Virus record (IMG/VR): IMGVR_UViG_3300020583_000224
Location: 1 to 64,000 of that record
Direction: 5' to 3' (one strand)
DNA from: a virus
Length of the DNA stretch: 64,000 nt
Shown here: piece after piece, positions 1-64,000 of the stretch
How the letters are laid out: every line of letters starts with the position of its first letter
Numbering within the stretch: the first letter of the stretch is position 1
Translations under genes and position numbers: made by a program
The notes under the pieces: generated by a model
Seen by the model: the letters and a program-made list of their open reading frames with translations, nothing else
Told to the model about the DNA's origin: nothing
The model's database searches: none

Positions 1-1
1 G

Positions 2-19
2 CTGATCGGGGTGAGCTGA
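2..19 (+). CDS. 3' end of an upstream phage gene (partial)
   Basis: The last codons of a frame that stops at a TGA overlapping the ATG of the next gene (TGATG). Only five codons are visible, so the product cannot be named. From context it should be another tail gene of the same operon. Confidence 0.4.
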   Translation: MIGVS

Positions 20-2025
20 TGCCTTACCTCGCAGCGAATGTCAGCGTCATGGACTTCGGCGCCGACCCGACGGGCGTGGCCGACTCCACTTCCGCGTTCA
101 ACCAGGCGCTCGCCTACGTTGCAGGACTCGGCGGCGGCGTGGTGTCCGCACCGGAGGGCACATTCAAGATCACCCCGTCGGGGTCCCCGGCGGTGGGCGT
201 CTCGTTCATGGGCACCGGGTCCGCCGGGTACCAGAATGTCAGGCTGGTCGGCGCGGGCATGGAGGCGACAGTCTTAAAGAAGGCCGCCGCCGGCACGCTG
301 CTCCAGTTCTCCGGACCGTCGAGCAGCCCGAACACCGGGTCCACGCACACCCGGTTCTGCTCGGTGGAGTCCATCGGATTCGACGGCGGCACCACGTTCG
401 CCGGCGACGTCTTCCAGTGCTACTACGCAGACAACCTGCTGTTCCGTGACATCAACATCAACAACAACGCGGACATCATCCTCGACAGCGCCGAGTTCTG
501 GGACAGCAGGTTCTACAACGTCGTGTTCGGCGGTTCCGGCAGCACGACGGCGAACACGGACGCCCCGAACGTGTACCTGCGCTGCTCGGCCGCGAGCTCC
601 GGGTTCGGCAACTCGACCGGCACGACGAACATGCTGGTGTTCCAGGGCTGCCGCTGGGAGGCGTTCCTGTCCGGCGCCCTGAAGATCGCGCAGGGCCCCG
701 GGTCCAGCTCCGGCGTCAACTCGGTGTTCCTGACCGACAACAAGATGGAGACATCACAGGTCAACGGAAGCGGCACCGGCAACCAGGCCAGCCACATCTC
801 GGTCGACGCGAACGCCCGCGCCGTGTTCGTGCGCGGCCTGTACGCCTACTCCGGCGCCTTCTACACCGGGTACTCGACCGCGCAGGACGTGATCTCCTGG
901 TCGGCGCAGGACTCCGCCCTGACCGACGTGCTGATCTCCGACGGCGGCTCGGCGACGATCGCCAACGGCGTGACGGTCAACTCGACGGTGGCGAGCCAGA
1001 ACGCCGTGGTGCGCAACGTCTACGGCACCTACACCACGAACCCGACCGGCAAGCACGTCAACATCGGCACCTCGACCGGCTCCTTCGTCGTCGATAACTG
1101 CCACTCGTCCGCCACCGACCCGAGCATCCTGAACCAGATGACCGAGTGGATCACGGCGTCGTCGGGCACGAACACGTTCGGTTCGTCGGTCGCCGGGGAC
1201 TCGGTCCACCGGTTCGTCGCCAACGCCAACGGCGGGTTCTCCTGGGGCGGCGGCGCGCTCGCCGCGGACGTCGTCATGGTGCGCGCCTTGGCGGGCGTCC
1301 TGGGCTTGACCACGGGCAGCCTGCTGATCGGAGCGAGCGACCTGGGCGACGGCGGCGCCGGGGTGCTGAAGCTCGCGAACGCGGCCACGCTGCCGACGGC
1401 GAACCCGACCGGCGGCGCCGTCGTATACGCGCGCAACGGCGGCCTGTGGGACCGCGACCCGAACGGCGTGATCTCCGCGATGGTCTCGCCGTCGGAGTTC
1501 TCCACGTCCCCCACCGGCTGTCTCGGCGAGACGTTCCCGCGCTGCCTCGGGTCGAACGCGACGGCAACGCAGGCCATCGGCGCGACCACGGGCACCGTGT
1601 ACATGATGGGGATCTGGCTGCCCGCCGGCCTCACGATCACGAACATGAACTGGATCACGGGTTCGACGGCGGCGGTGACGCCGGCGCACTGGTGGCTGGG
1701 GATCGCGAACTCGGCCGGGCTGCAGCAGGCGGCCACCGCCGACCAGTTGACTGCCGCGATCGCCGCTAACAGTTTGATCACCAAGGCTCTGACGGCGACG
1801 TACACGACGACAGCCACCGGGCTCTACTACCTGCTGCTGTCGGTGACGGCCGCCACGAACCCGACCGCGACCGGCCTGCCGGTGCCGATCTCCCAGATGA
1901 ACCTGGCGACGCCGGTGCTCGCGGGAGTGTCGGCCGCTACGCAGTCGGCGCCGGGCACGAACGGCACCACGAGTTATACGGCCCCTGCGTCCGCCGGCGG
2001 CATCCCCTATGTGTACCTGACCTGA
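19..2025 (+). CDS. tail fibre/spike with pectate-lyase-type beta-helix start
   Basis: A 668-residue protein whose N-terminus (about residues 5-50: VMDFGADPTGVADSTSAF, then GGGVVSAPEGTF) is the classic entry strand of the pectate lyase 3/right-handed beta-helix fold used by phage tail spikes and tailspike depolymerases. The remainder is rich in Gly, Ser, Thr and Asn as expected for a beta-solenoid, followed by a Thr/Ala-rich C-terminal domain (about 540-668). It probably forms part of the receptor-binding apparatus and may cleave or bind cell-wall-associated glycans; no catalytic residues can be assigned by eye. GGGGTGAG precedes the ATG. Its stop overlaps the next ATG (TGATG), showing translational coupling with the next tail gene. 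Confidence 0.7.
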   Translation: MPYLAANVSVMDFGADPTGVADSTSAFNQALAYVAGLGGGVVSAPEGTFKITPSGSPAVGVSFMGTGSAGYQNVRLVGAGMEATVLKKAAAGTLLQFSGPSSSPNTGSTHTRFCSVESIGFDGGTTFAGDVFQCYYADNLLFRDININNNADIILDSAEFWDSRFYNVVFGGSGSTTANTDAPNVYLRCSAASSGFGNSTGTTNMLVFQGCRWEAFLSGALKIAQGPGSSSGVNSVFLTDNKMETSQVNGSGTGNQASHISVDANARAVFVRGLYAYSGAFYTGYSTAQDVISWSAQDSALTDVLISDGGSATIANGVTVNSTVASQNAVVRNVYGTYTTNPTGKHVNIGTSTGSFVVDNCHSSATDPSILNQMTEWITASSGTNTFGSSVAGDSVHRFVANANGGFSWGGGALAADVVMVRALAGVLGLTTGSLLIGASDLGDGGAGVLKLANAATLPTANPTGGAVVYARNGGLWDRDPNGVISAMVSPSEFSTSPTGCLGETFPRCLGSNATATQAIGATTGTVYMMGIWLPAGLTITNMNWITGSTAAVTPAHWWLGIANSAGLQQAATADQLTAAIAANSLITKALTATYTTTATGLYYLLLSVTAATNPTATGLPVPISQMNLATPVLAGVSAATQSAPGTNGTTSYTAPASAGGIPYVYLT

Positions 2026-2747
2026 TGCCTACCCCGGCGTGGATCGGCGCGTCCCCCAATTCGCCGCAGTTGGCCGCGCAGGTCAACGAGTTCCTCGGCA
2101 CGCACGCGGTCACCTATCTGTACACGGGCGTGCAGCAGGGCGGTCACACGACGCTGGGTTCGGGCGGCGTGAACAGCGACGGCTTGTATATCGCGCAGTC
2201 GTTCACTGCCGCGTCGAGCTTCATGCTCGGCCACGTCGTGCTGTACTTCGCCGTAGCGACCGGTACGCCGACCGCGCCGACGACGATCTCGATCCAGACG
2301 TCCTCCGGCGGCGCGCCCTCGGGCGCCGCGCTAGTGTCCACGACGATTCCCGCGCAGTACCTGAGCGGTTTGGTGTCGATCCCGGTGCCGTGCTCGCTGG
2401 CCAGCGGCACCGGGTACTGGATCGTGCTGGCCGCGGTGGGGGACGCTTCGGACTATGTGACATGGCTCGAATCCAACCAGGTAAGCGGTGCCTCGACCTC
2501 GACGACGGGCACGTCGTGGACGGCGCAGGGCTACGGCCTGGCCTACTCATACTTCGATCAGTCCGCCGTCCCGCCGCTCGTGCACACCTGGGAGGACTCG
2601 GGTGCGCGCTGGACGTCGTGGGCGCAGAACGCGAACAATCAGCCGACGTCGCTACAGGAGTACACGGTCGCGCAGGCCGCAGGGGACTACGTGTACTCGA
2701 CGCGGGCCATGACGTACAGCAGCGGCAGCCTCGTCGCGGTCGCCTAG
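2025..2747 (+). CDS. minor tail protein, short paralogue of the 3979-6288 product
   Basis: A 240-residue predicted virion protein. Its opening (MPTPAW, then QVNEFLGTH) and closing (VHTWEDSGARWTSW) segments match the larger protein encoded at 3979-6288 (PTTSTPAW, QINQMLGTH, WHSWEDGGAH). The middle resembles a jelly-roll/concanavalin-like sandwich with alternating Ser/Thr-rich strands (for example QSFTAASSFMLGHVVLYF). It is therefore likely a receptor-binding or fibre-tip component of the same family. It is coupled to the upstream gene by TGATG. Its TAG stop lies in CTAG, which is also the stop of the opposite-strand glycosyltransferase, so the two genes converge with a 4-bp overlap. Confidence 0.6.
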   Translation: MPTPAWIGASPNSPQLAAQVNEFLGTHAVTYLYTGVQQGGHTTLGSGGVNSDGLYIAQSFTAASSFMLGHVVLYFAVATGTPTAPTTISIQTSSGGAPSGAALVSTTIPAQYLSGLVSIPVPCSLASGTGYWIVLAAVGDASDYVTWLESNQVSGASTSTTGTSWTAQGYGLAYSYFDQSAVPPLVHTWEDSGARWTSWAQNANNQPTSLQEYTVAQAAGDYVYSTRAMTYSSGSLVAVA

Positions 2748-3904
2748 ACGGCCCAGACGCCGAGGAAGAAGAGCACGGCGACGACCACGGCGAGCGGCGC
2801 GCACACCCACACGTACAACTGCCCCAACCACGGGCGACGCTCAGCTGCTCGCGCAACCAGGACGTACAGCGGCCACATGAGCAGCAGGGTTCGGGGCACG
2901 GCCTGATAGTAGGTCGTCGTCGCTAGCGACACGACCGCGAGCGCGCAGTACAACGCCTCGGGCCACGCCCGGCGCCACGTCAGAACAATAGTGAGCGCGA
3001 GCGCGACGGCCATGCAGGCGATCTCGAGTTGGAACATGGCGGCCCGCTCGGGCGTGAGCCCGTGTCCGAACGCCCGGTCCCACGTGTTGCGCAGCGACAT
3101 CCACGGGCCGACGAATCGCAGCCCCCAACCGTTGCGGTTCGCGGTCAGCCATGCGGTCCACGAGCCGGACCCGGCCCACAGGTAAATCTCGAAGCCGGCC
3201 GGGCCGAGCGCGGCCAGGGACGTGACGGCGGTCGCGCGCAGCCGCTGCCCGCGCGGGCTCATCACTGCGGCAAGCATGAGCGCCGCGATCAGGAACACCC
3301 CGTTCACGCGCACGAGTCCCGCGCAGGCGGCGAGCAGCGACGCCAGCGGCCAGTCCCGTCGCTTCGCCGCCATCCAGGCGGGCAGTGCGAACGCGAGGAA
3401 CAGCGCCTCGGAATAGCCGACGATCAGGTACATGGCTGCGGGCGCGGTCAGCAGGCACAGGGCCGCGCGCTCGCCGCCGAGCCGCCCGATGCACACGAGC
3501 GCGACGCCGCCAGCGACGAGCGAGATGAGCAGACCGGCGACGACCCAGTTACGGACGATCAGGTGTACGGCGGCGAGCACGAGCGGAAAGCCCGGCAGGA
3601 ACGCGGCGCCGTCGGACCCGGGGCCGCGGCCGCTGAAGTATCCGTGCGCGGCGATGGCCTGATACCACGTGTAATCCCACTGCCCGTAGATGCCGAGCAG
3701 CGGCCGGTAGAGTCCGCGCGACCCGCCGATCCAAGCACTCATCCAGGCGATGACGGCGAGCCCGGCGTGTGCCCCGGCCCACAGTCCGAGGATGCGCCGG
3801 TCGGTCGGGGTGAGCCGTGCGACTGCCGTGCGGGCGCTACGGTACAGGCGCCGGGCAGCGTGCGGGCGCACGAGTGCCGTCTCGGCGGTCTCGCGTTGCA
3901 GCAT
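2744..3904 (-). CDS. PIG-V-like polytopic mannosyltransferase
   Basis: A 386-residue integral membrane protein with about nine hydrophobic segments. It resembles bacterial mannosyltransferases of the PIG-V/GT-C type: Q75-W-D-Y-T-W-Y in the first periplasmic loop (D77 is a candidate catalytic acid), AFLPGFPL (101-108), GYSEALFLAF (163-172) and GLVRVNGVFL. Such enzymes transfer mannose from polyprenyl-phosphate-mannose to lipids or secreted proteins at the outer face of the membrane. The start was set at the ATG at 3904 because AGGGGG lies at good spacing; an upstream in-frame ATG at 4045 would run into the divergent tail gene. It is the only reverse-strand gene inside the tail operon, has its own possible promoter, and looks like an independently expressed cargo (moron) gene. 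Likely roles are modifying the host receptor or virion glycans. Confidence 0.7.
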   Translation of the reverse strand: MLQRETAETALVRPHAARRLYRSARTAVARLTPTDRRILGLWAGAHAGLAVIAWMSAWIGGSRGLYRPLLGIYGQWDYTWYQAIAAHGYFSGRGPGSDGAAFLPGFPLVLAAVHLIVRNWVVAGLLISLVAGGVALVCIGRLGGERAALCLLTAPAAMYLIVGYSEALFLAFALPAWMAAKRRDWPLASLLAACAGLVRVNGVFLIAALMLAAVMSPRGQRLRATAVTSLAALGPAGFEIYLWAGSGSWTAWLTANRNGWGLRFVGPWMSLRNTWDRAFGHGLTPERAAMFQLEIACMAVALALTIVLTWRRAWPEALYCALAVVSLATTTYYQAVPRTLLLMWPLYVLVARAAERRPWLGQLYVWVCAPLAVVVAVLFFLGVWAV

Positions 3905-3978
3905 GAAGATCAGCCCCCTGAGTCTTTCGCGTCCTTCGAACGGTACCGCCCGCCACCGACATTGCCAGGGGGATGCCC
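3905..3978. promoter_or_regulatory. divergent intergenic region with possible promoter for the glycosyltransferase
   Basis: These 74 bp separate the reverse-strand glycosyltransferase from the next + strand tail gene. On the reverse strand TACCGT (3940-3945) is a possible -10 element with a weak CTGGCA about 18 bp upstream. AGGGGG on each side serves as ribosome site: one for the ATG at 3904, one (3967-3972) for the GTG at 3979. The promoter call is a guess from sequence only. Confidence 0.3.
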
Positions 3979-6288
3979 GTGCCGACGACCTCGACCCCCG
4001 CATGGAACGCCCCGCAGGCCGGACTGGTCGGGGACGCCGCGGCAATCGCGGGAAGCGCCCAGATCAATCAGATGCTCGGCACGCACACGTCGAGCGAGAT
4101 CTATCAAGGCAATGCCGTGCTGACCCCGGCCGACTACGGCGTAGGCGCAGCCACCGGCCCGTGGGCTGCGGCGCTAACCTCCGAGGACGTTGACCAGCCG
4201 TTCACGATGTCGGGCACGACGATCGGGCGCGTACAGATCCCGATCATGCCCGTGGGAAACGGTGCAGACCTGCTCGTCTCGCTGTGCGCGGACAGCGCCG
4301 GCACGCCCGGAACGATGATTGCGCAGACGAGGATCCCGGCGAACTGGATCAACCAGCTCTCCCCAGTCGCCGGCACTTCGACCGGCATCGCCAACTCGCC
4401 GACGCCGAACCTCACCGGCAACCCGCTTGCAGTCGCGCAGTACCGGCTCGCGGCCACATCCCTTCTCAAGCAGCTTCCTTATCCGGTGCCCGCAGTCACC
4501 GGCATCGCGGCCGCTTCCTCGACCGCCTGGTACGACCCGTACGTCATCCAGGTCGGGGGCGTGAACGGCGGCGTCGCCCTGACCAACGTGTTCACGATCC
4601 CCTACGGCCCCGACGGGACACTCGGCAAATCGATCCCGCAGACCCTGTTTCCCGAGCCCAATGACGGCTCCTCGTCCACGATCGTGGCGGTCGACTCGCA
4701 GAACGGCAATCCGGTCGTGGTCAACTGCGGCGGCGGTACGTCGTTCGGCGGCGCGCCGGTCGCGAACGTGTACACCTCAAACCTGAACACGGCCACCGGG
4801 GCGCTGTCCGCCTGGTCGGCGCAGACCGCACTGCCCTACGCCGTGCAGAACCACACCATGGCCACGTACAACGGGTACGTGTACGTCATCGGCGGCCGGC
4901 TGAACAGTTCGACTGGGTACACGAACGTCACCTACGCGCAGGTAGTGAACGGCCAGATCACCGCATGGACCGCGGCGACGCCGCTGCCGCAGGCCAGGGC
5001 GGAGACCCTCACCGCCGTCTCCAACGGATTCCTCGTGGTCTCGGTCGGCGAGGATGCTGGGATCACGACAACCTACGAGACCACCTGGTACGCGAAGATC
5101 AACCCCAACGGCTCGCTTGGCCCGTGGCTCGCCGGCCCGTCCCTGCCGTTCGGCGATGTCAACCTGAACACCAACGCGTTCGGCAACAGTCAGGGGATCT
5201 ACGCCGGTGGCGCCAACAACTTCTCGTTCCTCGGGATGGGGCCGAACGGCCCGAGCCCCCAGTGGATATTCTCGTCCGGCACGCTCGGCAAATACCCCGG
5301 ATACCACGACAACGGCAATGGTGCCGTCAGCGTCGGAGCCTTGTATAACGCCAGCAACCTTGTCTTCAACATCTACGAGTACTGCTATCTCAGCGTGCCG
5401 CTGCCCGCCTCCGGTTTGACGAGCGGGGCGACGTACCACGTCCTCATGCAGCAGCAGGGCGGCGACCTCAACGACTACCTGACCCTGATGGTCAACTTCA
5501 CGCTCCCGAAGAGCGGGCTGACCAGCCCGCGCAACGGGTACACGTGGACCGCGATGCCGAACTTCGGGTCGTCTGACCTGCAGGGAATTCCCTTGAGCGT
5601 GTTCGACAACACGGTTCCGTACCAGGGCGCGATGCCGTGGCATTCCTGGGAGGACGGCGGCGCGCACGTCACGACGGTCGTGTGCGCGACGACCCCGGAC
5701 CAGCGGCTACTCGGCCTGTGCGAGGCGACACGCACCCTGCTGCAGCGCAACCAGAACTCTGGATTCGAAACCGGCATCCCGCCGTGGACCGTACAGAACG
5801 CCGCAGTAGCCCAGTCCACGGCGCACGTGAAGGAAGGCGTCTATGCGGCGCAGATCACCCCGAACGGCGCCTCCGCGCAATGCTCGATCACCTCCGAGCA
5901 GACGCTGCCGTGCCAGCCCGGGCAGGCGATCACCGTGGCCGGGCAGTTCTGGTTCACCGCGGCCGTCACGAGCGCGAACTTCAGCCTCTCCGTCTCCTGG
6001 TATACGCAGGCCGGGGCGCCGATCTCCACCTCGAACGTGTTCACGACGATGCCCACGGCGACGTACACGCCCGTGGTGAACACGTTCACCGCGCCGGCTG
6101 GCGCCTACCAGTACGCGCTCGTCCCGACCCTGCAAGGCACCCCTGCCGCCTCCCAGGTCTGGTATGCCGACCAGGTCTACTCCACCGACCTGGTCACCCC
6201 GCAGCAGTCCACGGTCACCGAAGTGACCTATCCCGGCACTTGGCCAGGAAGCACATGGCCGCCGCTCGCGTTCGTCGAACTCGCCTAA
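3979..6288 (+). CDS. large tail protein with kelch-like propeller and carbohydrate-binding-like domain
   Basis: A 769-residue tail protein. Residues about 1-130 are paralogous to the 2025-2747 product. About 180-430 carries kelch-type motifs (LPYAVQNHTMATYNGYVYVIGG, shortened here as YNGYVYVIGG, then AWTAATPLPQAR), indicating a beta-propeller. The WHSWEDGGAH block follows at about 555. The C-terminal 170 residues (NSGFETGIPPWTV onwards) look like a carbohydrate-binding jelly roll of the CBM4/9 kind. GTG at 3979 is preferred over ATG at 3973 because AGGGGG (3967-3972) touches the ATG but is 6 nt from the GTG, and the GTG start aligns with the paralogue's start. Probable role: host receptor recognition at the tail tip. 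Confidence 0.6.
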   Translation: MPTTSTPAWNAPQAGLVGDAAAIAGSAQINQMLGTHTSSEIYQGNAVLTPADYGVGAATGPWAAALTSEDVDQPFTMSGTTIGRVQIPIMPVGNGADLLVSLCADSAGTPGTMIAQTRIPANWINQLSPVAGTSTGIANSPTPNLTGNPLAVAQYRLAATSLLKQLPYPVPAVTGIAAASSTAWYDPYVIQVGGVNGGVALTNVFTIPYGPDGTLGKSIPQTLFPEPNDGSSSTIVAVDSQNGNPVVVNCGGGTSFGGAPVANVYTSNLNTATGALSAWSAQTALPYAVQNHTMATYNGYVYVIGGRLNSSTGYTNVTYAQVVNGQITAWTAATPLPQARAETLTAVSNGFLVVSVGEDAGITTTYETTWYAKINPNGSLGPWLAGPSLPFGDVNLNTNAFGNSQGIYAGGANNFSFLGMGPNGPSPQWIFSSGTLGKYPGYHDNGNGAVSVGALYNASNLVFNIYEYCYLSVPLPASGLTSGATYHVLMQQQGGDLNDYLTLMVNFTLPKSGLTSPRNGYTWTAMPNFGSSDLQGIPLSVFDNTVPYQGAMPWHSWEDGGAHVTTVVCATTPDQRLLGLCEATRTLLQRNQNSGFETGIPPWTVQNAAVAQSTAHVKEGVYAAQITPNGASAQCSITSEQTLPCQPGQAITVAGQFWFTAAVTSANFSLSVSWYTQAGAPISTSNVFTTMPTATYTPVVNTFTAPAGAYQYALVPTLQGTPAASQVWYADQVYSTDLVTPQQSTVTEVTYPGTWPGSTWPPLAFVELA

Positions 6289-6342
6289 CCCACCCCGGCA
6301 CCCAGCCGCGCGCGGCATCCCATGTGGACGGAGGCGCTAGTA

Positions 6343-6822
6343 GTGGACTCGCTCGCCCTGTACGCCCTCGCGCAGACAGCGCAACTCGCAGTACCGGTCA
6401 CCGCCACCCCCGTCTCCACGTCTGCGGCGGGCACCGTCACCTCCGGCACTACCGAGACGCTCGACGCGGTCCTCGGCACCTACCAGTGCTCCCTGATCGC
6501 CGGGCGCCGCTACGTCGCGGTCGTCAACGGCCTGATCGGCAACGGCAGCGTCGCCGGAGACGTGTTCGCCGTTAATATCCGCAACTCCGGATCATCGTCG
6601 GCGCCGACCTCCTCGAGCACGCTGCTTTGCCAGCAGCAGTGGGTGTGCACGGTCGCGGGCACTTCAGGCCGTTCAGCCATCCCCATCAGCCAGTCGTTCA
6701 TCGCGCCGTCGACCGGCCTCAACACGTTCGGGGTGTTCGCGGTCCGCCAGTCCGGAACCGGCGTATACACCCCGGACGGCACCCCGCGCGAACTGTACGT
6801 CCAGTACCTCGGCACGGTCTGA
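6343..6822 (+). CDS. small predicted virion protein
   Basis: A 159-residue Ser/Thr/Ala-rich protein with no recognised family (start MDSLALYALAQ). CGGAGG at 6329-6334 supports the GTG at 6343 rather than the ATG at 6322. Its position after the tail fibres, and the C-terminal PRELYVQYLGTV beta-strand-rich end, suggest a minor tail or fibre-associated protein. Confidence 0.5.
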   Translation: MDSLALYALAQTAQLAVPVTATPVSTSAAGTVTSGTTETLDAVLGTYQCSLIAGRRYVAVVNGLIGNGSVAGDVFAVNIRNSGSSSAPTSSSTLLCQQQWVCTVAGTSGRSAIPISQSFIAPSTGLNTFGVFAVRQSGTGVYTPDGTPRELYVQYLGTV

Positions 6823-6869
6823 CCGGCCGTACTACCCATGGAGACCAGTCGCAAGAAAGGACGTCGTCT

Positions 6870-7304
6870 GTGAATGAAGACGGCACTTCTGTCGCCGCCC
6901 ATGAGGCCGCACAGACCCATCACTACGTGATGCATTTCCCGGAACACCCCCCGCGGAAGTCCGATCCGCACTACCGCGACTTCGAGGCGTTCCGCCGTCG
7001 CACGCATGCGACAGCACGTTGCCAGTTCGTGGTGGATACCGGCGACGACTCTGAGTGTCGCGGCGTCCTGGAACTACACCACACGCACATCGAGTTCTCG
7101 CTGCAGAATGGCGTCGACTTGGCGCGGCTTGAGCACCTCTACCCGGGCGTGTCCGACCCAGCGCAAGTCGGCGCATGGATCGAGACGGCGGATAATCTCA
7201 CCTGGTATTGCGCATGGCACCACCGCGGCCACGGCGGAATCCACACGGCTGCGGCGGCCGACTTCGAGGCCAGCAAGTGGGTGCGGGGGCTGATCGAGCC
7301 GTGA
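6870..7304 (+). CDS. HNH-like nuclease domain protein
   Basis: A 144-residue protein with a Cys/His pattern resembling an HNH/ββα-metal nuclease: TARCQF, then ELHHTHIEFSLQNG and NLTWYCAWHHRGHGGIHT near the C-terminus. The HH dipeptide plus downstream Asn and HH would be the metal-binding and catalytic positions, and this form is common in Streptomyces phages. GAAAGGA lies 9 nt before the GTG. It ends in a GTGA overlap with the next gene. It could be a free-standing homing endonuclease or a packaging/recombination nuclease; the function is unproven. Confidence 0.55.
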   Translation: MNEDGTSVAAHEAAQTHHYVMHFPEHPPRKSDPHYRDFEAFRRRTHATARCQFVVDTGDDSECRGVLELHHTHIEFSLQNGVDLARLEHLYPGVSDPAQVGAWIETADNLTWYCAWHHRGHGGIHTAAAADFEASKWVRGLIEP

Positions 7305-7837
7305 CCCTCTACGAGCACATCGCGCATCCTCATGTGGAAGCGCGGAAGCAGAGCGGCCCCGTCAGGACGGAAGACCATCGCGCCAGTTCAAGTGCCATTG
7401 CAGCACGGGTCAATGCCAAGCTTGGGCTGGCGATCACCCTGTCGGTTGGGACGATGTGGGCGGCCTACGTTTTCACGGCCGTCGCGCTCGTGAGCCTTCC
7501 GTCGGCGATCTCGTCTCATAACTCCACGATTCTCATCGCGTGGATTAGCAGCAATTTTCTGCAACTCGTTTTGCTGCCTATCGTGATCGTCGGTCAGAAC
7601 ATTCAGGCCAAGGCTGCCGATGCGCGCGCCGACTCCACGTACCGGGACGCTGAGGCGATCATTGAGTCGGCACGGCAGATAGCCGAGCATCTCAGTGCAC
7701 AGGATGAGCACCTCGGCGTACAGGATCAGCACTTGCTTGCGCAGGACGATCGACTTGACGCGCTCGCAGATCGGTCTGCGGCGCTCGCCGACCAGCTCGC
7801 CGCTCTCGCCGTGCGCCTGTCGCCGCCGCCCGCCTGA
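7301..7837 (+). CDS. two-helix membrane protein with coiled-coil tail, holin candidate
   Basis: A 178-residue protein with two hydrophobic segments (about residues 45-68 and 80-102) followed by a charged, heptad-like tail with an imperfect repeat of AQDEHLGVQDQHLLAQDD. It begins in a GTGA overlap with the HNH gene and ends in a TGATG overlap with the next small membrane gene. A cluster of small membrane proteins directly before the lysin gene is where holins and antiholins lie in actinophages. It is assigned by context, not by family. Confidence 0.5.
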   Translation: MTLYEHIAHPHVEARKQSGPVRTEDHRASSSAIAARVNAKLGLAITLSVGTMWAAYVFTAVALVSLPSAISSHNSTILIAWISSNFLQLVLLPIVIVGQNIQAKAADARADSTYRDAEAIIESARQIAEHLSAQDEHLGVQDQHLLAQDDRLDALADRSAALADQLAALAVRLSPPPA

Positions 7838-8022
7838 TGCTCAACTCGATCCTCGCGAACCTGATCGCGGACGTGCTTTGGCTGCCGGCCGGCTGGCTGA
7901 TCCTGCGCTTCGCCAGGCGGCTGCTGCGCGAGTGGCGCGAGGAGTTCGCTGCGGCCACGGCCAGCCAGACGACCGAGCTGAAGGAGCACATCTCCCAGCA
8001 GGCGGGCAACGCGAGCATTTGA
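7837..8022 (+). CDS. one-helix small membrane protein, holin/antiholin candidate
   Basis: A 61-residue protein with one hydrophobic helix (LIADVLWLPAGWLIL) followed by a basic then acidic amphipathic tail (RRLLREWREEF). It is translationally coupled to the preceding membrane gene by TGATG. Size, topology and place in the lysis region fit a holin or antiholin. Confidence 0.45.
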   Translation: MLNSILANLIADVLWLPAGWLILRFARRLLREWREEFAAATASQTTELKEHISQQAGNASI

Positions 8023-8059
8023 TCCACGCCCCGACCACGACCACGATCGGGAGCGCGCC

Positions 8060-8479
8060 GTGGCCGATGAGATGACGGAAGCCGAGATCCGCCGCACCCT
8101 AGCGCGGATCGAACAGGCACAGAAAGACTCAAACAAAGCCAGCGACGACCGGCTCGCCAGGCTCGCTCAGGAAACCGTACCCGCCGCGCTGTGGGCGTCC
8201 GAACATAAGGCGCTCGCCGACGACGTGAGGCACCTTGAGACCGACCTCCGGGACGAGGTTGCCCGGATCGAGCGTACTTCGCAAGAGCGCATGAAGACGC
8301 TGCGCACGGAGATCGGCGTCATACGCGCAGCACAGACCGCCCATGAGGCGGCGCACCGCGACTCGAACGCCTGGTCGCGCTCGAAAACACTGACGTTGAT
8401 CGGGATCGTGGTGGCCGCAGCGGCGACGCTCGTGGGCGCGTACATCGCCGCGTTCGCCGCCGCTGGAGGAGTTCGCTGA
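8060..8479 (+). CDS. coiled-coil protein with C-terminal membrane anchor
   Basis: A 139-residue protein. Residues 1-105 are almost entirely charged helix predicted to form a coiled coil; residues about 113-135 are a single membrane span (TLIGIVVAAAATLVGAYIAA). This tail-anchored layout recurs in actinophage lysis cassettes, where such proteins are called holins or holin-like without direct proof. It starts at GTG 8060 and ends in an ATGA-type overlap with the next gene. Confidence 0.5.
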   Translation: MADEMTEAEIRRTLARIEQAQKDSNKASDDRLARLAQETVPAALWASEHKALADDVRHLETDLRDEVARIERTSQERMKTLRTEIGVIRAAQTAHEAAHRDSNAWSRSKTLTLIGIVVAAAATLVGAYIAAFAAAGGVR

Positions 8480-9456
8480 TGACGGTCGCCGAGCGCAGGC
8501 GCAAGACACTGATCGGTGCGGGTATCACGGTGTTCGCGGTGGCGCTACTCGGCCTCGTCGTGTTCCTGATCCTCGTGCTGTCTCATGCGTCGTCGCAGAT
8601 CGCGGTGCTGAACAGCGGCCGGGCGACGGATGACGCGCAGATCAGCGGGCTCGCCGGGGCAGTCAACTCGGCGCGGGCGCAGATCAAATCCTTGGGTGCG
8701 ACACCGGTCGTGCCCCCCGCGACCGAGATCATGAAGACGGTGCAGGTGCCAGGCCCGACCGGGCCCGCCGGCGCGCCGGGTGCGACCGGCCCGGGCCCCG
8801 CAGACTCCCAGGTCGCCAGCGCCGTATCCGCATACCTCGCGGCGCATCCGGTGCCGGGCGTCTCCAGCCAGCAGGTCGCGACCGCAGTGGACGCCTACTT
8901 CGCCGCGACCCCGGCGCCGTCCGGCCCGCAAGGCCCGGGGCCGTCGCAGCAGCAGATCGCCGACGCTGTCGCCTCGTACATGGCCGCGAACCCCGCGCCG
9001 TCAGGGCCGGCCGGCCCGGCGGGCAGTCCGGGAGCCGGCGCCACTGGGCCGCAAGGCCCCGCCGGCAGCCCGGGACAGAACGGCGCCCCGGGGAGCCCGC
9101 CTGCGGGCTGGTCCTGGACGGACCCCTCCGGCAACACGTACACGTGCGCCGATGACGGCCAGACGCCCGCCCCGCACTACACGTGCAGCCTCGCGACGGG
9201 CACCGCGACAGCTTCATCGACCGCGACAGCGTCCGCATCGCCGAGCGGCACGAGCCCCACGGGCGGCAGCGTCGGCGCGGCGCTCATCACCACGCCCACC
9301 CCGGCGGCGAAGACGGCGACGGCCACGGCGCCCGGTGCGACACCGCCCGCATCCACACCCGCCGCACCCGCGCCGGGCAAGACGGGTTCGACGACCCGCG
9401 GGCTGCTGCTCCTCGGCTTGCCGCTCTTGCGCCGCGACGACCTATTCGGAGGCTAA
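8479..9456 (+). CDS. membrane-anchored collagen-like protein
   Basis: A 325-residue protein with an N-terminal signal-anchor (about residues 12-37), a spacer helix, and two collagen-like Gly-X-Y stretches (GPTGPAGAPGATGPGP near 90 and GPAGPAGSPGAGATGPQG near 175). A Cys-containing segment (WTDPSGNTYTCADDG) and a long Thr/Ala/Ser/Pro-rich C-terminal tail follow. It sits between the holin candidates and the lysin, so it may span the peptidoglycan layer during lysis, or it may be a virion component. Collagen-like repeats also occur in phage fibres. Confidence 0.55.
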   Translation: MTVAERRRKTLIGAGITVFAVALLGLVVFLILVLSHASSQIAVLNSGRATDDAQISGLAGAVNSARAQIKSLGATPVVPPATEIMKTVQVPGPTGPAGAPGATGPGPADSQVASAVSAYLAAHPVPGVSSQQVATAVDAYFAATPAPSGPQGPGPSQQQIADAVASYMAANPAPSGPAGPAGSPGAGATGPQGPAGSPGQNGAPGSPPAGWSWTDPSGNTYTCADDGQTPAPHYTCSLATGTATASSTATASASPSGTSPTGGSVGAALITTPTPAAKTATATAPGATPPASTPAAPAPGKTGSTTRGLLLLGLPLLRRDDLFGG

Positions 9457-9458
9457 CT

Positions 9459-10343
9459 GTGAGCGACCTGACCGGCTTCGACTCCGCCTACCCGCCATCG
9501 AACCCACCGCACGACCAGGTGGTGTTCGGCTACCTCGGCGGCGACACCCCGCACGTGTGGACCCCCGCCGAATGGGCCGCGCAGAAAGCCCGCTACCGGG
9601 TCGGCATCTGGACCCGCTCCAACCCCGTCGGCGCCGCGCAAGGCAAGAGCGAAGGCGAAGCCGCAGTCGCCGCATGGCGCGCACTCGGAGCCCCCGCCGG
9701 AACCCTGCTCGTCCTCGACTACGAAACCGCGATCAACAGCGCCTACCTGGCCGCATTCGACACCGCGGCCGTCGCAGGCGGCTGCAAGGTCGCCGTGTAC
9801 GGCTCCACCTCGACCGTGTACCGGAACCCGAAGCCGTCCGGCGGCTACTTCCCGGCCGACATCACCAACACCCCACACCTCGTCCCCGGCACGCTCATCA
9901 CCCAGTACGAGTTCGAATCCGGCTGGGACGACGACGAGGTCGCCGCAGGCGCGACAAGCATGCTCTGGGACACCCAACCCGCCCAAGGAGGCAGCACCAT
10001 GACCGTCAACTGGAACGACACCATCGAAGGCATCGGCGGACGACCCAAGGGCAACCAGGTCAACTACATGCTCACCGACCTGTCGCGCTTCAGGGACGCA
10101 CTGTTCGGCGACAAGACCGTTCAGATACCCGCCGGATCCCCGCTCGCCCAGCTGCTGACGTTCCTCGAAGGCGCCACCAGCGAACTTGCCGAGGTCCAGC
10201 AGATCGTCGGCAGCGTCGAGAAGCTCAGCGCCCCGACCGTTGATGCCGCAGCGCTCGCGGCCGCGCTCGCCGGGAACGCCTCGTTCGTCGATGCGATCGC
10301 CGCGGCCGTCGTCGCGAAGATCGGCGCCGACCTCAAGGGCTGA
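9459..10343 (+). CDS. DUF1906 glycoside-hydrolase-like protein, probable endolysin
   Basis: A 294-residue protein. Residues 1-190 match the TIM-barrel DUF1906/Rv2525c-like glycoside hydrolase family related to GH25: GFDSAYPPS at the start, VVFGYLGGDTPHVWTPAEW, and LLVLDYETA carrying the acidic pair expected at the active site. The C-terminal 100 residues are helical and probably bind the wall or oligomerise. GGAGG precedes the GTG at 9459. It is the last gene before a strong terminator and follows holin candidates, so a peptidoglycan-degrading lysin is the best reading; no other lysin is visible in the window. Confidence 0.6.
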   Translation: MSDLTGFDSAYPPSNPPHDQVVFGYLGGDTPHVWTPAEWAAQKARYRVGIWTRSNPVGAAQGKSEGEAAVAAWRALGAPAGTLLVLDYETAINSAYLAAFDTAAVAGGCKVAVYGSTSTVYRNPKPSGGYFPADITNTPHLVPGTLITQYEFESGWDDDEVAAGATSMLWDTQPAQGGSTMTVNWNDTIEGIGGRPKGNQVNYMLTDLSRFRDALFGDKTVQIPAGSPLAQLLTFLEGATSELAEVQQIVGSVEKLSAPTVDAAALAAALAGNASFVDAIAAAVVAKIGADLKG

Positions 10344-10376
10344 CGTCCCGCTGCCCATGTAGCCTCACGGCATCGC

Positions 10377-10423
10377 GCCTGCTTTCTCTCGGTCTCAGGA
10401 TCGAGAGAAAGCAGGCGGCTTTT
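10377..10423 (+). terminator. intrinsic terminator after the lysis genes
   Basis: A perfect 15-bp stem (10377-10391 with 10402-10416), a 10-nt loop, then GGCTTTT. It closes the late tail/lysis operon and isolates the integrase gene from late transcription. Confidence 0.85.
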
Positions 10424-10523
10424 CGTCGTTTCCACAACGATGCGCCCCGATCTCCATGCCGCAGCCGTACAAGGTCAGTACGCTGCACCTACCTACCAAC
10501 CACCACCTGACCGGGGCGAACTG

Positions 10524-11954
10524 ATGGCCTACCCGCAGAAATTCGGCAAAGTCTGGTACGTCTACGTCAACCTCCCCGGACGCACGACCCCGAAGTGCAT
10601 CTCCCGAGACCCGGAGACGGGCACCCAGTGGACGACGAAAACCGCCGCACGCGAGTGGGGCCGGGAGTACGAGGCGAAGGCGAAGAAACCACAGTGGGTC
10701 GATCCGGAGCGCGGCCTGACCACCTGGGACCAACTGTGGGAGAAGTGGAACCCGCACGGCGAGGGCGACCTCGTCACGTCCGTCGATGACCGCACCGCCG
10801 ATGACTACACCGACCTGTACGAGTGCCACATCAGCCCGCGCTACGGCGGAAAGCCGATCGGGGAGACGCTGTCCACGGAGGTCGACGGCTGGCTGGCCAA
10901 AATGCGCGCCGGCACAGTGGAGACCGGACGCAAGGACCGGCGGCGTACCTACAAGTACTCGCCGCGCACCACGAACGCGATCCGGACGCTGATGAACACG
11001 ATGCTCACGGACGCTGTGGAAGCCCAACTGCTCAAGACCAACCCGCTCTACACCCAGCGCAACCGGGGCACGCGCGGCAAGCGCGTGGACCGCGTGCAGC
11101 CGGAGGTGCGGCCCAAGCTCGGCGTGACCCCGGAGCAGGCGCTGGCCGCGGCCGTGAACATCCACCACGTCGTCGGGCCGGGCACGGTCGCCGGGATGGG
11201 CGCGTTCCTGCGCGTTCTGACGGCGGGCTGGTCCGGGGCGAGGCCGGGGGAGACCGCAGCGCTCGACGCGGGCGACTGCCGGGTCGCGACGACACTGCCG
11301 ACACTGTGCGTCGATGACGAGGCGGGCAACCTGGAAGAGCGCACCGGGCAGGTGCCGCGGCTGAAGAACCCCAAGTCCGGCAAGGGCCGGGACCTGGTCA
11401 TCCCGCAGGGCCTCGCGGCGCTGCTGCTCGCCTGGATCGAATACCTAGACGGGCAGCCGAAGTATCCGGACGGCATCATGTTCCCGGACCATGAGGGCGA
11501 GCGGTGGAAGCGGCGGTATTGGAGCCGCCGGTGGAACAAGGCGGCTGAGGGCGGGATGCTGGCGCTGCGCGGCTCGAACCAGTGGGTGGTCGCTGGCGAG
11601 TACGTGCTCGAACGGGCGCAGCCGGGGCTCGAGTTCAAGGGGCTGCGGCGCGGCTGGAACGTGTGGGCCACGGAGCGGCAGATCCCGGAGATCGCGCGCG
11701 TGCACCAGCTCGGGCATGCGATGAACGACGAGATGCAGGCGACCTACTCGCAGATGTCCGCCGTCCTCGAGGCGCAGATGCGTTCGGCGTTCCAGGACGC
11801 GTGGACGGAGGCGTTCCGCGGCTATGCGGGGATTGCGGCGCTTGGGATCGTCGCGCAGTTCTCTCGGGGCGCCGCGGGCGACACGGTCCGGGGGGTGCTT
11901 CCGATGCAGCTCCGGGCGCTGCCGGGGTCATGGCCGTTCATAGGGATTTCATAG
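10524..11954 (+). CDS. int: tyrosine-type integrase
   Basis: A 476-residue site-specific recombinase. It has an N-terminal arm-binding region (KFGKVWYVYVNLPG), a SAM-like core-binding domain (about 65-180) and a C-terminal catalytic domain with R240 (GARPGE), K372-x-x-R375 (FKGLRRGW, where most family members have HxxR), H398 (QLGHAM) and the nucleophile Y408 (ATYSQM). It joins attP to the bacterial attB and, with an excisionase, reverses this. ATG 10524 follows GGGGCGA. The gene ends about 115 bp before a tRNA-Pro fragment that is the likely attP core. The long C-terminal tail after Y408 (68 residues) is unusual for small integrases but common in actinobacterial ones. Confidence 0.9.
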   Translation: MAYPQKFGKVWYVYVNLPGRTTPKCISRDPETGTQWTTKTAAREWGREYEAKAKKPQWVDPERGLTTWDQLWEKWNPHGEGDLVTSVDDRTADDYTDLYECHISPRYGGKPIGETLSTEVDGWLAKMRAGTVETGRKDRRRTYKYSPRTTNAIRTLMNTMLTDAVEAQLLKTNPLYTQRNRGTRGKRVDRVQPEVRPKLGVTPEQALAAAVNIHHVVGPGTVAGMGAFLRVLTAGWSGARPGETAALDAGDCRVATTLPTLCVDDEAGNLEERTGQVPRLKNPKSGKGRDLVIPQGLAALLLAWIEYLDGQPKYPDGIMFPDHEGERWKRRYWSRRWNKAAEGGMLALRGSNQWVVAGEYVLERAQPGLEFKGLRRGWNVWATERQIPEIARVHQLGHAMNDEMQATYSQMSAVLEAQMRSAFQDAWTEAFRGYAGIAALGIVAQFSRGAAGDTVRGVLPMQLRALPGSWPFIGIS

Positions 11955-12069
11955 GTCAGCGATTCGAAGACCAGGGAACACCGGGGTCGACGGTGGAAAA
12001 CCGTGGAAGACTATGAAGCTGCCACCGTGCGGTTTCCCGGAAAGCCGCAGGTCATGGCCTATGCTATGG

Positions 12070-12117
12070 CCTGACTGGGGGTCAGGGGGTCGTCGGTTCA
12101 AGTCCGTCCAGCCCGAC
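12070..12117 (+). other. attP: attP core: 3' part of tRNA-Pro(GGG)
   Basis: The sequence folds as the anticodon arm to 3' end of a tRNA. The anticodon stem is CCTGA/TCAGG (12070-12074, 12082-12086) with loop CTGGGGG, giving anticodon GGG (proline). A variable loop GGGTC follows, then a T arm with loop TTCAAGT, an acceptor 3' strand CAGCCCG (12109-12115) and a discriminator A. No D arm or 5' acceptor strand lies upstream, so it is not a functional tRNA gene. Being just downstream of the integrase, it is the expected attP core that restores the host tRNA-Pro gene on integration. Confidence 0.75.
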
Positions 12118-12164
12118 GGCGAATGGCGAGAGATCGCCGGTCGTAGCTGCAGGTCAGAGGGTCG

Positions 12165-12205
12165 GGGCGCCCCACCGGTTAAATCCGGTGGGGCGCCCTG
12201 TTTTT
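12165..12205 (+). terminator. strong intrinsic terminator downstream of attP
   Basis: A perfect 14-bp GC-rich stem (12165-12178 with 12185-12198), a TTAAAT loop and a TGTTTTT tail. It stops transcription from int or, after integration, from the neighbouring tRNA into the convergent reverse-strand lysogeny genes. Confidence 0.85.
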
Positions 12206-12257
12206 CGCCCGGTCCGCCGTTCATAGGATTCTCCTAGATCAGATCCAACAGGCGCGA

Positions 12258-12968
12258 CTACTCGGGCTCGGAACCTGTGGGCGGGAGATCGGTCACCAGG
12301 CGCAGCGGGACGTACCGGCTCTGCCCGCTGCGGCGCATTTGGCGCGCGTCGAGTTCGGTGAGGAACGCGTCCGAGAGCCTGGCGATCTGCGCGGTGTCGG
12401 AGCCGAGGAGTTCGTCGATCTGCTCGTCCTGCGCGGCCATGGTCTTATGGGCGGCGCGTATCCCGGCGGTGAATGCGGCCCGGACGTCGCGTTCGTACAC
12501 GGCGCGTTCCTCCTGCCGGGCGGCGGCGACTGCGGCGCGCTGGCGGGTGAGGCTGTCGGCGGCGTTGGCCATGTGGATGGCGAGCGCTTCGGGGATGATG
12601 AGACCGAACGCTGCTGTAATGGGGGCGGCCTGCAACTGTCCGGCGCCGATCAGGGCGGTGAGCATGATTGCGACAGCGGCGAGGGCGATGGCTGCCGTGA
12701 GGCATCTGCCGGGTGTCAGGGTGCAGCCGAACAGGCGCGCGGCGAGGATCGGGACGCCGAGGCAGCCGGTTCCGATGAGCCAGCATTCGATGAGGGTGAA
12801 ACTCATGATGCTGAGGGGGGCGCCGTGGGTGTAGAGGACGAGGGTCGCGACCGCGGCTATCCATAGGGCGATTCCGAACATCCCGGCGTGGCGCGGCTCG
12901 ATACTGAGATACCAGGCCGCGACGCCGCGCTGGTCCGCTCGGTCGGCGCCCTCATCGGTGACAGTCAT
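12258..12968 (-). CDS. membrane protein of the lysogeny region
   Basis: A 236-residue protein with about four hydrophobic helices (residues 30-135) and a cytoplasmic coiled-coil C-terminal half. It lies directly downstream of the immunity repressor on the same strand and beside attP, so it is probably expressed from the prophage. Lysogenically expressed membrane proteins in this position often mediate superinfection exclusion, but no family was recognised. The ATG is preceded by GGGAG and by a stem-loop at 12985-13011. Confidence 0.6.
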   Translation of the reverse strand: MTVTDEGADRADQRGVAAWYLSIEPRHAGMFGIALWIAAVATLVLYTHGAPLSIMSFTLIECWLIGTGCLGVPILAARLFGCTLTPGRCLTAAIALAAVAIMLTALIGAGQLQAAPITAAFGLIIPEALAIHMANAADSLTRQRAAVAAARQEERAVYERDVRAAFTAGIRAAHKTMAAQDEQIDELLGSDTAQIARLSDAFLTELDARQMRRSGQSRYVPLRLVTDLPPTGSEPE

Positions 12969-12984
12969 CGAACATACTCCCCAA

Positions 12985-13011
12985 GGCGTGCGCGGGTAGC
13001 CCGCGCACGCC
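12985..13011 (-). promoter_or_regulatory. perfect hairpin in the leader of the membrane gene
   Basis: A perfect 12-bp GC stem (12985-12996 with 13000-13011) and a 3-nt loop, lying 17 nt before the start codon of the reverse-strand membrane gene. No T tract follows. It may attenuate readthrough from the repressor gene or limit ribosome access. Confidence 0.5.
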
Positions 13012-13106
13012 CCGAAATGCCCACCGCGCGCCGGGCGCTGTACCCCGAAGAGTAGCGCCAGACCAGGGAAAAGGAGACAGGTTCACTCCAATGAGGGAGC
13101 GCGTGA

Positions 13107-13721
13107 TTACGATGCGCTCTGTGCGCCGTTCGTTCTGCCGTTACCCGTGCGCCGCCGTGTCGTCGTTTCGCGGTCGCGCTGGGCCCACTCGCGGATCTCG
13201 CGGAGCAGGCCCTGCTCGAACGCTGCGACCTCCTCAGGGGTCATACCCTCGGTGAGTTCGCGCGCTTCGACGATGGCTTGTTCGAGGGCGTCGTGGGTGA
13301 AGCCTCCGGGTCCGGTGACGGATTCGATGTAGTCGGCGTCCTTGTCGTGTCCGGCTGCTCGCAGGAGCGCGGGTGCGGGGATGTCTTCTGCGGCGGCGAT
13401 GTAGGCGACGGTCTCGGGGTCTGGGTGGGTGTCGAGGGTGTCGGCGAGGGTGTGGTGTCCTGCCGCGCGCAGGGCCTCGAGTGGGTCGCGGCCGAGGATG
13501 CGGGCGATGACGACGGCGTTGGTGGGGTCTGCGGCGTTGTCTCCGGCGAGCCATTTGCTGACGGCGGTTTTTTCGAAGCGGGCGCCGGCGCGGTTGCCGA
13601 GTTCGACGAGCATCTTGATTTCCATGCCGCGCTCGGTGAGGGCGGAGCGTAGCCAGTTGCCCCAGTGTTGGGCGGTGCGGGCGAGTTCTGCCCGCCGTTG
13701 TTCGCGTGGTGGTCGGGACAT
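13107..13721 (-). CDS. HTH immunity repressor
   Basis: A 204-residue protein with an N-terminal XRE-type helix-turn-helix (about residues 30-75: ELGNRAGARFEKTAVSKWLAGDN), a helical middle (80-150) and a basic tail. It is transcribed away from the early genes across a divergent operator region. AAGGA precedes the ATG. A TATGAT -10 element on the reverse strand (13787-13792) and operator O1 overlap its transcription start, consistent with autoregulation. It would hold the early + strand promoter off in lysogens. No S24 peptidase or catalytic Ser/Lys pair is visible, so induction must work differently from LexA-type repressors. Confidence 0.7.
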   Translation of the reverse strand: MSRPPREQRRAELARTAQHWGNWLRSALTERGMEIKMLVELGNRAGARFEKTAVSKWLAGDNAADPTNAVVIARILGRDPLEALRAAGHHTLADTLDTHPDPETVAYIAAAEDIPAPALLRAAGHDKDADYIESVTGPGGFTHDALEQAIVEARELTEGMTPEEVAAFEQGLLREIREWAQRDRETTTRRRTGNGRTNGAQSAS

Positions 13722-13768
13722 GGTTCCTTCTTGGTGTGTCAGTGCGTGGGGGTGGTCGAGCCAAGAGG

Positions 13769-13784
13769 GTTGAATTTCTTCAAC
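13769..13784. promoter_or_regulatory. operator O1 (GTTGA-N6-TCAAC) at the repressor promoter
   Basis: A perfect inverted repeat GTTGAA-TTTC-TTCAAC. It overlaps the expected start site downstream of the reverse-strand -10 TATGAT (13787-13792), so binding would autoregulate the repressor. The same half-sites and spacing recur at 13954 and 13991. Confidence 0.7.
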
Positions 13785-13953
13785 TCATCATAGGGGATGG
13801 CCAGGCCGGACGTATGCACGTACCGCACTTGGAGTGAAGCAGGCAGCCAGGGCGCCCGCCAGGGGCGCATGCCGCATCTACCCGTGCGCCCCCGCCAGCC
13901 ATGCGCCCGTTTCCCGTACGGTCGCGTCCGTAGCGCAATCGTGACCTGGGCGA

Positions 13954-14006
13954 GTTGAATCGAGTCAACTCAACGGATAGTGTGTGTTGTGTTGAATCAA
14001 CTCAAC
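13954..14006 (+). promoter_or_regulatory. early promoter with operators O2 and O3
   Basis: Two further GTTGA-N6-TCAAC sites: O2 at 13954-13969 (extended to GAGTTGA/TCAACTC) and O3 at 13991-14006. Between them lies a candidate promoter with -35 TTGAAT (13955-13960, inside O2), a 17-bp spacer and -10 TAGTGT (13978-13983); O3 falls at the start-site region. This is the expected layout of a repressor-controlled early promoter driving the Cro-like gene at 14031. Confidence 0.7.
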
Positions 14007-14030
14007 CCCGAGCGTAAGGGAAACCCTCCC

Positions 14031-14399
14031 GTGAGCAGCCGAAAGCAGGGCACGACCGACGCGCATCGCGGCGGCCGACGCCCCCGCGTCCCCGACTGGG
14101 AGCCCACCCGACCGCCCCTGACCCGCGTCACCTACATCCCCCGGGACGGTTGGCTCGAGATCCTCGCCGGCGAGAACCCGGCACTGCTCCGCGGCGACAA
14201 GCCCATGGCCACCGTCATCAGCCAGGCCGCCGGACTCGACCGCACCACCCTCACCAGGATCATCAACGGCCAGGGCACGCTCACCCCGCAGATCGTGGAC
14301 GCGCTCACCCGCTTCCTCGAGGTCTACCGCGGCTACAGCGAAGCCGAGGCGCGCGAGGCCCTGTTCGAGCGCGTCACGACCGAGGTGGTCTCGGCATGA
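14031..14399 (+). CDS. Cro-like HTH protein, first early gene
   Basis: A 122-residue protein with an XRE-type HTH at about residues 60-105 (MATVISQAAGLDRTTLTRII) preceded by a basic, disordered N-terminus. It is the first gene read from the operator region, divergent from the repressor, which is the Cro position. GTG 14031 was chosen because in-frame upstream codons run through O3. It overlaps the next gene by ATGA. Confidence 0.6.
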   Translation: MSSRKQGTTDAHRGGRRPRVPDWEPTRPPLTRVTYIPRDGWLEILAGENPALLRGDKPMATVISQAAGLDRTTLTRIINGQGTLTPQIVDALTRFLEVYRGYSEAEAREALFERVTTEVVSA

Positions 14400-14710
14400 G
14401 CCCGGAAGAGATCGAGACCATCGCACTCATCGTGCGGGAAGTCGTCCAGGCCTCGAAGAGCGACCTGCCGACGGACCTCAGGCTCTACACCGCCGCGGAA
14501 GCTAGCGAGATGACCGGGCTGCCCGAGTCCTGGTTCGAGGCGAAGTCGTCCTCCGGCCACATCCCCTCGCGCAAGCCGGGCGAGAAGTACCGCCGCTACT
14601 CGCGCGCCGACATCGAAGCGGTCATCGAGTGCTGCGAGGTCAAGCCCACGTCGGGCCCGTACCTCAAGGCGTTCCGCGAGCGGGAGAAGCGCCTGGCGCA
14701 GGCGGCCTGA
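14396..14710 (+). CDS. excisionase/MerR-type DNA-binding protein
   Basis: A 104-residue protein with a winged HTH of the excisionase kind (about residues 30-75: LYTAAEASEMTGLPESWFEA, then KYRRYSRADIEAVI). Being the second early gene near int and attP, it is the leading candidate for the recombination directionality factor of the tyrosine integrase. It is coupled to the Cro-like gene by ATGA. Confidence 0.55.
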   Translation: MSPEEIETIALIVREVVQASKSDLPTDLRLYTAAEASEMTGLPESWFEAKSSSGHIPSRKPGEKYRRYSRADIEAVIECCEVKPTSGPYLKAFREREKRLAQAA

Positions 14711-14723
14711 GGCGAAAAAGAAC

Positions 14724-14759
14724 GCCGCCCGCCCCGGAGGCACCCGGGAACTGGGCGGC
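14724..14759 (+). promoter_or_regulatory. stem-loop between early genes
   Basis: GCCGCCC (14724-14730) pairs with GGGCGGC (14753-14759), with a further CCGG/CCGG pairing in the loop. It lies after the excisionase-like gene and before AAAGG of the next gene. It may act as a processing or partial termination signal; no T tract is present. Confidence 0.35.
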
Positions 14760-14802
14760 AGATCGACCACTAGATCCAACTGAAACGAGAAAGGTGGTCG
14801 CG

Positions 14803-15207
14803 GTGTTAACCGTAACCGCAGATCCGAGCACCGGCAAGTCAGGGTCCGTCCGTACCCGCGCCGACCTGGCGGCGATCCTGCCGCCGGACGTGGTCGCTCG
14901 CCTGGACCGTAGCGTCTGGCACGACCTGTCGTTCGTCGCGCCGCTGCGCATCCTGGCCGTGATCGACGATCCGCGCTGGCATGTCGCGGTCAGCCCGATC
15001 AGTATCGACTGGGCGTCGATCTACTCCTGGTCGCGTGCCCGGGGCGAATTGCACACGGTGCGGCTGGCGCTGGAGATCGCGGCGTCGATGTACGGCGACT
15101 CGGGCGCCCGGCCGGATATGTACTGCCTACTCCGCAGGCTGGACGCCGAGCACGGTGCCGCAGTGCTGGACGCACTGCGGCTCGCCGCCGAGGGACTGTC
15201 CTCGTGA
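14803..15207 (+). CDS. conserved early protein, unknown function
   Basis: A 134-residue soluble protein with no recognised motif. GTG 14803 is used because AAAGG (14790-14794) is 8 nt upstream; GTG 14794 is also in frame but overlaps that site. It ends in GTGA with the homing-endonuclease-like gene. Confidence 0.5.
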   Translation: MLTVTADPSTGKSGSVRTRADLAAILPPDVVARLDRSVWHDLSFVAPLRILAVIDDPRWHVAVSPISIDWASIYSWSRARGELHTVRLALEIAASMYGDSGARPDMYCLLRRLDAEHGAAVLDALRLAAEGLSS

Positions 15208-15743
15208 GTGAGAACAGCGCGGAGCAGAAGCCCGTACCCAAGGGCGCCGTCGCAATCCCGGTCGGCAACTACGTCGCTCTCGTGGACGCCACAGACGGCG
15301 AACTCGTTCGTGCTTACCGATGGCGCCCCAAGGACGGCGGCAATATCCATGGCGAAAAGATCTACGCGGTCGCGCACGTAGGTGGCCGTTGCATTTGGAT
15401 GCATCGCCTCATCGCTGGCACCCCGGCCGGGCTTGAGACCGACCACGCTAACGGTGACAGCCTCGACAATCGACGAGGCAATCTGCGCCCTGCGACGCGA
15501 TCTCAGAACCTGGCGAATCGGTCGAAGCCGCGCAGGTCAACACCGTCGTCGTCGTCGTTCAAGGGCGTCTACTGGGACCGCCCATGCCGGAAGTGGCGAA
15601 CCGTAATCAGGATCGAGGGTCGTTCGAAGCACCTCGGCCGCTACGACTCCGAGATTGACGCCGCCCGCGCCTACGACGTTGCCGCCCTGGCCGCATGGGG
15701 CGAGTTCGCTAAGCCCAATTTCCCGAATGAGGTGTCCCCGTGA
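15204..15743 (+). CDS. HNH endonuclease with AP2-like DNA-binding domain
   Basis: A 179-residue protein. The HNH domain is at about residues 65-108 (WMHRLIAG, ETDHANGDSLDNRRGNLR, then SQN). An AP2/ERF-like domain is at about 118-172 (FKGVYWDRPCRKWRTVIRI, then HLGRYDSEIDAARAYD). This is the standard architecture of free-standing HNH-AP2 homing endonucleases, which nick intron-less or unoccupied alleles and spread by repair. It is fully embedded in the early operon with GTGA overlaps at both ends, so it is co-expressed rather than in an intron. Confidence 0.8.
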   Translation: MSENSAEQKPVPKGAVAIPVGNYVALVDATDGELVRAYRWRPKDGGNIHGEKIYAVAHVGGRCIWMHRLIAGTPAGLETDHANGDSLDNRRGNLRPATRSQNLANRSKPRRSTPSSSSFKGVYWDRPCRKWRTVIRIEGRSKHLGRYDSEIDAARAYDVAALAAWGEFAKPNFPNEVSP

Positions 15744-16072
15744 CCGCCGTCGATGAGCGCGCCGCCCCCGTGGTCCCGCTGCACCGCACCCCACGCCGCA
15801 CGTCCCGCCCCGCTCCGATCTCGACGGATCTGCATGTCCGCCTCGTCGCCGAGGTGAACCGCCTGTTGGATGCGACGGACACGACGGAGAAGACGTCGGC
15901 ATACGACGCGCTGGCGTATTTCGCTGGCGCTCTGATCGGCGCGATGCCTCCGGGTGGTAGGCCGCTGTCGAAGCACGCCCTGGTCGACCTGGTGGAGCGT
16001 ACGGCGAACCGTCTGGGCTGCCCGCCTGCCGTGGCGCCCGTTGCGCGTCGCAGGTCCGGTGGTCGCTCATGA
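15740..16072 (+). CDS. small early protein, unknown function
   Basis: A 110-residue protein with basic N- and C-terminal ends around a helical core (TDLHVRLVAEVNRLLDATD, ALVDLVERTANRLGC). No family was recognised. It overlaps its neighbours by GTGA and ATGA. Confidence 0.5.
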   Translation: MTAVDERAAPVVPLHRTPRRTSRPAPISTDLHVRLVAEVNRLLDATDTTEKTSAYDALAYFAGALIGAMPPGGRPLSKHALVDLVERTANRLGCPPAVAPVARRRSGGRS

Positions 16073-16380
16073 CCGAGCAGCGCGGAAGTTTCGTCGAGTG
16101 GCTCGCAACGAAGCAGGCCGAGCCGAAGGTCATCACTGTCCAGCGGTTCGCGTGCCAGTTCTGCCACCGCGGCCATTCCACCCGGAAGGCCGCCGAGCAG
16201 CACATCGCCCGCTGCTGGAAGAACCCGGCGTTGCGGGGCTGCAAGTCGTGCATCCACTTCGAGGCCGAGCGCGCTGAGCCCGAGGTCGGTCTCCCCGGCA
16301 GCGAACTCTGCATGGCCGACGCGATCGATCTGTCGGCCGGGCTGCGTTCCGGCTGCCCGCTATGGGAGGCGGCCTCATGA
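16069..16380 (+). CDS. zinc-binding early protein, paralogue of the 21396 product
   Basis: A 103-residue protein with FACQFCHRGHSTRKAAEQHI, then ARCW and CKSCIHFE, forming a likely C2HC/C4 zinc module. The block EQHIARCWKNPALRGCKSCIHF is closely matched in the protein at 21396-21704 (IEHIARCW, CKTCRHFE), so the phage carries two copies about 5 kb apart. The role is unknown; DNA- or protein-binding adaptor is likely. Confidence 0.55.
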   Translation: MTEQRGSFVEWLATKQAEPKVITVQRFACQFCHRGHSTRKAAEQHIARCWKNPALRGCKSCIHFEAERAEPEVGLPGSELCMADAIDLSAGLRSGCPLWEAAS

Positions 16381-16688
16381 CCCCCATCACCGCCGAACGC
16401 CGCCCTGGTGGCGATCTCCTCGTCACGGGCCTGCTGTCTCACTCGGACGTGCTGGACGCTCTCGCCTCGCTGCTGGTTGACCCGGAAGTCCTTGAGGCCG
16501 CAGCGAACGTCGAGAAGTGGGACCGGGCGCGCATGGATGTGCCGCCGGGTTCGCTCGAGGACGGCTTGTACGTGTCGGCGCGCTCGGATCTGGCCGCGCT
16601 GCTCGCCTCGGTGCAGGTGCGCCTGACGCGGCGTGACCTGGAGCCGCTGCTCGACGCCATCGACGCACAGAAGCTGGTGGACGCATGA
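16377..16688 (+). CDS. small acidic early protein, unknown function
   Basis: A 103-residue protein, mostly helical and acidic, without recognised motifs. The start is the ATGA overlap with the zinc protein. It directly precedes the exonuclease gene and overlaps it by ATGA. Confidence 0.5.
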   Translation: MTPITAERRPGGDLLVTGLLSHSDVLDALASLLVDPEVLEAAANVEKWDRARMDVPPGSLEDGLYVSARSDLAALLASVQVRLTRRDLEPLLDAIDAQKLVDA

Positions 16689-17563
16689 CCATCCTGGAAG
16701 AACGCCCTATCACCGTCACGGCTGCCGCGCCGCTGGTGCGCGTGAAGTCGCGCGGCTACTACAAGGACTCGGTGACCGGCGACCGGTACACGTCGGTGAC
16801 GACGATCATCAACCGGACGGTCGCGAAGCCGGCACTGGTGCCGTGGTCCGCGAACACGGTCGCGAAGTGCGCCATGGACAACCTGCCGTACCTGGCGCGG
16901 TCATCCCGCACGGACGCGGACCGGATCGACGCCTACGACTGGCTGCGTGGCGCGGCCGACCGGAAGAAGGAGGAGCGCGGTGACATCGGCACGGCGGTGC
17001 ACGCGCTGATCGAGAACCGGATCCTCGGCACTCCGGTGCCGCCGGAGGTCAGTCAGAACGAAGAACTCCTTCCGTACGTGGAGCACTTCGAGGCGTTCGT
17101 GCGCGAGTGGCGGGTGACGTTCACCGCCTCCGAGATGATCGTCGGGAATCTGACGCACCGGTACGCGGGGACGCTCGACTTCCTCATGTCGAGCCCGCTG
17201 ATCGCGAAGAAGCTCGACACGGACCCGGCCATCGAGATTTCCGGCGACCTGAAGACCGGTGGGGAACTCGACACCAAGCGGGGCGTGTACCCCGAGGCCT
17301 CGCTTCAGATGGCCGCTTATTCGCATGCCGAGTTCGCGCAGTTGCGTGACGGCTCGCGTGTGCCGATGCCGCCGGTCGCCGCGATGGGCGTGGTGCTGCA
17401 CCTGCGGCCGGAGGGTTACCGGCTGGTTCCGTTGAACGTCGGCCGCGACGTGTTCACGGCGTTCCTGCGGCTGCGGCAACTCGACGAGACCTGGGTGACC
17501 GGTTTGTCGAAGCACGTCATCAGTCCCGCTCTCACTCTCGAAGACGAAACGGATGTGGCCTGA
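16685..17563 (+). CDS. RecB/Cas4-like PD-(D/E)XK exonuclease
   Basis: A 292-residue nuclease with the RecB-family order of motifs: GTAVHALIE (H106), YAGTLDFL (D165), SGDLKTGG (D188-x-K190) and ASLQMAAYSHAE (Q208). Enzymes of this group resect double-stranded DNA ends for phage recombination, replication or repair, and are common in the early region of Streptomyces and mycobacterial phages. It is coupled to the Gp3-like gene by a one-base overlap (TGATG). It lacks the four cysteines of Cas4 iron-sulfur proteins. Confidence 0.75.
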   Translation: MTILEERPITVTAAAPLVRVKSRGYYKDSVTGDRYTSVTTIINRTVAKPALVPWSANTVAKCAMDNLPYLARSSRTDADRIDAYDWLRGAADRKKEERGDIGTAVHALIENRILGTPVPPEVSQNEELLPYVEHFEAFVREWRVTFTASEMIVGNLTHRYAGTLDFLMSSPLIAKKLDTDPAIEISGDLKTGGELDTKRGVYPEASLQMAAYSHAEFAQLRDGSRVPMPPVAAMGVVLHLRPEGYRLVPLNVGRDVFTAFLRLRQLDETWVTGLSKHVISPALTLEDETDVA

Positions 17564-18756
17564 TGCCGATCCTTGATCTCCAATTGCGCCAGCGGGAGCT
17601 GGGGCGCATCCGTATCGGCAGGAAGGCCGCCGGTAAGAGCAATCCGCAGAAGCTGGACAAGTTCCGGTTCACCTCGGCGTCCGGCGAACTGATCGAGCAC
17701 ATCGCCGCCATGTACGGCGGGACGTGCGAGCCGTGGGTGAACGACGGCCAGTCGCAGTTCGAGGTGTTCACGGCGGTGAACCGGCTGCCGATCCTGGTGC
17801 CGCCGCAGCCGATCTCGCAGTGGTATGAGATGTGGTCGGGTGGCGGCTGCCAGCGGCGCTGCGACGGGCAGAAGAACATTCTGGCCGGGGATGCGGCGTG
17901 TGCGTGCCCGGCGGACCCGCTGGACCGTGCGGAGCTCGCCGCGAAGGGTAAGGCGTGCAAGCCGACGACGCGCCTGAACGTGGTGCTGGCGGACATCCCG
18001 GGGATTGGGGTGTGGCGGCTGGAGTCGCACGGCTATCACTCGGCGGTGGAACTGCCGATGGTCGCGGAGTTCCTGGCACAGGCGACGGAGGCGGGCACGT
18101 ACCTACCTGCCGAACTGGCGTTGATGCCGCGTTCGTCGAAGCGGCCGGGTGTGGGTCGGCGCGAGTGGCTGGTGCCGGTGATCGAGGTGAAGACGACTCC
18201 GCGCGCCCTGATGGCTGGAGACGTCAACGCCCTCGGCGCGGCCAAGAGGGCTGAGATCACTGCGGCCCGTAAGGCGATTGAGCCCGCGCGGATTGACTAT
18301 GTGGCGCTCGCCAAGGACTGCACGACGCCTGCGGCGGTCACGGCCATCTGGAACGCGGCGCGCGAGGCCGGGCACCTTACCGATGAACTCAAGGCGCAGA
18401 TCGCCCCGATCGGGCAGCGGCTGCGCGAGGAGGCGGACAGGCTCGCCGCGCTCGGCCAGGGCTGCCCGTGCGGCGGCACGATCGACGAGGACGACCACGA
18501 CGAGGGCTGCCCGAACGCGCCGACCATTTTCAGGAGCGGCGCCGTGGTGGATGCCGAGATCGTCGAGCCTTCCGAGGAACTCGACCTGCTGTGGGCTTCG
18601 ATCGTCGAGAACTCGGACGGCATGGACTACAGGCAGCTCGAGCGCGAATTCGCGGCCCGGACGCACGGTCTGCATCCGCAGTCGGCGAACGCCGAGCAGT
18701 TGCGGGCGTTCCTCGCCCACCTTCAGAACACGGTGGCGGCGGGGGTGGCCCGATGA
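17563..18756 (+). CDS. phiC31 Gp3-like protein (recombination directionality factor family)
   Basis: A 397-residue protein. The N-terminal 220 residues resemble the Streptomyces phage Gp3-like family: LDKFRFTSASGELIEHIAAM, EVFTAV, LPILVPPQPISQW, then a WSGGGCQRRCDG cysteine motif and IPGIGVWRLESHGYHSA. Gp3 of phiC31 is the directionality factor of a serine integrase, but the family also occurs where its ancestral role seems to be in DNA metabolism. Here a tyrosine integrase is present and the gene lies between two nuclease genes, so a replication/repair role is more likely. The C-terminal part has CPCGG and CPN metal-binding residues. Confidence 0.5.
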   Translation: MPILDLQLRQRELGRIRIGRKAAGKSNPQKLDKFRFTSASGELIEHIAAMYGGTCEPWVNDGQSQFEVFTAVNRLPILVPPQPISQWYEMWSGGGCQRRCDGQKNILAGDAACACPADPLDRAELAAKGKACKPTTRLNVVLADIPGIGVWRLESHGYHSAVELPMVAEFLAQATEAGTYLPAELALMPRSSKRPGVGRREWLVPVIEVKTTPRALMAGDVNALGAAKRAEITAARKAIEPARIDYVALAKDCTTPAAVTAIWNAAREAGHLTDELKAQIAPIGQRLREEADRLAALGQGCPCGGTIDEDDHDEGCPNAPTIFRSGAVVDAEIVEPSEELDLLWASIVENSDGMDYRQLEREFAARTHGLHPQSANAEQLRAFLAHLQNTVAAGVAR

Positions 18757-19556
18757 ACGCGCCGTGGCACCTGGGCCGCATGGCCGCCCTCGATTTCGAA
18801 AGTACGGACAAGATTCCGTCCACGGCCCGCATCGTCACCTGCGCCCTGATCGAGGTGGGCGGCGGCGAGCCGACTGTGCCGCGCACTTGGCTGGTCAATC
18901 CGGGTGTTCCGATGAATCCCGAGGCGATCGCGGTCCACGGGATCACGGATGAGCATGCTGCACGCTTCGGCACTCCGGCGGCGCCCAGCGTGAAGGAGAT
19001 CGCTGAGGCCGTGGCCGAACTGGTGGCCGCCGGAATCCCGCTGGTGGGCCACAATCTGGGCGGCTATGACCTGAACCTGTTGGACGCGGAGTGCGCCCGC
19101 CATGGTCTGGGTTCGCTCGAGGCTGCGTGCGGCCAGCCGCTCAGCCGCGTGATCGACACGATGGTTGTGGACCGCCATACCGCTCCGTTTCGCCGCCGCG
19201 TGTCGGAGTCGCAGGGCCCGTACCAGCTCCGCACGACGGCTGAGACGTACGGCCTGGCGTGGGACGAGGGCGCGGCCCACGGCGCGGATTACGACGCTCT
19301 TCAGGCGGCGCGCATCGCGTGGCGGATGGGCGACATCGCCCACCGGCCGGCCGAGCAGCGCCCGGACTGGGTGCGCAACCTGCGTGATGGCGGCGCACGG
19401 TTCAACCTGCTGGCGAACGTGTCGCTCGAGGAGTTGTTCGAGCGGCAGCAGGTGTGGCACCGGCAGTGGGCCGCGGACTTCCAGGAGTACCTGCGCAGGT
19501 CGAACCCGGACGCCGTGGTCAGCGGCGACTGGCCGCTTCAGGGCGGTGCCTCGTGA
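18753..19556 (+). CDS. DnaQ-like DEDDh 3'-5' exonuclease
   Basis: A 267-residue protein with Exo I LDFESTD (D14, E16), Exo II GHNLGGYDLNLL (about 105-116) and Exo III HGADYDAL (about 183-190), the DEDDh pattern of polymerase III epsilon-type proofreading exonucleases. It likely trims 3' ends in phage replication or recycles host DNA. ATGA joins it to the Gp3-like gene and GTGA to the next. No phage DNA polymerase is seen in this window. Confidence 0.8.
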   Translation: MNAPWHLGRMAALDFESTDKIPSTARIVTCALIEVGGGEPTVPRTWLVNPGVPMNPEAIAVHGITDEHAARFGTPAAPSVKEIAEAVAELVAAGIPLVGHNLGGYDLNLLDAECARHGLGSLEAACGQPLSRVIDTMVVDRHTAPFRRRVSESQGPYQLRTTAETYGLAWDEGAAHGADYDALQAARIAWRMGDIAHRPAEQRPDWVRNLRDGGARFNLLANVSLEELFERQQVWHRQWAADFQEYLRRSNPDAVVSGDWPLQGGAS

Positions 19557-19918
19557 CGTGGCTCGCGCAGCATCTCCCGACCTTCCTGTGGGCGCTGGTC
19601 GCGACCGCGGTCATTCTCGTGTGTTTCCTGTGGGCGGATTGGGCGGACCGGCTTGAGGAGGCCGCGAAGAGCAAGCCGAAGCCTCCGATCACTGCGGCTG
19701 AGGTCGAGGAGTTCGGCGAGAGCACGGTGGAGCACCTCGAGGCGTACGTGAACCAGGAGGCGGAGGCGGCCCGGCTGTTTGCGGAGTACGCGAACCGGCC
19801 GATGGCGCAGCGTCCCCGGCCGGATGTGACTGACCCGGGTGAGCCGTGGCGGTTGCGCCGCGGTGCCGCGACCGATGACCAGGCCCGCTTGGTGGAGCTG
19901 GGCGATTCCGATGAGTGA
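19553..19918 (+). CDS. single-span membrane protein
   Basis: A 121-residue protein with one N-terminal hydrophobic helix (about residues 10-30) and an acidic, helical C-terminal domain. No family was recognised. It begins in GTGA and shares 8 bp with the next gene. Confidence 0.5.
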   Translation: MTWLAQHLPTFLWALVATAVILVCFLWADWADRLEEAAKSKPKPPITAAEVEEFGESTVEHLEAYVNQEAEAARLFAEYANRPMAQRPRPDVTDPGEPWRLRRGAATDDQARLVELGDSDE

Positions 19919-20888
19919 CAACGAAACCCTTGGTGGAGACATGACGATCGTCGACCCGAACCGGCAGGCCCCGCGCCCGCAGCCCGACCCACAGGCCGGC
20001 CGCGTCCACGGCGTAGACCAGGCGGCGCTCACCCGCGCAGACCAGGCCCGCACCGACGCGCACCGTGTCGCGTCGCTCGTCCAGATCGCCCGCGAGGGAC
20101 ACGGCGAGGCGCGCGACCACGGCGAGGACGCCCACCGGCTGCGCGACGCCATCGACACGCTGTACGACCGGATCGCGTCGAAGCCCGGCGACCGGCGTGT
20201 GCGGCTGGATCGGGCGCTGCACGGCATGGACGGGTCGCTCGACGAGGAAGCGGTGCTCGAATACCTGGACCTGACCGGCCGTGAGGGCATGACGGCACGT
20301 GGCGCGTTGCAGCGGATCCTGGATCGGCGCACGTTCCCGGAGTTCGACGGTGGCCAGGAGTTTTCGGATCGGCTGCATTCGCTGGCGCACACGTGGGAGC
20401 AGGGCGCGCGGGCACAGGAGGCTGCGGTTCGTCCCGCACTGCCTGCTGCTGCCGCGCCTTCGCCGGCCGCGCTGCCGCACCGTGAGCCGATTCGTCCGGC
20501 GCATCCGCCGATGGTGCCGCCCGCCCCGCCGGAGTCCCCGGCCGAGCAGACGGGCCAGATCTTCGCGGCGCTGCGGACCAAGGGTTACTTGATCTCGTCC
20601 GACATGGAGGCCGCAGCGCGCAAGGACCATCAGTCGGGGCTAACTGTGGCCGCGCCGGACCCGAAGTTCTCGGCGTCCGCGCTGCCGCAGACCCGCTCGG
20701 GCGACACGCAGCTGATGAAGCCGCTGACGGATGAGGTGCTCGCCCACCTGGACATGGCCGACGCATCAGTCGAGGCGCCGAAGCCGGAGCAGCCGGTGGT
20801 GCCCCCTTTCGCCTCGGCGGCCGTGGAAACCGGCGCAGTAAGCCGGTCGGCGGTCGCGGCAAGCGGAAGCGGTGACTCCGATGACTGA
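19911..20888 (+). CDS. early structural-disorder-rich protein, unknown function
   Basis: A 325-residue protein. Residues 20-175 form charged helices (ARTDAHRVASLVQIAREGHG); residues 185-230 are an Ala/Pro-rich linker, followed by an acidic C-terminal part. No catalytic motif was seen. The helical and linker organisation suggests a scaffold or adaptor. It lies in the replication/recombination gene group and overlaps both neighbours. Confidence 0.5.
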   Translation: MSDNETLGGDMTIVDPNRQAPRPQPDPQAGRVHGVDQAALTRADQARTDAHRVASLVQIAREGHGEARDHGEDAHRLRDAIDTLYDRIASKPGDRRVRLDRALHGMDGSLDEEAVLEYLDLTGREGMTARGALQRILDRRTFPEFDGGQEFSDRLHSLAHTWEQGARAQEAAVRPALPAAAAPSPAALPHREPIRPAHPPMVPPAPPESPAEQTGQIFAALRTKGYLISSDMEAAARKDHQSGLTVAAPDPKFSASALPQTRSGDTQLMKPLTDEVLAHLDMADASVEAPKPEQPVVPPFASAAVETGAVSRSAVAASGSGDSDD

Positions 20889-21249
20889 CCCGTACGCAGA
20901 CGCCGTGCGTATCGGCTTGGAAGTCTGCGGGAAGCTCGCGACCGCGCGCATCGGCAGTCCCGTGCTGGTGGGTGTGGCGGAGCAGACGGTCGTGTACCCG
21001 CCGCTACTGCTCCTGCCGGGCACTCCGGTCGTCGAGTTGATCGTCGAGTCGGCCGGGGTGCACGTGGTCACGTCGCGGCGCGGCCACTACGGCGTACTGA
21101 CCGAGCCTGTGCTCATCCCGTTCCCGCAGGTTGACCGCGTGCCGTGCCTGTCGGGGCTGTCGCTGGACGTGTGGCGCGAGGCCGTGGACTGCGCGCTGAC
21201 TGCGGCACTGACTGGGCTGCCCGCCCGGCGGGCGCGCACCGGACCGTAA
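20881..21249 (+). CDS. small early protein, unknown function
   Basis: A 122-residue protein with a beta-rich middle (VELIVESAGVHVVTSRRGHYGV). GTG 20872 is an alternative start; ATG 20881 is preferred for the shorter overlap. It is the last gene before a structured 146-bp gap. Confidence 0.5.
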   Translation: MTDPYADAVRIGLEVCGKLATARIGSPVLVGVAEQTVVYPPLLLLPGTPVVELIVESAGVHVVTSRRGHYGVLTEPVLIPFPQVDRVPCLSGLSLDVWREAVDCALTAALTGLPARRARTGP

Positions 21250-21257
21250 CCAAGACC

Positions 21258-21353
21258 CCGGCCTGAATTCCTCCGAGCAGGCCGGTAGTCGCAGGCGCAC
21301 CTCCACGCGCCTGCGGCACGGGGCCGCATCGCACTCGAGAAGCGGTGCGGCCT
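21258..21353 (+). promoter_or_regulatory. three consecutive hairpins in the 21250-21395 gap
   Basis: HP1 pairs 21258-21265 with 21278-21285 (8 bp, perfect). HP2 pairs 21290-21298 with 21307-21315 (9 bp, perfect). HP3 pairs 21321-21332 with 21342-21353 (12 bp with two wobble pairs). They follow one another with gaps of only 4-5 nt, and no T tract follows, so they are not ordinary terminators. Possible roles are mRNA stabilisation, RNase III processing or protein binding between two parts of the early operon. Confidence 0.55.
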
Positions 21354-21395
21354 CGAGGAGGAAACCGATTCAGCCATCCAATCTCGGAGGACCCC

Positions 21396-21704
21396 ATGAC
21401 CAGTACTATCGAGAGGCCCGAGCCGCTCGTTGTGTTCCGCAAGAGATTCAAGTGCCCGTGGTGCCGGTTCCAGCGCAGCACGGAGAAGCCGGTCATCGAG
21501 CACATCGCTCGCTGCTGGTCCGACCCGGCGAAGCGGACCTGTAAGACGTGCAGGCACTTCGAGCGCGGCTACACCACGGCCAGGTTCAGCGCGTACGAGC
21601 CGCCGGAGTCGCTCGACGTGCCGGACGAGTGCGCGCTCGGCGAGTCACTGCCGGAGAACGCGCCGGTCGTCGGCTGCGCGCTGTGGGCGGTGGTGAACTC
21701 ATGA
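21396..21704 (+). CDS. zinc-binding protein, paralogue of the 16069 product
   Basis: A 102-residue protein with FKCPWCRFQRS, HIARCW and CKTCRHFE, a six-Cys/two-His module shared with the 16069-16380 product (same spacing, different flanks). CGGAGGA lies at ideal distance from ATG 21396. It begins a new gene block after the triple hairpin. Confidence 0.6.
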   Translation: MTSTIERPEPLVVFRKRFKCPWCRFQRSTEKPVIEHIARCWSDPAKRTCKTCRHFERGYTTARFSAYEPPESLDVPDECALGESLPENAPVVGCALWAVVNS

Positions 21705-22168
21705 CGACACCTGCCGACCTGACGGACGGGCAGCTGCTCGCCGAGATCCGTACCGCTGAGACGGCGGCACTCGACCCGGAGACCGTGCTGACGGCGCTCC
21801 GGAGTGCCACCGCAGCGCACCTCGAGCGGCGCCCGAACCCGTTCGCCGCGCTCGCCGAGCCGGACGACCTGCTGCTCGCCCAGCCGCCGTTCCAGGTGGA
21901 CTCGTGCGAAGACCTGTCCGCGCTGGTGGACTCACAGGCACCCCGGCCGGCCGATGCTCCGCACGCGCGGCCGGCCGGGGCGAACGCTCCCGCGACGCTT
22001 TCCACGACGGAGGCCGCGTCGATCCTCGGCGTGTCCCGCGCCACCCTGGTCCGCTACTGCGAGGACGGGCGGCTGCCGTATGCGAAGCCCGGTAAGCACC
22101 GGCGGCTGCGGCACGCAGATGTCCTCGCGTTCAAGGACGCCACCACACACGGGCGGGTGGCGTCATGA
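21701..22168 (+). CDS. excisionase-family HTH protein
   Basis: A 155-residue protein. The C-terminal 55 residues are a MerR/excisionase winged HTH (TTEAASILGVSRATLVRYCE, DGRLPYAKPG, HRRLRHADVLAF). The N-terminal 95 residues are acidic and probably form a protein-interaction domain. It is the second excisionase-like gene of the window (compare 14396). It could be a transcription regulator of this block or the true excisionase. Confidence 0.65.
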   Translation: MTTPADLTDGQLLAEIRTAETAALDPETVLTALRSATAAHLERRPNPFAALAEPDDLLLAQPPFQVDSCEDLSALVDSQAPRPADAPHARPAGANAPATLSTTEAASILGVSRATLVRYCEDGRLPYAKPGKHRRLRHADVLAFKDATTHGRVAS

Positions 22169-22539
22169 GCCCTGTCCGCGAGGCCACCTCGAACCGGCTC
22201 ATCCTGCTGCGCTCGATGAGCGAAGCCCAGTGGATGAGCAAGGTCCGCGAGATCGCCAAGCGCTACGGCTGGACCAGCTACCACACCCGGAACTCGAAGG
22301 GCTCCGACCACGGCTGGCCCGACCTCGTCATCGCGCACGCCGGGCAGCGCCGCACCGTGTTCGCCGAGCTGAAGAAGGAGGCCGGCAAGGTCACGCCCGC
22401 GCAGCGCACATGGCTCGAGCATCTCGCCTCATGCGGGTTCGAAGTCGCTGTCTGGCGACCGCGCGATGAGGACGAAGTGCTCGCTGTCCTTGGTCCGCAG
22501 AAGCTGCGCGCCACGTGGGCCGAAGGAGGTGCCTCATGA
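22165..22539 (+). CDS. VRR-NUC domain nuclease
   Basis: A 124-residue stand-alone VRR-NUC protein: SEAQWMSKVREIAKRYGW, then GWPDLVIAH (catalytic D), TVFAELKKEAGKVTPAQ (E-x-K) and WLEHLASCGFEVAVWRP. These PD-(D/E)XK enzymes resolve branched DNA or nick and degrade DNA in phages. It is coupled on both sides by ATGA. Confidence 0.8.
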   Translation: MSPVREATSNRLILLRSMSEAQWMSKVREIAKRYGWTSYHTRNSKGSDHGWPDLVIAHAGQRRTVFAELKKEAGKVTPAQRTWLEHLASCGFEVAVWRPRDEDEVLAVLGPQKLRATWAEGGAS

Positions 22540-24207
22540 CGCTGCGCGTTGCTTCACTCTGCTCCGGCGTCGGCGGCCTAGATCTCGCTGTCGAGTCCGT
22601 GCTCGACGCCGAGCTCGCCTGGTACGCCCAGTACGAGCCGCCGGATAAGAACGGCAAGGAAGACAAGAACCAGTACGCCGCACAGATCATGGCGGCGCGC
22701 TTCCCCGGCGTCCCGAACCTCGGCGACATTACCGCCATTGACTACACGCAGGTCGAGCCCGTGGACATCCTGACCGCCGGCTTCCCGTGCACCGACCTCT
22801 CCTTGGCAGGCAAGCGCGCAGGCCTCATGCCCGGCACCCGATCCGGGATCTGGTCGCACGTCGCCCGCGCTGTCGAAGTATTGCGCCCCTCGCTCGTCTT
22901 CATCGAAAACGTCAGGAGTTTGACCAGTGCCAAGGCCCATAGCGACTTGGAGCACTGCCCGTGGTGCATGGGAGAAGCCGCAGAGGGGGGGGGGATCCGC
23001 TCTTCCGCCTCTGCGAGCACTCGGAGCTGTTCTCGGAGATCTGGCCGACCTCGGGTTCGATGCGGAGTGGCAGGTGCTTCCCGCCTCCGCCATCGGAGCA
23101 CCCCATAAGCGCGAGCGGTGCTTCGTCCTCGCGTGGCCCGCAGACCGTTCACCCCGAGGTTCCCGGTGGGCGTCTTCAGCAGACGCCCACCGGGAACCTC
23201 GGGGTGAACGGTGGCTCGCAGCACCCGGACAAGCGGAAGTCGGGCGGCCATGGGCCGACGCTCGCGGACGAGGTGGAGCATCTGCTGCCCACGCCGAAGG
23301 CGAGCGACCCGGAGCGTGGCGACTGCGCGTCGGAGCGGGCGCGCAGGTCGCCGGTTCTCGAGACGGTGGTCAATCTGCTGCCGACTCCGACATCCTCGTT
23401 CCCGGGTACGACCGCGAACTTCCGGGAGGACGGGACGCCGTACAGCAGCGGGTATGGCCCGACGCTGCTGGACGCAGTTCGACTGTTGCCGACCCCGCGC
23501 ACTTCGGACACGAACGGGATCGGTTCGCACGGAGCGGGCGGACCGGACCTGAGGACGGTCGTCTCGGAGACGTCCCGTCCGTCGCCCGGGGCGTTGGGAG
23601 CAATGCCCCGGGCGACGGACGGGACAAAGGGTGGACCGAATCAGCGCGGGAGTTCCGGCGATCTGATGTTGCCGAGCGCCGTGGCGCACCTGCCGACACC
23701 CAGGGCGCGGGACTGGAAGCGCGGCGGGAAGGACGGCTTGGAGGAAGCCCTTCTCCCGACTGTGACGCAGTACGGCAGCAATCAGTCTCCGACGCCCGGC
23801 GCGGCGGTGCGGCCGAGCCTGAGTTCCCTAGCCTCGAGCGGTTCGCTACTTCCGACGCCGACAGCGGCCGACGGGGATCGGGCGAGTCTGACGATGCTGC
23901 GGGGCAACCCGACATTGCGTGGGGCGATTACGAACCCGCCATCCGACGCTGGGAAGCCGTCACCGGCCAGCCTGCCCCCCGGCCAACTGACGATCGAGGA
24001 CGCCTGAACCCGGTCTTCGTCGAGTGGATGGTCGGGCTTGCCGAGGGCTGGGTCACTGATGTCCCCGACATCCCGCGCAATGCGCAGCTCAAGGGCCTGG
24101 GCAACATCGTCGTGCCGCAGCAGGCCGCCGAGGCGCTGCGGATCCTGCTCGGCCGCGCCGGTTTCGTCCTCGATGACGCGTCTGCGCTGGAGGTGACGGC
24201 CGCATGA
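22536..24207 (+). CDS. C5-cytosine DNA methyltransferase, frameshifted at a G10 tract
   Basis: The N-terminal part (from ATG 22536, GGAGG upstream) has motif I SLCSGVGGLDL, motif IV GFPCTDLSLAG with the catalytic Cys, and motif VI IENVRSL. The C-terminal part lies in the next frame (about 22996-24207), with LRALGAVLGDLADLGF, APHKRERCFVLAWPAD (motif VIII) and RLNPVFVEWMVG, GLGNIVVPQQAAEAL (motifs IX-X). With ten G at 22985-22994 the first frame stops at 23108; nine G would give one continuous protein of about 556 residues. Its product would protect phage DNA from restriction or mark it. The break may be phase variation, +1 slippage, a real mutation or a homopolymer sequencing error. Confidence 0.75.
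22961..24007 (+). CDS. overlapping LPTP-repeat protein in an alternative frame
   Basis: An open frame of 348 codons overlapping the methyltransferase C-terminal half. It contains six LPTP-like repeats (LLPTPKASD, LLPTPTSS, LLPTPRTSD, LPTPRARDW, LLPTVTQY, LLPTPTAAD) and FSEIWPTSGSMRSGRCF plus RATDGTKGGPNQRGSSGDL. I recognise these as parts of a protein type found in actinophages, often within or beside C5 methyltransferase genes. Both overlapping frames therefore look like known families. GTG 22961 or 22964 has TTGGAG upstream, so independent initiation is possible. Alternatively, slippage at the G10 tract (eleven or eight G) would fuse it to the methyltransferase N-terminus. Function unknown; it may act in target recognition. 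Confidence 0.6.
   Translation: MVHGRSRRGGGDPLFRLCEHSELFSEIWPTSGSMRSGRCFPPPPSEHPISASGASSSRGPQTVHPEVPGGRLQQTPTGNLGVNGGSQHPDKRKSGGHGPTLADEVEHLLPTPKASDPERGDCASERARRSPVLETVVNLLPTPTSSFPGTTANFREDGTPYSSGYGPTLLDAVRLLPTPRTSDTNGIGSHGAGGPDLRTVVSETSRPSPGALGAMPRATDGTKGGPNQRGSSGDLMLPSAVAHLPTPRARDWKRGGKDGLEEALLPTVTQYGSNQSPTPGAAVRPSLSSLASSGSLLPTPTAADGDRASLTMLRGNPTLRGAITNPPSDAGKPSPASLPPGQLTIEDA
22985..22994 (+). repeat. G10 homopolymer inside the methyltransferase gene
   Basis: Ten consecutive G residues within the sequence AGAG(10)ATCC. They sit exactly where the methyltransferase reading frame shifts, and all three frames across them are readable into different C-termini (short stop at 23108, methyltransferase end, LPTP protein). 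Confidence 0.9.
23144..23212. repeat. 32-bp perfect inverted repeat inside the methyltransferase gene
   Basis: Arms 23144-23175 and 23181-23212 are perfectly complementary with a 5-nt loop. In the methyltransferase frame the first arm and loop (about 39 nt, 13 codons between AWPAD and AHREPRGERW) look like an in-frame insertion of an inverted copy of the following codons. Being a multiple of three, it leaves both overlapping frames intact. It would form a very stable hairpin in DNA or RNA. Confidence 0.9.
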
Positions 24208-25055
24208 CCGCCGCCCTCACGCGCCCTACAGTCGGCACGCTGCCCGCCCACGGCACGACCGCCCGTCGTCATCGCGGCTGTGGCTGCCTGCCGTGCCGGC
24301 GCGCTCAACGCCGCTACGACAAGCGGCGGCGCATCTACCGCACCCGCGGGATCGCCGGCCGCGTCCCGATGTCCCCGGTAACTGAACACGTGGCCGTGCT
24401 GCGCGCGACGGGTGCGACATTGCAGGCGATCGCGGACGCGGCGGACTGCTCGCAGGGCACGATCCTCAACATCGAACGCAGCCAGCATCCGACGCTGTTC
24501 GCTTCGATCGCGCGACGCGTTCTGGCCGTGCACCCGGGAATGCTCGCGCCGGCGATGGTCGGCGCGGTCGGCGTGGCCCGACAGGTGCAGGCCCTGTATG
24601 TGGCCGGCTACCCGCTGGCGGTGCTCAGCGCCGAGTTCGGGTTCACGCGCACCTATGTCAGCGAACTCGCCAACGGGCGCCGCGAGCGGGTCACGTATGC
24701 GACGTACCGCAGGATCGCGGACGCGTACGCGCGCCTGTCCGGCGCGCCGGGGCCGAGTGAGTACACCCGGGCGTGGGCTGCGCGCCGCGGATGGCTTCCG
24801 CCTGCCGCATGGGAGGGACTGGACATTGATGATCCGGCCGCTGATCCGACGGTGGAGTCGGCGGTTTCGCGGTATGCCGTCGTGGCCGAGGAGGCGGCGT
24901 TCTTCGCGTCGCAGGGCTTAACGCAGGAGGGGATCGCGGCCCACTTGGGGCTGTCGGTGAACACGCTGCAGATCTATCTGGTGCGGGCGAGGCGCGCGGC
25001 TGCGGGGGACCGAGATCCGGGCGCGGACGACGCACTCGCCGACCTTGCCGCCTGA
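24204..25055 (+). CDS. multi-HTH DNA-binding protein
   Basis: A 283-residue basic protein with a Cys/Arg-rich start (RRHRGCGCLPCRRAQRRYDK), an HTH at about 70-95 (ATLQAIADAADCSQGTILNI), another at about 140-160 (LSAEFGFTRTYVSELANG) and a third near 245 (LTQEGIAAHLGLSVNTLQIY). This three-HTH arrangement is known from actinobacterial phages. It probably acts as a transcription regulator or nucleoid-like protein. It overlaps the methyltransferase stop by ATGA. Confidence 0.6.
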   Translation: MTAALTRPTVGTLPAHGTTARRHRGCGCLPCRRAQRRYDKRRRIYRTRGIAGRVPMSPVTEHVAVLRATGATLQAIADAADCSQGTILNIERSQHPTLFASIARRVLAVHPGMLAPAMVGAVGVARQVQALYVAGYPLAVLSAEFGFTRTYVSELANGRRERVTYATYRRIADAYARLSGAPGPSEYTRAWAARRGWLPPAAWEGLDIDDPAADPTVESAVSRYAVVAEEAAFFASQGLTQEGIAAHLGLSVNTLQIYLVRARRAAAGDRDPGADDALADLAA

Positions 25056-25083
25056 TCAGACCTAGCCCCGGAAGTAGCACATC

Positions 25084-25497
25084 GTGACCATGACCCTTGA
25101 GAACCCTGCGCCGCCTGGTGATGCGCATGTTGCGCCCGAGCCGAGCGAGATCCTCACGCGCCTGGCCGCACTTCAGTCCCGCGACGAACGCCTCGTCACC
25201 GACCGGCGTACCGCGCTGCTGCTCGCCGCGTCCCTGGCCCGTCTCGCCCGCGCTTACCGCCGTGACCGTGACCGGCTGCTGTACGCGAACCTCGGGTTGC
25301 AGCGTGAGATCCAGGTCGGTGCGACACGCGAGCAGGCCGCCGCGGCAGCGAGCGCCACGCAGGCCGATGTGCTGGCCCGTCAGGTGGTCGATCTGAAGGC
25401 GCACAACGAGGCGCTGACGGCCGAGAATACGCGGCTCCGTAACGCGTCCAGCGTGGCCGCCGCGCCGGTCGAGCCCAGGCGGAGGTGGCGCAGGTGA
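25084..25497 (+). CDS. coiled-coil protein, unknown function
   Basis: A 137-residue helical protein with heptads through most of its length and a C-terminal leucine-zipper-like segment (VVDLKAHNEALTAENTRLRN) followed by a basic end. GGAAG lies about 10 nt before GTG 25084; ATG 25090 is an alternative start. Confidence 0.5.
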   Translation: MTMTLENPAPPGDAHVAPEPSEILTRLAALQSRDERLVTDRRTALLLAASLARLARAYRRDRDRLLYANLGLQREIQVGATREQAAAAASATQADVLARQVVDLKAHNEALTAENTRLRNASSVAAAPVEPRRRWRR

Positions 25498-25694
25498 AGC
25501 GTCTAGCGCAGGCCGCACGGTTCCTGTCTGGGCTCGCGGCGCTTCTCGCGGCAGGCAGCCTCGCTGTCGGCCCCCACTTACTGCGCGCAGCGGCCGAGGG
25601 TGGCGCAGCGCTCTGCCTCTTCGTCGTCGCCCTATGGATCAACCACGCAGCCCGACCGCACGACACCAACCACGAATCGGAGACCACACCATGA
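25494..25694 (+). CDS. small two-helix membrane protein
   Basis: A 66-residue protein with two hydrophobic helices (FLSGLAALLAAGSLAVG and GGAALCLFVVALWI). It starts in a GTGA overlap and ends in an ATGA overlap with the Lsr2-like gene. No family was recognised. Confidence 0.5.
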   Translation: MKRLAQAARFLSGLAALLAAGSLAVGPHLLRAAAEGGAALCLFVVALWINHAARPHDTNHESETTP

Positions 25695-26152
25695 CCGCGA
25701 ACAGCGTGACCGTGAACCTGCCCGACGCCGACCCGGCGAAGACGCTCCTCGGCGAACTCGCCGGCCCGACAACGATCGAGCAACTGCTCGGCCGGGCTGA
25801 GCGCAACGGCACGAAGCGCGCCCGGACCGTGGCCGTGCGGATCCGGCACGACGCGGACCTCCTTGAGAAGTTGCTCGCCGAGCACGGGGAAGAGGCCGCC
25901 GCGCGCCGGAAGGTGGAGAAGCTGCGGGCCCGGCTCGCCGAAGCCGAGGCCGAACTGCGCGCGAAGACCGCCATGCCGCGGAACATCGCCCGGCTCGCCG
26001 GACCCAACCAGCCTGCGCCCGCCGCGACCACCGCGGTGATGCGCGCCTGGCTGATCGAGAACGGGCACCCCGTCAGCGAATACGGGCGGCTCTGCAACGG
26101 CGACATCGCCGCCTACGAGGCTGCGCACCAGGGTCGGGACGGCGGCTCATGA
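25691..26152 (+). CDS. coiled-coil protein with Lsr2-like C-terminal DNA-binding domain
   Basis: A 153-residue protein. Residues about 55-100 are charged helix/coiled coil. Residues about 118-147 (TAVMRAWLIENGHPVSEYGRL, shortened as AVMRAWLIENGHPVSEYGRL, then GDIAAYEAAH) align with the Lsr2 DNA-binding domain, normally ending in SDRGRIPAEVVEAYEAA. Lsr2 silences AT-rich foreign DNA in actinobacteria. The N-terminal oligomerisation domain is replaced and the RGR hook reads YGR here, so minor-groove binding may be altered. It could counter or imitate host Lsr2 silencing. Confidence 0.55.
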   Translation: MTANSVTVNLPDADPAKTLLGELAGPTTIEQLLGRAERNGTKRARTVAVRIRHDADLLEKLLAEHGEEAAARRKVEKLRARLAEAEAELRAKTAMPRNIARLAGPNQPAPAATTAVMRAWLIENGHPVSEYGRLCNGDIAAYEAAHQGRDGGS

Positions 26153-26334
26153 CCGGCCGCCTCCGTGAGTTCGCCCAGTGGTTCGCGACCGGCGTGTGTG
26201 TTGGCGCGGCGGCCTCGACGCTGGTCTTCGCCTGGTTCGGTCAGGTGACGGCCGCGGGCGCCACGGGGGCTGTGTGCGTCGGCGCGGGGATAGTCACCGC
26301 GATCGTTCGGCGGCCGGGCGGGGGTGCCGCATGA
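26149..26334 (+). CDS. small two-helix membrane protein
   Basis: A 61-residue protein with two adjacent hydrophobic segments (FATGVCVGAAASTLVFAWFG and GATGAVCVGAGIVTAIV). It is embedded by ATGA overlaps between the Lsr2-like gene and an unknown gene. No family was recognised. Confidence 0.5.
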   Translation: MTGRLREFAQWFATGVCVGAAASTLVFAWFGQVTAAGATGAVCVGAGIVTAIVRRPGGGAA

Positions 26335-26678
26335 AGTCGATCCTCTCCGACCTGCCGACCGGTTCCGAGGTCGTGATGCGCACGATCCATGACCGTGTCG
26401 TCGAGATCGTGTATGGGGGCGACGACCTGCTGTTCAGCGCGGTCGCGCCCGGCCGCTCGCGCCATGACGACGACTGCGAGTTTTACGGCCGGGCGTCGGT
26501 CGCCGACTTCGACCTGCCGCTCGTCAAATGCGGCGCCAAGTTCTGGCTGGTGATCGAGACCGTCCGGCGGCGCGACGGGCACACGGAGCGCACGTCCGCC
26601 ATCGCGTTCCAGCATCCCGGAGTCGAGACGGCTGCGGAAGCGCTCACCAAGGGCGCGCCGGGCGGTGACGCGGCATGA
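26331..26678 (+). CDS. early protein, unknown function
   Basis: A 115-residue soluble protein with an alternating beta pattern (EVVMRTIHDRVVEIVYGGDD). No recognised motif. ATGA overlaps at both ends. Confidence 0.5.
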   Translation: MKSILSDLPTGSEVVMRTIHDRVVEIVYGGDDLLFSAVAPGRSRHDDDCEFYGRASVADFDLPLVKCGAKFWLVIETVRRRDGHTERTSAIAFQHPGVETAAEALTKGAPGGDAA

Positions 26679-26902
26679 CCGACACGCTGCCCCCGCCCGC
26701 CCGCTACGAGACCGCCGCAACCGCGCCCTCGTGGGTTCTGGCGTGCGTCGAACGCTGCCCGTCCTGCTGTGTCACGCCCACGGTCGCCCCCAGCCTGTGG
26801 ACCGTGCGCGGCGACGTGCTGGTTGCGGCGTATCGGTGCCCGACGTGTCAGCACGGCTGGGTGGCGCGGTGGGCCGTCAGCACGTTGGATGGTGCGGCGT
26901 GA
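26675..26902 (+). CDS. zinc-ribbon protein
   Basis: A 75-residue protein with CPSCC and CPTC pairs about 25 residues apart, a treble-clef/zinc-ribbon arrangement that may bind nucleic acid or protein. It is the last gene of this early block and is followed by a hairpin. Confidence 0.55.
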   Translation: MTDTLPPPARYETAATAPSWVLACVERCPSCCVTPTVAPSLWTVRGDVLVAAYRCPTCQHGWVARWAVSTLDGAA

Positions 26903-26923
26903 ACGGGCTCAGGGCACGCGGAA

Positions 26924-26952
26924 GCCGCCCGTGCCGGTTGGCTACGGGCGGC
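26924..26952. terminator. hairpin at the convergence of two transcripts
   Basis: A perfect 9-bp stem (26924-26932 with 26944-26952) and an 11-nt loop, located between the end of the + strand block and the end of the reverse-strand HTH gene. A U tract is missing, so factor-dependent or bidirectional termination is more likely than a strong intrinsic terminator. Confidence 0.5.
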
Positions 26953-26964
26953 GAGATCGAGCCG

Positions 26965-27171
26965 TCAGGAGTCTTGCTTCACGGGTGCGAGTTTCGCTAC
27001 CCACTCGCGCGTATAGCCCGTCAGGCGGGCGATTTGAGACGGCCCCAGGTCGTGCACCTGGCGAGCCTCGATCATCACTTCGCGCAGGTCATTGCGGGCA
27101 CGTTCGGCAGCCGCCTCGGCGCGCTTGAACCGTTGCGCGGCGATCCGCAGACGGCTGTCGATGTCCTCCAT
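26965..27171 (-). CDS. small HTH regulator on the reverse strand
   Basis: A 68-residue protein: an N-terminal charged helix followed by an HTH (LGPSQIARLTGYTREWVAKL). It is the only reverse-strand gene between 13.7 and 38.4 kb and is divergent from the gene at 27294 across a cluster of TTCGCGAA palindromes. It therefore probably encodes a local repressor that binds them. Confidence 0.6.
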   Translation of the reverse strand: MEDIDSRLRIAAQRFKRAEAAAERARNDLREVMIEARQVHDLGPSQIARLTGYTREWVAKLAPVKQDS

Positions 27172-27193
27172 GACTCACATGATGCCACGTCTG

Positions 27194-27268
27194 TTCGCGA
27201 ATGCACTACGCGAAGCCGGTTGACTTCGCGAAGTGGACCCGCGAACATAGTTCACGAAGCAAGTTCGC
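27194..27268. promoter_or_regulatory. TTCGCGAA operator cluster and divergent promoter
   Basis: TTCGCGAA occurs at 27194-27201 and 27225-27232 (within CTTCGCGAAG), with the near copy TTCACGAA at 27251-27258. Inverted GCGAAC/GTTCGC arms are at 27241-27246 and 27263-27268. The first two sites are 31 bp apart, about three helical turns. A possible + strand promoter is TTGACT (27220-27225) with AACATA (27244-27249) at 18-bp spacing, so the second palindrome lies in the spacer. This supports repression by the adjacent HTH protein. Confidence 0.6.
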
Positions 27269-27293
27269 GCACCTCCAACACCAAGGACTCGGC

Positions 27294-27608
27294 ATGACCG
27301 ACAAGATCACCCTCGAAGTCTGCAAGGACGGCTTGACCGGCAAGCCCCAACTCTCCATCAACAAGGTCGACGAGAACGGCGTCGGCGGCGGCTACCGTCT
27401 CGCGGGACCGAAGTTCAACGGCTCCAGCAAACTGCTGCTCCAGACCGAACTCGACCAGCGCGATGCGGACGAGATCCGCGCCTACCTCGACGCCGTGTTC
27501 CCGGTGAAGCCCGCCAGCGACGCGACCCCCGAGTCGGCCCCGCTCGTGTGCGGTTTCGAACTCGACGACGGCAGCGTCGCCTACTACGGCGTGGACGGTG
27601 CCCAGTGA
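27294..27608 (+). CDS. early protein, unknown function
   Basis: A 104-residue beta-rich protein (KITLEVCKDGLTGKPQLSIN) without recognised motif. AAGGA precedes ATG 27294. It is the first gene controlled by the TTCGCGAA operator region and overlaps the next by GTGA. Confidence 0.55.
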   Translation: MTDKITLEVCKDGLTGKPQLSINKVDENGVGGGYRLAGPKFNGSSKLLLQTELDQRDADEIRAYLDAVFPVKPASDATPESAPLVCGFELDDGSVAYYGVDGAQ

Positions 27609-28069
27609 CCGACACCGAGCCGCGCCTCACCGTCGACACGCCGGAAGGCAACTTCCCGATCGGCGACCCCCGCGCTGTCGAAGCCATCGCCGCATACGTC
27701 CGCTCCGCGATCCCCGACAACATCGACCCCCACCAGATCGCCCAGATCAATGCCGCGCTCGTCCTCCACCCGCAGGACGGCGTCTGCCTCAACTGCGCGC
27801 GTCGCCTGCCGCTGTTCCTGTACCGCTGCGAGCACTGGGAGGTCTTCGGGTTCTCCCACGCGCACCGCATGTGGCTGTGCACCCGCTGCACGTCCCGCGC
27901 GGTCGAACTGTTCGACGAGCACGACAAGAACATCTGCAACGAGGTGGCGTGGGAGCCGTACGACGGCTGGGAGCCGTTCACCGGGCCGAGGCCGGGCACG
28001 GCTGAGTTCAAGGCGGCGTCCCGCGCGGCCGTAGCGGCGAGCCAGCGCCCGATGGTGGTGGCGAAGTGA
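27605..28069 (+). CDS. zinc-binding protein, unknown function
   Basis: A 154-residue protein with CLNCARRLPLFLYRCEHWE and CTRC, a four-Cys module with an intervening Cys/His pair. The N-terminal 65 residues are helical. No family was recognised; a nucleic-acid-binding role is plausible. Confidence 0.5.
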   Translation: MTDTEPRLTVDTPEGNFPIGDPRAVEAIAAYVRSAIPDNIDPHQIAQINAALVLHPQDGVCLNCARRLPLFLYRCEHWEVFGFSHAHRMWLCTRCTSRAVELFDEHDKNICNEVAWEPYDGWEPFTGPRPGTAEFKAASRAAVAASQRPMVVAK

Positions 28070-28854
28070 ACGCCCCCGACCCGCAGGTCGTCCGCGAGTT
28101 CCTCGACGACATGGCCACGCGCGACATCGTCGACACCGACCTCGACCGCATGACCCCGCAGACATGCCCGGCCGGGGTCCACACCGACTGGGCCGTCGAC
28201 GGCGAACACGGCCACGCATGCCCCTGGTGCGAGAACGCGGACCTGCGCGCCAAGCTGGCCGCCGCCGTCCGCGTCGTCTCGACCGCTTACCCGACGACGC
28301 CCGACGAATTGACCGCCGTCATCCGGCAGATCGGCGAGATCACGCACGTCCCGGCCGAGACCGTGACCGTCTGGTCCGGTTACGACGATGACGAGCGCGG
28401 GTTTCCCCTGTTCACCACCCGCGAGCAGGCGCAGGCCTACGCCGAGCAGCAGTTCCGTAAGGACTGCGTCAACTGGGGCCACGCGTCCGAGGACATCGGC
28501 GAGATCACCTGGGTCGAGCGCAAGGCGTACACCGACGCCCACGACGGGCGCGCCGGGCTGTTCGACCTCAACTGTGCGATCGGCGGCGACGGGTACGTCG
28601 TGTGCGAGCGCACCGTGTACGCGTCCGCCGAGGCCGCGCTCCTGGCCGAGACCGCCGAGAAGGCGCCCCTCGGCGCCCGCGTGCGGATCGACCGGTCTGG
28701 CTCCCCGTTCAACCGGATGGACGGGATCGTGACCGTCCTGCACCCGTACGGCGAGGTTGGCAAGGTCGGCGTGGCCCTTGACGGACGCGAAGGTGTCGCT
28801 GTGTTCCCGGCCGACGACGTCGAAGTCCTGGCGCGCGAGGCGGACGGCCGATGA
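28066..28854 (+). CDS. protein with C-terminal KOW-like barrel, unknown function
   Basis: A 262-residue protein. The N-terminal region carries CPAG and CPWC (possible zinc site). The C-terminal 55 residues (LGARVRIDRSG, GIVTVLHPYGEVGKVGVAL) resemble a KOW/SH3-like barrel. No enzyme motif was seen. Confidence 0.5.
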   Translation: MNAPDPQVVREFLDDMATRDIVDTDLDRMTPQTCPAGVHTDWAVDGEHGHACPWCENADLRAKLAAAVRVVSTAYPTTPDELTAVIRQIGEITHVPAETVTVWSGYDDDERGFPLFTTREQAQAYAEQQFRKDCVNWGHASEDIGEITWVERKAYTDAHDGRAGLFDLNCAIGGDGYVVCERTVYASAEAALLAETAEKAPLGARVRIDRSGSPFNRMDGIVTVLHPYGEVGKVGVALDGREGVAVFPADDVEVLAREADGR

Positions 28855-29024
28855 CCCCCGAGTCTTTCGCCGCGCTCGGCGCCCGACTGCTGCTCATGCA
28901 GCGCTATTGGCTCCCGATGCGGCTCGTGGTGGCCATGTCGGACGAGGACGCCGTCACCGTCGCGTCCGCCGCGCTCAACGCCGCTGACCAGGTGGGCGAG
29001 TACGCCGCGGGAGGTGCGCGATGA
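28851..29024 (+). CDS. 57-residue protein, unknown function
   Basis: A short frame starting in an ATGA overlap with the upstream stop and ending in an ATGA overlap with the methyltransferase start, with GGGAGG serving the next gene inside its 3' end. The helical sequence contains RLLLMQRYWLPMRLVVAM. Confidence 0.55.
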   Translation: MTPESFAALGARLLLMQRYWLPMRLVVAMSDEDAVTVASAALNAADQVGEYAAGGAR

Positions 29025-29758
29025 CCGAGCCCTACTTCGCGGACGACGAGGTGACGCTCTACCTCGGCGACATGCGCGAGGTGATCCCCGCGCTCGAACT
29101 GCGGGCCGATCTCATCGTCGCCGATCCGCCCTACGGCGAAACCTCGCTCGCCTGGGACCGGTGGGTAGACGAGTGGGTCGAAATCGCCGCCACCGCCAGC
29201 CGCTCGATGTGGTGCTTCGGGTCGATGCGCATGTTCCTCGCGTGGCGCGACCAATTTATCGGCCCCGGCTGGAAGCTCTCCCAGGATGTGATCTGGGAGA
29301 AGCACAACGGCTCCGGATTCGCCGCAGACCGGTTCAAGCGCGTCCACGAGAACGCGCTGCACTGGTACCTCGGCGACTGGAACGCCATACACCACGCAAC
29401 GCCGCGCATCGAATACCGCGGCGCAAGCAAGCGGGCTCGCCGCAACCCGCCCCCGAAGCACACCGGAGCGATCAGCGCCTACACCTACGAGGACGACGGA
29501 AAGCGCCTCACGCGGTCCGTCATGCAGGCCCAGTCGGTCCGCGGAGGGCTGCACCCGACCGAGAAGCCGGTCGGCATCCTCACGCCGCTAATCGAGTACG
29601 CGTGCCCGCCTGGCGGCCTCGTCCTGGACCCGTTTGCCGGGTCCGGCTCAACCCTCGAAGCCGCGCGCCTCGCCGGGCGTCGGGCTATCGGCATCGAGGT
29701 CAGTGAGGCGTACTGCGAGGCTGCGGCGAAGCGTCTCGCACAAGGGGTGCTCGTATGA
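29021..29758 (+). CDS. DNA N6-adenine/N4-cytosine methyltransferase
   Basis: A 245-residue beta-class amino-methyltransferase: catalytic DPPYGETSLAW (about 35-45), a central target-recognition segment, HPTEKPVGIL, and the AdoMet-binding motif LDPFAGSGSTLEAA (about 205-218). It modifies phage DNA, probably against host restriction. No restriction partner is nearby. It is coupled by ATGA on both sides. Confidence 0.9.
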   Translation: MTEPYFADDEVTLYLGDMREVIPALELRADLIVADPPYGETSLAWDRWVDEWVEIAATASRSMWCFGSMRMFLAWRDQFIGPGWKLSQDVIWEKHNGSGFAADRFKRVHENALHWYLGDWNAIHHATPRIEYRGASKRARRNPPPKHTGAISAYTYEDDGKRLTRSVMQAQSVRGGLHPTEKPVGILTPLIEYACPPGGLVLDPFAGSGSTLEAARLAGRRAIGIEVSEAYCEAAAKRLAQGVLV

Positions 29759-30027
29759 CCGAGATCGACGCCGCGATCGAGCAGGTCGTCAAGACCGGCA
29801 GCGACCCGGAGGCGCTCACTGAGGCCGTGCGGGTGCTTGCTGGGCTGCTCGGATACCGGCTCGTCGCCAACGCGCGAAGCGCCGAGAAGCGGCCACCCGC
29901 GTTCTACAAGCACTTCATCGCGGACATGGACGCCCCAGCCGCCTGCGGGTACGCCTCCGGGTCCATGCAGTGCACGTTGAGCCGGTGGCTCACCACCTGC
30001 CCGGACTGTCTTCGGACGCTGTCATGA
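29755..30027 (+). CDS. small protein with Cys residues, unknown function
   Basis: A 90-residue protein. The C-terminal half has CGYASGSMQCTLSRWLTTCPDCL, abbreviated here as CTLSRWLTTCPDC, a possible zinc site. No recognised family. It overlaps the methyltransferase and the XF1762-like gene. Confidence 0.45.
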   Translation: MTEIDAAIEQVVKTGSDPEALTEAVRVLAGLLGYRLVANARSAEKRPPAFYKHFIADMDAPAACGYASGSMQCTLSRWLTTCPDCLRTLS

Positions 30028-30494
30028 GCGAGTCGCAGCCGCACCTCCACACCGTCCCCGTGTCATTCGCCGACGCCTGCGAGTTCGTCGCGGCCTGGCA
30101 TCGGCACCACGAACCGCCGATCGGACACAAGTTCTCCCTCGGCGTAGCCACAGACGACGGCGTCCTGCGCGGCGTCGCGATCACCGGACGGCCCGTCGCC
30201 AGATTCCTCGACGACGGCCGCACCCTCGAAGTCAACCGCACCGCGACCGACGGCACCCCGAACGCGAACAGCGCGCTCTACGGCGCCGCGTGGCGCGTCG
30301 CGAAAGGCCTGGGCTACTCCCGGCTGATCACCTACACGCAGGCCGGTGAGACGGGCGCGAGTTTGCGCGGATCCGGCTGGCGTGTTGTCGCGGAACGATC
30401 TGCACGGCCGGGCTGGAACAGGCCGTCGCGACCCCGCGAGCCGAAGGGCACCGAGAACGTCCAGCGCACCCTATGGGAGGTGCTCGCATCGTGA
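30024..30494 (+). CDS. XF1762-family GNAT-like protein
   Basis: A 156-residue protein of a phage-associated family: VPVSFADACEFVAAWHRHHE, KFSLGVATDD, GVAITGRPVARFLDDGRTLE, then ALYGAAWRVAKGLGYSRLIT. The fold is related to GNAT acetyltransferases, suggesting acetylation or acyl transfer to a small molecule, nucleobase or protein. Homologues are found beside DNA methyltransferase and replication genes in many phages. Confidence 0.7.
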   Translation: MSESQPHLHTVPVSFADACEFVAAWHRHHEPPIGHKFSLGVATDDGVLRGVAITGRPVARFLDDGRTLEVNRTATDGTPNANSALYGAAWRVAKGLGYSRLITYTQAGETGASLRGSGWRVVAERSARPGWNRPSRPREPKGTENVQRTLWEVLAS

Positions 30495-30934
30495 CCGCCA
30501 CTGAGACCCCCGCCCAGTTCCTGCGCCGCGCCGCCGAACACCTGCGCGGGCTGGCCAACGTCGCCACGCCCGGAGGCTGGCGCACCCACGACGGATACGT
30601 GCCACACGGCGGCTACGTCGCGACCGTGCTCGCTGGCGACAGCAACTTCGTCAAACCCGTCGCATGGGTGCCCAGCTTCAGCCACGAACCGCGCGACCTA
30701 GAACGCCAGGCCTGGCCCGACGCCGCGTACATCGCCGCCATGTGCCCGCCCGTTGCGCTCGCCACCGCCGACACGTGGGACGCGGTCGCCGACGACATGG
30801 GCGACGACGAAGTCGTCGAGCGAGGCACGGCCGGAATCGGCGTGCTCGTCATGGGGCGCCTGTTCTCGCCCCGGAAGACATGGACTGCCGCAGTCAACGC
30901 CGCCCGCGTGCTGCTCGGCGAGACGGAGAGTTGA
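30491..30934 (+). CDS. early protein, unknown function
   Basis: A 147-residue soluble protein without recognised motif; the N-terminus ETPAQFLRRAAEHLRGLA is typical of small actinobacterial proteins of unknown function. It overlaps the XF1762-like gene by GTGA. Confidence 0.5.
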   Translation: MTATETPAQFLRRAAEHLRGLANVATPGGWRTHDGYVPHGGYVATVLAGDSNFVKPVAWVPSFSHEPRDLERQAWPDAAYIAAMCPPVALATADTWDAVADDMGDDEVVERGTAGIGVLVMGRLFSPRKTWTAAVNAARVLLGETES

Positions 30935-30935
30935 C

Positions 30936-31190
30936 ATGGACAGGCGACCCGTAGCCCACCTGCAAGTCGGTGGAGACCTGCCCTACGCCGTCGTCGGACA
31001 CCGACGCCAGTACGAGGACTCCGAAGCCGAAATCGTCGCCGTCTACGGCCCCGTGCCGAGTCGGCGGGACGCGGAGGAACTCGCAAGCGCGCTCAGCGAA
31101 ATGGGGCTCGACCACGCCCTCGCCGTCGTGCCCGCCTACGTCGTGCGGCCCGTGATGGTCACCGAACTGCCCGTCGAACTCGACATCTAG
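30936..31190 (+). CDS. small protein, tandem paralogue of 31199-31441
   Basis: An 84-residue alpha/beta protein. HLQVGGDLPYAVVG, EIVAVYGPVPSRRDAEELA and PAYVVRP match the next gene's LQISGDLPQVVLG, LIAVYGPLPTQEEAARL and PIFPVRP. It arose by tandem duplication. Function unknown. Confidence 0.55.
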   Translation: MDRRPVAHLQVGGDLPYAVVGHRRQYEDSEAEIVAVYGPVPSRRDAEELASALSEMGLDHALAVVPAYVVRPVMVTELPVELDI

Positions 31191-31198
31191 GAGACGAA

Positions 31199-31441
31199 AT
31201 GCACCTTCAGATCTCCGGCGACCTGCCGCAGGTGGTCCTCGGCTGGCGCACCTACCCCGAGCACGGCCTAGAGCCCGACCTCATCGCGGTCTACGGCCCA
31301 CTGCCCACCCAGGAAGAAGCCGCACGGCTCGTCCAGACGCTCATGGAGACGTTCCCGGCTAACGACGACAGCTACACGGTCATGCCGATCTTTCCGGTGC
31401 GCCCGGCCCCCGACGGCTCGGAATCGGCGGTGGTCGGCTGA
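31199..31441 (+). CDS. small protein, tandem paralogue of 30936-31190
   Basis: An 80-residue protein homologous to its upstream neighbour over its whole length. GGAG lies just before the ATG. Followed by 79 bp without a gene before the wHTH-HNH gene. Confidence 0.55.
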   Translation: MHLQISGDLPQVVLGWRTYPEHGLEPDLIAVYGPLPTQEEAARLVQTLMETFPANDDSYTVMPIFPVRPAPDGSESAVVG

Positions 31442-31520
31442 TGCCGCGAAGTACCAGCCCGGCGACCGCGCCGGCACGAGACCCAACTACCCGCACTTCA
31501 GCAGGAGAGAAGCACTGTTC

Positions 31521-32147
31521 ATGGGGCGCCAGTTCTGTCAGATCCCGACCAAGCTGTGGTGGGACGAGTTTTTTGTTTCGCACACCAGTGACCAGAAGTA
31601 CATGTACGTGTTCCTGCTCGGCCAGCAGCGCATGGACGCAGCGGCAATGCTGGACATCCACGCGGAACTGTGGGCGAGGAAGACGGGACTCTCCGAGGAG
31701 GCCGTTGATGCAGCCCTCAACGGACTAGCCGCATCCCACCTCGTAGAGATCCACCGTTGGGAACTGTTCGTCTCCGGCGTCTTCGCCGCCACTGGACTCG
31801 GCAAGCAGCCCCGCCGGGCGAAGGCCGCCTATGCGGCGATCCGCCAGATCGAATCGGATCGGCTGCGCGCCGTTGCCCTCGCGGAACTCGCGAACGAGCT
31901 CATGAAGGGCGCCGACCAGGTGCCAACCGGACTGCGGGCGACAGTGCTCGAGCGCGATTCGTACTGCTGCCGGGGCTGCGGCTGGTCTTCATCGCAGATG
32001 GTCTATACGGGGGATGGGGCGCTCGCCGACATTCGCGGGCTTGAGGTCGATCACATTTACCCGCGAGCCCTGGGCGGCTCCAACGAACTGTCGAACCTGC
32101 AGACCCTTTGCTCGGACTGCAACGCGAGGAAGGGGGCGCGGGTCTGA
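31521..32147 (+). CDS. winged-helix/HNH fusion protein
   Basis: A 208-residue protein. Residues 1-100 resemble the winged-helix start of phage replication initiators (IPTKLWWDEFFVSHTSDQK, KTGLSEEAVDAALNGLAASHL), similar in plan to the next gene's N-terminus. Residues about 138-208 are an HNH nuclease (RDSYCCRGCGW, LEVDHIYPRALGGSNELSNL, CSDCNARKG). It is fused in frame and coupled to the initiator gene by TGATG. It may nick the origin or be a homing endonuclease that captured an initiator-like domain. Confidence 0.7.
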   Translation: MGRQFCQIPTKLWWDEFFVSHTSDQKYMYVFLLGQQRMDAAAMLDIHAELWARKTGLSEEAVDAALNGLAASHLVEIHRWELFVSGVFAATGLGKQPRRAKAAYAAIRQIESDRLRAVALAELANELMKGADQVPTGLRATVLERDSYCCRGCGWSSSQMVYTGDGALADIRGLEVDHIYPRALGGSNELSNLQTLCSDCNARKGARV

Positions 32148-33241
32148 TGGCGCGCATCCGCTCCGTGAAGCCAGAGTTCTGGGTCGACAGGTCGTTCGTG
32201 CGCAAGGTGCCGGACCGGACCATGCGCATGCTGTACATGGCGCTGTGGAACCTCGCCGACGAGCACGCCCGGCTGATGGCGGACGTGTCGTATCTCAAGG
32301 GGCACATCTTCCCGTATCCCGAGGACGCGGACCTGACGCCCGAAGTAATCGACAAGATGCTCGACCACCTCGCTGACGTGGGGAAAGTCGTCCGATACAC
32401 GGCCGACGGCGACGACTACCTTTTTCTGCCAACCCTGCACCGGCATCAGCGGCTCGAGGCGAACAAGGTCCCGTCAAGAATTCCACCCCCCCCTGGATTT
32501 AATGACGGGCCGCGCGGGGGTGGCGGAAAAAGAAATGGCGCGCACGGCGCTGAATCCATGCAGCTCAGCCTGACGATCGATGATCGCGCAGACGAGTCGG
32601 CGCACGGCGCATACGTATATGAGCCCGGCGCAGACGAGTCTTCGCTTTTTTATGGAGCCTGGGACAGGGAGCCTGGTTCTTTTTCGTCGGAGGCTTCGCC
32701 CCTCGACGAGGAGCGCGACGAGAGCCTCGCGACCGTCTACGAGTTTCCCGGCGGCGAAGTCGTCCCCGAACCCGCCGAGGAGCCGACGCCGAAACGCGGA
32801 CGCCCGAAGATCGCCGACATTCCGCGCCCCGACGCCGATGCCCTGTGCGCCCGCCTTGCCGAACTGATGATCGGCAACGGCTGCAAGCCGCCCGAGGTCA
32901 CGAAGAAGTGGCGCGACGCCGCCCGGCTGCTGCTCGACGCCGACAAGCGCGAGTTCGACAAGGCGATGCGACTGCTCGAGTGGTGCCAGAAAGACGAGTT
33001 CTGGCGAACCAACATCCTGTCGATGCCGACGTTCCGCAGGCAGTACGAGCAACTGCGGCTCAAGGCCAACTCCGAGTGGAAACGCGGCAACGTCCCACGC
33101 CAGCGCCCCGACAGCGACCTCGGCACCGCGACGCACATGCAGCGTTTCCGCGCCCGGCAGGCCGAACGCGCCAACGCCGGCATGACCCAACCCGCCCAGC
33201 AACCCGCCTTGGAGGTGTTCCCGTGGGACCGGACGAGCTAG
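32147..33241 (+). CDS. replication initiator/organiser with winged helix
   Basis: A 364-residue protein. Residues 1-110 are a winged-helix DNA-binding domain as in phage replisome organisers (IRSVKPEFWVDRSFVRKVPD, RMLYMALWNLADEHARL, FLPTLHRHQRLEANKVPSR). The middle (115-215) is low-complexity and acidic. The C-terminal 140 residues (LCARLAELMIGNG, AMRLLEWCQKDEFWRTNILS) are the DnaD/loader-like helical domain. It should bind the phage origin, possibly within its own gene, and recruit helicase through the next gene. Confidence 0.7.
   Translation: MARIRSVKPEFWVDRSFVRKVPDRTMRMLYMALWNLADEHARLMADVSYLKGHIFPYPEDADLTPEVIDKMLDHLADVGKVVRYTADGDDYLFLPTLHRHQRLEANKVPSRIPPPPGFNDGPRGGGGKRNGAHGAESMQLSLTIDDRADESAHGAYVYEPGADESSLFYGAWDREPGSFSSEASPLDEERDESLATVYEFPGGEVVPEPAEEPTPKRGRPKIADIPRPDADALCARLAELMIGNGCKPPEVTKKWRDAARLLLDADKREFDKAMRLLEWCQKDEFWRTNILSMPTFRRQYEQLRLKANSEWKRGNVPRQRPDSDLGTATHMQRFRARQAERANAGMTQPAQQPALEVFPWDRTS
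32520..32660. other. candidate replication origin inside the initiator gene
   Basis: In the linker-coding part of the initiator gene the direct repeat GCGCAGACGAGTC occurs at 32586-32598 and 32628-32640 (42 bp apart). GCGCACGGCGC occurs at 32540-32550 and 32600-32610 (60 bp apart). A GATCGATGATC segment and unusually A/T-rich runs (GGAAAAAGAAAT, CTTTTTTATGG) are also present. Initiators of the lambda O kind carry their origin in the same position. Inferred from sequence only. Confidence 0.35.
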
Positions 33242-33639
33242 AGCAGATCACGCAAGGCATCAAGGCGCTGTGCCCGGCGCAGAAGTGGGACGAGTACTCG
33301 CCCGACGTGTGGCTGCAAGTGCTGCGCCGCGTGTCGTTCAAGGACGCGTCGCTCGCTTTGGAGCGGCTCGGCGCCAGGCAGCCTTGGATCGGCGCGTCGG
33401 ACATCGCGACCGAGGTGAGGGCGATCCGGCGGGCCCGTGCGGAACGCTTCACGCCGATGCCGAACGACGTCGAGGGTGTCGCGTTCGAGGACGAGTACCG
33501 GGTGCTGCGTGAGGCGGTCGCGGACGGCCGCATGACGCAGGCGGATGTCGCCGCCTATAACCGGTGGGGCGGCTCGCTGTTCCTTGAGCAGCAGCAGCAC
33601 GCGCTCACTGCCGCATCGGTGCGGGGTGAGATCGCGTGA
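33223..33639 (+). CDS. putative helicase-loader accessory protein
   Basis: A 138-residue helical protein (LEQITQGIKALCPAQKWDEY, VSFKDASLALERLGARQPW, SDIATEVRAIRRARAERF) lying between the initiator and DnaB, overlapping both. GGAGG precedes GTG 33223. Location and size fit a small helicase-loading or modulating protein; no Walker motif is present, so it would not be an AAA+ loader. Confidence 0.55.
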   Translation: MGPDELEQITQGIKALCPAQKWDEYSPDVWLQVLRRVSFKDASLALERLGARQPWIGASDIATEVRAIRRARAERFTPMPNDVEGVAFEDEYRVLREAVADGRMTQADVAAYNRWGGSLFLEQQQHALTAASVRGEIA

Positions 33640-34979
33640 ACGACTACGAGCGCGTCCCGCCGCAGGACCCGAACGCGGAGATGGCGGTCCTCGGCGGCGT
33701 ACTGCTGTCGAAGGCCGCGCTCGAGGAAGTCACGGAGATCCTCGACGACGGCTCGGACTTCTACCTGCCGAAGCACCAGAACCTTTACGAGGCGGCTCTC
33801 GCCGTCTACGGCCGGAGCGAGCCCGCGGACGCGGTCACGGTTGCGCGCGAGATGGACCGGCGCGGCGAACTCGTGCGCGCTGGCGGCCCGGGCTACCTGC
33901 ACGAACTGATGGAGTCGGTCCCGAACGCGGCCAGTGCCGGCTACTACGCGGAGATCGTGCACGAGAAGGCGGTGCTGCGGCGGGTCATCCAGGCCGGCAC
34001 CCGGGTCGCACAGATGGGCTACGAGACCGACATCGACGACGTCGGCGAGATCGTCGACCGCGCCCAGGCTGAAGTGTTCGCTCTCTCCCGGGACCGCGAC
34101 AAGCAGCCCGAGTCGTCGAACAGCGACGAACTGGACGCGATGCTCGAGGAGATCGAGCACCCGACCGCGGAAGGCATGCTGACGGGTCTCGCGGACCTGG
34201 ACGCGCTCACGCACGGCCTGCACTCCGGGCAGATGATCGTGGTCGCGGCCAGGCCCGCCCTTGGCAAATCGACCCTGTCAACAGACTGGCATCGGCAGGC
34301 GTCAGTCAAGCGCGGCGAGCACTCCATCCTGTTCTCCCTCGAAATGGGCAAGCGGGAAATCCTCAAGCGCATCCTGTCCGCCGAAGCCCGCATCCCCCTG
34401 CACCACCTGAGCGGCGGCCAGATGGCCGAGCGCGACTGGGACCGCGTCAACGAGCATCGCGGCCGGATCGACTCGGCGCCGCTGCACATCATCGACGACG
34501 CGTACACGCTCAACGACATCCGCGTCAGGGCCCGCAGTATCGCCCGCAAGCACCCCGTGAAGCTGATCACCGTCGACTACCTGCAGCTGATCAGCGGCGC
34601 GAGCAGCAAGCGCAACGGCACCCGCCAAGAGGAGGTCTCTGAGACCTCCCGCAGCCTGAAGCTCCTCGCGAAGGAACTCGGCGTCCCGATCGTCGCCGTC
34701 GCGCAGCTCAACCGGGGACCCGAGCAGCGCACCGACAAGAAGCCGGTCATGTCCGACCTGCGCGAGTCAGGGTCACTGGAGCAGGACGCCGACGTCGTGA
34801 TCCTGATCCACCGCGAAGACGCCCACGAGAAGGAAGGCCCGCGCAGCGGTGAGGCCGACCTGATCGTCGCGAAGCATCGCAACGGGCCGACCGCGATCGT
34901 GGCCGTCGCCTTCCAAGGGCACTATGCCCGCTTCGTGGACCTGGCCAGGCAGTGGTCACCCCACGACGCAGCCCGCTGA
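33636..34979 (+). CDS. dnaB: DnaB-like replicative helicase
   Basis: A 447-residue helicase, normal for the family. The N-terminal domain covers residues 5-110 (PPQDPNAEMAVLGGVLL). The RecA-like domain has Walker A ARPALGKST (205-213), the FSLEMGKREILKRIL segment, Walker B LITVDYLQLI (about 308-317), a SETSRSLKLLAKEL helix, VAQLNRGPEQR and the DLRESGSLEQDADVV arginine-finger region. It unwinds DNA at the phage fork as a hexamer. GTGA coupling to the upstream gene places initiator, loader candidate and helicase in one transcript. Confidence 0.9.
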   Translation: MNDYERVPPQDPNAEMAVLGGVLLSKAALEEVTEILDDGSDFYLPKHQNLYEAALAVYGRSEPADAVTVAREMDRRGELVRAGGPGYLHELMESVPNAASAGYYAEIVHEKAVLRRVIQAGTRVAQMGYETDIDDVGEIVDRAQAEVFALSRDRDKQPESSNSDELDAMLEEIEHPTAEGMLTGLADLDALTHGLHSGQMIVVAARPALGKSTLSTDWHRQASVKRGEHSILFSLEMGKREILKRILSAEARIPLHHLSGGQMAERDWDRVNEHRGRIDSAPLHIIDDAYTLNDIRVRARSIARKHPVKLITVDYLQLISGASSKRNGTRQEEVSETSRSLKLLAKELGVPIVAVAQLNRGPEQRTDKKPVMSDLRESGSLEQDADVVILIHREDAHEKEGPRSGEADLIVAKHRNGPTAIVAVAFQGHYARFVDLARQWSPHDAAR

Positions 34980-34988
34980 CACCCCAGC

Positions 34989-35050
34989 CGACCGGACCAA
35001 TCCGTTAAATGGCCTGGTGGCCATACCAATTTTCGTCTCGACCGGACCAA
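34989..35050. promoter_or_regulatory. repeat and palindrome region after dnaB
   Basis: The 12-bp direct repeat CGACCGGACCAA occurs at 34989-35000 and 35039-35050. Between them lies the perfect palindrome ATGGCC-TGGT-GGCCAT (35009-35024) in locally A/T-rich sequence (GTTAAAT, ACCAATTTTCG). It is probably an operator or promoter region for the 35069 leader and the following regulator genes. Confidence 0.45.
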
Positions 35051-35068
35051 CCGATCACTGGAGGAATC

Positions 35069-35116
35069 ATGACAGATCAGACATCGCAGCCGGACGACTT
35101 TGGCGGCGCGGCGTGA
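35069..35116 (+). CDS. 15-residue leader peptide
   Basis: A short frame (MTDQTSQPDDFGGAA) with a very good ribosome site GGAGGAATC and a stop that overlaps the GTG of the next gene (GTGA). The following gene has no ribosome site of its own except within this frame, so the leader likely couples translation to the repeat/palindrome region. Confidence 0.5.
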   Translation: MTDQTSQPDDFGGAA

Positions 35117-35469
35117 GCGGGGCCGTGAGCGCCGCCGAGCGTGCGGCGGGCATCCGTAGACCAGGAAGCGCCGTGCGGCCCTCAGCGCCTCTCGTTGGTG
35201 CCGTCTCGGGGGCGCCTGGGTCTGAGCCCGGTTCGCGGGATGCTGCGAGTACTGCTCGGCGCCCTGCCCCGCGGAAGCCCGACAAGCGCGTGCGTGAACT
35301 GCTGGCTCACCCGGCGGGCACGATCCTCGCGGACCGTTTCGGCCGGGCCGTGCAGCGCATGGAGTCGGGCGGGTTTTGGATGCTGGGCGAGCAGTGGCCG
35401 CATCTGGCGTCGGAGATTGTGGATCTGGGGCCGTTCGAGGTTCTGCGCCGGCCGGGCGGTGCGTCATGA
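35113..35469 (+). CDS. basic protein, unknown function
   Basis: A 118-residue protein with an Ala/Arg/Pro-rich, probably disordered N-terminal half and a helical C-terminal half (KPDKRVRELLAHPAGTILAD, FGRAVQRMESGGFWML). No family was recognised. It is coupled to the leader by GTGA and to the LuxR-type gene by ATGA. Confidence 0.5.
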   Translation: MSGAVSAAERAAGIRRPGSAVRPSAPLVGAVSGAPGSEPGSRDAASTARRPAPRKPDKRVRELLAHPAGTILADRFGRAVQRMESGGFWMLGEQWPHLASEIVDLGPFEVLRRPGGAS

Positions 35470-35900
35470 CGCTGCTTGCCGAGTCGCCGCCGCTGCTGTC
35501 GCGTCGCATGCTGCCGGTCGAGCGCCGGATCCTGCTCGCTCTCGCCCGCGGCCGAACCCGTGCACAGATCGAGGCGCATGAGTGCCTGTCGCGCACGGTG
35601 TTGAGTGCGCGCATCACGGACCTGCACAGGCTGTTCGGGGTGTCGTCGAGCGCGCACATGGTGGCGCGGGCGCATGCCGCCGGGCTGCTGGAGCGGGACC
35701 GGGTTCTGCGGCCGGCGCTGCGTGACGTGGATCTGCGGCGTTTGCGGCTGATCGCGGACGGGGCGCCGGATCGTGAGATCGGGCCGCGGTCGACTTCGAG
35801 GGTCGCGTCGTCGGATCTGTACCGGCGGCTGGGTGCGAAGAACCGGCCTAATGCCGTTCACCTGGCGTTTTGCGCTGGCCTGCTGGGCGGTGCGTCGTGA
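35466..35900 (+). CDS. tandem LuxR-type HTH protein
   Basis: A 144-residue protein made of two GerE/LuxR-like HTH units: PVERRILLALARGRTRAQIE with TVLSARITDLHRLFGVSS (about 17-75), and RRLRLIADGAPDREIG with SSDLYRRLGAKNRPNAVHLA (about 85-140). There is no receiver or signal domain. Tandem HTHs could bind direct repeats as a monomer. Likely a transcription regulator of middle genes or of host genes. Confidence 0.6.
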   Translation: MTLLAESPPLLSRRMLPVERRILLALARGRTRAQIEAHECLSRTVLSARITDLHRLFGVSSSAHMVARAHAAGLLERDRVLRPALRDVDLRRLRLIADGAPDREIGPRSTSRVASSDLYRRLGAKNRPNAVHLAFCAGLLGGAS

Positions 35901-36271
35901 CGGCGTCGTTGAAGCTGCGCCCCGCAGTGGGCCGCCGCTCCCTCGTGGACCGGTTGAAATTCCTGGTGGACGAGGCGCGGCGCCTGCCGAACCGCGCGCT
36001 GGGCGAGGCGTTCCGGCTGCAGTTGGAGACGGCCTTGGCTGCGGCGGAGACGGGTGCGGACGAGACGGCGATCCTGCGTGCCGAGGCCGCGGACCGCGAG
36101 CACGCCCGTGGCGCGTTGCAGTCGGCTCGTGCGGATGTCGCGGCCCTGACGGTTTCGATCGAGGGCATGGATCCGTCGCTGCTGTCGAAGGCGTGGCTGG
36201 TGGAGCGCCTGCAAGGCGTGGTTTCGCGGGTGGATGAGTCGTTGAAATCGAAGGAGTCGACAGGTGTCTGA
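35897..36271 (+). CDS. coiled-coil protein, unknown function
   Basis: A 124-residue, almost wholly helical protein (RLKFLVDEARRLPNRALGEA; AILRAEAADREHARGALQSA). No recognised domain. It overlaps the LuxR-type gene (GTGA) and the TetR-like gene. Confidence 0.5.
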   Translation: MTASLKLRPAVGRRSLVDRLKFLVDEARRLPNRALGEAFRLQLETALAAAETGADETAILRAEAADREHARGALQSARADVAALTVSIEGMDPSLLSKAWLVERLQGVVSRVDESLKSKESTGV

Positions 36272-36617
36272 GGTCGTGTTGGACCGGTTCGGTCGGCCGT
36301 TGGGTAAGCGCGCGCAAGAGACCCGTGGGCGAGTGTTGGACGCGCTACGGCTGCTGATCGAGAAGCCCGGCCGGGACGCGGCTTGGTCGCGCCTGACGCC
36401 GATCGCGGTGGCACGGGAGGCGGGCGCGAGTCCGGCGTCGTTCTACGGCTATTTCGACGATCTGGAGGACGCGGTGATCGAACTGGCGGTGCACCTGGAG
36501 GACGCGGGGGAGAAGTTCCCTGATCACCTGTCGGGGATCCTCGGACTGCTCGCGATCGAGGGTTGGGAACTCCCCGAGTTTCCTAAGCGGGCCGAGGCGG
36601 TGGCCGTCGATGCTTGA
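36264..36617 (+). CDS. minimal TetR-like DNA-binding protein
   Basis: A 117-residue protein. Residues about 17-72 (TRGRVLDALRLLIEKPGRDA, LTPIAVAREAGASPASFYGY, FDDLEDAVIELA) match the N-terminal HTH of TetR/AcrR regulators. The usual 120-residue ligand-binding domain is absent, so it is either a truncated regulator or a ligand-independent one. Confidence 0.6.
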   Translation: MSEVVLDRFGRPLGKRAQETRGRVLDALRLLIEKPGRDAAWSRLTPIAVAREAGASPASFYGYFDDLEDAVIELAVHLEDAGEKFPDHLSGILGLLAIEGWELPEFPKRAEAVAVDA

Positions 36618-37212
36618 GATCCCCTGCGCCGCCTGCACCCGCCGCGCGGCGAACCCGGAGGCCCCGTGGTGGCGCGACCTGCTCGCCGAACTCGACCTCG
36701 GCCATGACCAGATTGCGCACCGCACGTACTGGGCGCTGATCCAACGCGGCATCACCGGGCGTCGCCTGGAGACGGTGACGGACGCGGAACTGCTTGCGCT
36801 GCCTAGCTTCGGCGCGGGGATGCTCGCTCGTCTTCGCGGTGCCATGCCCGCCCCGGCTTCGGGGTGCGTGTTCTGCGACATCGCCACCGGCCGGAAACCT
36901 GCGACGGTGGTGCGGGATTGGCCCGACGTGTTCGCGATCGTGCCGCTCAACCCTGTGGTCGAGGGGCACACGCTGGTGATCCCGAAGGCGCATGTGCGGG
37001 ACGCGACGGTGAATCCGGCGGTGACCGGCGCTGTGATGCGTAGGGCGGCCCAGTTCGCCCGTGAGGCCGGTGGCGACTGCAACCTGATCACGTCCATGGG
37101 TCCGGCGGCGACACAGAGCGTGCCGCACCTGCATGCGCATGTGGTGCCTCGTTCCGCAGGTGACGGACTGCCGCTGCCGTGGACGCCGCAGCAGACGGGA
37201 GTTGCGTCGTGA
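36610..37212 (+). CDS. HIT-family hydrolase fused to an N-terminal HhH-like domain
   Basis: A 200-residue protein. Residues 84-185 are a HIT domain: CVFCDIATG (C86, C89), PLNPVVEGHTLVIPKAHV and the H173-x-H175-x-H177-VVP triad. HIT enzymes hydrolyse or transfer nucleotidyl groups (AMP-lysine, Ap4A, AMP-NH2). Residues 1-80 contain CxxC (C6, C9) and an HhH/alpha-CTD-like segment (VTDAELLALPSFGAGMLARL). The pairing of a nucleic-acid-binding-like module with a HIT enzyme is unusual in a phage; it may act on nucleotide signals or adenylylated ends. Confidence 0.75.
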   Translation: MLEIPCAACTRRAANPEAPWWRDLLAELDLGHDQIAHRTYWALIQRGITGRRLETVTDAELLALPSFGAGMLARLRGAMPAPASGCVFCDIATGRKPATVVRDWPDVFAIVPLNPVVEGHTLVIPKAHVRDATVNPAVTGAVMRRAAQFAREAGGDCNLITSMGPAATQSVPHLHAHVVPRSAGDGLPLPWTPQQTGVAS

Positions 37213-37676
37213 GCAACCGGAAGATCCCCCTGCCGGGCGGCGTCCTGAACCCGGTCGTCGCCGAGTTGAAGGCCCGCCGTATCCGCGCGGGCCTGACTCA
37301 GCGCGCTGTTGCGGAGCGTATGGGGTGCACGCAGGTCGCGTTCAGCCGCTGGGAGTCAGGCACGCGCGACCCGGACCTGCCGACGACCCAGCGTTGGGCC
37401 ACAGTGCTCGGCCTGGGGCTGTACGTGGAGTCGCTGGATGTCCTCGGCGCCGGGGACATGGCGGAGGCGTACGGCCGGGGCTGGGAGGCGTGTGCCGCGG
37501 CGGTTGCGGCAGCAGTGAAGCGGGGCGACGCCACGCCTGCATGCTCCGAGTGCGGCGGCCGTCCGAAGCGCGGCCTGGTCAAGTCCGAGAACGACCAGAC
37601 GTGGCAGTGCGACGGCTGCTACACGGACTTGGCCGGGCGGCTGCCGGACCACACGAGCTCGGATGGTGCGTCATGA
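37209..37676 (+). CDS. XRE HTH protein with zinc ribbon
   Basis: A 155-residue protein. The HTH at about 20-75 (AELKARRIRAGLTQRAVAER, CTQVAFSRWESGTRDPDL) is a standard Cro/CI fold. The C-terminal CSECGGR and CDGC form a zinc ribbon. It begins in GTGA with the HIT gene. It is a transcription regulator with an added metal-binding tail. Confidence 0.7.
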   Translation: MSNRKIPLPGGVLNPVVAELKARRIRAGLTQRAVAERMGCTQVAFSRWESGTRDPDLPTTQRWATVLGLGLYVESLDVLGAGDMAEAYGRGWEACAAAVAAAVKRGDATPACSECGGRPKRGLVKSENDQTWQCDGCYTDLAGRLPDHTSSDGAS

Positions 37677-37999
37677 CCTGGACCGCGCTGGTCGGCGCTG
37701 CGGGCGCGTGGATCGGGACGTTCGCGTGCATCCCGCCGACGTGGCGGGTCGTGCGGCGCCAGTCCGCCCGCGACTACTCGTGGTGGGGGGCTGCGGGCTC
37801 AATGCTGGCGATGACGTGCACCCTCATCTACCTGGGATCGCTCGGCAACTGGCTTGCCGTGACCGCGCAGGCCGCGTGCTACGTCGCGTATCTCGTGATC
37901 GTGGTGGTGAAGTGGCGCACCGAGCGGGCGCGCAAGGCTTCGGAGTCGGCCGGCGAGTTGCGGCCGGTCGCGGACGACAGCGCGGCAGTGACAGCGTGA
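37673..37999 (+). CDS. three-helix SemiSWEET/PQ-loop-like membrane protein
   Basis: A 108-residue protein with three hydrophobic helices (about 5-22, 38-58, 63-85). The loop IPPTWRVVRRQSARDYSWWG matches the PQ-loop that follows helix 1 of SemiSWEET half-transporters (normally PQ; here PP). SemiSWEETs dimerise to pass sugars. In a phage it may alter sugar flux or use the fold for another purpose. It is coupled by ATGA/GTGA to neighbours. Confidence 0.5.
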   Translation: MTWTALVGAAGAWIGTFACIPPTWRVVRRQSARDYSWWGAAGSMLAMTCTLIYLGSLGNWLAVTAQAACYVAYLVIVVVKWRTERARKASESAGELRPVADDSAAVTA

Positions 38000-38166
38000 T
38001 CGGCCTCGAGTCGTACTGCCTGGCCTGCGACCGCCAGCTCGCCCCGCCCGCCGTGTACCGCCGCGAGCGTGGGCCATTCCTGCACGTGCCGGTAATCCTC
38101 GGCTTGCTGTGGGTCGCGGTCGTGCTCGGGATTCCGGCGCTGATCGTCGCCGAGGTGATGTCGTGA
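37996..38166 (+). CDS. small Cys-motif membrane protein
   Basis: A 56-residue protein with CLAC near the N-terminus and one membrane helix at the C-terminus (VPVILGLLWVAVVLGIPALI). It is followed by a gene of the same plan. Confidence 0.5.
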   Translation: MIGLESYCLACDRQLAPPAVYRRERGPFLHVPVILGLLWVAVVLGIPALIVAEVMS

Positions 38167-38339
38167 CGCGCTACTGCAACGAATGCGGCCACAGGCTGAC
38201 CGCCGTCGAAGCCGCCCGTGCGGACAAGTACGAGAAGACCATCCTGCGGCGCGTGGCCGCCTTGGCGGTCGTGTCCGTCGGCCTCGGGATGACCCTGGCG
38301 TCCCTGATCATCCTCGTGGCCGTTGCGTGGTCGCGATGA
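38163..38339 (+). CDS. small Cys-motif membrane protein
   Basis: A 58-residue protein with CNECGHRLTAVEAA (zinc-ribbon half) and a C-terminal membrane helix (VSVGLGMTLASLIILVAVAW). Its plan resembles the preceding gene; the two may form a heteromeric zinc-bridged membrane complex. Confidence 0.5.
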   Translation: MTRYCNECGHRLTAVEAARADKYEKTILRRVAALAVVSVGLGMTLASLIILVAVAWSR

Positions 38340-38473
38340 CCCGCCGCCGCGCGTCCTACAAGATCCGCTGCTGGCAGATGATCGGGACCGCAGTCGCGGT
38401 CGCGCTGCTCGGGTGCACGGTCACGCTCGCGGCGCACCTGCTCGGGTGGCTTGTCAGCGGGCGATGGTCATGA
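38336..38473 (+). CDS. 45-residue membrane peptide
   Basis: A short basic N-terminus followed by one membrane helix (IGTAVAVALLGCTVTLAAHL). It is the last of four consecutive small membrane genes and stops 2 bp before the end of the convergent reverse-strand gene. Confidence 0.45.
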   Translation: MTRRRASYKIRCWQMIGTAVAVALLGCTVTLAAHLLGWLVSGRWS

Positions 38474-38475
38474 AC

Positions 38476-39018
38476 CTACGGCTCCTGCGGATACAGGTCG
38501 CGTTCGGGCACGAGGCTCGCGTCTCGGGCATGCTCGATGAGGCGGTACGGCCAGAGCGCCGGATCGTCGTCTGGGTACTGGCTGAGCACCTCGCTGACCC
38601 ACTGGGCGCCTTTGCGCTTCTGGAGGCCTGCAGCAAGGTTCTCGACGTGCGCTTTCGGCAGCCCGGCGATGTCGGCAGCCACAGGCGCATGCGTTGCCTC
38701 GGCGGGCGCGGGCTCCGGGACTGTCGAGGATGCGGCTACCGCTTGGCGCGGCGAGCCGGCCGCAATCTTCGGCTTTGCGTCGCGGCCGACGGTCGGTTCG
38801 CGGAGTCGTTCGATGCCGTGGTTGCGACCCAGGCGCCGGAAGACCTCATCCGCGAGTCCGGTGAGTTCGGCCATGTCGGAGACGGTGGCGCCGTTGCGCA
38901 TGTCGCGGACCGCGCGCTCGTCGATCCCCTTGCGCATCTGCTTCACGGTTTCGTGGGCGCGCTTGTATCGCCGGTAGTAGTCGGCGTCTTCGGGGGCGGG
39001 CGTGTACTCGGTGGCCAT
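38476..39018 (-). CDS. reverse-strand HTH regulator with disordered linker
   Basis: A 180-residue protein. The N-terminal 75 residues are helical with an HTH-like segment (RDMRNGATVSDMAELTGLAD). A Pro/Ala-rich linker follows, then a C-terminal helical domain (VENLAAGLQKRKGAQWVSEV). It is divergent from the 39163 gene across three GGCCAAC-N4-GGG sites, so it is the probable binder of these. GTG 39024 is a possible alternative start. Confidence 0.55.
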   Translation of the reverse strand: MATEYTPAPEDADYYRRYKRAHETVKQMRKGIDERAVRDMRNGATVSDMAELTGLADEVFRRLGRNHGIERLREPTVGRDAKPKIAAGSPRQAVAASSTVPEPAPAEATHAPVAADIAGLPKAHVENLAAGLQKRKGAQWVSEVLSQYPDDDPALWPYRLIEHARDASLVPERDLYPQEP

Positions 39019-39043
39019 GGCCACCAGTTTCGCATAACAACTA

Positions 39044-39126
39044 GGCCAACGCCAGGGGCGACGCCTTGGGCAAATCGTTGGCCAACATCTGGGCCTATTG
39101 ACAGGCCAACGCGTGGGCCTGACAAT
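39044..39126. promoter_or_regulatory. three GGCCAAC-N4-GGG sites and a strong + strand promoter
   Basis: Sites are at 39044-39059, 39080-39095 and 39104-39119 (GGCCAAC followed by four bases and GGGCC or GGGGC). A near-consensus promoter, TTGACA (39098-39103), 17-bp spacer and GACAAT (39121-39126), has its spacer filled exactly by the third site plus one base, so a bound protein would block RNA polymerase. This drives the 39163 operon. Confidence 0.75.
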
Positions 39127-39162
39127 GGAGGTGTCAGGGAATGCGAGACCGAGGAGCCGACC

Positions 39163-39597
39163 ATGCTGATCCACCAGATCGCCCGCCACATCGCCACCCA
39201 GGCCAGCCGGCGCGCCAACCGGACCCGCATCGGCTCGCACAAGTCCGTGGGCCGCCTGCGTGCCGTCCTCGCCAGCCTGGCCGCCCGCTGGAACCGCGCA
39301 CACCACCCAGCGCCCTACCTCACCGTCGCCGACTACATGACCGACACCCTGCGTATGGACCGCGAAGACGCCCGCCGCTACGCACCCCCGCTCGGCGGCC
39401 ACGTCCGCAAGGCCTACGCCGCGAAGTTCGGCCACGCCCCGACCGACACCGTTCTCGTCGTCGTCGGACGCGGACCGGCGCTTGCCCACCCCAGGATCGT
39501 GACCGCGACCGCGTACGAGCCGGGCGACATCGCCGTCCTCAACGCCGGGGCTCGTAACTACAAGCGCACCGCCGCCCTCCTGAACGGAGCCTCCTGA
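39163..39597 (+). CDS. basic protein, unknown function
   Basis: A 144-residue, strongly basic protein (IARHIATQASRRANRTRIGS). GAGGAG precedes ATG 39163. It is the first gene of the operon driven by the TTGACA promoter. The C-terminal part (DTVLVVVGRGPALAHPRIVT) is beta-rich. No family was recognised. Confidence 0.55.
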   Translation: MLIHQIARHIATQASRRANRTRIGSHKSVGRLRAVLASLAARWNRAHHPAPYLTVADYMTDTLRMDREDARRYAPPLGGHVRKAYAAKFGHAPTDTVLVVVGRGPALAHPRIVTATAYEPGDIAVLNAGARNYKRTAALLNGAS

Positions 39598-39902
39598 TGA
39601 CCAACACCAGCGTGGCGCCCTACGCCGTCGGCGATCGCGTGTCCGTCGCCTACGAGGCCGACGACGTCTGCGACATTCTGCGCACCGAAGCCACTGTCGT
39701 CGAAGTCAGGCCGGTGACGCCTGCATGGAACCTCAGCCTGCAATGGTGGGAGGTCCGCTGTGCCGGGGTGCCGAACCGCCGCACGGTGACGTGGCTCGTG
39801 GACGCTTCCGGTCGCGATGTCTACCCCTTCCCGAACGCCCAGACACCGGACGGCCTGCCGTGGATCGCCAAGGCCGACCCGATCGGAGCCTCCAATGACT
39901 GA
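39597..39902 (+). CDS. small protein, unknown function
   Basis: A 101-residue beta-rich protein (YAVGDRVSVAYEADDVCDIL, WWEVRCAGVPNRRTVTWLV), possibly a small barrel. It is coupled by TGATG upstream and overlaps the next gene by 8 bp. Confidence 0.5.
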   Translation: MTNTSVAPYAVGDRVSVAYEADDVCDILRTEATVVEVRPVTPAWNLSLQWWEVRCAGVPNRRTVTWLVDASGRDVYPFPNAQTPDGLPWIAKADPIGASND

Positions 39903-40158
39903 GAACCTGCCCGAGCTGGTCCCGCACTGCGAGAAGCACGGCCCGATGACGCTGCGCCCTGCCGCCGTTCAGACGAAAGAGCAACTGTGGTGCGGCGCCT
40001 GGTACGACTGCACGTCCGTCGAGTTCGGCCAGCGGTGCGGCGTCTCGGCCCTGACCGAGTCGAAGGCGTTGCGTGCGCAGCTCGACGAGAAGCGTGCAGC
40101 ACGGGCCGCTCGCGTGGCTGCGGGCACCAACATGCGCACTGCGCTGATCGGAGCCTGA
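39895..40158 (+). CDS. small protein, unknown function
   Basis: An 87-residue protein with HCEKHGPMTLR, WCGAWYDC and RCGVS (possible zinc residues) and a basic helical tail. The operon context is the only clue to function. Confidence 0.5.
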   Translation: MTENLPELVPHCEKHGPMTLRPAAVQTKEQLWCGAWYDCTSVEFGQRCGVSALTESKALRAQLDEKRAARAARVAAGTNMRTALIGA

Positions 40159-40160
40159 CC

Positions 40161-40520
40161 GTGCGCAAGCGCATCGATGTCTTCTGCGACATGTCGTCGC
40201 TCGCCCACCGCATGTCCGACATGCGCGACCGTTCCTGCCCCGAATACCTCGCGGCCGTCCAGGAGATGAACCGGCTGCGCGGCGAACTGTGCCGCGTGCA
40301 GGGCGTCGCCGAGCGGGATATCACGCCGGACGGCTACAACATCTCGGACAGCGCCTACGAGTCGGTCCGGGCGGACTGGATCTACAACCTGAACCAGATC
40401 GACGGCCACAAGTACCTGGACGGCGCGCGGGCGGCATACGCGAAGTGGATCGGGCTGCGCCCCGACCTCACCGAGGGCGACGACTGGTTCGCTGAAGTCG
40501 AGGTGTCCGAGGATGCCTGA
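40161..40520 (+). CDS. helical protein, unknown function
   Basis: A 119-residue protein rich in charged helix (SCPEYLAAVQEMNRLRGELC). GTG 40161 lies 2 bp after the previous stop. No family was recognised. Confidence 0.5.
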   Translation: MRKRIDVFCDMSSLAHRMSDMRDRSCPEYLAAVQEMNRLRGELCRVQGVAERDITPDGYNISDSAYESVRADWIYNLNQIDGHKYLDGARAAYAKWIGLRPDLTEGDDWFAEVEVSEDA

Positions 40521-40716
40521 AAACGAGCCCTTGACCCGCGACGCCTACCTCTATCCGCTTCAGCTGGACATGATGCGCGACCGTCTCGTCGAGCAGGGCG
40601 ACTACCCGGCTGGCATGACGCTGTGCGAGGTCGCGGGGATGAACGGTGACGCCCCGGCCGGGGTGGGCTGCCCGTTCTACGGCGAGGACTTCTGCACCTG
40701 CGACCCGGTCGACTGA
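40513..40716 (+). CDS. small Cys-containing protein
   Basis: A 67-residue acidic protein ending in CPFYGEDFCTCDPVD, a possible metal-binding C-terminus. It overlaps the previous gene by 8 bp and directly precedes the WhiB-like gene. Confidence 0.5.
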   Translation: MPENEPLTRDAYLYPLQLDMMRDRLVEQGDYPAGMTLCEVAGMNGDAPAGVGCPFYGEDFCTCDPVD

Positions 40717-40750
40717 CCACTACTTCCACACCATCTAGGAGGACTTGACC

Positions 40751-41005
40751 ATGAGCGACTGGCGGCACGACGCCGCATGTGTAAATACGGACCCTGAGTT
40801 GTTCTATCCGATTGGATCTACAGGGCCGGCACTTCTTCAGATCGAGGACGCCAAGGCTGTCTGCCGCAGGTGCGTCTCGATCGATGCTTGCCTCCAGTTC
40901 GCTTTGGAGGCCGGGATCAACGAGGGCGTCTGGGGCGGCATGAGCGAGACGGAGCGAAGCGCCTTGAAGCGCCGCGCCGCCCGCGCCCGATCGCGGATGG
41001 CCTGA
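40751..41005 (+). CDS. WhiB-like [4Fe-4S] regulator
   Basis: An 84-residue Wbl protein with the four conserved cysteines C10, C38, C41 and C47 (C-x27-CxxC-x5-C) and the G-V-W-G-G turn (59-63), followed by a basic C-terminal region (LKRRAARARSRMA) for DNA. A strong AGGAGG (40737-40742) supports ATG 40751. WhiB proteins bind sigma factor region 4; phage versions such as WhiBTM4 can block host WhiB2 and cause superinfection exclusion or septation defects. Confidence 0.9.
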   Translation: MSDWRHDAACVNTDPELFYPIGSTGPALLQIEDAKAVCRRCVSIDACLQFALEAGINEGVWGGMSETERSALKRRAARARSRMA

Positions 41006-41006
41006 C

Positions 41007-41282
41007 ATGGCGTCGATCACCCGCGATTTCCCGCTCGCCCAACTTGTGGATTGGGACGTCCCATACTCGGACGACGCGATCCACACGACGAGTGAGTGGT
41101 GCGTGTTCCGCGCGCCTGACGACGGCTTGGTCTACCGGATCGACCTGAGTCCGCAGGCCGCCGAGTGCAACGACATGTACTGGTACGACGACATGCCCCG
41201 GGTGGTGACGGCCGAGCGTGTCGAACTGCGTCAGGCGCTTACCGACGCGTGGACGCCGGTCGAGACCGAGAACGGAGTTTGA
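41007..41282 (+). CDS. small acidic protein, unknown function
   Basis: A 91-residue acidic protein (DMYWYDDMPRVVTAERVELR) one base after the WhiB-like gene. No recognised motif. Confidence 0.5.
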   Translation: MASITRDFPLAQLVDWDVPYSDDAIHTTSEWCVFRAPDDGLVYRIDLSPQAAECNDMYWYDDMPRVVTAERVELRQALTDAWTPVETENGV

Positions 41283-41283
41283 C

Positions 41284-41601
41284 ATGCCTGACTGGACCCC
41301 GGCCGGCACTGACGCGGATCTCGACACGATCCTGGACGGCGAGTTCGCGTGTACTCGCGTGTGGGAGGCGTGGCAGGTCGGCACGATGACGCAGGACGAC
41401 TTCACGCCGATGGCCGAGACCGAGATCGTGAGCGACTTGCTCGCCTGGCGTGACGCGGCTGTGCACGCCGCCATCGAGCGCGCCGTGCAGCGGTTCCGCG
41501 AGAACCCCATGTGGGCCACCGCAGCCTCTTGGAACGGCGCCCAGCAGGCGGCCGAGTGGTTCGCGGCGCTCGCTACTGACCTGAATGGAGACGACCAGTG
41601 A
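41284..41601 (+). CDS. small acidic protein, unknown function
   Basis: A 105-residue acidic helical protein (DLDTILDGEFACTRVWEAWQ). It is joined to its neighbours by one-base spacing and a GTGA overlap. Confidence 0.5.
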   Translation: MPDWTPAGTDADLDTILDGEFACTRVWEAWQVGTMTQDDFTPMAETEIVSDLLAWRDAAVHAAIERAVQRFRENPMWATAASWNGAQQAAEWFAALATDLNGDDQ

Positions 41602-42408
41602 CCCTCACCGACCGCCGCGCCGAAATCGCGGCACGCATTCCCGCAGGCGAGCACCCCTGGCGCCTCGAACCGCGCATCGTAGCCTCCGGGCTCGACGAGT
41701 GGGAGGAAGGGTTCGAGATCTGGACGGCGATCGAGGACGGCGACCACCTTGTTACCGAAGTCCACCACGAGTTCGACCCCGACGATGAGGAGTGCGACGG
41801 CGAGTCGGGCATCGTCTCCGTCCAGATCGACGCCACGCACGACATCCACCCGCAGGCCTCGGCGATCGCGCAATTCATCCTCCACGCCCGCGACGACATG
41901 ACGTGGCTGCTCGCCGAGGTCCAGCGCCTCACCGACGAACTCGACGCCCGCGAGTCGAGCAGCGACCTGGCGGCCACGCGGGAGATCGACCTCCGCGCTG
42001 ACCGCGACGCCCTTGAGGCGAAGCTTGACTCCGCGCTCTCCACCGTCACGGCGCTGACTCAGACGATCCGTGCCATCCCTGACGCCGTCGCGAATGACGC
42101 CGCGAACCTCCGCGCATGCCAGGGCGCAGCGCGACCGCCTCGCTGTCGAACGCAACCAGGCGTTGAGCGACCTTGCCGGCGCGAACGAGCAGCTCGACCA
42201 CCTCGCGGAGCGCGTTGCCGAAGTCAAAGCCGAGCGCGACGAAGCCCGCAAGGTCGCCGCCAGCCTGCTCCACGGCATCGAACTGCACGCCGGCTTCGAC
42301 GCCATCAAGACGCTCAACGTCACCGATCTCCCGGCCTGGGCCACGCCGTGGCTCGCTGCTGAGCGTTACGCCCGTGCCCGTGCCGCCACCGAGGAGACCG
42401 TGTCATGA
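41598..42408 (+). CDS. coiled-coil protein split by a frameshift
   Basis: The frame from GTG 41598 encodes an acidic domain and then a coiled coil (LLAEVQRLTDELDARESSSD, LRADRDALEAKLDSALSTV). Near 42110 the coiled-coil character moves to the next frame (AQRDRLAVERNQALSDLAGA, LDHLAERVAEVKAERDEARK) and runs to 42408. The first frame then turns Arg/Pro-rich and ends at 42362. One protein of about 270 residues is expected if one base is skipped near 42105-42120. Otherwise the second part may start alone at GTG 42070 or ATG 42094. No homopolymer marks the site. Confidence 0.5.
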
Positions 42409-43022
42409 CCGACCTGCCGTTCGACCCCGGCGCCCGGAAGCGTGTCGCCGCGTTCCTTGCAGCCCATGCAGCGCGCAGTGCCGACTATCCGTCAGCCACG
42501 CGTCCCGCCACGAAGCGGCTCGCCACCGTCAGCGCGCCCGGCTCGGATGTCGAGCACGTCTTGACCGACGACGACCTGGACGAGGTTCTGCGCCAGTTGG
42601 CGGACGCGAAGGACCGGGCCGAGATGCTCGCGGAGGCGAGCGCCGTGCACCGCGGGACGATCGACGACCTCGAAGAAGCGCTCGTCGAGGCGCGCGAGGC
42701 CCGAGACGTCTGGCTCGACACGGCGATGAAGCTCAAGGATCGCTGCGCCGATGCTCAGGCCGGGCGCAAGGCGGCCGCGACGGAACTCGCCGCGCTGAAG
42801 GCGACGCGCCCGTGCGGCCGGTCGGCGACGCATCCGCCGCACATGTGGATGAGCGCGCGGCGCGGGGTTCAGTGCGCGGGCTTCGGCGAGTGCGACGTTG
42901 CGCCTGCCGTGGCTGTGGAGCCCGCCCCGAAGCCAGCGCATGCCCCGACCCCGAACGGTCTGCTCTGCACGTGCGGCGAGCCGTTCGGGCACGACGAGCC
43001 GCTGGGTGATCTCGATGTCTGA
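42405..43022 (+). CDS. coiled-coil protein with Cys-rich tail
   Basis: A 205-residue protein. Residues 45-130 are a coiled coil (VLRQLADAKDRAEMLAEASA). The C-terminal part holds HPPHMWMSARRGVQCAGFGE and CTCGEPFGHDE, likely zinc-binding. It follows the split coiled-coil gene in the same layout; the two may be related. Confidence 0.5.
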   Translation: MTDLPFDPGARKRVAAFLAAHAARSADYPSATRPATKRLATVSAPGSDVEHVLTDDDLDEVLRQLADAKDRAEMLAEASAVHRGTIDDLEEALVEAREARDVWLDTAMKLKDRCADAQAGRKAAATELAALKATRPCGRSATHPPHMWMSARRGVQCAGFGECDVAPAVAVEPAPKPAHAPTPNGLLCTCGEPFGHDEPLGDLDV

Positions 43023-43440
43023 CCTGGACCTGCTCGCCGCGTCCCTCAATGACACGACCCGGCATTTGGCCGAGCACATTCAGCGGCGCGCGGAGGAGAT
43101 CGCTGATCCGCAGATCCTCGCGGTCCGGCTGGACGCGAAGGACAAGATCGACCGGTTGCGCAGCGACCACAAGTTTGAGAACCAGCGGAAGGACGACCTG
43201 ATCCGGGAGTTGCGGCGGCAGTTGGATGCGGCTGTCCGCTCCGTTGAGCGCCTGCATACCGAGGTCAAGGAGACCCGCGGAGCCGTGCGCCGTGTCGAGG
43301 TGCTGCATGTGTGGACGAACGAGGACGGCAAGAAGTTCGTGTTCGCCGACGAGTTGTGGACCGCGCTTGCCGAGGCGGGCAGTCCGGCCGCACGGGCGCT
43401 CGCGGAGATCCAGCAGCGGAGGGCCGACGCCGATGCCTGA
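43015..43440 (+). CDS. helical protein, unknown function
   Basis: A 141-residue charged helical protein (IRELRRQLDAAVRSVERLHT). It overlaps both neighbours by 8 bp. No family was recognised. Confidence 0.5.
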   Translation: MSDLDLLAASLNDTTRHLAEHIQRRAEEIADPQILAVRLDAKDKIDRLRSDHKFENQRKDDLIRELRRQLDAAVRSVERLHTEVKETRGAVRRVEVLHVWTNEDGKKFVFADELWTALAEAGSPAARALAEIQQRRADADA

Positions 43441-43705
43441 GCCGTCCATCCAGTTCGCCACGATATTCAGGGGCCTGATCCGGTTCTTCGTCCCGGTCGT
43501 GCTCGCCACCGCGGGGGCCGGGTTCGCCGCCCGCGCGATTTACCACAACACGTCGGCGCAGGCCGTGCTCCTGGTCGTCGCCGGGACTGTCGCGGGCGCG
43601 ATCCTCGGCGCGATCTGGGTGATCAAGCACGTCGAGCAGGACCCCCGGGCCACCGACCGCGAGCAGTGCAACGTACCCGAAACCACCACCAACGAAGGGA
43701 ACTGA
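43433..43705 (+). CDS. small two-helix membrane protein
   Basis: A 90-residue protein with two membrane helices (FFVPVVLATAGAGFAARAI and AVLLVVAGTVAGAILGAIWV) and a charged tail. No family was recognised. Confidence 0.5.
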   Translation: MPEPSIQFATIFRGLIRFFVPVVLATAGAGFAARAIYHNTSAQAVLLVVAGTVAGAILGAIWVIKHVEQDPRATDREQCNVPETTTNEGN

Positions 43706-43707
43706 CC

Positions 43708-44088
43708 GTGTCCGCAGACAACTCCTGGTCGGGCCGCGTCACTATCACGCCGCCGTTGACTTGGCAGGAGTGCAAGGTCTCGCCCGGCGTCGAGGACGTG
43801 AAACTCGACATCCACGAGGAAGACGGGCCCGACGGCCGCATCCTGACTGCCGTAGCCGTGGTTCCCGCGCGCCGGAGCGACTCGTGGTCGGCGCATACCG
43901 GGCAGGAGCTTCAGTTCCTCATCGACTCGCATCCGGGCCACGAGTTCGACGGCTACCTGAGGGTCGACTGGAAGCCCGTGTACGGCGACGGCCAGGTGCT
44001 CGCTGAGCGCTGGACGGTCGTCGAGCGCACGGTCGTGCACGAGGTGGGGCGGCTGGCCTGGGAGCTCGACGGCGGGGACGGTGCCTGA
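43708..44088 (+). CDS. soluble beta-rich protein, unknown function
   Basis: A 126-residue protein with alternating strands (RVTITPPLTWQECKVSPGVE, EFDGYLRVDWKPVYGDGQVL). GAAGGGA precedes GTG 43708. It is coupled to the next gene by TGATG. Confidence 0.5.
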   Translation: MSADNSWSGRVTITPPLTWQECKVSPGVEDVKLDIHEEDGPDGRILTAVAVVPARRSDSWSAHTGQELQFLIDSHPGHEFDGYLRVDWKPVYGDGQVLAERWTVVERTVVHEVGRLAWELDGGDGA

Positions 44089-44360
44089 TGGACAGCGCGA
44101 AGGCGATCGCCGACCTGCGTGCCGCCGTCACGAAGGCGGGCGACACGGCCCGGTTGAACACCCCGATCACGATCACGCTCGACCAGGCGCGGGCGATCCT
44201 GGGCCGCGAGGCGTGGCTGACCGATGCTGTCGTGATGGCGGCAGCGCTGTGGTTCGAGGAGATCAAGGACCCGCGTGAAGCCGACTACGCCTCCGAGTGC
44301 CTGTACGAGACGGCGGAAGACCTCAAGCAGGCCAACCCGCGACTCAAGGGCGGTGCGTGA
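44088..44360 (+). CDS. small helical protein, unknown function
   Basis: A 90-residue protein (KAIADLRAAVTKAGDTARLN; LTDAVVMAAALWFEEIKDPR). Joined to both neighbours by TGATG. No recognised motif. Confidence 0.5.
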   Translation: MDSAKAIADLRAAVTKAGDTARLNTPITITLDQARAILGREAWLTDAVVMAAALWFEEIKDPREADYASECLYETAEDLKQANPRLKGGA

Positions 44361-44530
44361 TGCCCGCGAAGTCCGCCCTGGACCGCCTCACCCAGCTCGT
44401 CGCGGAGCACCCGCACTCGCCGGCGTCCACGCGCGTGTCGCTGACGTTGGGTGAGGTGCGGGACCTGAAGTGGCGGCTCGACTGGCTGGCCGCCGAGTGC
44501 GAGTCGGCGACGGAGAAGGAAGGTGTCTGA
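44360..44530 (+). CDS. 56-residue protein, unknown function
   Basis: A short helical protein (LTLGEVRDLKWRLDWLAAEC) in a TGATG-coupled series with the genes before and after it. Confidence 0.5.
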   Translation: MPAKSALDRLTQLVAEHPHSPASTRVSLTLGEVRDLKWRLDWLAAECESATEKEGV

Positions 44531-44889
44531 TGGCCCGCGAGTACACGCCGACGCGCCGCTGCCCGCACAGACTGTGCGTGCCGCTGCATATCGGCTTCAT
44601 CCTGCCGACGATCATCTTCGTCGTGCTGCTGTTCATGCACGGCACGGGCGGGCAGTCGCTGGGGCAGGCGAGTTTCCTGTGGGGTTTCCTGATCCTGGTC
44701 GGCGTGGTCTGTTATGCGATCGCTCGGATCGTGCACGGCCGGTCGGATAAGGAGCTCGACCGATTGGAGCGCCGCGACAAGGCGCGTCCCAGGGGGCGCC
44801 GTACCATGGACGCGGTCTGCAACACTTGTTGCGGGTTAGGGCGGCTAAGCCGTTGCCTGCCATCCCCTGGGACGCAGGGTCCAGCCTAA
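44530..44889 (+). CDS. two-helix membrane protein
   Basis: A 119-residue protein with two membrane helices (IGFILPTIIFVVLLFMHG and FLWGFLILVGVVCYAIARIV), then a basic segment and a Cys-rich end (CNTCCGLGRLSRC). The last 30 residues look less like coding sequence and may be extended by loss of an earlier stop. Confidence 0.5.
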   Translation: MAREYTPTRRCPHRLCVPLHIGFILPTIIFVVLLFMHGTGGQSLGQASFLWGFLILVGVVCYAIARIVHGRSDKELDRLERRDKARPRGRRTMDAVCNTCCGLGRLSRCLPSPGTQGPA

Positions 44890-45056
44890 CGGTCCATGAG
44901 CAGGCTCTCGTCGGAGTACCGGTCGACGAACGAGAGCTGCCAGTTCGCCGGTAGTTGCTCGCCGCAGTCCGGGTCGGTACAGAGCCACGCGATACGGTTG
45001 CCGTCCACGTCAGCGATGGGGCGTTTCCTGGGCCAGGCCGCTGCCCGCCTTCCCAC
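44886..45056 (-). CDS. small reverse-strand Cys protein (possible)
   Basis: A 56-residue frame whose C-terminal part (IADVDGNRIAWLCTDPDCGE, then QLPANW) reads like real actinobacterial small proteins with a CxxxxC site. Start uncertain: GTG 45056 lacks a clear ribosome site. It overlaps the convergent + strand gene by 4 bp. Confidence 0.4.
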   Translation of the reverse strand: MGRRAAAWPRKRPIADVDGNRIAWLCTDPDCGEQLPANWQLSFVDRYSDESLLMDR

Positions 45057-45165
45057 CTGCGGCGACGCCAGGTGCCTTGCGGGAAACCGCAGGTCGCGTT
45101 GCGCGGTCGGTCGGGGCGGGGGCAAGCATCGGCCCGCCCGCGCCCGCTGCCCGTACGCTGTCTGC

Positions 45166-45522
45166 ATGTGCCGCTACGGGATGACCAACTACAAGACCCA
45201 CTACGTGTGCGTCCCGTGTCGCCGGACGCTGAAGTCTGACCCGCTGGACCTTGTCGCCGGATCGACGCCGGGCTGCCCCGAGTGCGCCGGGCCCACGCTC
45301 CATGTCGGCCGTGACTTCGCCGCTCCCCGGCGCCTGGACGACGGCGCGTGGCGCGCTCTCGCTGCTGTCCTCGACGCCGGGTTGCGGTTCGATTCGTGTG
45401 GCTGTGGCGGCCCCGGTGGGCGTCCGCGTACGCCTGCTGCGGCGCGGGCCAGGACTCGGTATGCCCAGCGGACCGGAAAGCCCGCGGCGAAGGCGCTGAG
45501 CGAGCCGTACGGCGTGTACTGA
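45166..45522 (+). CDS. small zinc-binding protein of an actinobacterial family
   Basis: A 118-residue protein: MCRYGMTNYKTHYVCVPCRR, then GCPECAGPTLHVGRDFAAPR and DDGAWRALAAVL. This CxxC/CxxC family is widespread in Streptomyces and is thought to be a nucleic-acid- or protein-binding zinc protein. TACGCT, a good actinobacterial -10, ends about 8 nt before the ATG and no ribosome site is present, so the transcript may be leaderless. It is the last + gene before a UUCG-type terminator. Confidence 0.65.
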   Translation: MCRYGMTNYKTHYVCVPCRRTLKSDPLDLVAGSTPGCPECAGPTLHVGRDFAAPRRLDDGAWRALAAVLDAGLRFDSCGCGGPGGRPRTPAAARARTRYAQRTGKPAAKALSEPYGVY

Positions 45523-45563
45523 CGGCCGCGTTTATGCTAGACGTGCCCTGTGGCAGGGACTTA

Positions 45564-45587
45564 GGCCCCGGGCTTCGGCTCGGGGCC
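45564..45587. terminator. UUCG-tetraloop terminator between convergent genes
   Basis: A 10-bp stem (45564-45573 with 45578-45587, one wobble pair) closed by a TTCG tetraloop. It lies between the end of the + gene at 45522 and the end of the reverse-strand gene at 45603 and can serve both. Confidence 0.7.
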
Positions 45588-45602
45588 GTTCGCTTTGGCC
45601 TC

Positions 45603-46622
45603 CTACGCGTCGTCTACGGCGTCGAGCGGGTCCGTCAGGCACTTGTGCCACACACCGCTCGCCGAGGTGCACAGGAACGCATTCACGTACATGGCACGGG
45701 CCTTCTCTGGCGTCTCCGGCTCGTAGTAGTGGCCAGTCTCCTTGCTCGTTGGCTCCTTGTAGTCCTTGCGCATCTTGTCGTGCGCCCACTTCCAGACGCC
45801 TGCGCGGACATCCCACAGTTCGTTGAGCACTTCCTGAACCTCATCGACGGAGAGGTGAGGGATCAGCGCGATGTAGCCGTCTCGCTCGGTGCGGTTTTCC
45901 TCCGGGACGTTCGACGTCTTGCGCTGCTTCGGCACGCGTTCAGCTTGGGGAGTTTCCTGCGACTCGGCGGACCTCTTCGCGGTTGGCGCGTGAGCGTCAC
46001 CCCTTGGGCGGTCCCGCCCCGGAGCCGTCGTTCCGACGGCACGCGACGATCGCTCCCTATTACTAGGTACATAGCTAGGTGGCCGTACAACCTTGTCCAC
46101 TGGTTCGATCAAATTTGTACACTGGTCGTCTGGATCGGTGTACAAATCTGACTCCCAGACTTCAAGGTCATCTTCGGGCTCGCGAAGGTGCCAACCGTCC
46201 AGCCCGGGAACGCTCGGCAGCACTTCATCCTGGATCGACGGATCCGGGATCGTCAACTGGTACTCATCCGAGTACTCGCGGTTCACCCCGGCCTTGTACT
46301 CGCGGGCCTTGCGCATCCATCCGGTCTTCACAAGCACTTTGATGTGGCGGCGGATCGTCAGTTCGTTGCAGTGGTGGTCCGACGCCAGTCGCTCGTTGCC
46401 AGGGTGAACCTTGCTGCCGTCCGTGTTGCCGTAGGTCGACATGGTGAAGCCGAGCGCTTTGGGCCCGTCGGGGATGTTCGCGGATCGAAAGGCTTTGCGC
46501 CACGTCTTGACGTCGGCATCGTGCCCCTTGGCTTCGGCGATGATGTGCTGGCTCTTGCCGCGCGGCTTTCGAGTTGCGGGGTCGAACGGGCGACGCTTGT
46601 CGGTGGGTGCTGCTACCGTCAT
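45603..46622 (-). CDS. winged-helix initiator-like/regulator protein
   Basis: A 339-residue protein. Residues about 35-110 form a winged helix (LGFTMSTYGNTDGSKVHPGN, LASDHHCNELTIRRHIKVLV, KTGWMRKAREYKAGVNREYS), as in plasmid RepA-type and GntR-like proteins. The middle is long and disordered. The C-terminal 90 residues are helical (LSVDEVQEVLNELWDVRAGV). Iteron-like repeats lie within its own coding region. It may be a second replication initiator, a partition regulator or an autoregulated transcription factor. Confidence 0.6.
   Translation of the reverse strand: MTVAAPTDKRRPFDPATRKPRGKSQHIIAEAKGHDADVKTWRKAFRSANIPDGPKALGFTMSTYGNTDGSKVHPGNERLASDHHCNELTIRRHIKVLVKTGWMRKAREYKAGVNREYSDEYQLTIPDPSIQDEVLPSVPGLDGWHLREPEDDLEVWESDLYTDPDDQCTNLIEPVDKVVRPPSYVPSNRERSSRAVGTTAPGRDRPRGDAHAPTAKRSAESQETPQAERVPKQRKTSNVPEENRTERDGYIALIPHLSVDEVQEVLNELWDVRAGVWKWAHDKMRKDYKEPTSKETGHYYEPETPEKARAMYVNAFLCTSASGVWHKCLTDPLDAVDDA
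46093..46147. repeat. iteron-like repeats inside the winged-helix gene
   Basis: TTGTCCACTGGT (46093-46104) and TTGTACACTGGT (46115-46126) are 22 bp apart, two helical turns. ATTTGTACAC (46113-46122) is repeated in inverted form as GTGTACAAAT (46138-46147). The area is noticeably A/T-richer than its surroundings. The arrangement fits an origin or autoregulatory site bound by the protein encoded around it. Confidence 0.55.
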
Positions 46623-46681
46623 AGGTAGTTCTGCTCCTTGCGCGGAGTCGGGTTGGCGAGCGGGAACTCGCTGATCATCAC

Positions 46682-46715
46682 CATTCGGCCCGGTCCTTCT
46701 GGATCGGGCCGAATG
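46682..46715. promoter_or_regulatory. hairpin in the divergent region 46623-46812
   Basis: A perfect 11-bp stem (46682-46692 with 46705-46715) and a 12-nt loop, followed on the + strand by CTTGTTCT. It lies between the divergent reverse-strand winged-helix gene and the + gene at 46813. Nearby inverted GTGTCCC/GGGACAC segments may also be regulatory. It may be a terminator-attenuator or an operator. Confidence 0.45.
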
Positions 46716-46812
46716 CTTGTTCTAAGTGTCCCAGAGCCTGCCGACATCCGGGACGCGACAGCGCATCTGTCGACACGTCGCGGCACACCTCGCGTACGGG
46801 ACACTGGACGGC

Positions 46813-47538
46813 ATGAAGTCCACCGTCGACCAGTTGCCGCCGCGCTGCACCCTCTGCGGCAGGGAGATCTGCTATCGCACTGGCGACGACCTCTGGGCCT
46901 GGCCCAAGGGCTGGTACCACGTCGAATCCGGCCTTCGACACTGCTATCCCTACTCGTCGCACGATCAAGCCGCACCGGCCTTGGACGGGTCCTCGTTCAC
47001 GATCGAGCGCGGCCCGGCCGACCCGAGCACCCACGCGATGGTGGCTGCGGCGACAGGCGGCGGCCCGCGGGCGCGGGAGGTCCGCCCGCAGTTCGCGAAC
47101 GAGGACCCGTTCGAGTTCGCGACCGGCACCGTGCGGTTCGGCGACGGGCCGACGATCCCCGCATCATCGTTCTCGATGGCCACCGAGCCGCCCCGTCCGG
47201 CGTACGGGTTCGAAGCGGGCAGCCTCGAGGCGCACGGCACACTGGAGATGACGCTGGACGAGGACGGCATGGGGTTCGCTGCCGTGCTCCTCGCAGGGAC
47301 AGGCCTGCCACGGCACGACCTGCGCTACGAGTACCCGGACGGCGCGGACAAGTACTGCCCGGTGTGCCATGAGCCCGCCACGGCGCTCAACGTAGAGGGC
47401 GTGGCGTTCTTCCCGTCGGGCGGCGTCAGGGACGGGGACAGCGTCTCGTTCCGGCTCGTCGGCGTGGACCCGGCCGCGTACCGGTGCGAGCCGTGCGGGC
47501 ATCAGTTCGACCGGGACGGGAAGGAGATCGAGCCGTGA
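46813..47538 (+). CDS. zinc-binding protein, unknown function
   Basis: A 241-residue protein with two zinc-type cysteine pairs, CTLCGREICY near the N-terminus and CPVCHE with CEPCGHQFDRDG near the C-terminus, around a beta-rich core. No ribosome site precedes ATG 46813, so it may be leaderless. GTGA joins it to the next gene. Confidence 0.55.
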   Translation: MKSTVDQLPPRCTLCGREICYRTGDDLWAWPKGWYHVESGLRHCYPYSSHDQAAPALDGSSFTIERGPADPSTHAMVAAATGGGPRAREVRPQFANEDPFEFATGTVRFGDGPTIPASSFSMATEPPRPAYGFEAGSLEAHGTLEMTLDEDGMGFAAVLLAGTGLPRHDLRYEYPDGADKYCPVCHEPATALNVEGVAFFPSGGVRDGDSVSFRLVGVDPAAYRCEPCGHQFDRDGKEIEP

Positions 47539-47843
47539 CTGAACTCGCACTCGACCCGGCCTGCCAGTTCGCAGCCGCCACCGCCAACTCGGACATCACC
47601 CACGACGTTTGCTGCCTCGACGAGGATGCCGAGACCGGCCGCGTCACCATGTGCGGGCTCGCACTCCCCGACGGTGACGACAGTGCCATCGCGGACGGGA
47701 TCGAACCCACCTGCGTGGTCTGCCAGGACCTACTCGGCAAGTGGGCTGAGTACGGCGACCTCTACCACGAAGATCCACGCCAGCCGGTTGTTGAGCCGTG
47801 CCGCGTGTGCCCGCGAAGCCACGGGGAGGGCGAGTGTGGATGA
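47535..47843 (+). CDS. Cys-rich small protein
   Basis: A 102-residue protein with many cysteines (HDVCCLDED, CGLALPDGDD, CVVCQDLLG, CRVCPRSHGEGEC), probably binding zinc or forming disulfides. No family was recognised. Confidence 0.5.
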   Translation: MTELALDPACQFAAATANSDITHDVCCLDEDAETGRVTMCGLALPDGDDSAIADGIEPTCVVCQDLLGKWAEYGDLYHEDPRQPVVEPCRVCPRSHGEGECG

Positions 47844-48006
47844 TCTGGTGACGCATCATGAGCCCGCCCTGTACCGCTCGGGCCGTCACGGCTGCTGGGC
47901 GACCTGCGGATGCGGGCGTTGGCACTCACGGCGGTGGACGACCGTGGGCGGGGCGCACCTTGAGTTCGGGCGGCATCTCCTCGACATGAATGGCGGGAAC
48001 CGATGA
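47836..48006 (+). CDS. 56-residue His/Cys-rich protein
   Basis: A short protein (MDDLVTHHEPALYRSGRHGC, WATCGCGRWHSRRWTT) rich in His, Cys and Trp; metal binding is likely. GGGGAGG precedes GTG 47836. It overlaps both neighbours. Confidence 0.5.
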   Translation: MDDLVTHHEPALYRSGRHGCWATCGCGRWHSRRWTTVGGAHLEFGRHLLDMNGGNR

Positions 48007-48335
48007 AGCACAGCACCCTGACCATGGGCGACGCGGTCGCCCGCAAGTCCATCCTCCAGGTCGACACCGGCCGCAGCGCGGACCTGGTGAAGGTCAAGGC
48101 ATGCGCCGGGACCGGGCCGTACACGGTGACGGTGCGCCCAGTGACGTGGCTGGACCGGGCGTGGATGCGGCTGGGGGCGTACGTGCGGCGCCCGTGGCGG
48201 GCAGTCCGGCACTGGCGGCTCACCCGATGCGACGCGCGCTTCTGCTGGCGCCCTGAGCGGTTCGTGGACGCGGACTGGAACGGGTACTGCGGGCGGCACA
48301 AGCCCGACGGGGCGCAGGAGTTGCCGTCCCGATGA
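48003..48335 (+). CDS. basic protein, unknown function
   Basis: A 110-residue basic protein (AWMRLGAYVRRPWRAVRHWR, CDARFCWRPERFVDADWNGY), Trp/Arg-rich in its middle. No recognised family. It overlaps the next gene by ATGA. Confidence 0.5.
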   Translation: MKHSTLTMGDAVARKSILQVDTGRSADLVKVKACAGTGPYTVTVRPVTWLDRAWMRLGAYVRRPWRAVRHWRLTRCDARFCWRPERFVDADWNGYCGRHKPDGAQELPSR

Positions 48336-48553
48336 GCATCCCTGACGAACCGGCCGACTTCCTGAAGGTCCCGATGGCCGACGGCGGCAGCCGGACGCTG
48401 CTCGCGCGGTTCACCGACGGTACGGTCCTGTGCTGCATCTGCTTCGGCCGGTTCCGCATGGACGAGTTGAACCCGGTCGAGGGCGGCAGGGTTGAGGACG
48501 TGTGCAAGCAGTGTGCGGCCGACGAGATGCGGGAACTGGAGCGGCGCGCATGA
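48332..48553 (+). CDS. small zinc-binding protein
   Basis: A 73-residue protein with CCICFGRFRMDELNP and VCKQC, a zinc-ribbon-like pair. It ends in an ATGA overlap with the next gene. Confidence 0.5.
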   Translation: MSIPDEPADFLKVPMADGGSRTLLARFTDGTVLCCICFGRFRMDELNPVEGGRVEDVCKQCAADEMRELERRA

Positions 48554-48881
48554 CCGCCGTACAGCCCTTCCCTGACGTGCCAGCCTGGCAGGAACCGCAC
48601 GAGCGCTCACAACGCTGCCTAGAACTGCTCGACAAGCTGCGGCGCGGCCGGTACCAGCCGGCCGAGTCCACGGTGTGGATGGCGGACAGCAAGGCAGCGA
48701 AGCGCGCCGGGGTGCACGAGTGGGAATGGCGCAACATCATCCTGACCAGCCGGTAGCAGTCTGGCGGCTCAGCGTTAGGTGGCAGCGTCCCGGTGTGGCA
48801 GAGCACGGTCTTGTCGGCCGCGATACCGCGTGCCGCCGTCGTGATCGGCCTGCCGCAGTGGCCGCAGGTCTCATCAGGCAT
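48411..48881 (-). CDS. small reverse-strand zinc protein with extended 3' end (possible)
   Basis: The first 46 residues (MPDETCGHCGRPITTAARG, then CHTGTLPPNAEPPDCYRLV) match a small Streptomyces protein type with CxxC and a TGTLPP motif. Past about 48744 the frame runs on without a stop into the opposite-strand genes and loses coding character. Either the stop codon was lost or the real product ends by another means. Start ATG 48881. Confidence 0.4.
   Translation of the reverse strand: MPDETCGHCGRPITTAARGIAADKTVLCHTGTLPPNAEPPDCYRLVRMMLRHSHSCTPARFAALLSAIHTVDSAGWYRPRRSLSSSSRQRCERSCGSCQAGTSGKGCTAVMRAAPVPASRRPHTACTRPQPCRPRPGSTRPCGTGRSRCSTGPYRR
48550..48756 (+). CDS. small helical protein
   Basis: A 68-residue protein (ERSQRCLELLDKLRRGRYQP; KRAGVHEWEWRNIILTSR). 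It is the last gene of the + strand middle block and converges on the reverse-strand block. It competes for the same DNA with a reverse-strand frame (48411-48881). Confidence 0.5.
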   Translation: MTAVQPFPDVPAWQEPHERSQRCLELLDKLRRGRYQPAESTVWMADSKAAKRAGVHEWEWRNIILTSR

Positions 48882-49341
48882 CGGCTTCCGTCTCCCACCG
48901 CACGTCGTAGCCTTGCCGTTCAACGGCTTCCCGGATCTCGGTGACAAGCATCGCGCCGCCCAGTGTCAGGTATTCGTTCGCGGGATCGTCGTCCAGCGCG
49001 GTCAGGTACAGGTCGCCGACACGGGCCAAGACGGCCAGGTCGCGCTGCATGGCCTCGATCTGGGCGAGCAGGGTTGCCGGGTCGGGTCGGCCGAGGATGT
49101 CCGCGAGGATCTCGTGCTCGCAGCGGCCCGCCATCGCCGCGAACGTCTCGAGCATCCCGTCGAGGTACAGCTTCCAGTCCGGATGCTGCACGTCGGCCGG
49201 GAACGTCATCCCGTCGTCCTCATAGTCGCGCACCGGCTGCCGCCACAGCTCGAAGCCGTCACGACTGGTCGCGCGCTGCTCCCAGCCTGTGCGCAGCAGG
49301 TAGGCGTGCACCTGCTCCAGCGTTGGCGCGGCGTCAGCCAT
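48874..49341 (-). CDS. DUF-type small protein of the reverse-strand block
   Basis: A 155-residue helical protein (TLEQVHAYLLRTGWEQRATS, FELWRQPVRDYEDDGMTF, EAMQRDLAVLARVG). GGAGG precedes ATG 49341. The N-terminus resembles small phage and Streptomyces proteins that read patient-specific operon products of unknown role; no function can be given. It overlaps the gene upstream by 8 bp. Confidence 0.5.
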   Translation of the reverse strand: MADAAPTLEQVHAYLLRTGWEQRATSRDGFELWRQPVRDYEDDGMTFPADVQHPDWKLYLDGMLETFAAMAGRCEHEILADILGRPDPATLLAQIEAMQRDLAVLARVGDLYLTALDDDPANEYLTLGGAMLVTEIREAVERQGYDVRWETEADA

Positions 49342-49846
49342 CGATCCTCCACTCGGGCTTGAAGTCGGGGTGCCCGGCAAAGGGTGCGGCGAGCAGCTTC
49401 TCCTGCACAGCCACTGCCCCGACCGCGAACACGACGAAGGCGGCCACGGTAAGCGGCGCGTCGGCGGGAAGCGCTGCGACAGCCCCTTCCGCGTCGTGGC
49501 GTAGGACTTCCAGGTGGCGCAGCATCTGCCGTTTGGCTGCGATGTCGGCGAGCACCCGGGCCGGATCGTGGTAGGCGATGTGCCGCAGGTTCGCCTCGGC
49601 CTCGTCCTGCCACTCGGCGCTGAACGCGATGATAGGCGTCCCGTTGTACTCGCCCGCCTCGTAGTCGTTCCAATCCTCGCCCTCGTACGGGTCGCGGCCC
49701 TGAATCAGGCGCAGCGGCGTGTCGGCGGCGGCGTGCTTGTCCCGGGTTGCGCACCACTGGCCAGCGACGGGCACCTGTGTCGTCGCTTCGGCGAGTCGCT
49801 GCAGTTCGTCGTAGCGGTCCGAGATGAACCGGATGATCTCGGTCAT
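49334..49846 (-). CDS. DUF6221-like protein
   Basis: A 170-residue protein of the Streptomyces DUF6221 type: an N-terminal helix (IIRFISDRYDELQRLAEATT) and the diagnostic block HIAYHDPARVLADIAAKRQM followed by a helical C-terminus. The function of the family is unknown; it is frequent in actinophages and actinomycete genomes. A second member lies at 56000-56428. Confidence 0.6.
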   Translation of the reverse strand: MTEIIRFISDRYDELQRLAEATTQVPVAGQWCATRDKHAAADTPLRLIQGRDPYEGEDWNDYEAGEYNGTPIIAFSAEWQDEAEANLRHIAYHDPARVLADIAAKRQMLRHLEVLRHDAEGAVAALPADAPLTVAAFVVFAVGAVAVQEKLLAAPFAGHPDFKPEWRIDG

Positions 49847-50079
49847 CGCCGTCTCCAGATGATGTCCGCGGGTCCGACGACGGACCCGACGCAGTACTTC
49901 GTTGCCGCCCGGCGCCGACGCATCGACCGGTTGACCTCTTGCAGCAGTTCGTCGGCCTGCTGGATCTTCTCGTAGGTCTGCTTCGTGTGCCCGAGTTCGC
50001 GCAGGATCGACCGGTAGTTGTCGGGCAGGTCGGCCCACGGGGTGGCGGGCAGCGAGCGGCGGGTCATCCGCGCATCCAT
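49843..50079 (-). CDS. small basic protein
   Basis: A 78-residue basic protein (YRSILRELGHTKQTYEKIQQ; EVNRSMRRRRAATKY). ATG 50067 is an alternative start. It is linked by overlaps to genes on both sides. Confidence 0.5.
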   Translation of the reverse strand: MDARMTRRSLPATPWADLPDNYRSILRELGHTKQTYEKIQQADELLQEVNRSMRRRRAATKYCVGSVVGPADIIWRRR

Positions 50080-51017
50080 GGCGGACAGGTGTGCGGACGC
50101 CCGTGGATGATCGTGCCGTCCACCTTGCGGCAGCCGTCCAAGAACCGGCCCGGCTTCGGCTGCGGCGTGGGTGTCAGTGCCGTGGCGTACCCTTCGGCCG
50201 CCCTGGCGAGGTTCGCGTTGATCACACGCACGACCTCCTCGCCGCCGGGAAGCGCTTCAAGCACGTCCATTAAGCCTTCGACGTGCGCCGGGACCGGGTC
50301 GCCGGGCAGCGCCCCTAGCACGCCGATCGGCCACGTGGCGGGGATCGTGGCCTCGCCGTACAGCATGAGGTCGGTTTGCGCGTCCGCGATGGCGCGCTGC
50401 ACGGGGGTCATGCCAGCACTCAGTTTCGCGCTCAGTTCGGCCAGTGTCGGCCCCGGTTTCGCATGCTGCCCGGCTGCGGCGATCCGTGCGTCCCGCTGCG
50501 TGTCGGGATGCTCGCGGAGCATCTGGCGGCCCTTGTCGGCGACTTCGAGGTCGCCGCGGCAGCCGCATCCGCAGCCGCTGATCACGCGTCGCCTGTCGAG
50601 CCGCCGGATCTTCGCGAGGATCAGATTCTCCGGGATCTGCGCATAGTCGTCGGGCGTCCCGCCGATGCGGTTCCAGTCGCTGGCGAGGTAGGCGGCCACG
50701 TCCCAGCGGGTGGCCCAGTAGGCGGGTTCGCCGGTTGAGGTGGGGCGGGCGTGGCGGCAGGCTTCGATGGCTTCAAGGAACAGCAGGTCGGGGATGTCGG
50801 AGCACTTGCGGTAGACCGGCACGGTGCCGACTGCGGGCTTCCACTGGGTTTCCAGGTGCCAGATCCACCGCTGGTGTTGCGGGGCGTCGTCGAGCGCGAC
50901 CCGGATGATGAAGACATCGGCGTGCGGGAGGATGCCGCGCACGTATCCTTCGATCGGCTTGCTGGTGGGGAGTATGGATGCGACGCGCTGGCCGACGGTG
51001 AATCTCGGTTCAGGCAT
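50064..51017 (-). CDS. KOW-like N-terminal protein, unknown function
   Basis: A 317-residue protein. Residues 1-55 resemble a KOW/SH3 barrel (FTVGQRVASILPTSKPIEGY). Residue region 140-170 has GCGCGCRGDLE, a likely metal site, and the C-terminal half is helical. AGGAGA precedes ATG 51017. No enzyme motif was seen. Confidence 0.5.
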   Translation of the reverse strand: MPEPRFTVGQRVASILPTSKPIEGYVRGILPHADVFIIRVALDDAPQHQRWIWHLETQWKPAVGTVPVYRKCSDIPDLLFLEAIEACRHARPTSTGEPAYWATRWDVAAYLASDWNRIGGTPDDYAQIPENLILAKIRRLDRRRVISGCGCGCRGDLEVADKGRQMLREHPDTQRDARIAAAGQHAKPGPTLAELSAKLSAGMTPVQRAIADAQTDLMLYGEATIPATWPIGVLGALPGDPVPAHVEGLMDVLEALPGGEEVVRVINANLARAAEGYATALTPTPQPKPGRFLDGCRKVDGTIIHGRPHTCPPWMRG

Positions 51018-51237
51018 CGCGGTCTCCTGGGTGGGCGTGTTCGCAGCCCGGGTCCTGGCAGGCGTGGAGGCCGTGCGCGGGCGCGTAGACCATGGGGAGC
51101 CCGTCGGCGGGACACGCGCAGGCCTCGTCGGCCGGTTCGACGCTCCAGCCGTCGGCAGTGTGGACCGGGGCGTAGCGTCCCCGCTCGGTGGCGGTGAACG
51201 GTTCGGCAAGCGGGAAGCGGTGTTCGCGGTCAGGCAT
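51010..51237 (-). CDS. small Cys/His protein
   Basis: A 75-residue protein ending in CACPADGLPMVYAPAHGLHA and CQDPGCEHAHPGD, a possible zinc site. It overlaps both neighbours by 8 bp. Confidence 0.5.
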   Translation of the reverse strand: MPDREHRFPLAEPFTATERGRYAPVHTADGWSVEPADEACACPADGLPMVYAPAHGLHACQDPGCEHAHPGDRDA

Positions 51238-51649
51238 TGAGTCCCCAGAGTGGTGAGTAGGTTGTGCGTTGGGCGATCAGCCCGCTGCGGTAGTACGCGG
51301 CGAAGCTGTCCACGACCGGCGGCGGCTTGAGCGTCTCGGGCATGTCTCGGAGCACCGCAGCCAGCGTCTCGCTGAGCACCTCGACGTCTTCCGTGGTGCC
51401 GTCGTCGTACACGCGCCGCAGGTGCCGCGCGGGAACGTCGTCGTCCTCGATGACGGGAATGCCGAGCAGTGGCGGCGGTTCCCCCGGCTCACGCTTGTTC
51501 GGCTGCAGCTTCAGGGTCAGGTACTGCAGCACGGTCGCGTCGCAGCGCAACTCGCGCAGGAACGGGCCGTGCTCCTCACGCATGCGGTCCATGGCGGCCT
51601 GGAGGTCGAGGACGTTCTGCCAGACGTCGCCAGGGGCTGGGTCAGTCAT
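51230..51649 (-). CDS. soluble protein, unknown function
   Basis: A 139-residue protein with a helical N-terminus (NVLDLQAAMDRMREEHGPFL) and an acidic beta segment (DDGTTEDVEVLSETLAAVL). No recognised family. Confidence 0.5.
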   Translation of the reverse strand: MTDPAPGDVWQNVLDLQAAMDRMREEHGPFLRELRCDATVLQYLTLKLQPNKREPGEPPPLLGIPVIEDDDVPARHLRRVYDDGTTEDVEVLSETLAAVLRDMPETLKPPPVVDSFAAYYRSGLIAQRTTYSPLWGLNA

Positions 51650-52004
51650 CGTCTTCGCCCTCCGCCTCGTCGAGGAACGGCCCTTCCGCAGTCTCGACGA
51701 TGATGTTCAACAACGGGCCCTCGTTCGGGTGCGGCTCACCGTACGGCCACGCGACCGAGCCGTACGACATGACGGTCCACGACCGTGCGATCACGACGTA
51801 GTTGCCGGTCAGGTCTTCCTCGTTCGGCGCGTGCTGATGGTTGAGGTAGATCAGGTCTCCGACGACGGGAGGGTGCGGCGTGGCAAGTCGCCCAGGATCC
51901 CATCCGCCGACCCAGACCATGTCGTAGCGGTAGGTCGGGGCGTCGGTGACTTTCGTTCGGCGATAGAAGCCGCACCGGACTTCGGCGGGGGCGGTCTTGC
52001 TCAT
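51642..52004 (-). CDS. small beta-rich protein, unknown function
   Basis: A 120-residue protein with YDMVWVGGWDPG, GDLIYLNHQHAP and TGNYVVIARSWTVMSYGSVA, suggestive of a small beta barrel. ATG 52004 sits in an overlap with the upstream gene. Confidence 0.5.
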   Translation of the reverse strand: MSKTAPAEVRCGFYRRTKVTDAPTYRYDMVWVGGWDPGRLATPHPPVVGDLIYLNHQHAPNEEDLTGNYVVIARSWTVMSYGSVAWPYGEPHPNEGPLLNIIVETAEGPFLDEAEGEDDD

Positions 52005-52279
52005 GCGCTGTCGCCGCCGTTCTCGGCCGGGCATCCGAGCCAGGGGCAGTGCACCAGCTTCAGTTCGATGTGCGTCGGCCCGGTCGCGGGGGACGTCGGA
52101 TGGAAGTAAGCGGACGTGTCGCACCTGGCGCTCTCCAGGCCATACCAATGGCCGTTGAGTGTGACGCAGTTGCCTGCGGTCAGGCCGGTGAGGTCGATGT
52201 CGTGGTGAGCGCCCAGGTGCTCGGCGGCGATGGCGTGCGGTGGGGGCATCGTGGTTTCGGGCACGGGTCCAGTGTCCAC
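52001..52279 (-). CDS. small His-rich protein, unknown function
   Basis: A 92-residue protein related in style to its downstream neighbour (DLTGLTAGNCVTLNGHWYGL; CPWLGCPAENGGD). GTG 52279 is preferred because TAGGA lies about 8 nt upstream; ATG 52249 is the alternative. It is the first gene of the 48.4-52.3 kb reverse-strand operon. Confidence 0.5.
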   Translation of the reverse strand: MDTGPVPETTMPPPHAIAAEHLGAHHDIDLTGLTAGNCVTLNGHWYGLESARCDTSAYFHPTSPATGPTHIELKLVHCPWLGCPAENGGDSA

Positions 52280-52667
52280 CAAATGGTCCTACTGGCATGC
52301 CTTTTGCGGCCACGCCGTGGCCTGCGGTTTTCCAGCAACCTTTAACAGGCCGCCGTCGAATTCAAGGTTGGGCGCGTTTCCTTGAATTCCGCAGGTCGGG
52401 CCGCTGCCGCCTGACGGTTCCTGACGAAAGCTGACGGTCTCGGACAGCGCCGGACAGTCTCGGACACCCGTCCGGGTTTCCTGCTCACGGACAGTCTGGC
52501 GGCGCGCTGCGGGTAGCGTGGAAGCGTTCCGGTCGTCCTTCTCGGGCACGCGCTGGAGCAGGTCGAGGTTGCCTGGTACTCCGACACGCACGCAAGCGGT
52601 CCCTCCGGCAAGAGGGGCCGCTTCGCCGTACCGGACAACCGTGCGTGGTGCGACGTCTTAGAGGGGT
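52280..52667. promoter_or_regulatory. 388-bp regulatory gap with inverted and direct repeats
   Basis: No gene is supported here. It holds a perfect 10-bp inverted repeat GAATTCAAGG/CCTTGAATTC (52358-52367, 52380-52389). A cluster of CTGACGG/CGGACAG direct repeats lies at 52415-52500 (CGGACAG at least three times). An 11-bp stem with one wobble lies at 52594-52604/52613-52623. It separates the divergent 52279 (-) and 52668 (+) genes and probably contains their promoters and a repressor site. Confidence 0.5.
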
Positions 52668-52877
52668 ATGGACGAACTTCGCACGCAGTTCCACGACGCT
52701 CGCCGCGCCATGATCGACGCGTTCATCGATCTTCTTACGCTCGCGCATGAGGCAGGCGTCGCCTGGGACGTCCAATCGCAGATCCAAGGCCAGTTCTGGG
52801 ACGGCAACGTCGAACTCAAGGACGCATTCGAGGCGACCAACTTCGCCGCCAAGTTTGGGCTCTGGCGACGGCCCTAA
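52668..52877 (+). CDS. small helical protein on the + strand
   Basis: A 69-residue acidic-helical protein (MDELRTQFHDARRAMIDAFI; WDGNVELKDAFEATNFAAKF). AGAGGGG precedes the ATG. It converges with the HATPase gene, with a 4-bp overlap of their 3' ends. Confidence 0.5.
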   Translation: MDELRTQFHDARRAMIDAFIDLLTLAHEAGVAWDVQSQIQGQFWDGNVELKDAFEATNFAAKFGLWRRP

Positions 52878-53386
52878 GCCGCGATTCGCTGCAACACGAC
52901 GGTCGGCGGGTCCTCGGCATGGCTGGCCACTGACGCGGCGCCGATCGACAGCGACGCCCACACCCGCTTGCCGTGACCGACGGGTTCCGTACCCCAATCG
53001 GCTGCGAGCGCGTCCACGAGCAGCAGGCCGCGACCGCCCAGTTCGTCGTCGGTGGCTTCGCGCTGCTCGGGCATGTGCTCGCCTCCGTCCTCGACCTCGA
53101 TGAACAGCAGTCCGCCATCCGCCTCACGGTCCGTGTAGATGGCGAGCAGCGCGGGCTCGTCACCGTGCTCCACAGCGTTCGTCACCAGTTCGGACATGAT
53201 GATGTCCGCCGAGTCGGCGAGATACCCCAAGCCCCATTCGGCGAGCGCGTCGTCAAGGATCCGACGGGCCTGCCGCGGCGCCGTCAACGTCAACGCCAGG
53301 CCGGTCGTGCGGCGTTCGCTGATCGTGCCGTGCTCGCCCGTGATGATGTGCATCCCGGCGTTCGGCGAGGAGTAGTAGCGGCTCAC
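52874..53386 (-). CDS. HATPase_c anti-sigma/serine-kinase-like ATP-binding protein
   Basis: A 170-residue GHKL ATPase of the Streptomyces RsbW/AbaA-like type: N box ELVTNAVEH (66-74), G1 VEDGG (98-102), G2 GGRGLLLVDALAADWG (117-132). The N-terminus has TAPRQARRILDDAL as in this family. Such proteins regulate sigma factors or developmental switches, often paired with XRE and DUF397 proteins. GTG 53386 overlaps the upstream gene. Confidence 0.8.
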   Translation of the reverse strand: MSRYYSSPNAGMHIITGEHGTISERRTTGLALTLTAPRQARRILDDALAEWGLGYLADSADIIMSELVTNAVEHGDEPALLAIYTDREADGGLLFIEVEDGGEHMPEQREATDDELGGRGLLLVDALAADWGTEPVGHGKRVWASLSIGAASVASHAEDPPTVVLQRIAA

Positions 53387-53637
53387 CGGGTCGCCGCCGC
53401 GAGTAACTCGGTGACACGTGCGATGTCGTCTCGGACAAGCGGCGCGACCAGGCCGCCCGTGGACGGGTCCGCGTCGGCGAGGAGCACGGTCTGCAACGCC
53501 GCGAGGGCGGTGCACGCTATTTCGCGGCAGAGTTCCGCAGTGTCGCTGCCGAGGCTGAACGTACGCAGGCGTTCGGATGCGTCGGCCAGGTCCCGCCGCA
53601 GGTTCGTGTAGCCGGGCGGGGCTTGGGTCGCGCGCAT
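53383..53637 (-). CDS. small helical protein upstream of the ATPase
   Basis: An 84-residue helical protein (NLRRDLADASERLRTFSLGS; CTALAALQTVLLADADPSTG). It overlaps the ATPase start (GTGA), so it is probably its functional partner. It is divergent from the XRE-TPR gene. Confidence 0.5.
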   Translation of the reverse strand: MRATQAPPGYTNLRRDLADASERLRTFSLGSDTAELCREIACTALAALQTVLLADADPSTGGLVAPLVRDDIARVTELLAAATR

Positions 53638-53723
53638 GGCGTCTCGTTTCGGCTGGCTGCTGTTGTTCCTTCGAGGAAACCGCTTGATCGGTGATGCGGC
53701 AATCGTTGGAGAAGCCCGCGCGT

Positions 53724-53806
53724 GTGTGAATCAGGGTGTGCGAATCGGCGCCCTGTGTATCGATGCAGTGAATCGGCTGTCGACGTGCAGGTCGGGCGCT
53801 TAGACT
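53724..53806 (+). promoter_or_regulatory. promoter with phased GTG(A/C)ATC-type repeats before the XRE-TPR gene
   Basis: GTGTGAATC (53724-53732), GTGCGAATC (53738-53746) and CAGTGAATC (53766-53774) are spaced 14 and 28 bp. They lie just upstream of a candidate promoter with TGTCGA (53778-53783), 17 bp and TAGACT (53801-53806). They may be activator or autoregulation sites. Confidence 0.5.
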
Positions 53807-53844
53807 CCCGTGCATAAGGCCCCGGCTGAGGGAGTGTCAGCGTC

Positions 53845-55206
53845 ATGGCGCACAGCACGGCACCGAACGAGAAGCTAGCGGCGGTCCTCGTCGAAACGGG
53901 GTTCAGCGCGGCCGGTCTCGCCCGGCGCGTGAAGGATCTCGCCAAGCACGAAGGCAAGCCGGCGCCGCATGCCGACCACACCTCCGTCGCCCGCTGGCTC
54001 GCCGGGCAGCGCCCCCGTGCAGCTACGGCCTCTCTGATCGCCGGGGTGTTCACGCAGGCGCTCGGCCGCCGCATCACCGAAACCGACCTCGGATTCGCCG
54101 CGGCGCCGCCGGACCCGGACGCGGCACTCACCTACCAACCCGACCTCGCGGCGACCCTGGCGGCGAGCACCGACCTGACCGGGAGCGACACGCACGTGCA
54201 CCGACGTAGGTTCCTGACTGCCGCTGCGGCGACCGCGACCGTGTTCGCGGTGCCCGCGATCCGCTACCTGACGGCTCCCGACGCGCCGCCGCCCGTGCAG
54301 GCGGCCGGGCGCACGGTGGGCATGGAGGAGGCCGCGGCGGTACGTGTCGTCACCAACACTTTCCGCAAGCTCGACAACCAGTTCGGCGGCGCCCACGGCC
54401 GCACCTCGATCGTCGCCTACCTGCGGGACGAGGCGATGCCGCTGCTCAAGCACGGCTCGTATACGGCAGTCGTGGGGGCGGCCCTGTTCAGCGCCGTGTC
54501 GGAACTGATGCTGCTCGCCGGGTGGATGGCGTTCGACCTCGAACAGCATCCGGTGGCGATGCGCTATCTGATCCAGGCGCTCAAGCTGTCCGAGGTCGCG
54601 GGGGACAGACCGCTCGGCGCGGAGATCCTGAACGGCATGTCGCATCAGGCCGCGTACCTCCGCCAAGGCGCGGAGGCGGTCGATATGGCGCGTGCGGCGG
54701 CGCAGGTGGCACGCAGGGCCGGGCAGCCTGTCCTGGTGGCTGAGTCGCTCGCGTCGGAGGCTGGCGGGCATGCTCTGGCCGCCGCGCCCCGCTCGGCTGC
54801 GGTGGCGCTCCTCGGCGCGGAGGATGCGCTCGCCAAGGCGGACCGGGTGCAGGCGCCGGACTGGCTCGGGTTCTTCGACGAGAAGTACCTGCACGCCCGC
54901 ACCGGCCGCGTCCTGCTCGACGCCAAAGACCCGAAGGCCGCAGCGAACGCGATGACTGCGGCGCTCGTGATGAAACCCGGCTTCGACCGGGGCAAGGTGT
55001 TCAACCTCGCGGTGCTCGCCCAAGCCCAGGTGCACGCCGGGGACGTGGATCGCGGCTGCGTGACCGCGGCAACTGCAGCGAAGGCTGCTGCGACGGTGAA
55101 CTCGAAGCGCGCTGTGCGCGAGCTCGCGGCCGTCGCCCGGAGCCTCGAGCCGTACCGGTCCTCGGAGCCGGCACGGAACGCGCTCGCGCTGCTGCCCGCT
55201 ATTTGA
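53845..55206 (+). CDS. XRE-type regulator with TPR-like repeats
   Basis: A 453-residue protein typical of Streptomyces: an N-terminal HTH (about 8-70: LAAVLVETGFSAAGLARRVK, TSVARWLAGQRPRAATASLI), a linker with RRRFLTAAAATATVFAVP (a conserved hydrophobic segment of this family), and a TPR-like helical repeat region (about 165-450: AVVGAALFSAVSELMLLAGW, ALKLSEVAGDRPLGAEILNG, AVALLGAEDALAKADRV). Family members regulate development, antibiotic production or signalling. It is placed between the ATPase and NUDIX genes; its stop overlaps that of the NUDIX gene. Confidence 0.75.
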   Translation: MAHSTAPNEKLAAVLVETGFSAAGLARRVKDLAKHEGKPAPHADHTSVARWLAGQRPRAATASLIAGVFTQALGRRITETDLGFAAAPPDPDAALTYQPDLAATLAASTDLTGSDTHVHRRRFLTAAAATATVFAVPAIRYLTAPDAPPPVQAAGRTVGMEEAAAVRVVTNTFRKLDNQFGGAHGRTSIVAYLRDEAMPLLKHGSYTAVVGAALFSAVSELMLLAGWMAFDLEQHPVAMRYLIQALKLSEVAGDRPLGAEILNGMSHQAAYLRQGAEAVDMARAAAQVARRAGQPVLVAESLASEAGGHALAAAPRSAAVALLGAEDALAKADRVQAPDWLGFFDEKYLHARTGRVLLDAKDPKAAANAMTAALVMKPGFDRGKVFNLAVLAQAQVHAGDVDRGCVTAATAAKAAATVNSKRAVRELAAVARSLEPYRSSEPARNALALLPAI

Positions 55207-55753
55207 CCCCCAGCCGGTCGCGCGCGGCCAGTAGGCCGACGACTGAGGCCGCCCCGAGCACGGTGCCCAGGATGAGCGCGGGAACGTCGGAGAGCGGCAT
55301 CCAGCGGGTTTCCTGCGTCTCGTTGATGTCGAGCACGTCCGAGACCTTCACGGGGCCCTGGCCGAGGTAGACGTGGTTGAGCGCATCGGCGTTCCCGGTC
55401 ATCGGCTGGAACGAGCAGAGGCACTCGACGCGGCTGGGCCGCCAGCCGGTTTCTTCCTCGGCTTCGCGAGCGGCGCACTCGGCGGGGTCTTCGCCTTCGT
55501 CCACATATCCACCGGGCAGTTCCCAGACCCACAGGCTGGGGATGAACCTATGGCGCCGGAGCATCAGCGCTCGCTGCTGGTCGTCCACGAGGACGCACAT
55601 CGCGGCCGGCGCGACACGCAGCACGGCCTGTTCGAACTCGACGCCGTCCGGCAACGTCACGTGGGCGATCGACAGGGCGGTGCGCTTCGTGGTCGCGAGG
55701 GTCGGCAGGTCGAGGGGGCGTTCTTCGACGGTCCAGCGGGTGTCGTTGGTCAC
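55199..55753 (-). CDS. NUDIX hydrolase
   Basis: A 184-residue protein with a complete Nudix box G82-x5-E88-x7-R96-E-A-E-E100-E101-x-G103-W, preceded by WVWELPGG and followed by a helical C-terminal tail. The ADP-ribose pyrophosphatase-like layout suggests hydrolysis of ADP-ribose, NAD-related or other nucleoside diphosphate compounds. It converges with the XRE-TPR gene with overlapping 3' ends. Confidence 0.85.
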   Translation of the reverse strand: MTNDTRWTVEERPLDLPTLATTKRTALSIAHVTLPDGVEFEQAVLRVAPAAMCVLVDDQQRALMLRRHRFIPSLWVWELPGGYVDEGEDPAECAAREAEEETGWRPSRVECLCSFQPMTGNADALNHVYLGQGPVKVSDVLDINETQETRWMPLSDVPALILGTVLGAASVVGLLAARDRLGVK

Positions 55754-55786
55754 CCGCCGAACCTTAGCGAACCGCGCCAGGCGCGA

Positions 55787-55936
55787 TCAGAGGGACGAGT
55801 TGAACGCGGCCACGACGACCTTGGCACCGGTCGGCCGCAGTCGGTCGAGGATCCCGGGCGCGGCGACGCGGCCGAGCGGGGCAGTACGCACGTCGGTGAG
55901 CGTGGATGTCATGACGGTGTCGGCGGGCTCGTTCAC
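55787..55936 (-). CDS. 49-residue FxSxx-COOH-type peptide
   Basis: A small protein from GTG 55936 (AGGAGA 5 nt upstream) reading MNEPADTVMTSTLTDVRTAP, LGRVAAPGIL, DRLRPTGAKVVVAAFNSSL. The C-terminal F-N-S-S-L exactly fits the F-x-S-x-x-COOH signature of FxsA-type precursors, which radical SAM/SPASM enzymes crosslink to cyclophane peptides. No radical SAM gene is in the window, so the maturase would have to be elsewhere in the phage or in the host. It is next to the NUDIX and XRE-TPR genes. Confidence 0.5.
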   Translation of the reverse strand: MNEPADTVMTSTLTDVRTAPLGRVAAPGILDRLRPTGAKVVVAAFNSSL

Positions 55937-55999
55937 GGGGTCTCCTGGCTGGTTCGGGCCGGCGCTGCTTAACGCCAAGGATACGGCCATCGGTGCTGG

Positions 56000-56428
56000 T
56001 TACGTGCGGTTTCTGGTCTGCCACCCCTCGTCGCGGGTCCAGACGGCGCGCTTGCCATACGGCGCCAGCAGTTGCTCCAGGATGTCATCCGCGACCTGCC
56101 TAGCGTCCGGGGAATAGACGCCGGAATCGATCTTCTGCCATAGCGCGAGCAGCGCACGCTTGGCCGCGACGTCGGCGAACACGAACCCAGGATCGTTCGC
56201 AACGACATGGTTGGCGATCGCATCGCCGAGGAAGCCATGCGGGCCGACGGCGAGAGTCGCCTCCTCGCAGGAGACGTACTCGCCGTCGACGCTGCGCCAG
56301 TGCGTACCGTCCACGTCGTGGCGGGGCCTGGCGTCGGCCGCAGCGGCTACAGCGAGCAGTTGGCGGTCGTCCAGGCGCGCGGTGATGAACGCGACGATGC
56401 TGGGTGGTTCGACGGGAGAAGTCGTCAT
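56000..56428 (-). CDS. DUF6221-like protein
   Basis: A 142-residue protein with IVAFITARLDDRQLLAVAAA, HVVANDPGFVFADVAAKRAL and the helical C-terminus of DUF6221, related to 49334-49846. Function unknown. It overlaps the next gene by ATGA. Confidence 0.6.
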   Translation of the reverse strand: MTTSPVEPPSIVAFITARLDDRQLLAVAAAADARPRHDVDGTHWRSVDGEYVSCEEATLAVGPHGFLGDAIANHVVANDPGFVFADVAAKRALLALWQKIDSGVYSPDARQVADDILEQLLAPYGKRAVWTRDEGWQTRNRT

Positions 56429-56802
56429 GGCCGCAGTGTCCCACCGTGCGCGTCCAGCCTGTCCGCGATAGCCCGCGCGGTCCGCAGGTCGATGCAGACG
56501 GTCGTGTCGTCCCGGGCGCCGCGGCACTTCTCCTGCACGTACGCGACGAACGCGGCGACATCGTCCTCCTCGCGGCAGTCGCATTCGGGATGGTTGCAGT
56601 ACCAGCCGCCAGCGGTGTCGCGTTCTTCGACGGTCTCGAGGATGAGCGGCTGCGTGACGAAACTGACCGTCTGCGCCTCAACCAGTGCGGCGGCCACGGC
56701 GTTCATCGGGCACGCCTCGGTGCAGTCGCTCTCGAGGTGCGGTTCCTGGCCGATCGCGAAATGGTAGAGGCCCGTGACGGGCGCGGTGAAGCGCTCAGGC
56801 AT
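56425..56802 (-). CDS. Cys-rich soluble protein, unknown function
   Basis: A 125-residue protein with DCTEACPMNAVAAALVEAQ and CNHPECDCREEDD, a possible metal site, ending in helical sequence. It is overlapped at both ends within the reverse-strand operon. Confidence 0.5.
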   Translation of the reverse strand: MPERFTAPVTGLYHFAIGQEPHLESDCTEACPMNAVAAALVEAQTVSFVTQPLILETVEERDTAGGWYCNHPECDCREEDDVAAFVAYVQEKCRGARDDTTVCIDLRTARAIADRLDAHGGTLRP

Positions 56803-57019
56803 CGCCGGTCCTTTGCGGTTCGCTGTCGGGGTACGCGAGGGCGGCCAGCCAGTCGTCGGCCATCAGCCCCGCATGGAGCCCGGCTTCGGGCGTCGGTCGC
56901 CCAGCGTCCGGGCCGTACGTGGCGATCAGGTCGACGATCGGGCCCGTGTCGAACAGCGGGTGGTCCGCGGGGATCGGGCCGATAGCTACCGGGCGGTAAG
57001 GCGACGCGTCGTCAGGCAC
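56795..57019 (-). CDS. small acidic protein, unknown function
   Basis: A 74-residue protein (PADHPLFDTGPIVDLIATYG; ADDWLAALAYPDSEP). No recognised motif; 8-bp overlaps at both ends. Confidence 0.5.
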   Translation of the reverse strand: MPDDASPYRPVAIGPIPADHPLFDTGPIVDLIATYGPDAGRPTPEAGLHAGLMADDWLAALAYPDSEPQRTGDA

Positions 57020-57308
57020 GGGGCGACTCGATTCTGAGAGTCAGGGATTCCTGGCGTTCGAACGCTTCGCGTGCCCAGTGTCCCCGCTCGCGTTCGCCGC
57101 GGCGCGCTTCGATCAGTTCTTGCACGTACTCCTCGACACGATGGGCGCCGTGGATGTGCTCGTGGATCTCGCCGCCCGGGTGCCCGAACGCTTCGATGGC
57201 GATATCCGGGTAGCGCGAGAACGCGGCCCTGCACTCGCTCTCGGTGCCCTCGTAGGTCCAGACGCATGTCCGGAGCGGGCACTGCCATTGGAACCGGTCG
57301 TCAGGCAT
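57012..57308 (-). CDS. small Cys/His protein, unknown function
   Basis: A 98-residue protein (WQCPLRTCVWTYEGTESECR; HEHIHGAHRVEEYVQELIEA); the N-terminal CxxxxC and HxHxxxxH could bind zinc, as in C2H2-like fingers. Other small proteins of this block also open with MPDD/MPE. Confidence 0.5.
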   Translation of the reverse strand: MPDDRFQWQCPLRTCVWTYEGTESECRAAFSRYPDIAIEAFGHPGGEIHEHIHGAHRVEEYVQELIEARRGERERGHWAREAFERQESLTLRIESPRA

Positions 57309-58248
57309 CAGCGTGCTCCTTCGCCGCGGTCTCGGACTCGTGGCACGGCGCGCAGATCGGCATTGACCGCGTCCCGCCCGACGGCAGCTTGTAGACGAGC
57401 CGCGTCGTGGCGCGGGCCTGGCAGCGGTGATCAGGATCGGCGCCGCAGATATGGGCGCACGTGTCGCCCTGGCTCGGCCAGTTCGCGTCCGATTCGCTGA
57501 GCGGGTCGCCCCAATCCAGTTGGCCTACGCTCGCGCCGTATTCCGCCCGAGACGGCGACGGGTACACCGCCCTGTCCATGCTGGCGATAATGCCGTCGAA
57601 TCCGGGGCGCCGGTTCGCTTCGTCGAGGATGCCCTCCATCGCGGCATAGTCGGCGAACGACACGCCCGCGGTCGCTGTGCGCAGCCACAAGATCGCGGCC
57701 TCGACGTGTGCCGAAGCCAGCGCCCGCAACTCCTCGTATCGGCGCGACGGCACGAACTCGGTCCGCCACCCGCACGGGCAATGACCGCGGATCTCCCGGG
57801 TGGCCTCGTCCATCTGCATGTGGTCCGCGCATTGGAGCGCTGGCCCGCTGCCGGTTTCGAGGACCCGGATCGGCTGGTCGTCTGCAGGGTCGGCTGGCCA
57901 GAGGATCGTGCCTGCGGGCATCAGGTCGGGGTGTTCGAGCAGCGCGGCGCGGACATGACACCGCAGCAGTATTTCGTCGGGTTCGGCGCCCTCGGACCAG
58001 CCTATGCGGCGCCTGAAGTGCGCGGGCTCGCCCCTGCTGCGTGTCGGCAGGGTGATGCCGTACTCGGTTATCCGGTACAGGATCGACTGGAGGGGCGTCC
58101 AATTGCCGAGGTCTAGCGGCGATATGCAGACGACGGCCTCGAGCGGCTTCGCGACGTGCCAGGCGGTGGCGAGCTCGTCCGTGTAGATGACCTGCCCGGC
58201 GGAAGGTCCGTCGACCAGGATCACGGGAACGCCGACCGGCCTAGGCAT
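57301..58248 (-). CDS. 315-residue protein with zinc-type motifs, unknown function
   Basis: Residues 1-60 are beta-rich (VILVDGPSAGQVIYTDELAT). The middle has GHCPCGWRTEF. The C-terminus has CAHICGADPDHRC and ICAPCHE, an HNH-like or recombinase zinc-ribbon-like pattern but without clear catalytic residues. Probably a fusion of two small domains. Confidence 0.5.
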   Translation of the reverse strand: MPRPVGVPVILVDGPSAGQVIYTDELATAWHVAKPLEAVVCISPLDLGNWTPLQSILYRITEYGITLPTRSRGEPAHFRRRIGWSEGAEPDEILLRCHVRAALLEHPDLMPAGTILWPADPADDQPIRVLETGSGPALQCADHMQMDEATREIRGHCPCGWRTEFVPSRRYEELRALASAHVEAAILWLRTATAGVSFADYAAMEGILDEANRRPGFDGIIASMDRAVYPSPSRAEYGASVGQLDWGDPLSESDANWPSQGDTCAHICGADPDHRCQARATTRLVYKLPSGGTRSMPICAPCHESETAAKEHADA

Positions 58249-58513
58249 GTCCGGCCGCCCTCGGGTGATCCGGATGCAGCCGAGGCCAATACTGCGACAC
58301 GGGGATGCCGTGGCCGCGCAGGTGCGACTGGGTCAGCGTCATCACCTCGGCGACCGTGCCGCCCATGTGCAGGCCGCCGCACGAGCAGTCGATGCCGAAC
58401 AGCACCGGCTCGCTGGACGCGAGGCTGCGGAAGTCGAGGTGCGGGGTGACGGTGAGCGTGTGGTTGCGGCACTCACGGCGGATCGCGTCTTCATCGGTGA
58501 GCAGGTCAGGCAT
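58241..58513 (-). CDS. small protein, unknown function
   Basis: A 90-residue protein (DAIRRECRNHTLTVTPHLDF; IDCSCGGLHMGGTVAEVMTL). ATG 58513 is selected by operon overlap spacing. No family was recognised. Confidence 0.5.
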   Translation of the reverse strand: MPDLLTDEDAIRRECRNHTLTVTPHLDFRSLASSEPVLFGIDCSCGGLHMGGTVAEVMTLTQSHLRGHGIPVSQYWPRLHPDHPRAAGHA

Positions 58514-58515
58514 CG

Positions 58516-58755
58516 TCACTCCGTCGGCGGCGGTAGGAGTTGGTCCAGCGTGGGCACCACGATCGGCTCGACCCGCCATCCTTCGGCCGCGAGCAGGTCG
58601 AGGAACAGGCCCGCGCCGTGATCGCTGGAGATGACGCCGTGAAGGCGCCGGTTCCAATCGTCCAGCACGCACGCGACCGTGTACGCGGGGCCGTCGAGTT
58701 CCGCAAGGTCGCTGCGACGGAGGGCGTCGAGGTCTTCGTGCTCGTCCTCACTCAT
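58516..58755 (-). CDS. small acidic protein, unknown function
   Basis: A 79-residue acidic protein (MSEDEHEDLDALRRSDLAEL; VISSDHGAGLFLDLLAAEGW). GGAAGG precedes ATG 58755. No family was recognised. Confidence 0.5.
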   Translation of the reverse strand: MSEDEHEDLDALRRSDLAELDGPAYTVACVLDDWNRRLHGVISSDHGAGLFLDLLAAEGWRVEPIVVPTLDQLLPPPTE

Positions 58756-59080
58756 TGCCGCCGCCTTCCGTTCCTGCGCTGTCGAGCGTGTCGTTGCTGA
58801 TCCAGCTATACCCGCAACGACCGCAGCCCCGGTGGAAGTGATTCCGATCCTGCCCGGAGCACATTCCATGACGGAGGCTGTAGCCGCCGTCACACCAGCG
58901 CATCGTCGTGTCGGACTCGCCGCACTTCGGGCACGCCAGGATCGGCACGCGCGGCGGGGTGTCCTGTGGTTCTTGGGTCGCCATGCCGAGTCCGGGTCGG
59001 AGCAGCACTTCGGGGACAGACAGTTCGCTTACCGTCGTGTCGCCAGACACGTAGCCGCCCTTGGTCTTACCGTCGCCCAT
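58748..59080 (-). CDS. zinc-ribbon protein, unknown function
   Basis: A 110-residue protein with CPKCGESDTTMRWCDGG and CGRCGYSWISND, a clear four-Cys zinc ribbon. ATG 58984 is an alternative start. It overlaps the upstream gene by 14 bp. Confidence 0.55.
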   Translation of the reverse strand: MGDGKTKGGYVSGDTTVSELSVPEVLLRPGLGMATQEPQDTPPRVPILACPKCGESDTTMRWCDGGYSLRHGMCSGQDRNHFHRGCGRCGYSWISNDTLDSAGTEGGGNE

Positions 59081-59573
59081 CGCCGTCTCCGATCGGTTCG
59101 AGTTCGATGGTCGCCTCAAGGGGCCTGTCCGACCAGGCGGCGAGAAGGGTGTGCAGAACAGCACCCCGTTCGGCCTCCCGGGTCTCTCCGTCCACGTAGT
59201 TGCCTGTGGCGTCGTACCACTTCACGACCGCTCGCACTCGGGCGTCGCGCGTATCGCCACCCCCGCGCTTGACCACGGCCGTGCGGCCTGTGGCCAGGTC
59301 GAGGACGCCGATGTTGTCTGCGCTGACCGCGAAAGCCGTGCTGGGCGGTACGCGGTTGTCCTCGTGGATCAGGCGCGCCCATTCGGGACCAGCCTCGGCC
59401 GCGAGCGCTTCCTCGGCGAGTACGCATGCGGCTTCGTCGCGCAGTTCGTTGTACCGGTTGAGGATGTCGGCGAGGCAGCGCCGCACTGACCCGGTCGCGG
59501 AGTGCACGATCCCGGCCTGCTCGTCGAGGATCGCGGCGAGTTCGGGCGGGACGGTTTCAGCAGTGAAGGGCAC
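59067..59573 (-). CDS. soluble protein, unknown function
   Basis: A 168-residue protein (PPELAAILDEQAGIVHSATG; VLDLATGRTAVVKRGGGDTR). GTG 59573 is preferred: CATACT, a possible -10, ends 6 nt before it, suggesting leaderless transcription. TTG 59606 is an alternative start. Confidence 0.5.
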   Translation of the reverse strand: MPFTAETVPPELAAILDEQAGIVHSATGSVRRCLADILNRYNELRDEAACVLAEEALAAEAGPEWARLIHEDNRVPPSTAFAVSADNIGVLDLATGRTAVVKRGGGDTRDARVRAVVKWYDATGNYVDGETREAERGAVLHTLLAAWSDRPLEATIELEPIGDGDGRR

Positions 59574-59606
59574 GCGTCCAGTATGAGGCTCGCGGCGGTC
59601 GGGCAA

Positions 59607-59984
59607 TCAGCCATTCGTCGCAGTGTCGTCGGCCGCGAGCCCGGCGAGCAGTTCGTACGTCCAGCACGGCCAGCCGCCCCACTTCTCGCCGTCTTCGGCC
59701 TGGAACTCGCACGCTTCGCAGTAGACGCCGGGCATGCGGATCGCCCAACCGCCGCCCGAATCGAGCCGGGGTTCGTGGCCGCCCAGCACTTCGTATGCGG
59801 GCTCGTTCGCGCGGTAGTGCTCGCGCAGCCGCACCCACTCGGCGTGGGCTTGCTCGAACTTGACCTTGAGTACGGCGAGCCGTTCGAGGCGCTGCTGCTC
59901 CAGGCGCTGGCGCCGACGCCACGATTCGCGGCCCTGCTCGGTGAGGTGATCGGGCGGCTCGCTGGCCGTGGCCGACTCAGTCAC
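59607..59984 (-). CDS. coiled-coil protein with CxxC
   Basis: A 125-residue protein: a charged coiled-coil region (RRQRLEQQRLERLAVLKVKF) and a C-terminal CEACEFQAEDGEKWGG motif ending in WPCWTYELLAGL. It starts in GTGA with the upstream gene. Confidence 0.5.
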   Translation of the reverse strand: MTESATASEPPDHLTEQGRESWRRRQRLEQQRLERLAVLKVKFEQAHAEWVRLREHYRANEPAYEVLGGHEPRLDSGGGWAIRMPGVYCEACEFQAEDGEKWGGWPCWTYELLAGLAADDTATNG

Positions 59985-60273
59985 CGGCCTGCTCGCACTC
60001 GGGCACCGACGCGTGGTGATACAGCCGTTCCCCGGCCGCGCCGAGCATGCTGGCGAGGTCGCGTGCGGACGCGCCCGGGTTGGCGTTGAACACGTTGGTC
60101 GCGAACGCTGCCGCGCGCAGCAGCACCGCGCCGATCTGCTCGGCGGGGATGCCTTCGAGGTCGCGGCGGAAATCACCGGCGTTCTGCTTGGCTTGCTTGC
60201 GCATCGCCGGGGTCGCGGCGCCCAAGCGCTGGCGGATCGCGGCGGCGTACTGGTCGAGTTCTGGGCTGTTCAC
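59977..60273 (-). CDS. small helical protein, unknown function
   Basis: A 98-residue helical protein (ELDQYAAAIRQRLGAATPAM; ATNVFNANPGASARDLASML). GTG 60273 is the best start. Its 3' end is overlapped by the next gene. Confidence 0.5.
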   Translation of the reverse strand: MNSPELDQYAAAIRQRLGAATPAMRKQAKQNAGDFRRDLEGIPAEQIGAVLLRAAAFATNVFNANPGASARDLASMLGAAGERLYHHASVPECEQAGD

Positions 60274-60317
60274 GCGGCCATCATCTCGCAGCGCAAATGG
60301 ACTGCAATGTGGACCAT

Positions 60318-60722
60318 TTATCCGACTGGCACGCTCCGGGCCGCCGCAAGCCGGGCCTGTGCGGCTTCGGTGAGCGCCCGGTCGGCCGCAGCGCGGTCGG
60401 TCTGCGTCCGCCACCACGGGTGCGCCTGGATTGCCTTGCCGAGGTTGATGCGCCGGGCGAACGCCTCGTGGGACGCGGCGGCCTGCTCGTCGGCGACCGG
60501 CGCGAGTCCGTCCCGGATGAGAGCGACGATCTGCTCTCCGCTGGGGAAGTCGGCGTGGATCCGCTCGTAGTCGGCGTCGGCCTCGAGGTAGCGCGCCTTA
60601 AGGTCGATCAGGCCAGGTGGCGGCGGTGTCGCGGTAATGGGAACCCCCGGGGTTTGGATGTAGTGGTGCGCGCCATGATGCCAGCGGCCACCGACAATTC
60701 CGGGGGAGGCGGGCAGTCCCAC
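60318..60722 (-). CDS. helical protein, unknown function, start uncertain
   Basis: The reliable part (LKARYLEADADYERIHADFP; ALTEAAQARLAAARSV) is helical. GTG 60722 is proposed; the frame is open to 60812 but that would enter the promoter of the divergent gene at 60857. About 134 residues from GTG 60722. Confidence 0.45.
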   Translation of the reverse strand: MGLPASPGIVGGRWHHGAHHYIQTPGVPITATPPPPGLIDLKARYLEADADYERIHADFPSGEQIVALIRDGLAPVADEQAAASHEAFARRINLGKAIQAHPWWRTQTDRAAADRALTEAAQARLAAARSVPVG

Positions 60723-60797
60723 CGCTTTTGCAGGGAACAACGCGCACTGATCAGCGTTGGACCGCGACGAGACTGCCCAGGCCGATCGTACGGGAGG

Positions 60798-60826
60798 CTG
60801 ACGGGCCGTCACAAAAGCGCTAGCGT
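60798..60826 (+). promoter_or_regulatory. vegetative-type promoter for the 60857 gene
   Basis: CTGACG (60798-60803), a 17-bp spacer and TAGCGT (60821-60826), a close match to actinobacterial housekeeping promoters, about 30 bp before GTG 60857. Confidence 0.65.
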
Positions 60827-60856
60827 GACCCTCACGAATCGCGGGAGGAGACGGCA

Positions 60857-61270
60857 GTGAGCGACAGCGGCAGCATGCGAGGCGGCCGGGAGGTGCGGCC
60901 GTTCATCGAATCGATCTCCGGCCCGATGCCCGACACCGCCGAGTACAGTGCGATCAAGAACGGGCGCGAACGGCAGTCCAAGTCGTTCCCCGGCGCCGGC
61001 AGCGTCCGGTTCGTCGCCTACCTGTGGCGGGAGATCCAGAAGTACGCGATCATCCGGTCGCTCGAAACCGGCTTCGACGTTCCGAAACAGCACCGGCGGT
61101 TCGTCGTGGAAGGCTTCGAGGACTACGAGACCGCAGTGTCCAACTACGGGCTGGCCGTCGGCTGGCTTGTCGAACTCGTCGAACTGCACGGGCACGGCCT
61201 GTTCGATGAGGAGACGCTCGCGCAGATGGTCGACTCGCTGACGCCCGATGCTGAGGCCGATCCGCGTTAG
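60857..61270 (+). CDS. isolated + strand soluble protein, unknown function
   Basis: A 137-residue protein (IKNGRERQSKSFPGAGSVRF; VVEGFEDYETAVSNYGLAVG). GGGAGGAG and a clear promoter precede it, so it is independently expressed within the reverse-strand block, perhaps from the prophage. Its stop overlaps the convergent DUF397 gene. Confidence 0.6.
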   Translation: MSDSGSMRGGREVRPFIESISGPMPDTAEYSAIKNGRERQSKSFPGAGSVRFVAYLWREIQKYAIIRSLETGFDVPKQHRRFVVEGFEDYETAVSNYGLAVGWLVELVELHGHGLFDEETLAQMVDSLTPDAEADPR

Positions 61271-61473
61271 GCCTGCTCGCCGCCGATGTGGTCGAAGTCC
61301 ATGCCGCGCATGCCCGCGCGGAAAGTCGCCCACTCGTCTCGGTCGAACGTGAGCACCGGTCCGTCCGGGTCCTTGCTGTCGCGGATCAGCACGAGCCCGC
61401 CGTGCTCGCCAACCTCGACGCAAGTGGCATTGTTGGGGCACCTCGCGGCCTTGGCCCAGCGAATCTCACTCAT
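61267..61473 (-). CDS. DUF397 (BldB-like family) protein
   Basis: A 68-residue protein with the complete DUF397 signature: IRWAKAARCPNNATCVEVGE, LVLIRDSKDPDGPVLTFD and EWATFRAGM. DUF397 proteins, including BldB, are small regulators nearly confined to streptomycetes and close relatives, usually encoded next to XRE (WhiJ-type) and HATPase genes and acting as toxin-antitoxin-like or developmental modulators. Here those partners lie 6-8 kb away at 52.9-55.2 kb. Confidence 0.85.
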   Translation of the reverse strand: MSEIRWAKAARCPNNATCVEVGEHGGLVLIRDSKDPDGPVLTFDRDEWATFRAGMRGMDFDHIGGEQA

Positions 61474-61705
61474 CGTCATCTTCCTGTCCGTTGGCTTCGC
61501 GTACCGCCCGGTGGGTAGCCCGCGGTACGTCAATCGCGGCGCAGTGCTTGAGCCGGAACTGTTCGGCAGTCTCCCAGTCGAGACCTTCGGCGTCCTGCCG
61601 TTTCGCGTCGATCAACATGACGAGGGCGTCGCGGACCGCGTCCAACTGCACGGGACTGAGGCCGATCAAGTCGAACGTCGCCGGATTGTGGCGCGCATAG
61701 AGCAC
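61466..61705 (-). CDS. small protein upstream of the DUF397 gene
   Basis: A 79-residue helical protein (LSPVQLDAVRDALVMLIDAK; DWETAEQFRLKHCAAIDVPR). It overlaps the DUF397 gene by 8 bp and is likely co-expressed. No family was recognised. Confidence 0.5.
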   Translation of the reverse strand: MLYARHNPATFDLIGLSPVQLDAVRDALVMLIDAKRQDAEGLDWETAEQFRLKHCAAIDVPRATHRAVREANGQEDDDE

Positions 61706-61761
61706 TCAACACCTCCAGGTCTGGGTCAATGCTAGAGGTTCGGTACGGCGAGCAGACCTTT

Positions 61762-62022
61762 TCAGTTGGAAGGTGCCGCGAGCCTGAGGATCCCGGCGGC
61801 CGCCTGCTCGATCTCGGCGGGAGTCGCGCCGGGCGCGGTGGTGATCTGCTCCATGGCGTCGAGGAACTGCCAGCGCGCGGTCAGTGCCCGGGTGAACGCG
61901 AGACTGTCGGCCACCGGTTCGTCGCCCGCGTCGCGTGCCTCGTTGTTGACGCGGGCGATCTCGGCCAGGCCGCTGGCCAACTCGTCGAACCACGGCGGGT
62001 CCGTGGAATCAGTGGATCTCAC
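61762..62022 (-). CDS. small helical protein, unknown function
   Basis: An 86-residue helical protein (FDELASGLAEIARVNNEARD; LDAMEQITTAPGATPAEIEQ). It starts in a GTGA overlap with the upstream gene. Confidence 0.5.
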   Translation of the reverse strand: MRSTDSTDPPWFDELASGLAEIARVNNEARDAGDEPVADSLAFTRALTARWQFLDAMEQITTAPGATPAEIEQAAAGILRLAAPSN

Positions 62023-62240
62023 GGGGCGTCCAGGGCGTTCCTGAGGTCCGCGGCGATCGTGCGCGGGTCGACGCCGGTCGTAGCGAAGCTCTCACGCCAC
62101 ACGTTGACCGCAGTCTCGAACAGCTCGGCGGAACCGGCCAGGCTGTACGCCTCGCGCCAGGTCGCGGCCGGAATGCCGGTCTCCTGGCTGAGGGCGCCCA
62201 TCTGAATGTCGGTGACGGCCTCGGTGTTGCTGCGGGTCAT
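62019..62240 (-). CDS. small helical protein, unknown function
   Basis: A 73-residue protein (ALSQETGIPAATWREAYSLA), somewhat HTH-like in pattern but too short to assign. It follows the HTH gene after 2 bp. Confidence 0.5.
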   Translation of the reverse strand: MTRSNTEAVTDIQMGALSQETGIPAATWREAYSLAGSAELFETAVNVWRESFATTGVDPRTIAADLRNALDAP

Positions 62241-62242
62241 GG

Positions 62243-62647
62243 TCAGTTCTCCTCTTCTGTCTGCATTCCGCGCCGGGTGCACGTGGCGCATACGTCGAAG
62301 GGCACGCCGTTGGGGATGGTCGGGTCGGTCGCGGTCGGGGTTCCGGTTGTGCCGCATGCCGTCGTGACGGTGTCGTGGCCGTCGTTCCAGCGGGCACGGT
62401 GTCCGAGCCCGTCGATGATGGCGAGGATCGGGTATCGGTCGGTGCGTGTTCCGCGTCCGGGCCGGTTGGCATGCGCGGCACGGATCTCGTCTGCGGAGTA
62501 CAGCGCCTTGGCGGGCCCTCGCGGGCTGCGCTGGTAGCTGACGGCTTTGACGCCCCAGCGGGACAGGGTGCTGGTCGCGGACTTGTTCGTTGCGGCGCCG
62601 ATGTGCTCGGCGGCTTGCGTGATGGTCCAGAGTTCGGGTTCAGGCAT
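62243..62647 (-). CDS. HTH protein with C-terminal zinc site
   Basis: A 134-residue protein. The N-terminal 60 residues form an excisionase/MerR-like winged helix (LWTITQAAEHIGAATNKSAT, TLSRWGVKAVSYQRSPRGPA, ALYSADEIRAAH). The C-terminal CGTTG and CATCTRRG could bind zinc. It is a common Streptomyces phage-type regulator. Confidence 0.6.
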   Translation of the reverse strand: MPEPELWTITQAAEHIGAATNKSATSTLSRWGVKAVSYQRSPRGPAKALYSADEIRAAHANRPGRGTRTDRYPILAIIDGLGHRARWNDGHDTVTTACGTTGTPTATDPTIPNGVPFDVCATCTRRGMQTEEEN

Positions 62648-62680
62648 GGGCTTCCGTTCGGCGGCGGGGGGACGCGGCCA

Positions 62681-62702
62681 GGCGCCGGATCGATCCGGCG
62701 CC
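62681..62702 (-). terminator. 22-bp perfect palindrome after the 62715 gene
   Basis: GGCGCCGGATC/GATCCGGCGCC is a perfect 11-bp inverted repeat without loop, located just past the stop of the reverse-strand gene at 62715. No T tract follows, so a terminator is likely only in part; a protein-binding site is the alternative. Confidence 0.45.
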
Positions 62703-62714
62703 CGTGCGGTCTGG

Positions 62715-62990
62715 TCAGGCGGAGGCGTACGGGCCCATGATCGCGATCTTCTCGCCGAGTTCGAACTCGCGGACGTCGCCGTCGTTGCGGGTGACGATCA
62801 CCAGCGTCGGGGTGACCATGCCGCCGTCGCGCCAGACCTCGTACTCGGCGAGGCGGATCTCGACCGACTTGATGGTCCAGGCGTTCTCGTAGCCGGGGCG
62901 CACGGCCCAGTAGCGGAATCCGGGGCGCATGTCCTCGACGTTGATGCTCGTGGTCTCGACGATCCCGGCCTGCGTAGCGGTGGCGGTCAT
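62715..62990 (-). CDS. soluble protein, unknown function, under its own promoter
   Basis: A 91-residue beta-rich protein (MRPGFRYWAVRPGYENAWTI; PTLVIVTRNDGDVREFELGE). AAGGAG precedes ATG 62990, and a near-consensus promoter and operator lie just upstream. It may be one of the strongly expressed genes of this block. Confidence 0.6.
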   Translation of the reverse strand: MTATATQAGIVETTSINVEDMRPGFRYWAVRPGYENAWTIKSVEIRLAEYEVWRDGGMVTPTLVIVTRNDGDVREFELGEKIAIMGPYASA

Positions 62991-63016
62991 GTCCGGCTCC
63001 TTCGTTGGCGTCTTCC

Positions 63017-63056
63017 TGACACTTCTAACTATGACGTATAGACGTGGAAGTGTCAA
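63017..63056 (-). promoter_or_regulatory. promoter flanked by a 9-bp inverted repeat
   Basis: On the reverse strand TTGACA (63056-63051), 17 bp and CATAGT (63033-63028) form a strong promoter for the 62990 gene. TGACACTTC (63017-63025) and its complement GAAGTGTCA (63047-63055) bracket it, the second arm overlapping the -35, which suggests a repressor-controlled promoter. Confidence 0.65.
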
Positions 63057-63062
63057 GCGTGC

Positions 63063-63446
63063 CTACGAAGATTCCTCAACCATCCCCGGGTCGTCATCCG
63101 CATGCCCGGCAGCATGCGCCTCGGCCTCGCTGACGGCCAGCTCCCGCGTGGGGATCAGGTCTTTCGTCGTGTGCCCGCAGATCAGGCACGTCCAATACCA
63201 GTGATACAGCGTGCCGAGCTGCCTGCTGTACCGGAAGGCGTGCGGCCACACGCGGTACGTGGCGGGCTCGTACGTGACCTCGACGCGCCCATCCGGCCAC
63301 TGTGCGAGCGCTTCGAACCAGACCTCCGTGTAGTCCTGCGCGTGAACGCCTTCGGGCAGTACGGGCCACGCCGGCTTGGGGTTCGCGGCGCGCCAGGCGT
63401 CGATCGCGTCGGACGCGGCGCGGGCGGCATCGTCCTGACTCGTCAC
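63063..63446 (-). CDS. soluble protein with CxxC, unknown function
   Basis: A 127-residue protein (YTEVWFEALAQWPDGRVEVT; WTCLICGHTTKDLIPTR; HAAGHADDD). The CxxC and downstream HxxxH may form a zinc finger. It overlaps the upstream gene by ATGA/GTGA. Confidence 0.5.
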   Translation of the reverse strand: MTSQDDAARAASDAIDAWRAANPKPAWPVLPEGVHAQDYTEVWFEALAQWPDGRVEVTYEPATYRVWPHAFRYSRQLGTLYHWYWTCLICGHTTKDLIPTRELAVSEAEAHAAGHADDDPGMVEESS

Positions 63447-63799
63447 GAGCCATCACCGCCCGCCCGGTCAAGCTCTACCAGATCGGGGTGCGTTGCCATC
63501 TCGTCCCACCCGGCGTACAGGCCGAACGCACGCGGAGCATCCCGCCGCGGCACGAGCCATTCGAGGATCGCGCCGCACGGCAGCTTGTGGAGGGACTCGG
63601 CGAGCAGGGCGCCGTACACGGCCTCGCTGAACTGGATGTCGTGCTGCGGGATGTCGATCGCGAGGATCGGGCCGCGCGAGAGCGGGTTCACGGACGCGTG
63701 GAAGTGCACGTAGCAGCGGATCTCGGTGAGGATCCGTTCGCAGTCCGGGCCGCCGCGCATGAGGATGAAGCAGGCGGTGAACGCGGACGGGGCGGTCAC
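63443..63799 (-). CDS. soluble protein, unknown function
   Basis: A 118-residue protein (CERILTEIRCYVHFHASVNP; HDIQFSEAVYGALLAESLHK). GTG 63799 overlaps the stop of the next upstream gene (GTGA). No family was recognised. Confidence 0.5.
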   Translation of the reverse strand: MTAPSAFTACFILMRGGPDCERILTEIRCYVHFHASVNPLSRGPILAIDIPQHDIQFSEAVYGALLAESLHKLPCGAILEWLVPRRDAPRAFGLYAGWDEMATHPDLVELDRAGGDGS

Positions 63800-64000
63800 G
63801 GCGCTTCCCCCGTCCCGCCGCCGATCCCCTCGATCCGGCCGACGTGGGCTTCGATCTCGCCGTCCGCATTCCGGCCGACCGACACAAGCGCGACCGTGCC
63901 GGGCGGCATGCGCTCATCGACGATGATGCGCCCCGCCCAGTCGACCTTGGCGTTCTCGAGCCCGTAGGTTGGGTCGACCGCGCGGTGGATCTTCGTCGGC
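63796..64000 (-). CDS. partial gene running off the right end
   Basis: At least 67 C-terminal residues are visible (AKVDWAGRIIVDERMPPGTV, VSVGRNADGEIEAHVG), ending at 63796. The start lies beyond the window. The beta-rich sequence is typical of the other small genes of this block. Confidence 0.5.
   Translation of the reverse strand, partial: PTKIHRAVDPTYGLENAKVDWAGRIIVDERMPPGTVALVSVGRNADGEIEAHVGRIEGIGGGTGEAP

Follow-up and report, generated by a model that had tools for sequence, protein, structure and literature searches.

A phage C5-cytosine methyltransferase gene with a nested LPTP-module protein that may act as its DNA-recognition subunit

Can about 1 kb of phage DNA encode the C-terminal part of a methyltransferase and a second, repeat-containing protein on the same bases, and what would the second protein do? 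The locus that raises this question lies in a stretch of 64,000 nt (hereafter the window; 70% GC) belonging to a virus record of 122,712 bases. The first-pass annotation of this DNA had placed overlapping ORFs over 22961-24007, and both are indeed open: one frame (M) carries methyltransferase motifs VIII and IX-X, as had been stated, and the other (P) codes for a protein with LPTP-type modules. While the M/P overlap was thus recognized, a ten-G run, two palindromes and the location of motifs I-VI had been overlooked. Because motifs I-VI sit in a frame other than M and P, three frames of one strand are in use between 22536 and 24207, with the following features:

22536..23108, + strand: N-half of a C5-methyltransferase (motifs I, IV with PC, and VI with ENV) in the third frame, running out at 23108 after a G run
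22927..24207, + strand: M-frame ORF with motif VIII, an Asp/Ala/Arg-rich linker and motifs IX-X
22961..24007, + strand: P-frame ORF (frame M+1, one base after M), an LPTP-module protein of 348 aa
22985..22994, + strand: ten-G run, which shifts the register of motifs I-VI versus VIII and of the P start versus the P body
23000..23134, + strand: P1, the conserved N-terminal part of P (..EHSELFSEIWPTSGSMRSGRCF..), on the same bases as motif VIII (profile match 75 bits)
23032..23133, + strand: motif VIII region in the M frame (profile match 69 bits)
23144..23212: palindrome of 69 bp with 32-nt perfect arms and a 5-nt loop, located where module 1 begins (-72.9 kcal/mol as RNA)
23177..23932, + strand: array of eight LPTP-type modules in P
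23572..23625: palindrome of 54 bp with 25-nt arms (96%) and a 4-nt loop, at the RATDGTKGG module (-59.0 kcal/mol as RNA)
23920..24150, + strand: motif IX (RLNPVFVEWMVG) and motif X (GLGNIVVPQQAAEAL) in the M frame (profile match 128 bits)

The methyltransferase contains the PF00145 motifs I, IV (Pro-Cys), VI (ENV), VIII, IX and X in order over 22536-24207. Its N-half ORF matches PF00145 (3.2e-22) and phrog_363 (1.2e-36), and the M ORF matches phrog_1008 (5e-32), phrog_363 (5e-19) and PF00145 (4.5e-5). P, the stop codon TGA of which sits within the CTG-A coding for Leu-Asn of motif IX, also matches phrog_1008 (9e-19), the match running from position 92 onward; since the end of the same family is matched by the C-terminus of M, this was the first hint that LPTP modules and motifs IX-X share a frame in other phages. 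The blocks WPTSGSMRSGRCF and RATDGTKGGPNQRGSS, previously reported as conserved in the second frame, were both found in P. The count of LPTP-like repeats, given as six, rises to eight modules, five with an exact LPTP, starting at 23177, 23285, 23378, 23486, about 23603, 23690, 23753 and 23849. Their starts do correspond to the AADSD/ADPA-like segments of the methyltransferase, as had been noticed, because CTN-CCN-ACN-CCN read one base earlier gives NCC-NAC-NCC. The locus is adjoined upstream by a VRR-NUC nuclease (22165-22539, PF08774 1.5e-10) and downstream by an HTH protein (24204-25055, phrog_1590 7e-49, a family of unknown function).

With P shuffled synonymously, the M frame of the window acquired 5.4 stops on average and was free of them in 0/200 trials; with M shuffled, P remained open in 6.5% of trials, so that the window, taken by itself, is weak evidence for P. 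We therefore turned to relatives, which were collected with P as query (80 viral contigs, plus phages) and, so that relatives were not chosen for the presence of P, also with just the N-half and motif VIII (80 viral and 80 bacterial contigs); profile searches of every frame placed motif VIII, P1 and motifs IX-X. P1 proved to be the +1 frame of motif VIII in relatives as well, and each of the 80 loci retrieved by P alone codes for methyltransferase motif VIII in the -1 frame, so P was not found detached from it. Removal of duplicates left 220 loci. In class A (72 loci), to which the window belongs, P is nested: it holds the LPTP modules, motif IX is in M, and neither frame is interrupted by a stop. 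In class B (33 loci) the modules are fused into the methyltransferase chain between VIII and IX, and in class C (55 loci) the enzyme is split, P carrying the LPTP modules together with motifs IX-X and M being broken by stops. Another 51 loci have short arrays, and nine are of other kinds. A further layout, class D, in which P carries motif IX and the methyltransferase keeps X, was found on reading the gut-phage contig L254 in all frames: its alpha chain of 317 aa has motif X, and its nested P of 247 aa has motif IX (LNPEWVEWLMG). A scan for this class yielded 64 distinct loci, 61 of them class D, at GC 0.42-0.72. In class D, as on L254 (2217-3170), the bases of motif IX code for EPGVGRVxDGLPxRVxRI in the M frame, so that the methyltransferase chain is overprinted where IX should be.

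Over the 11,153 class A codons there are no stops in M, none in P and 325 in the third frame, the zeros being partly by construction, since the class definitions use stops. Synonymous-codon shuffling within these loci gave 136 expected M stops if only P were kept and 57 expected P stops if only M were kept, counts that come from related loci and are not independent trials. In P of class A, T is found at the third position before AA, AG or GA in 0 of 1,610 cases, compared with about 10% in class B and high-GC class C. Class C has 555 M stops (6.7 per 100 codons) and no P stops in 8,268 codons, at GC down to 43%, and the 8,540 codons of the class D scan contain no M stops, two P stops and 585 third-frame stops. 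A GC artifact was rejected on the strength of the low-GC classes C and D. Judged from these codons, the openness of both frames, P and M, over the 72 relatives appears decisive, and it upholds the original proposal that two genes overlap here and that the second product is conserved. The case named at the outset as capable of refuting that proposal, a stopped P beside a retained methyltransferase, was sought where P has LPTP and M has motif IX; of such loci, only L012 and L031 showed it, with one stop each, against 72 intact loci. These single stops may represent loss of P with the methyltransferase retained, or sequencing errors.

It had also been suggested that both products are under selection on the same bases. 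Both frames are kept open, but the pressure is unequal: over the array it acts on P at the amino-acid level, and M seems to be mainly kept open. In class A pairs of same-family modules, substitutions per site at P codon positions 1, 2 and 3 are 0.18, 0.12 and 0.45, and identity is 0.82 for P versus 0.47 for M. With P identity matched at 0.6-0.8, M identity over the array is 0.40 in class A and 0.35 in class C, which serves as the baseline for an untranslated M. The proximity of these values indicates that M over the array is mainly an open linker, with slight extra constraint; it prefers G at its first codon position. The pattern is reversed in the motif VIII region, where M is the frame followed and its third position is the fastest. 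Constraint thus extends to both frames of this same-strand overlap, with amino-acid constraint strong in P and weak in M over the array. P is conserved as protein, with third positions free over GC 0.43-0.75; a repeat maintained at the DNA or RNA level in place of protein was rejected on the freedom of the LPTP codon third positions.

As in an overlapping second ORF of the M.EcoHK31I type, P has start signals separate from those of the methyltransferase. The GTG at 22961, with which P had been taken to begin, is probably not the native start, the conserved one lying upstream:

22914..22918, + strand: Shine-Dalgarno-like AGGAG, 8 nt before the P start, read from the sequence
22927..22929, + strand: conserved P start GTG, from the table of starts, at a site where M codes Ser AGT - Ala GCC

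Among high-GC relatives, AGA or AGG encodes the Arg that follows ENV in 57/140 (background 9%), and AGT encodes the Ser four codons further along in 63/153 (background 7.5%); jointly, these rare codons provide the P frame with a GTG and a Shine-Dalgarno-like sequence. Where that GTG is missing, many loci have AAT in ENV instead, creating an ATG for P, and the class D contig L254 has AAAGGAG upstream of its P ATG. No clear P start was found in some loci, notably of the short-array class. Such codon choices suggest that P has its own start, made of rare codons of the other frame.

In the window, the G10 run divides the methyltransferase motif set over two frames and leaves the GTG at 22927 out of register with the P body. 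Only in the window do motifs I-VI and VIII occupy different frames, relatives with a detectable N-half having them in one. One base fewer in the 22985-22994 run would put the methyltransferase and P in register together, which is compatible with either an assembly error or an on/off switch operated by slippage. In the relative L011 the corresponding site holds eight G, and the other relatives checked showed no run as long as six; poly-G as a feature of the family was accordingly rejected.

Across relatives we delineated 607 modules, with a median of 36 residues, in about 13 main families, most of which occur in classes A, B and C alike. Module order differs in 137/154 arrays. Same-family pairs within a locus are fewer than expected (34 observed versus 79 ± 7), and none is over 50% identical. 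A locus has about one to nine modules, so that no module is obviously essential; in L182-L231 (genome contigs of Microbacterium, Leucobacter, Actinomyces and other actinobacteria), which form a short-array clade, the array has about one module and P is still open, with no clear start signals for it. Recent horizontal transfer of modules as DNA was mostly rejected, as only 4 of 32 pairs more than 90% identical have divergent motif VIII. No named domain in Pfam or NCBIfam matched the modules, and a homing element was rejected, P having no detectable nuclease domain. AlphaFold models are confident for the catalytic core and IX-X, with no confident module fold in either the single-chain (class B) or the beta (class C) model, and a Foldseek search with the beta model returned no structural neighbor, nothing falling below E 3.3. 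The catalytic fold was recovered in the class B relative L094 rather than in the window itself, with core pLDDT of about 90 and M.HhaI as the best PDB match (E 1.4e-13). Seven class C loci (L109, L115, L163, L126, L102, L113 and L117) have an extra LPTP module (LPTPTVSDTFTDNL..SMHSVTLPQAV) after motif X, and a similar module precedes motif IX in L135, L142 and L100. Modules after motif X, a place other than the usual recognition position, speak against a simple recognition-domain reading.

The layouts are interchangeable. On a tree built from the N-half together with motif VIII there are 27 class changes, the least possible number being four, indicating that the same enzyme parts were repeatedly rewired; this is a quick tree with SH-aLRT support only, on which strongly supported branches force at least seven changes for class A, five for C and four for B. 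The sister of the window, L040, belongs to class C. The phages with matches are those of Mycobacterium, Gordonia, Arthrobacter, Streptomyces, Paenibacillus, Escherichia, Salmonella, Vibrio and other hosts; a class C beta protein from the LPTP family is matched by 574 phage records, and a plasmid search with a class D beta gave one weak match. Since the class A records Darolandstone and MidnightRain have only the methyltransferase annotated, the conserved P protein was missed there.

The layout, recurring in phages of many hosts, appears to resemble the two-protein E. coli enzyme M.EcoHK31I (YGGCCR), the smaller gene of which is nested in the larger. By the account given in PMC3404938, its larger chain has motifs I-VIII and X and the smaller one only motif IX; the title of a 1995 paper among the references of that article states that two proteins are required, and PMC3439449 terms the enzyme naturally split. 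Class D, compared with it by description only, shares both the motif division and the nested second ORF: IX is on the small chain and X on the large one in 61 of the 64 loci of the class D scan. The window differs, in that its alpha chain has IX and X, both in M, and P has neither and instead contains eight LPTP modules. Class C, in turn, fits the description in PMC3404938 of the cyanobacterial M.AquI (CYCGRG), a comparison for which the phages Samy, DrYang and Eagle can be named. The M.AquI-type split, with alpha ending after VIII and beta carrying IX-X, is found in the 55 class C loci and is absent from the window, where M continues to IX-X; unlike in M.AquI, the class C genes overlap over motif VIII and have an LPTP array. 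Multispecific C5-methyltransferases of the Bacillus phages SPR, phi3T and rho11 carry tandem exchangeable recognition modules of about 40 residues between VIII and IX. Class B looks alike, and both the position and the shuffling of the LPTP modules fit; in the window, however, the modules are on a separate chain, in some relatives they also follow X, and no named Pfam or NCBIfam domain corresponds to them. The family phrog_1008 (“DNA methyltransferase”), matched by the P proteins of the window and of classes C and D, mixes LPTP modules and IX-X from the shared-frame layouts, and the overlap is unrecorded there. In the ShiLan element, an HNH endonuclease lies out of frame within an actinophage methylase (PMC11855218). 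It is likewise a second protein out of frame in a phage methylase gene, with a GTG start, but represents a homing insert in the third frame, whereas the overlap described here is a family trait with no nuclease domain seen. No literature joining LPTP, methyltransferase and phage was found in a search of partial coverage.

The view that the second product has no known function understates the case: in the loci found, P always lies over the methyltransferase gene, and in other phages it carries IX or IX-X, which, with M.EcoHK31I as a precedent, points to a subunit role. Our preferred reading, to which we assign a probability of roughly 0.6, is that the locus encodes a two-protein C5-cytosine methyltransferase in which the nested second subunit, P, supplies DNA recognition. 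The alpha chain would comprise motifs I-VIII and IX-X joined by the low-complexity linker read in the M frame. Beta would have a ribosome site of its own and start within the region of motif VI, read the bases one position later, and consist of the short conserved N-terminal segment P1 followed by interchangeable modules of about 36 residues. It may dock on alpha between VIII and IX, where C5 enzymes carry the target-recognition domain; different modules would then probably mean different target preferences, and their swapping would alter which host restriction sites the phage protects. A subunit role is favored by the VIII-IX position, the exchange of IX and X between chains, the single-chain arrangement of class B, the agreement of class D with the description of M.EcoHK31I and the lack, in the loci examined, of any P apart from the methyltransferase. 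On the position of the modules, P most likely helps the methyltransferase to recognize DNA; we infer that it is translated, forms a complex with alpha, and has one specificity per module. A bolder version, which we hold only tentatively and consider rather doubtful, has the phages combining LPTP cassettes, each with a target of its own, which serve the methyltransferase in trans from the nested gene, with the G run, in this lineage, switching both subunits on and off together. If beta is the recognition subunit, the family would explain how phages change methylation specificity by swapping short modules, and would offer a natural series (nested, fused, split) of the same enzyme parts wired differently, as well as an unusually long example, with many members, of two proteins that evolve on shared bases.

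It is unlikely, though credible, that P is translated separately and acts apart from methylation, its modules being effector or adaptor segments directed, for example, against host defenses, with the methyltransferase gene as a carrier. The modules are predicted to be disordered or lack a confident fold, they also occur after motif X, and non-redundant module sets would suit different binding partners; nevertheless, none of the loci examined had P without the methyltransferase gene, P takes IX or IX-X in many phages, and class B modules lie between VIII and IX. The shuffled order and the gain and loss of modules, the palindromes at module starts, which suggest template-switching, and the different out-of-frame insert published for a phage methylase (PMC11855218) would also suit selfish or neutral DNA cassettes that pile up in the permissive stretch between VIII and IX since they do not close either frame. 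Such cassettes are decidedly improbable in view of the strongly conserved P amino acids with third positions free over a wide GC range, the separate conserved start and ribosome site, and the scarcity of same-family repeats within a locus.

A single chain made by programmed frameshifting from VIII (M) through LPTP (P) to IX-X (M), by which class A would equal class B as protein, would restore the VIII-LPTP-IX-X order, and the window does have a stable hairpin just after motif VIII. We regard it as very improbable: two shifts of opposite sense would be needed, palindromes of this kind were seen in few loci, no common slippery site was noticed in an unsystematic look, and M is open throughout the array, which would be needless under a double shift. 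That no second gene exists, P arising as a side effect of the GC-rich codons of a conserved methyltransferase, is compatible with the GC content of the window and the fraction of its M shuffles that leave P open; it can scarcely be correct when class C keeps P free of stops down to 43% GC while M is riddled with them, class D occurs at 42-50% GC, and P is more conserved than M.

Palindromes like the two in the window were found in six of roughly 86 loci scanned. As a general frameshift signal they were rejected, being confined to few loci and less dense inside the region than outside. The left palindrome arm is an inverted copy of a module start, and our guess is that the palindromes originate by fold-back copying when modules are exchanged. 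Both recur at the same positions in L011 (3137-3203 and 3363-3422); when the first palindrome of L011 was compared by eye with that of the window, four left-arm differences were matched in the right arm. One palindrome each, at the same module type, is present in L054 (3195-3263) and L085 (2999-3054).
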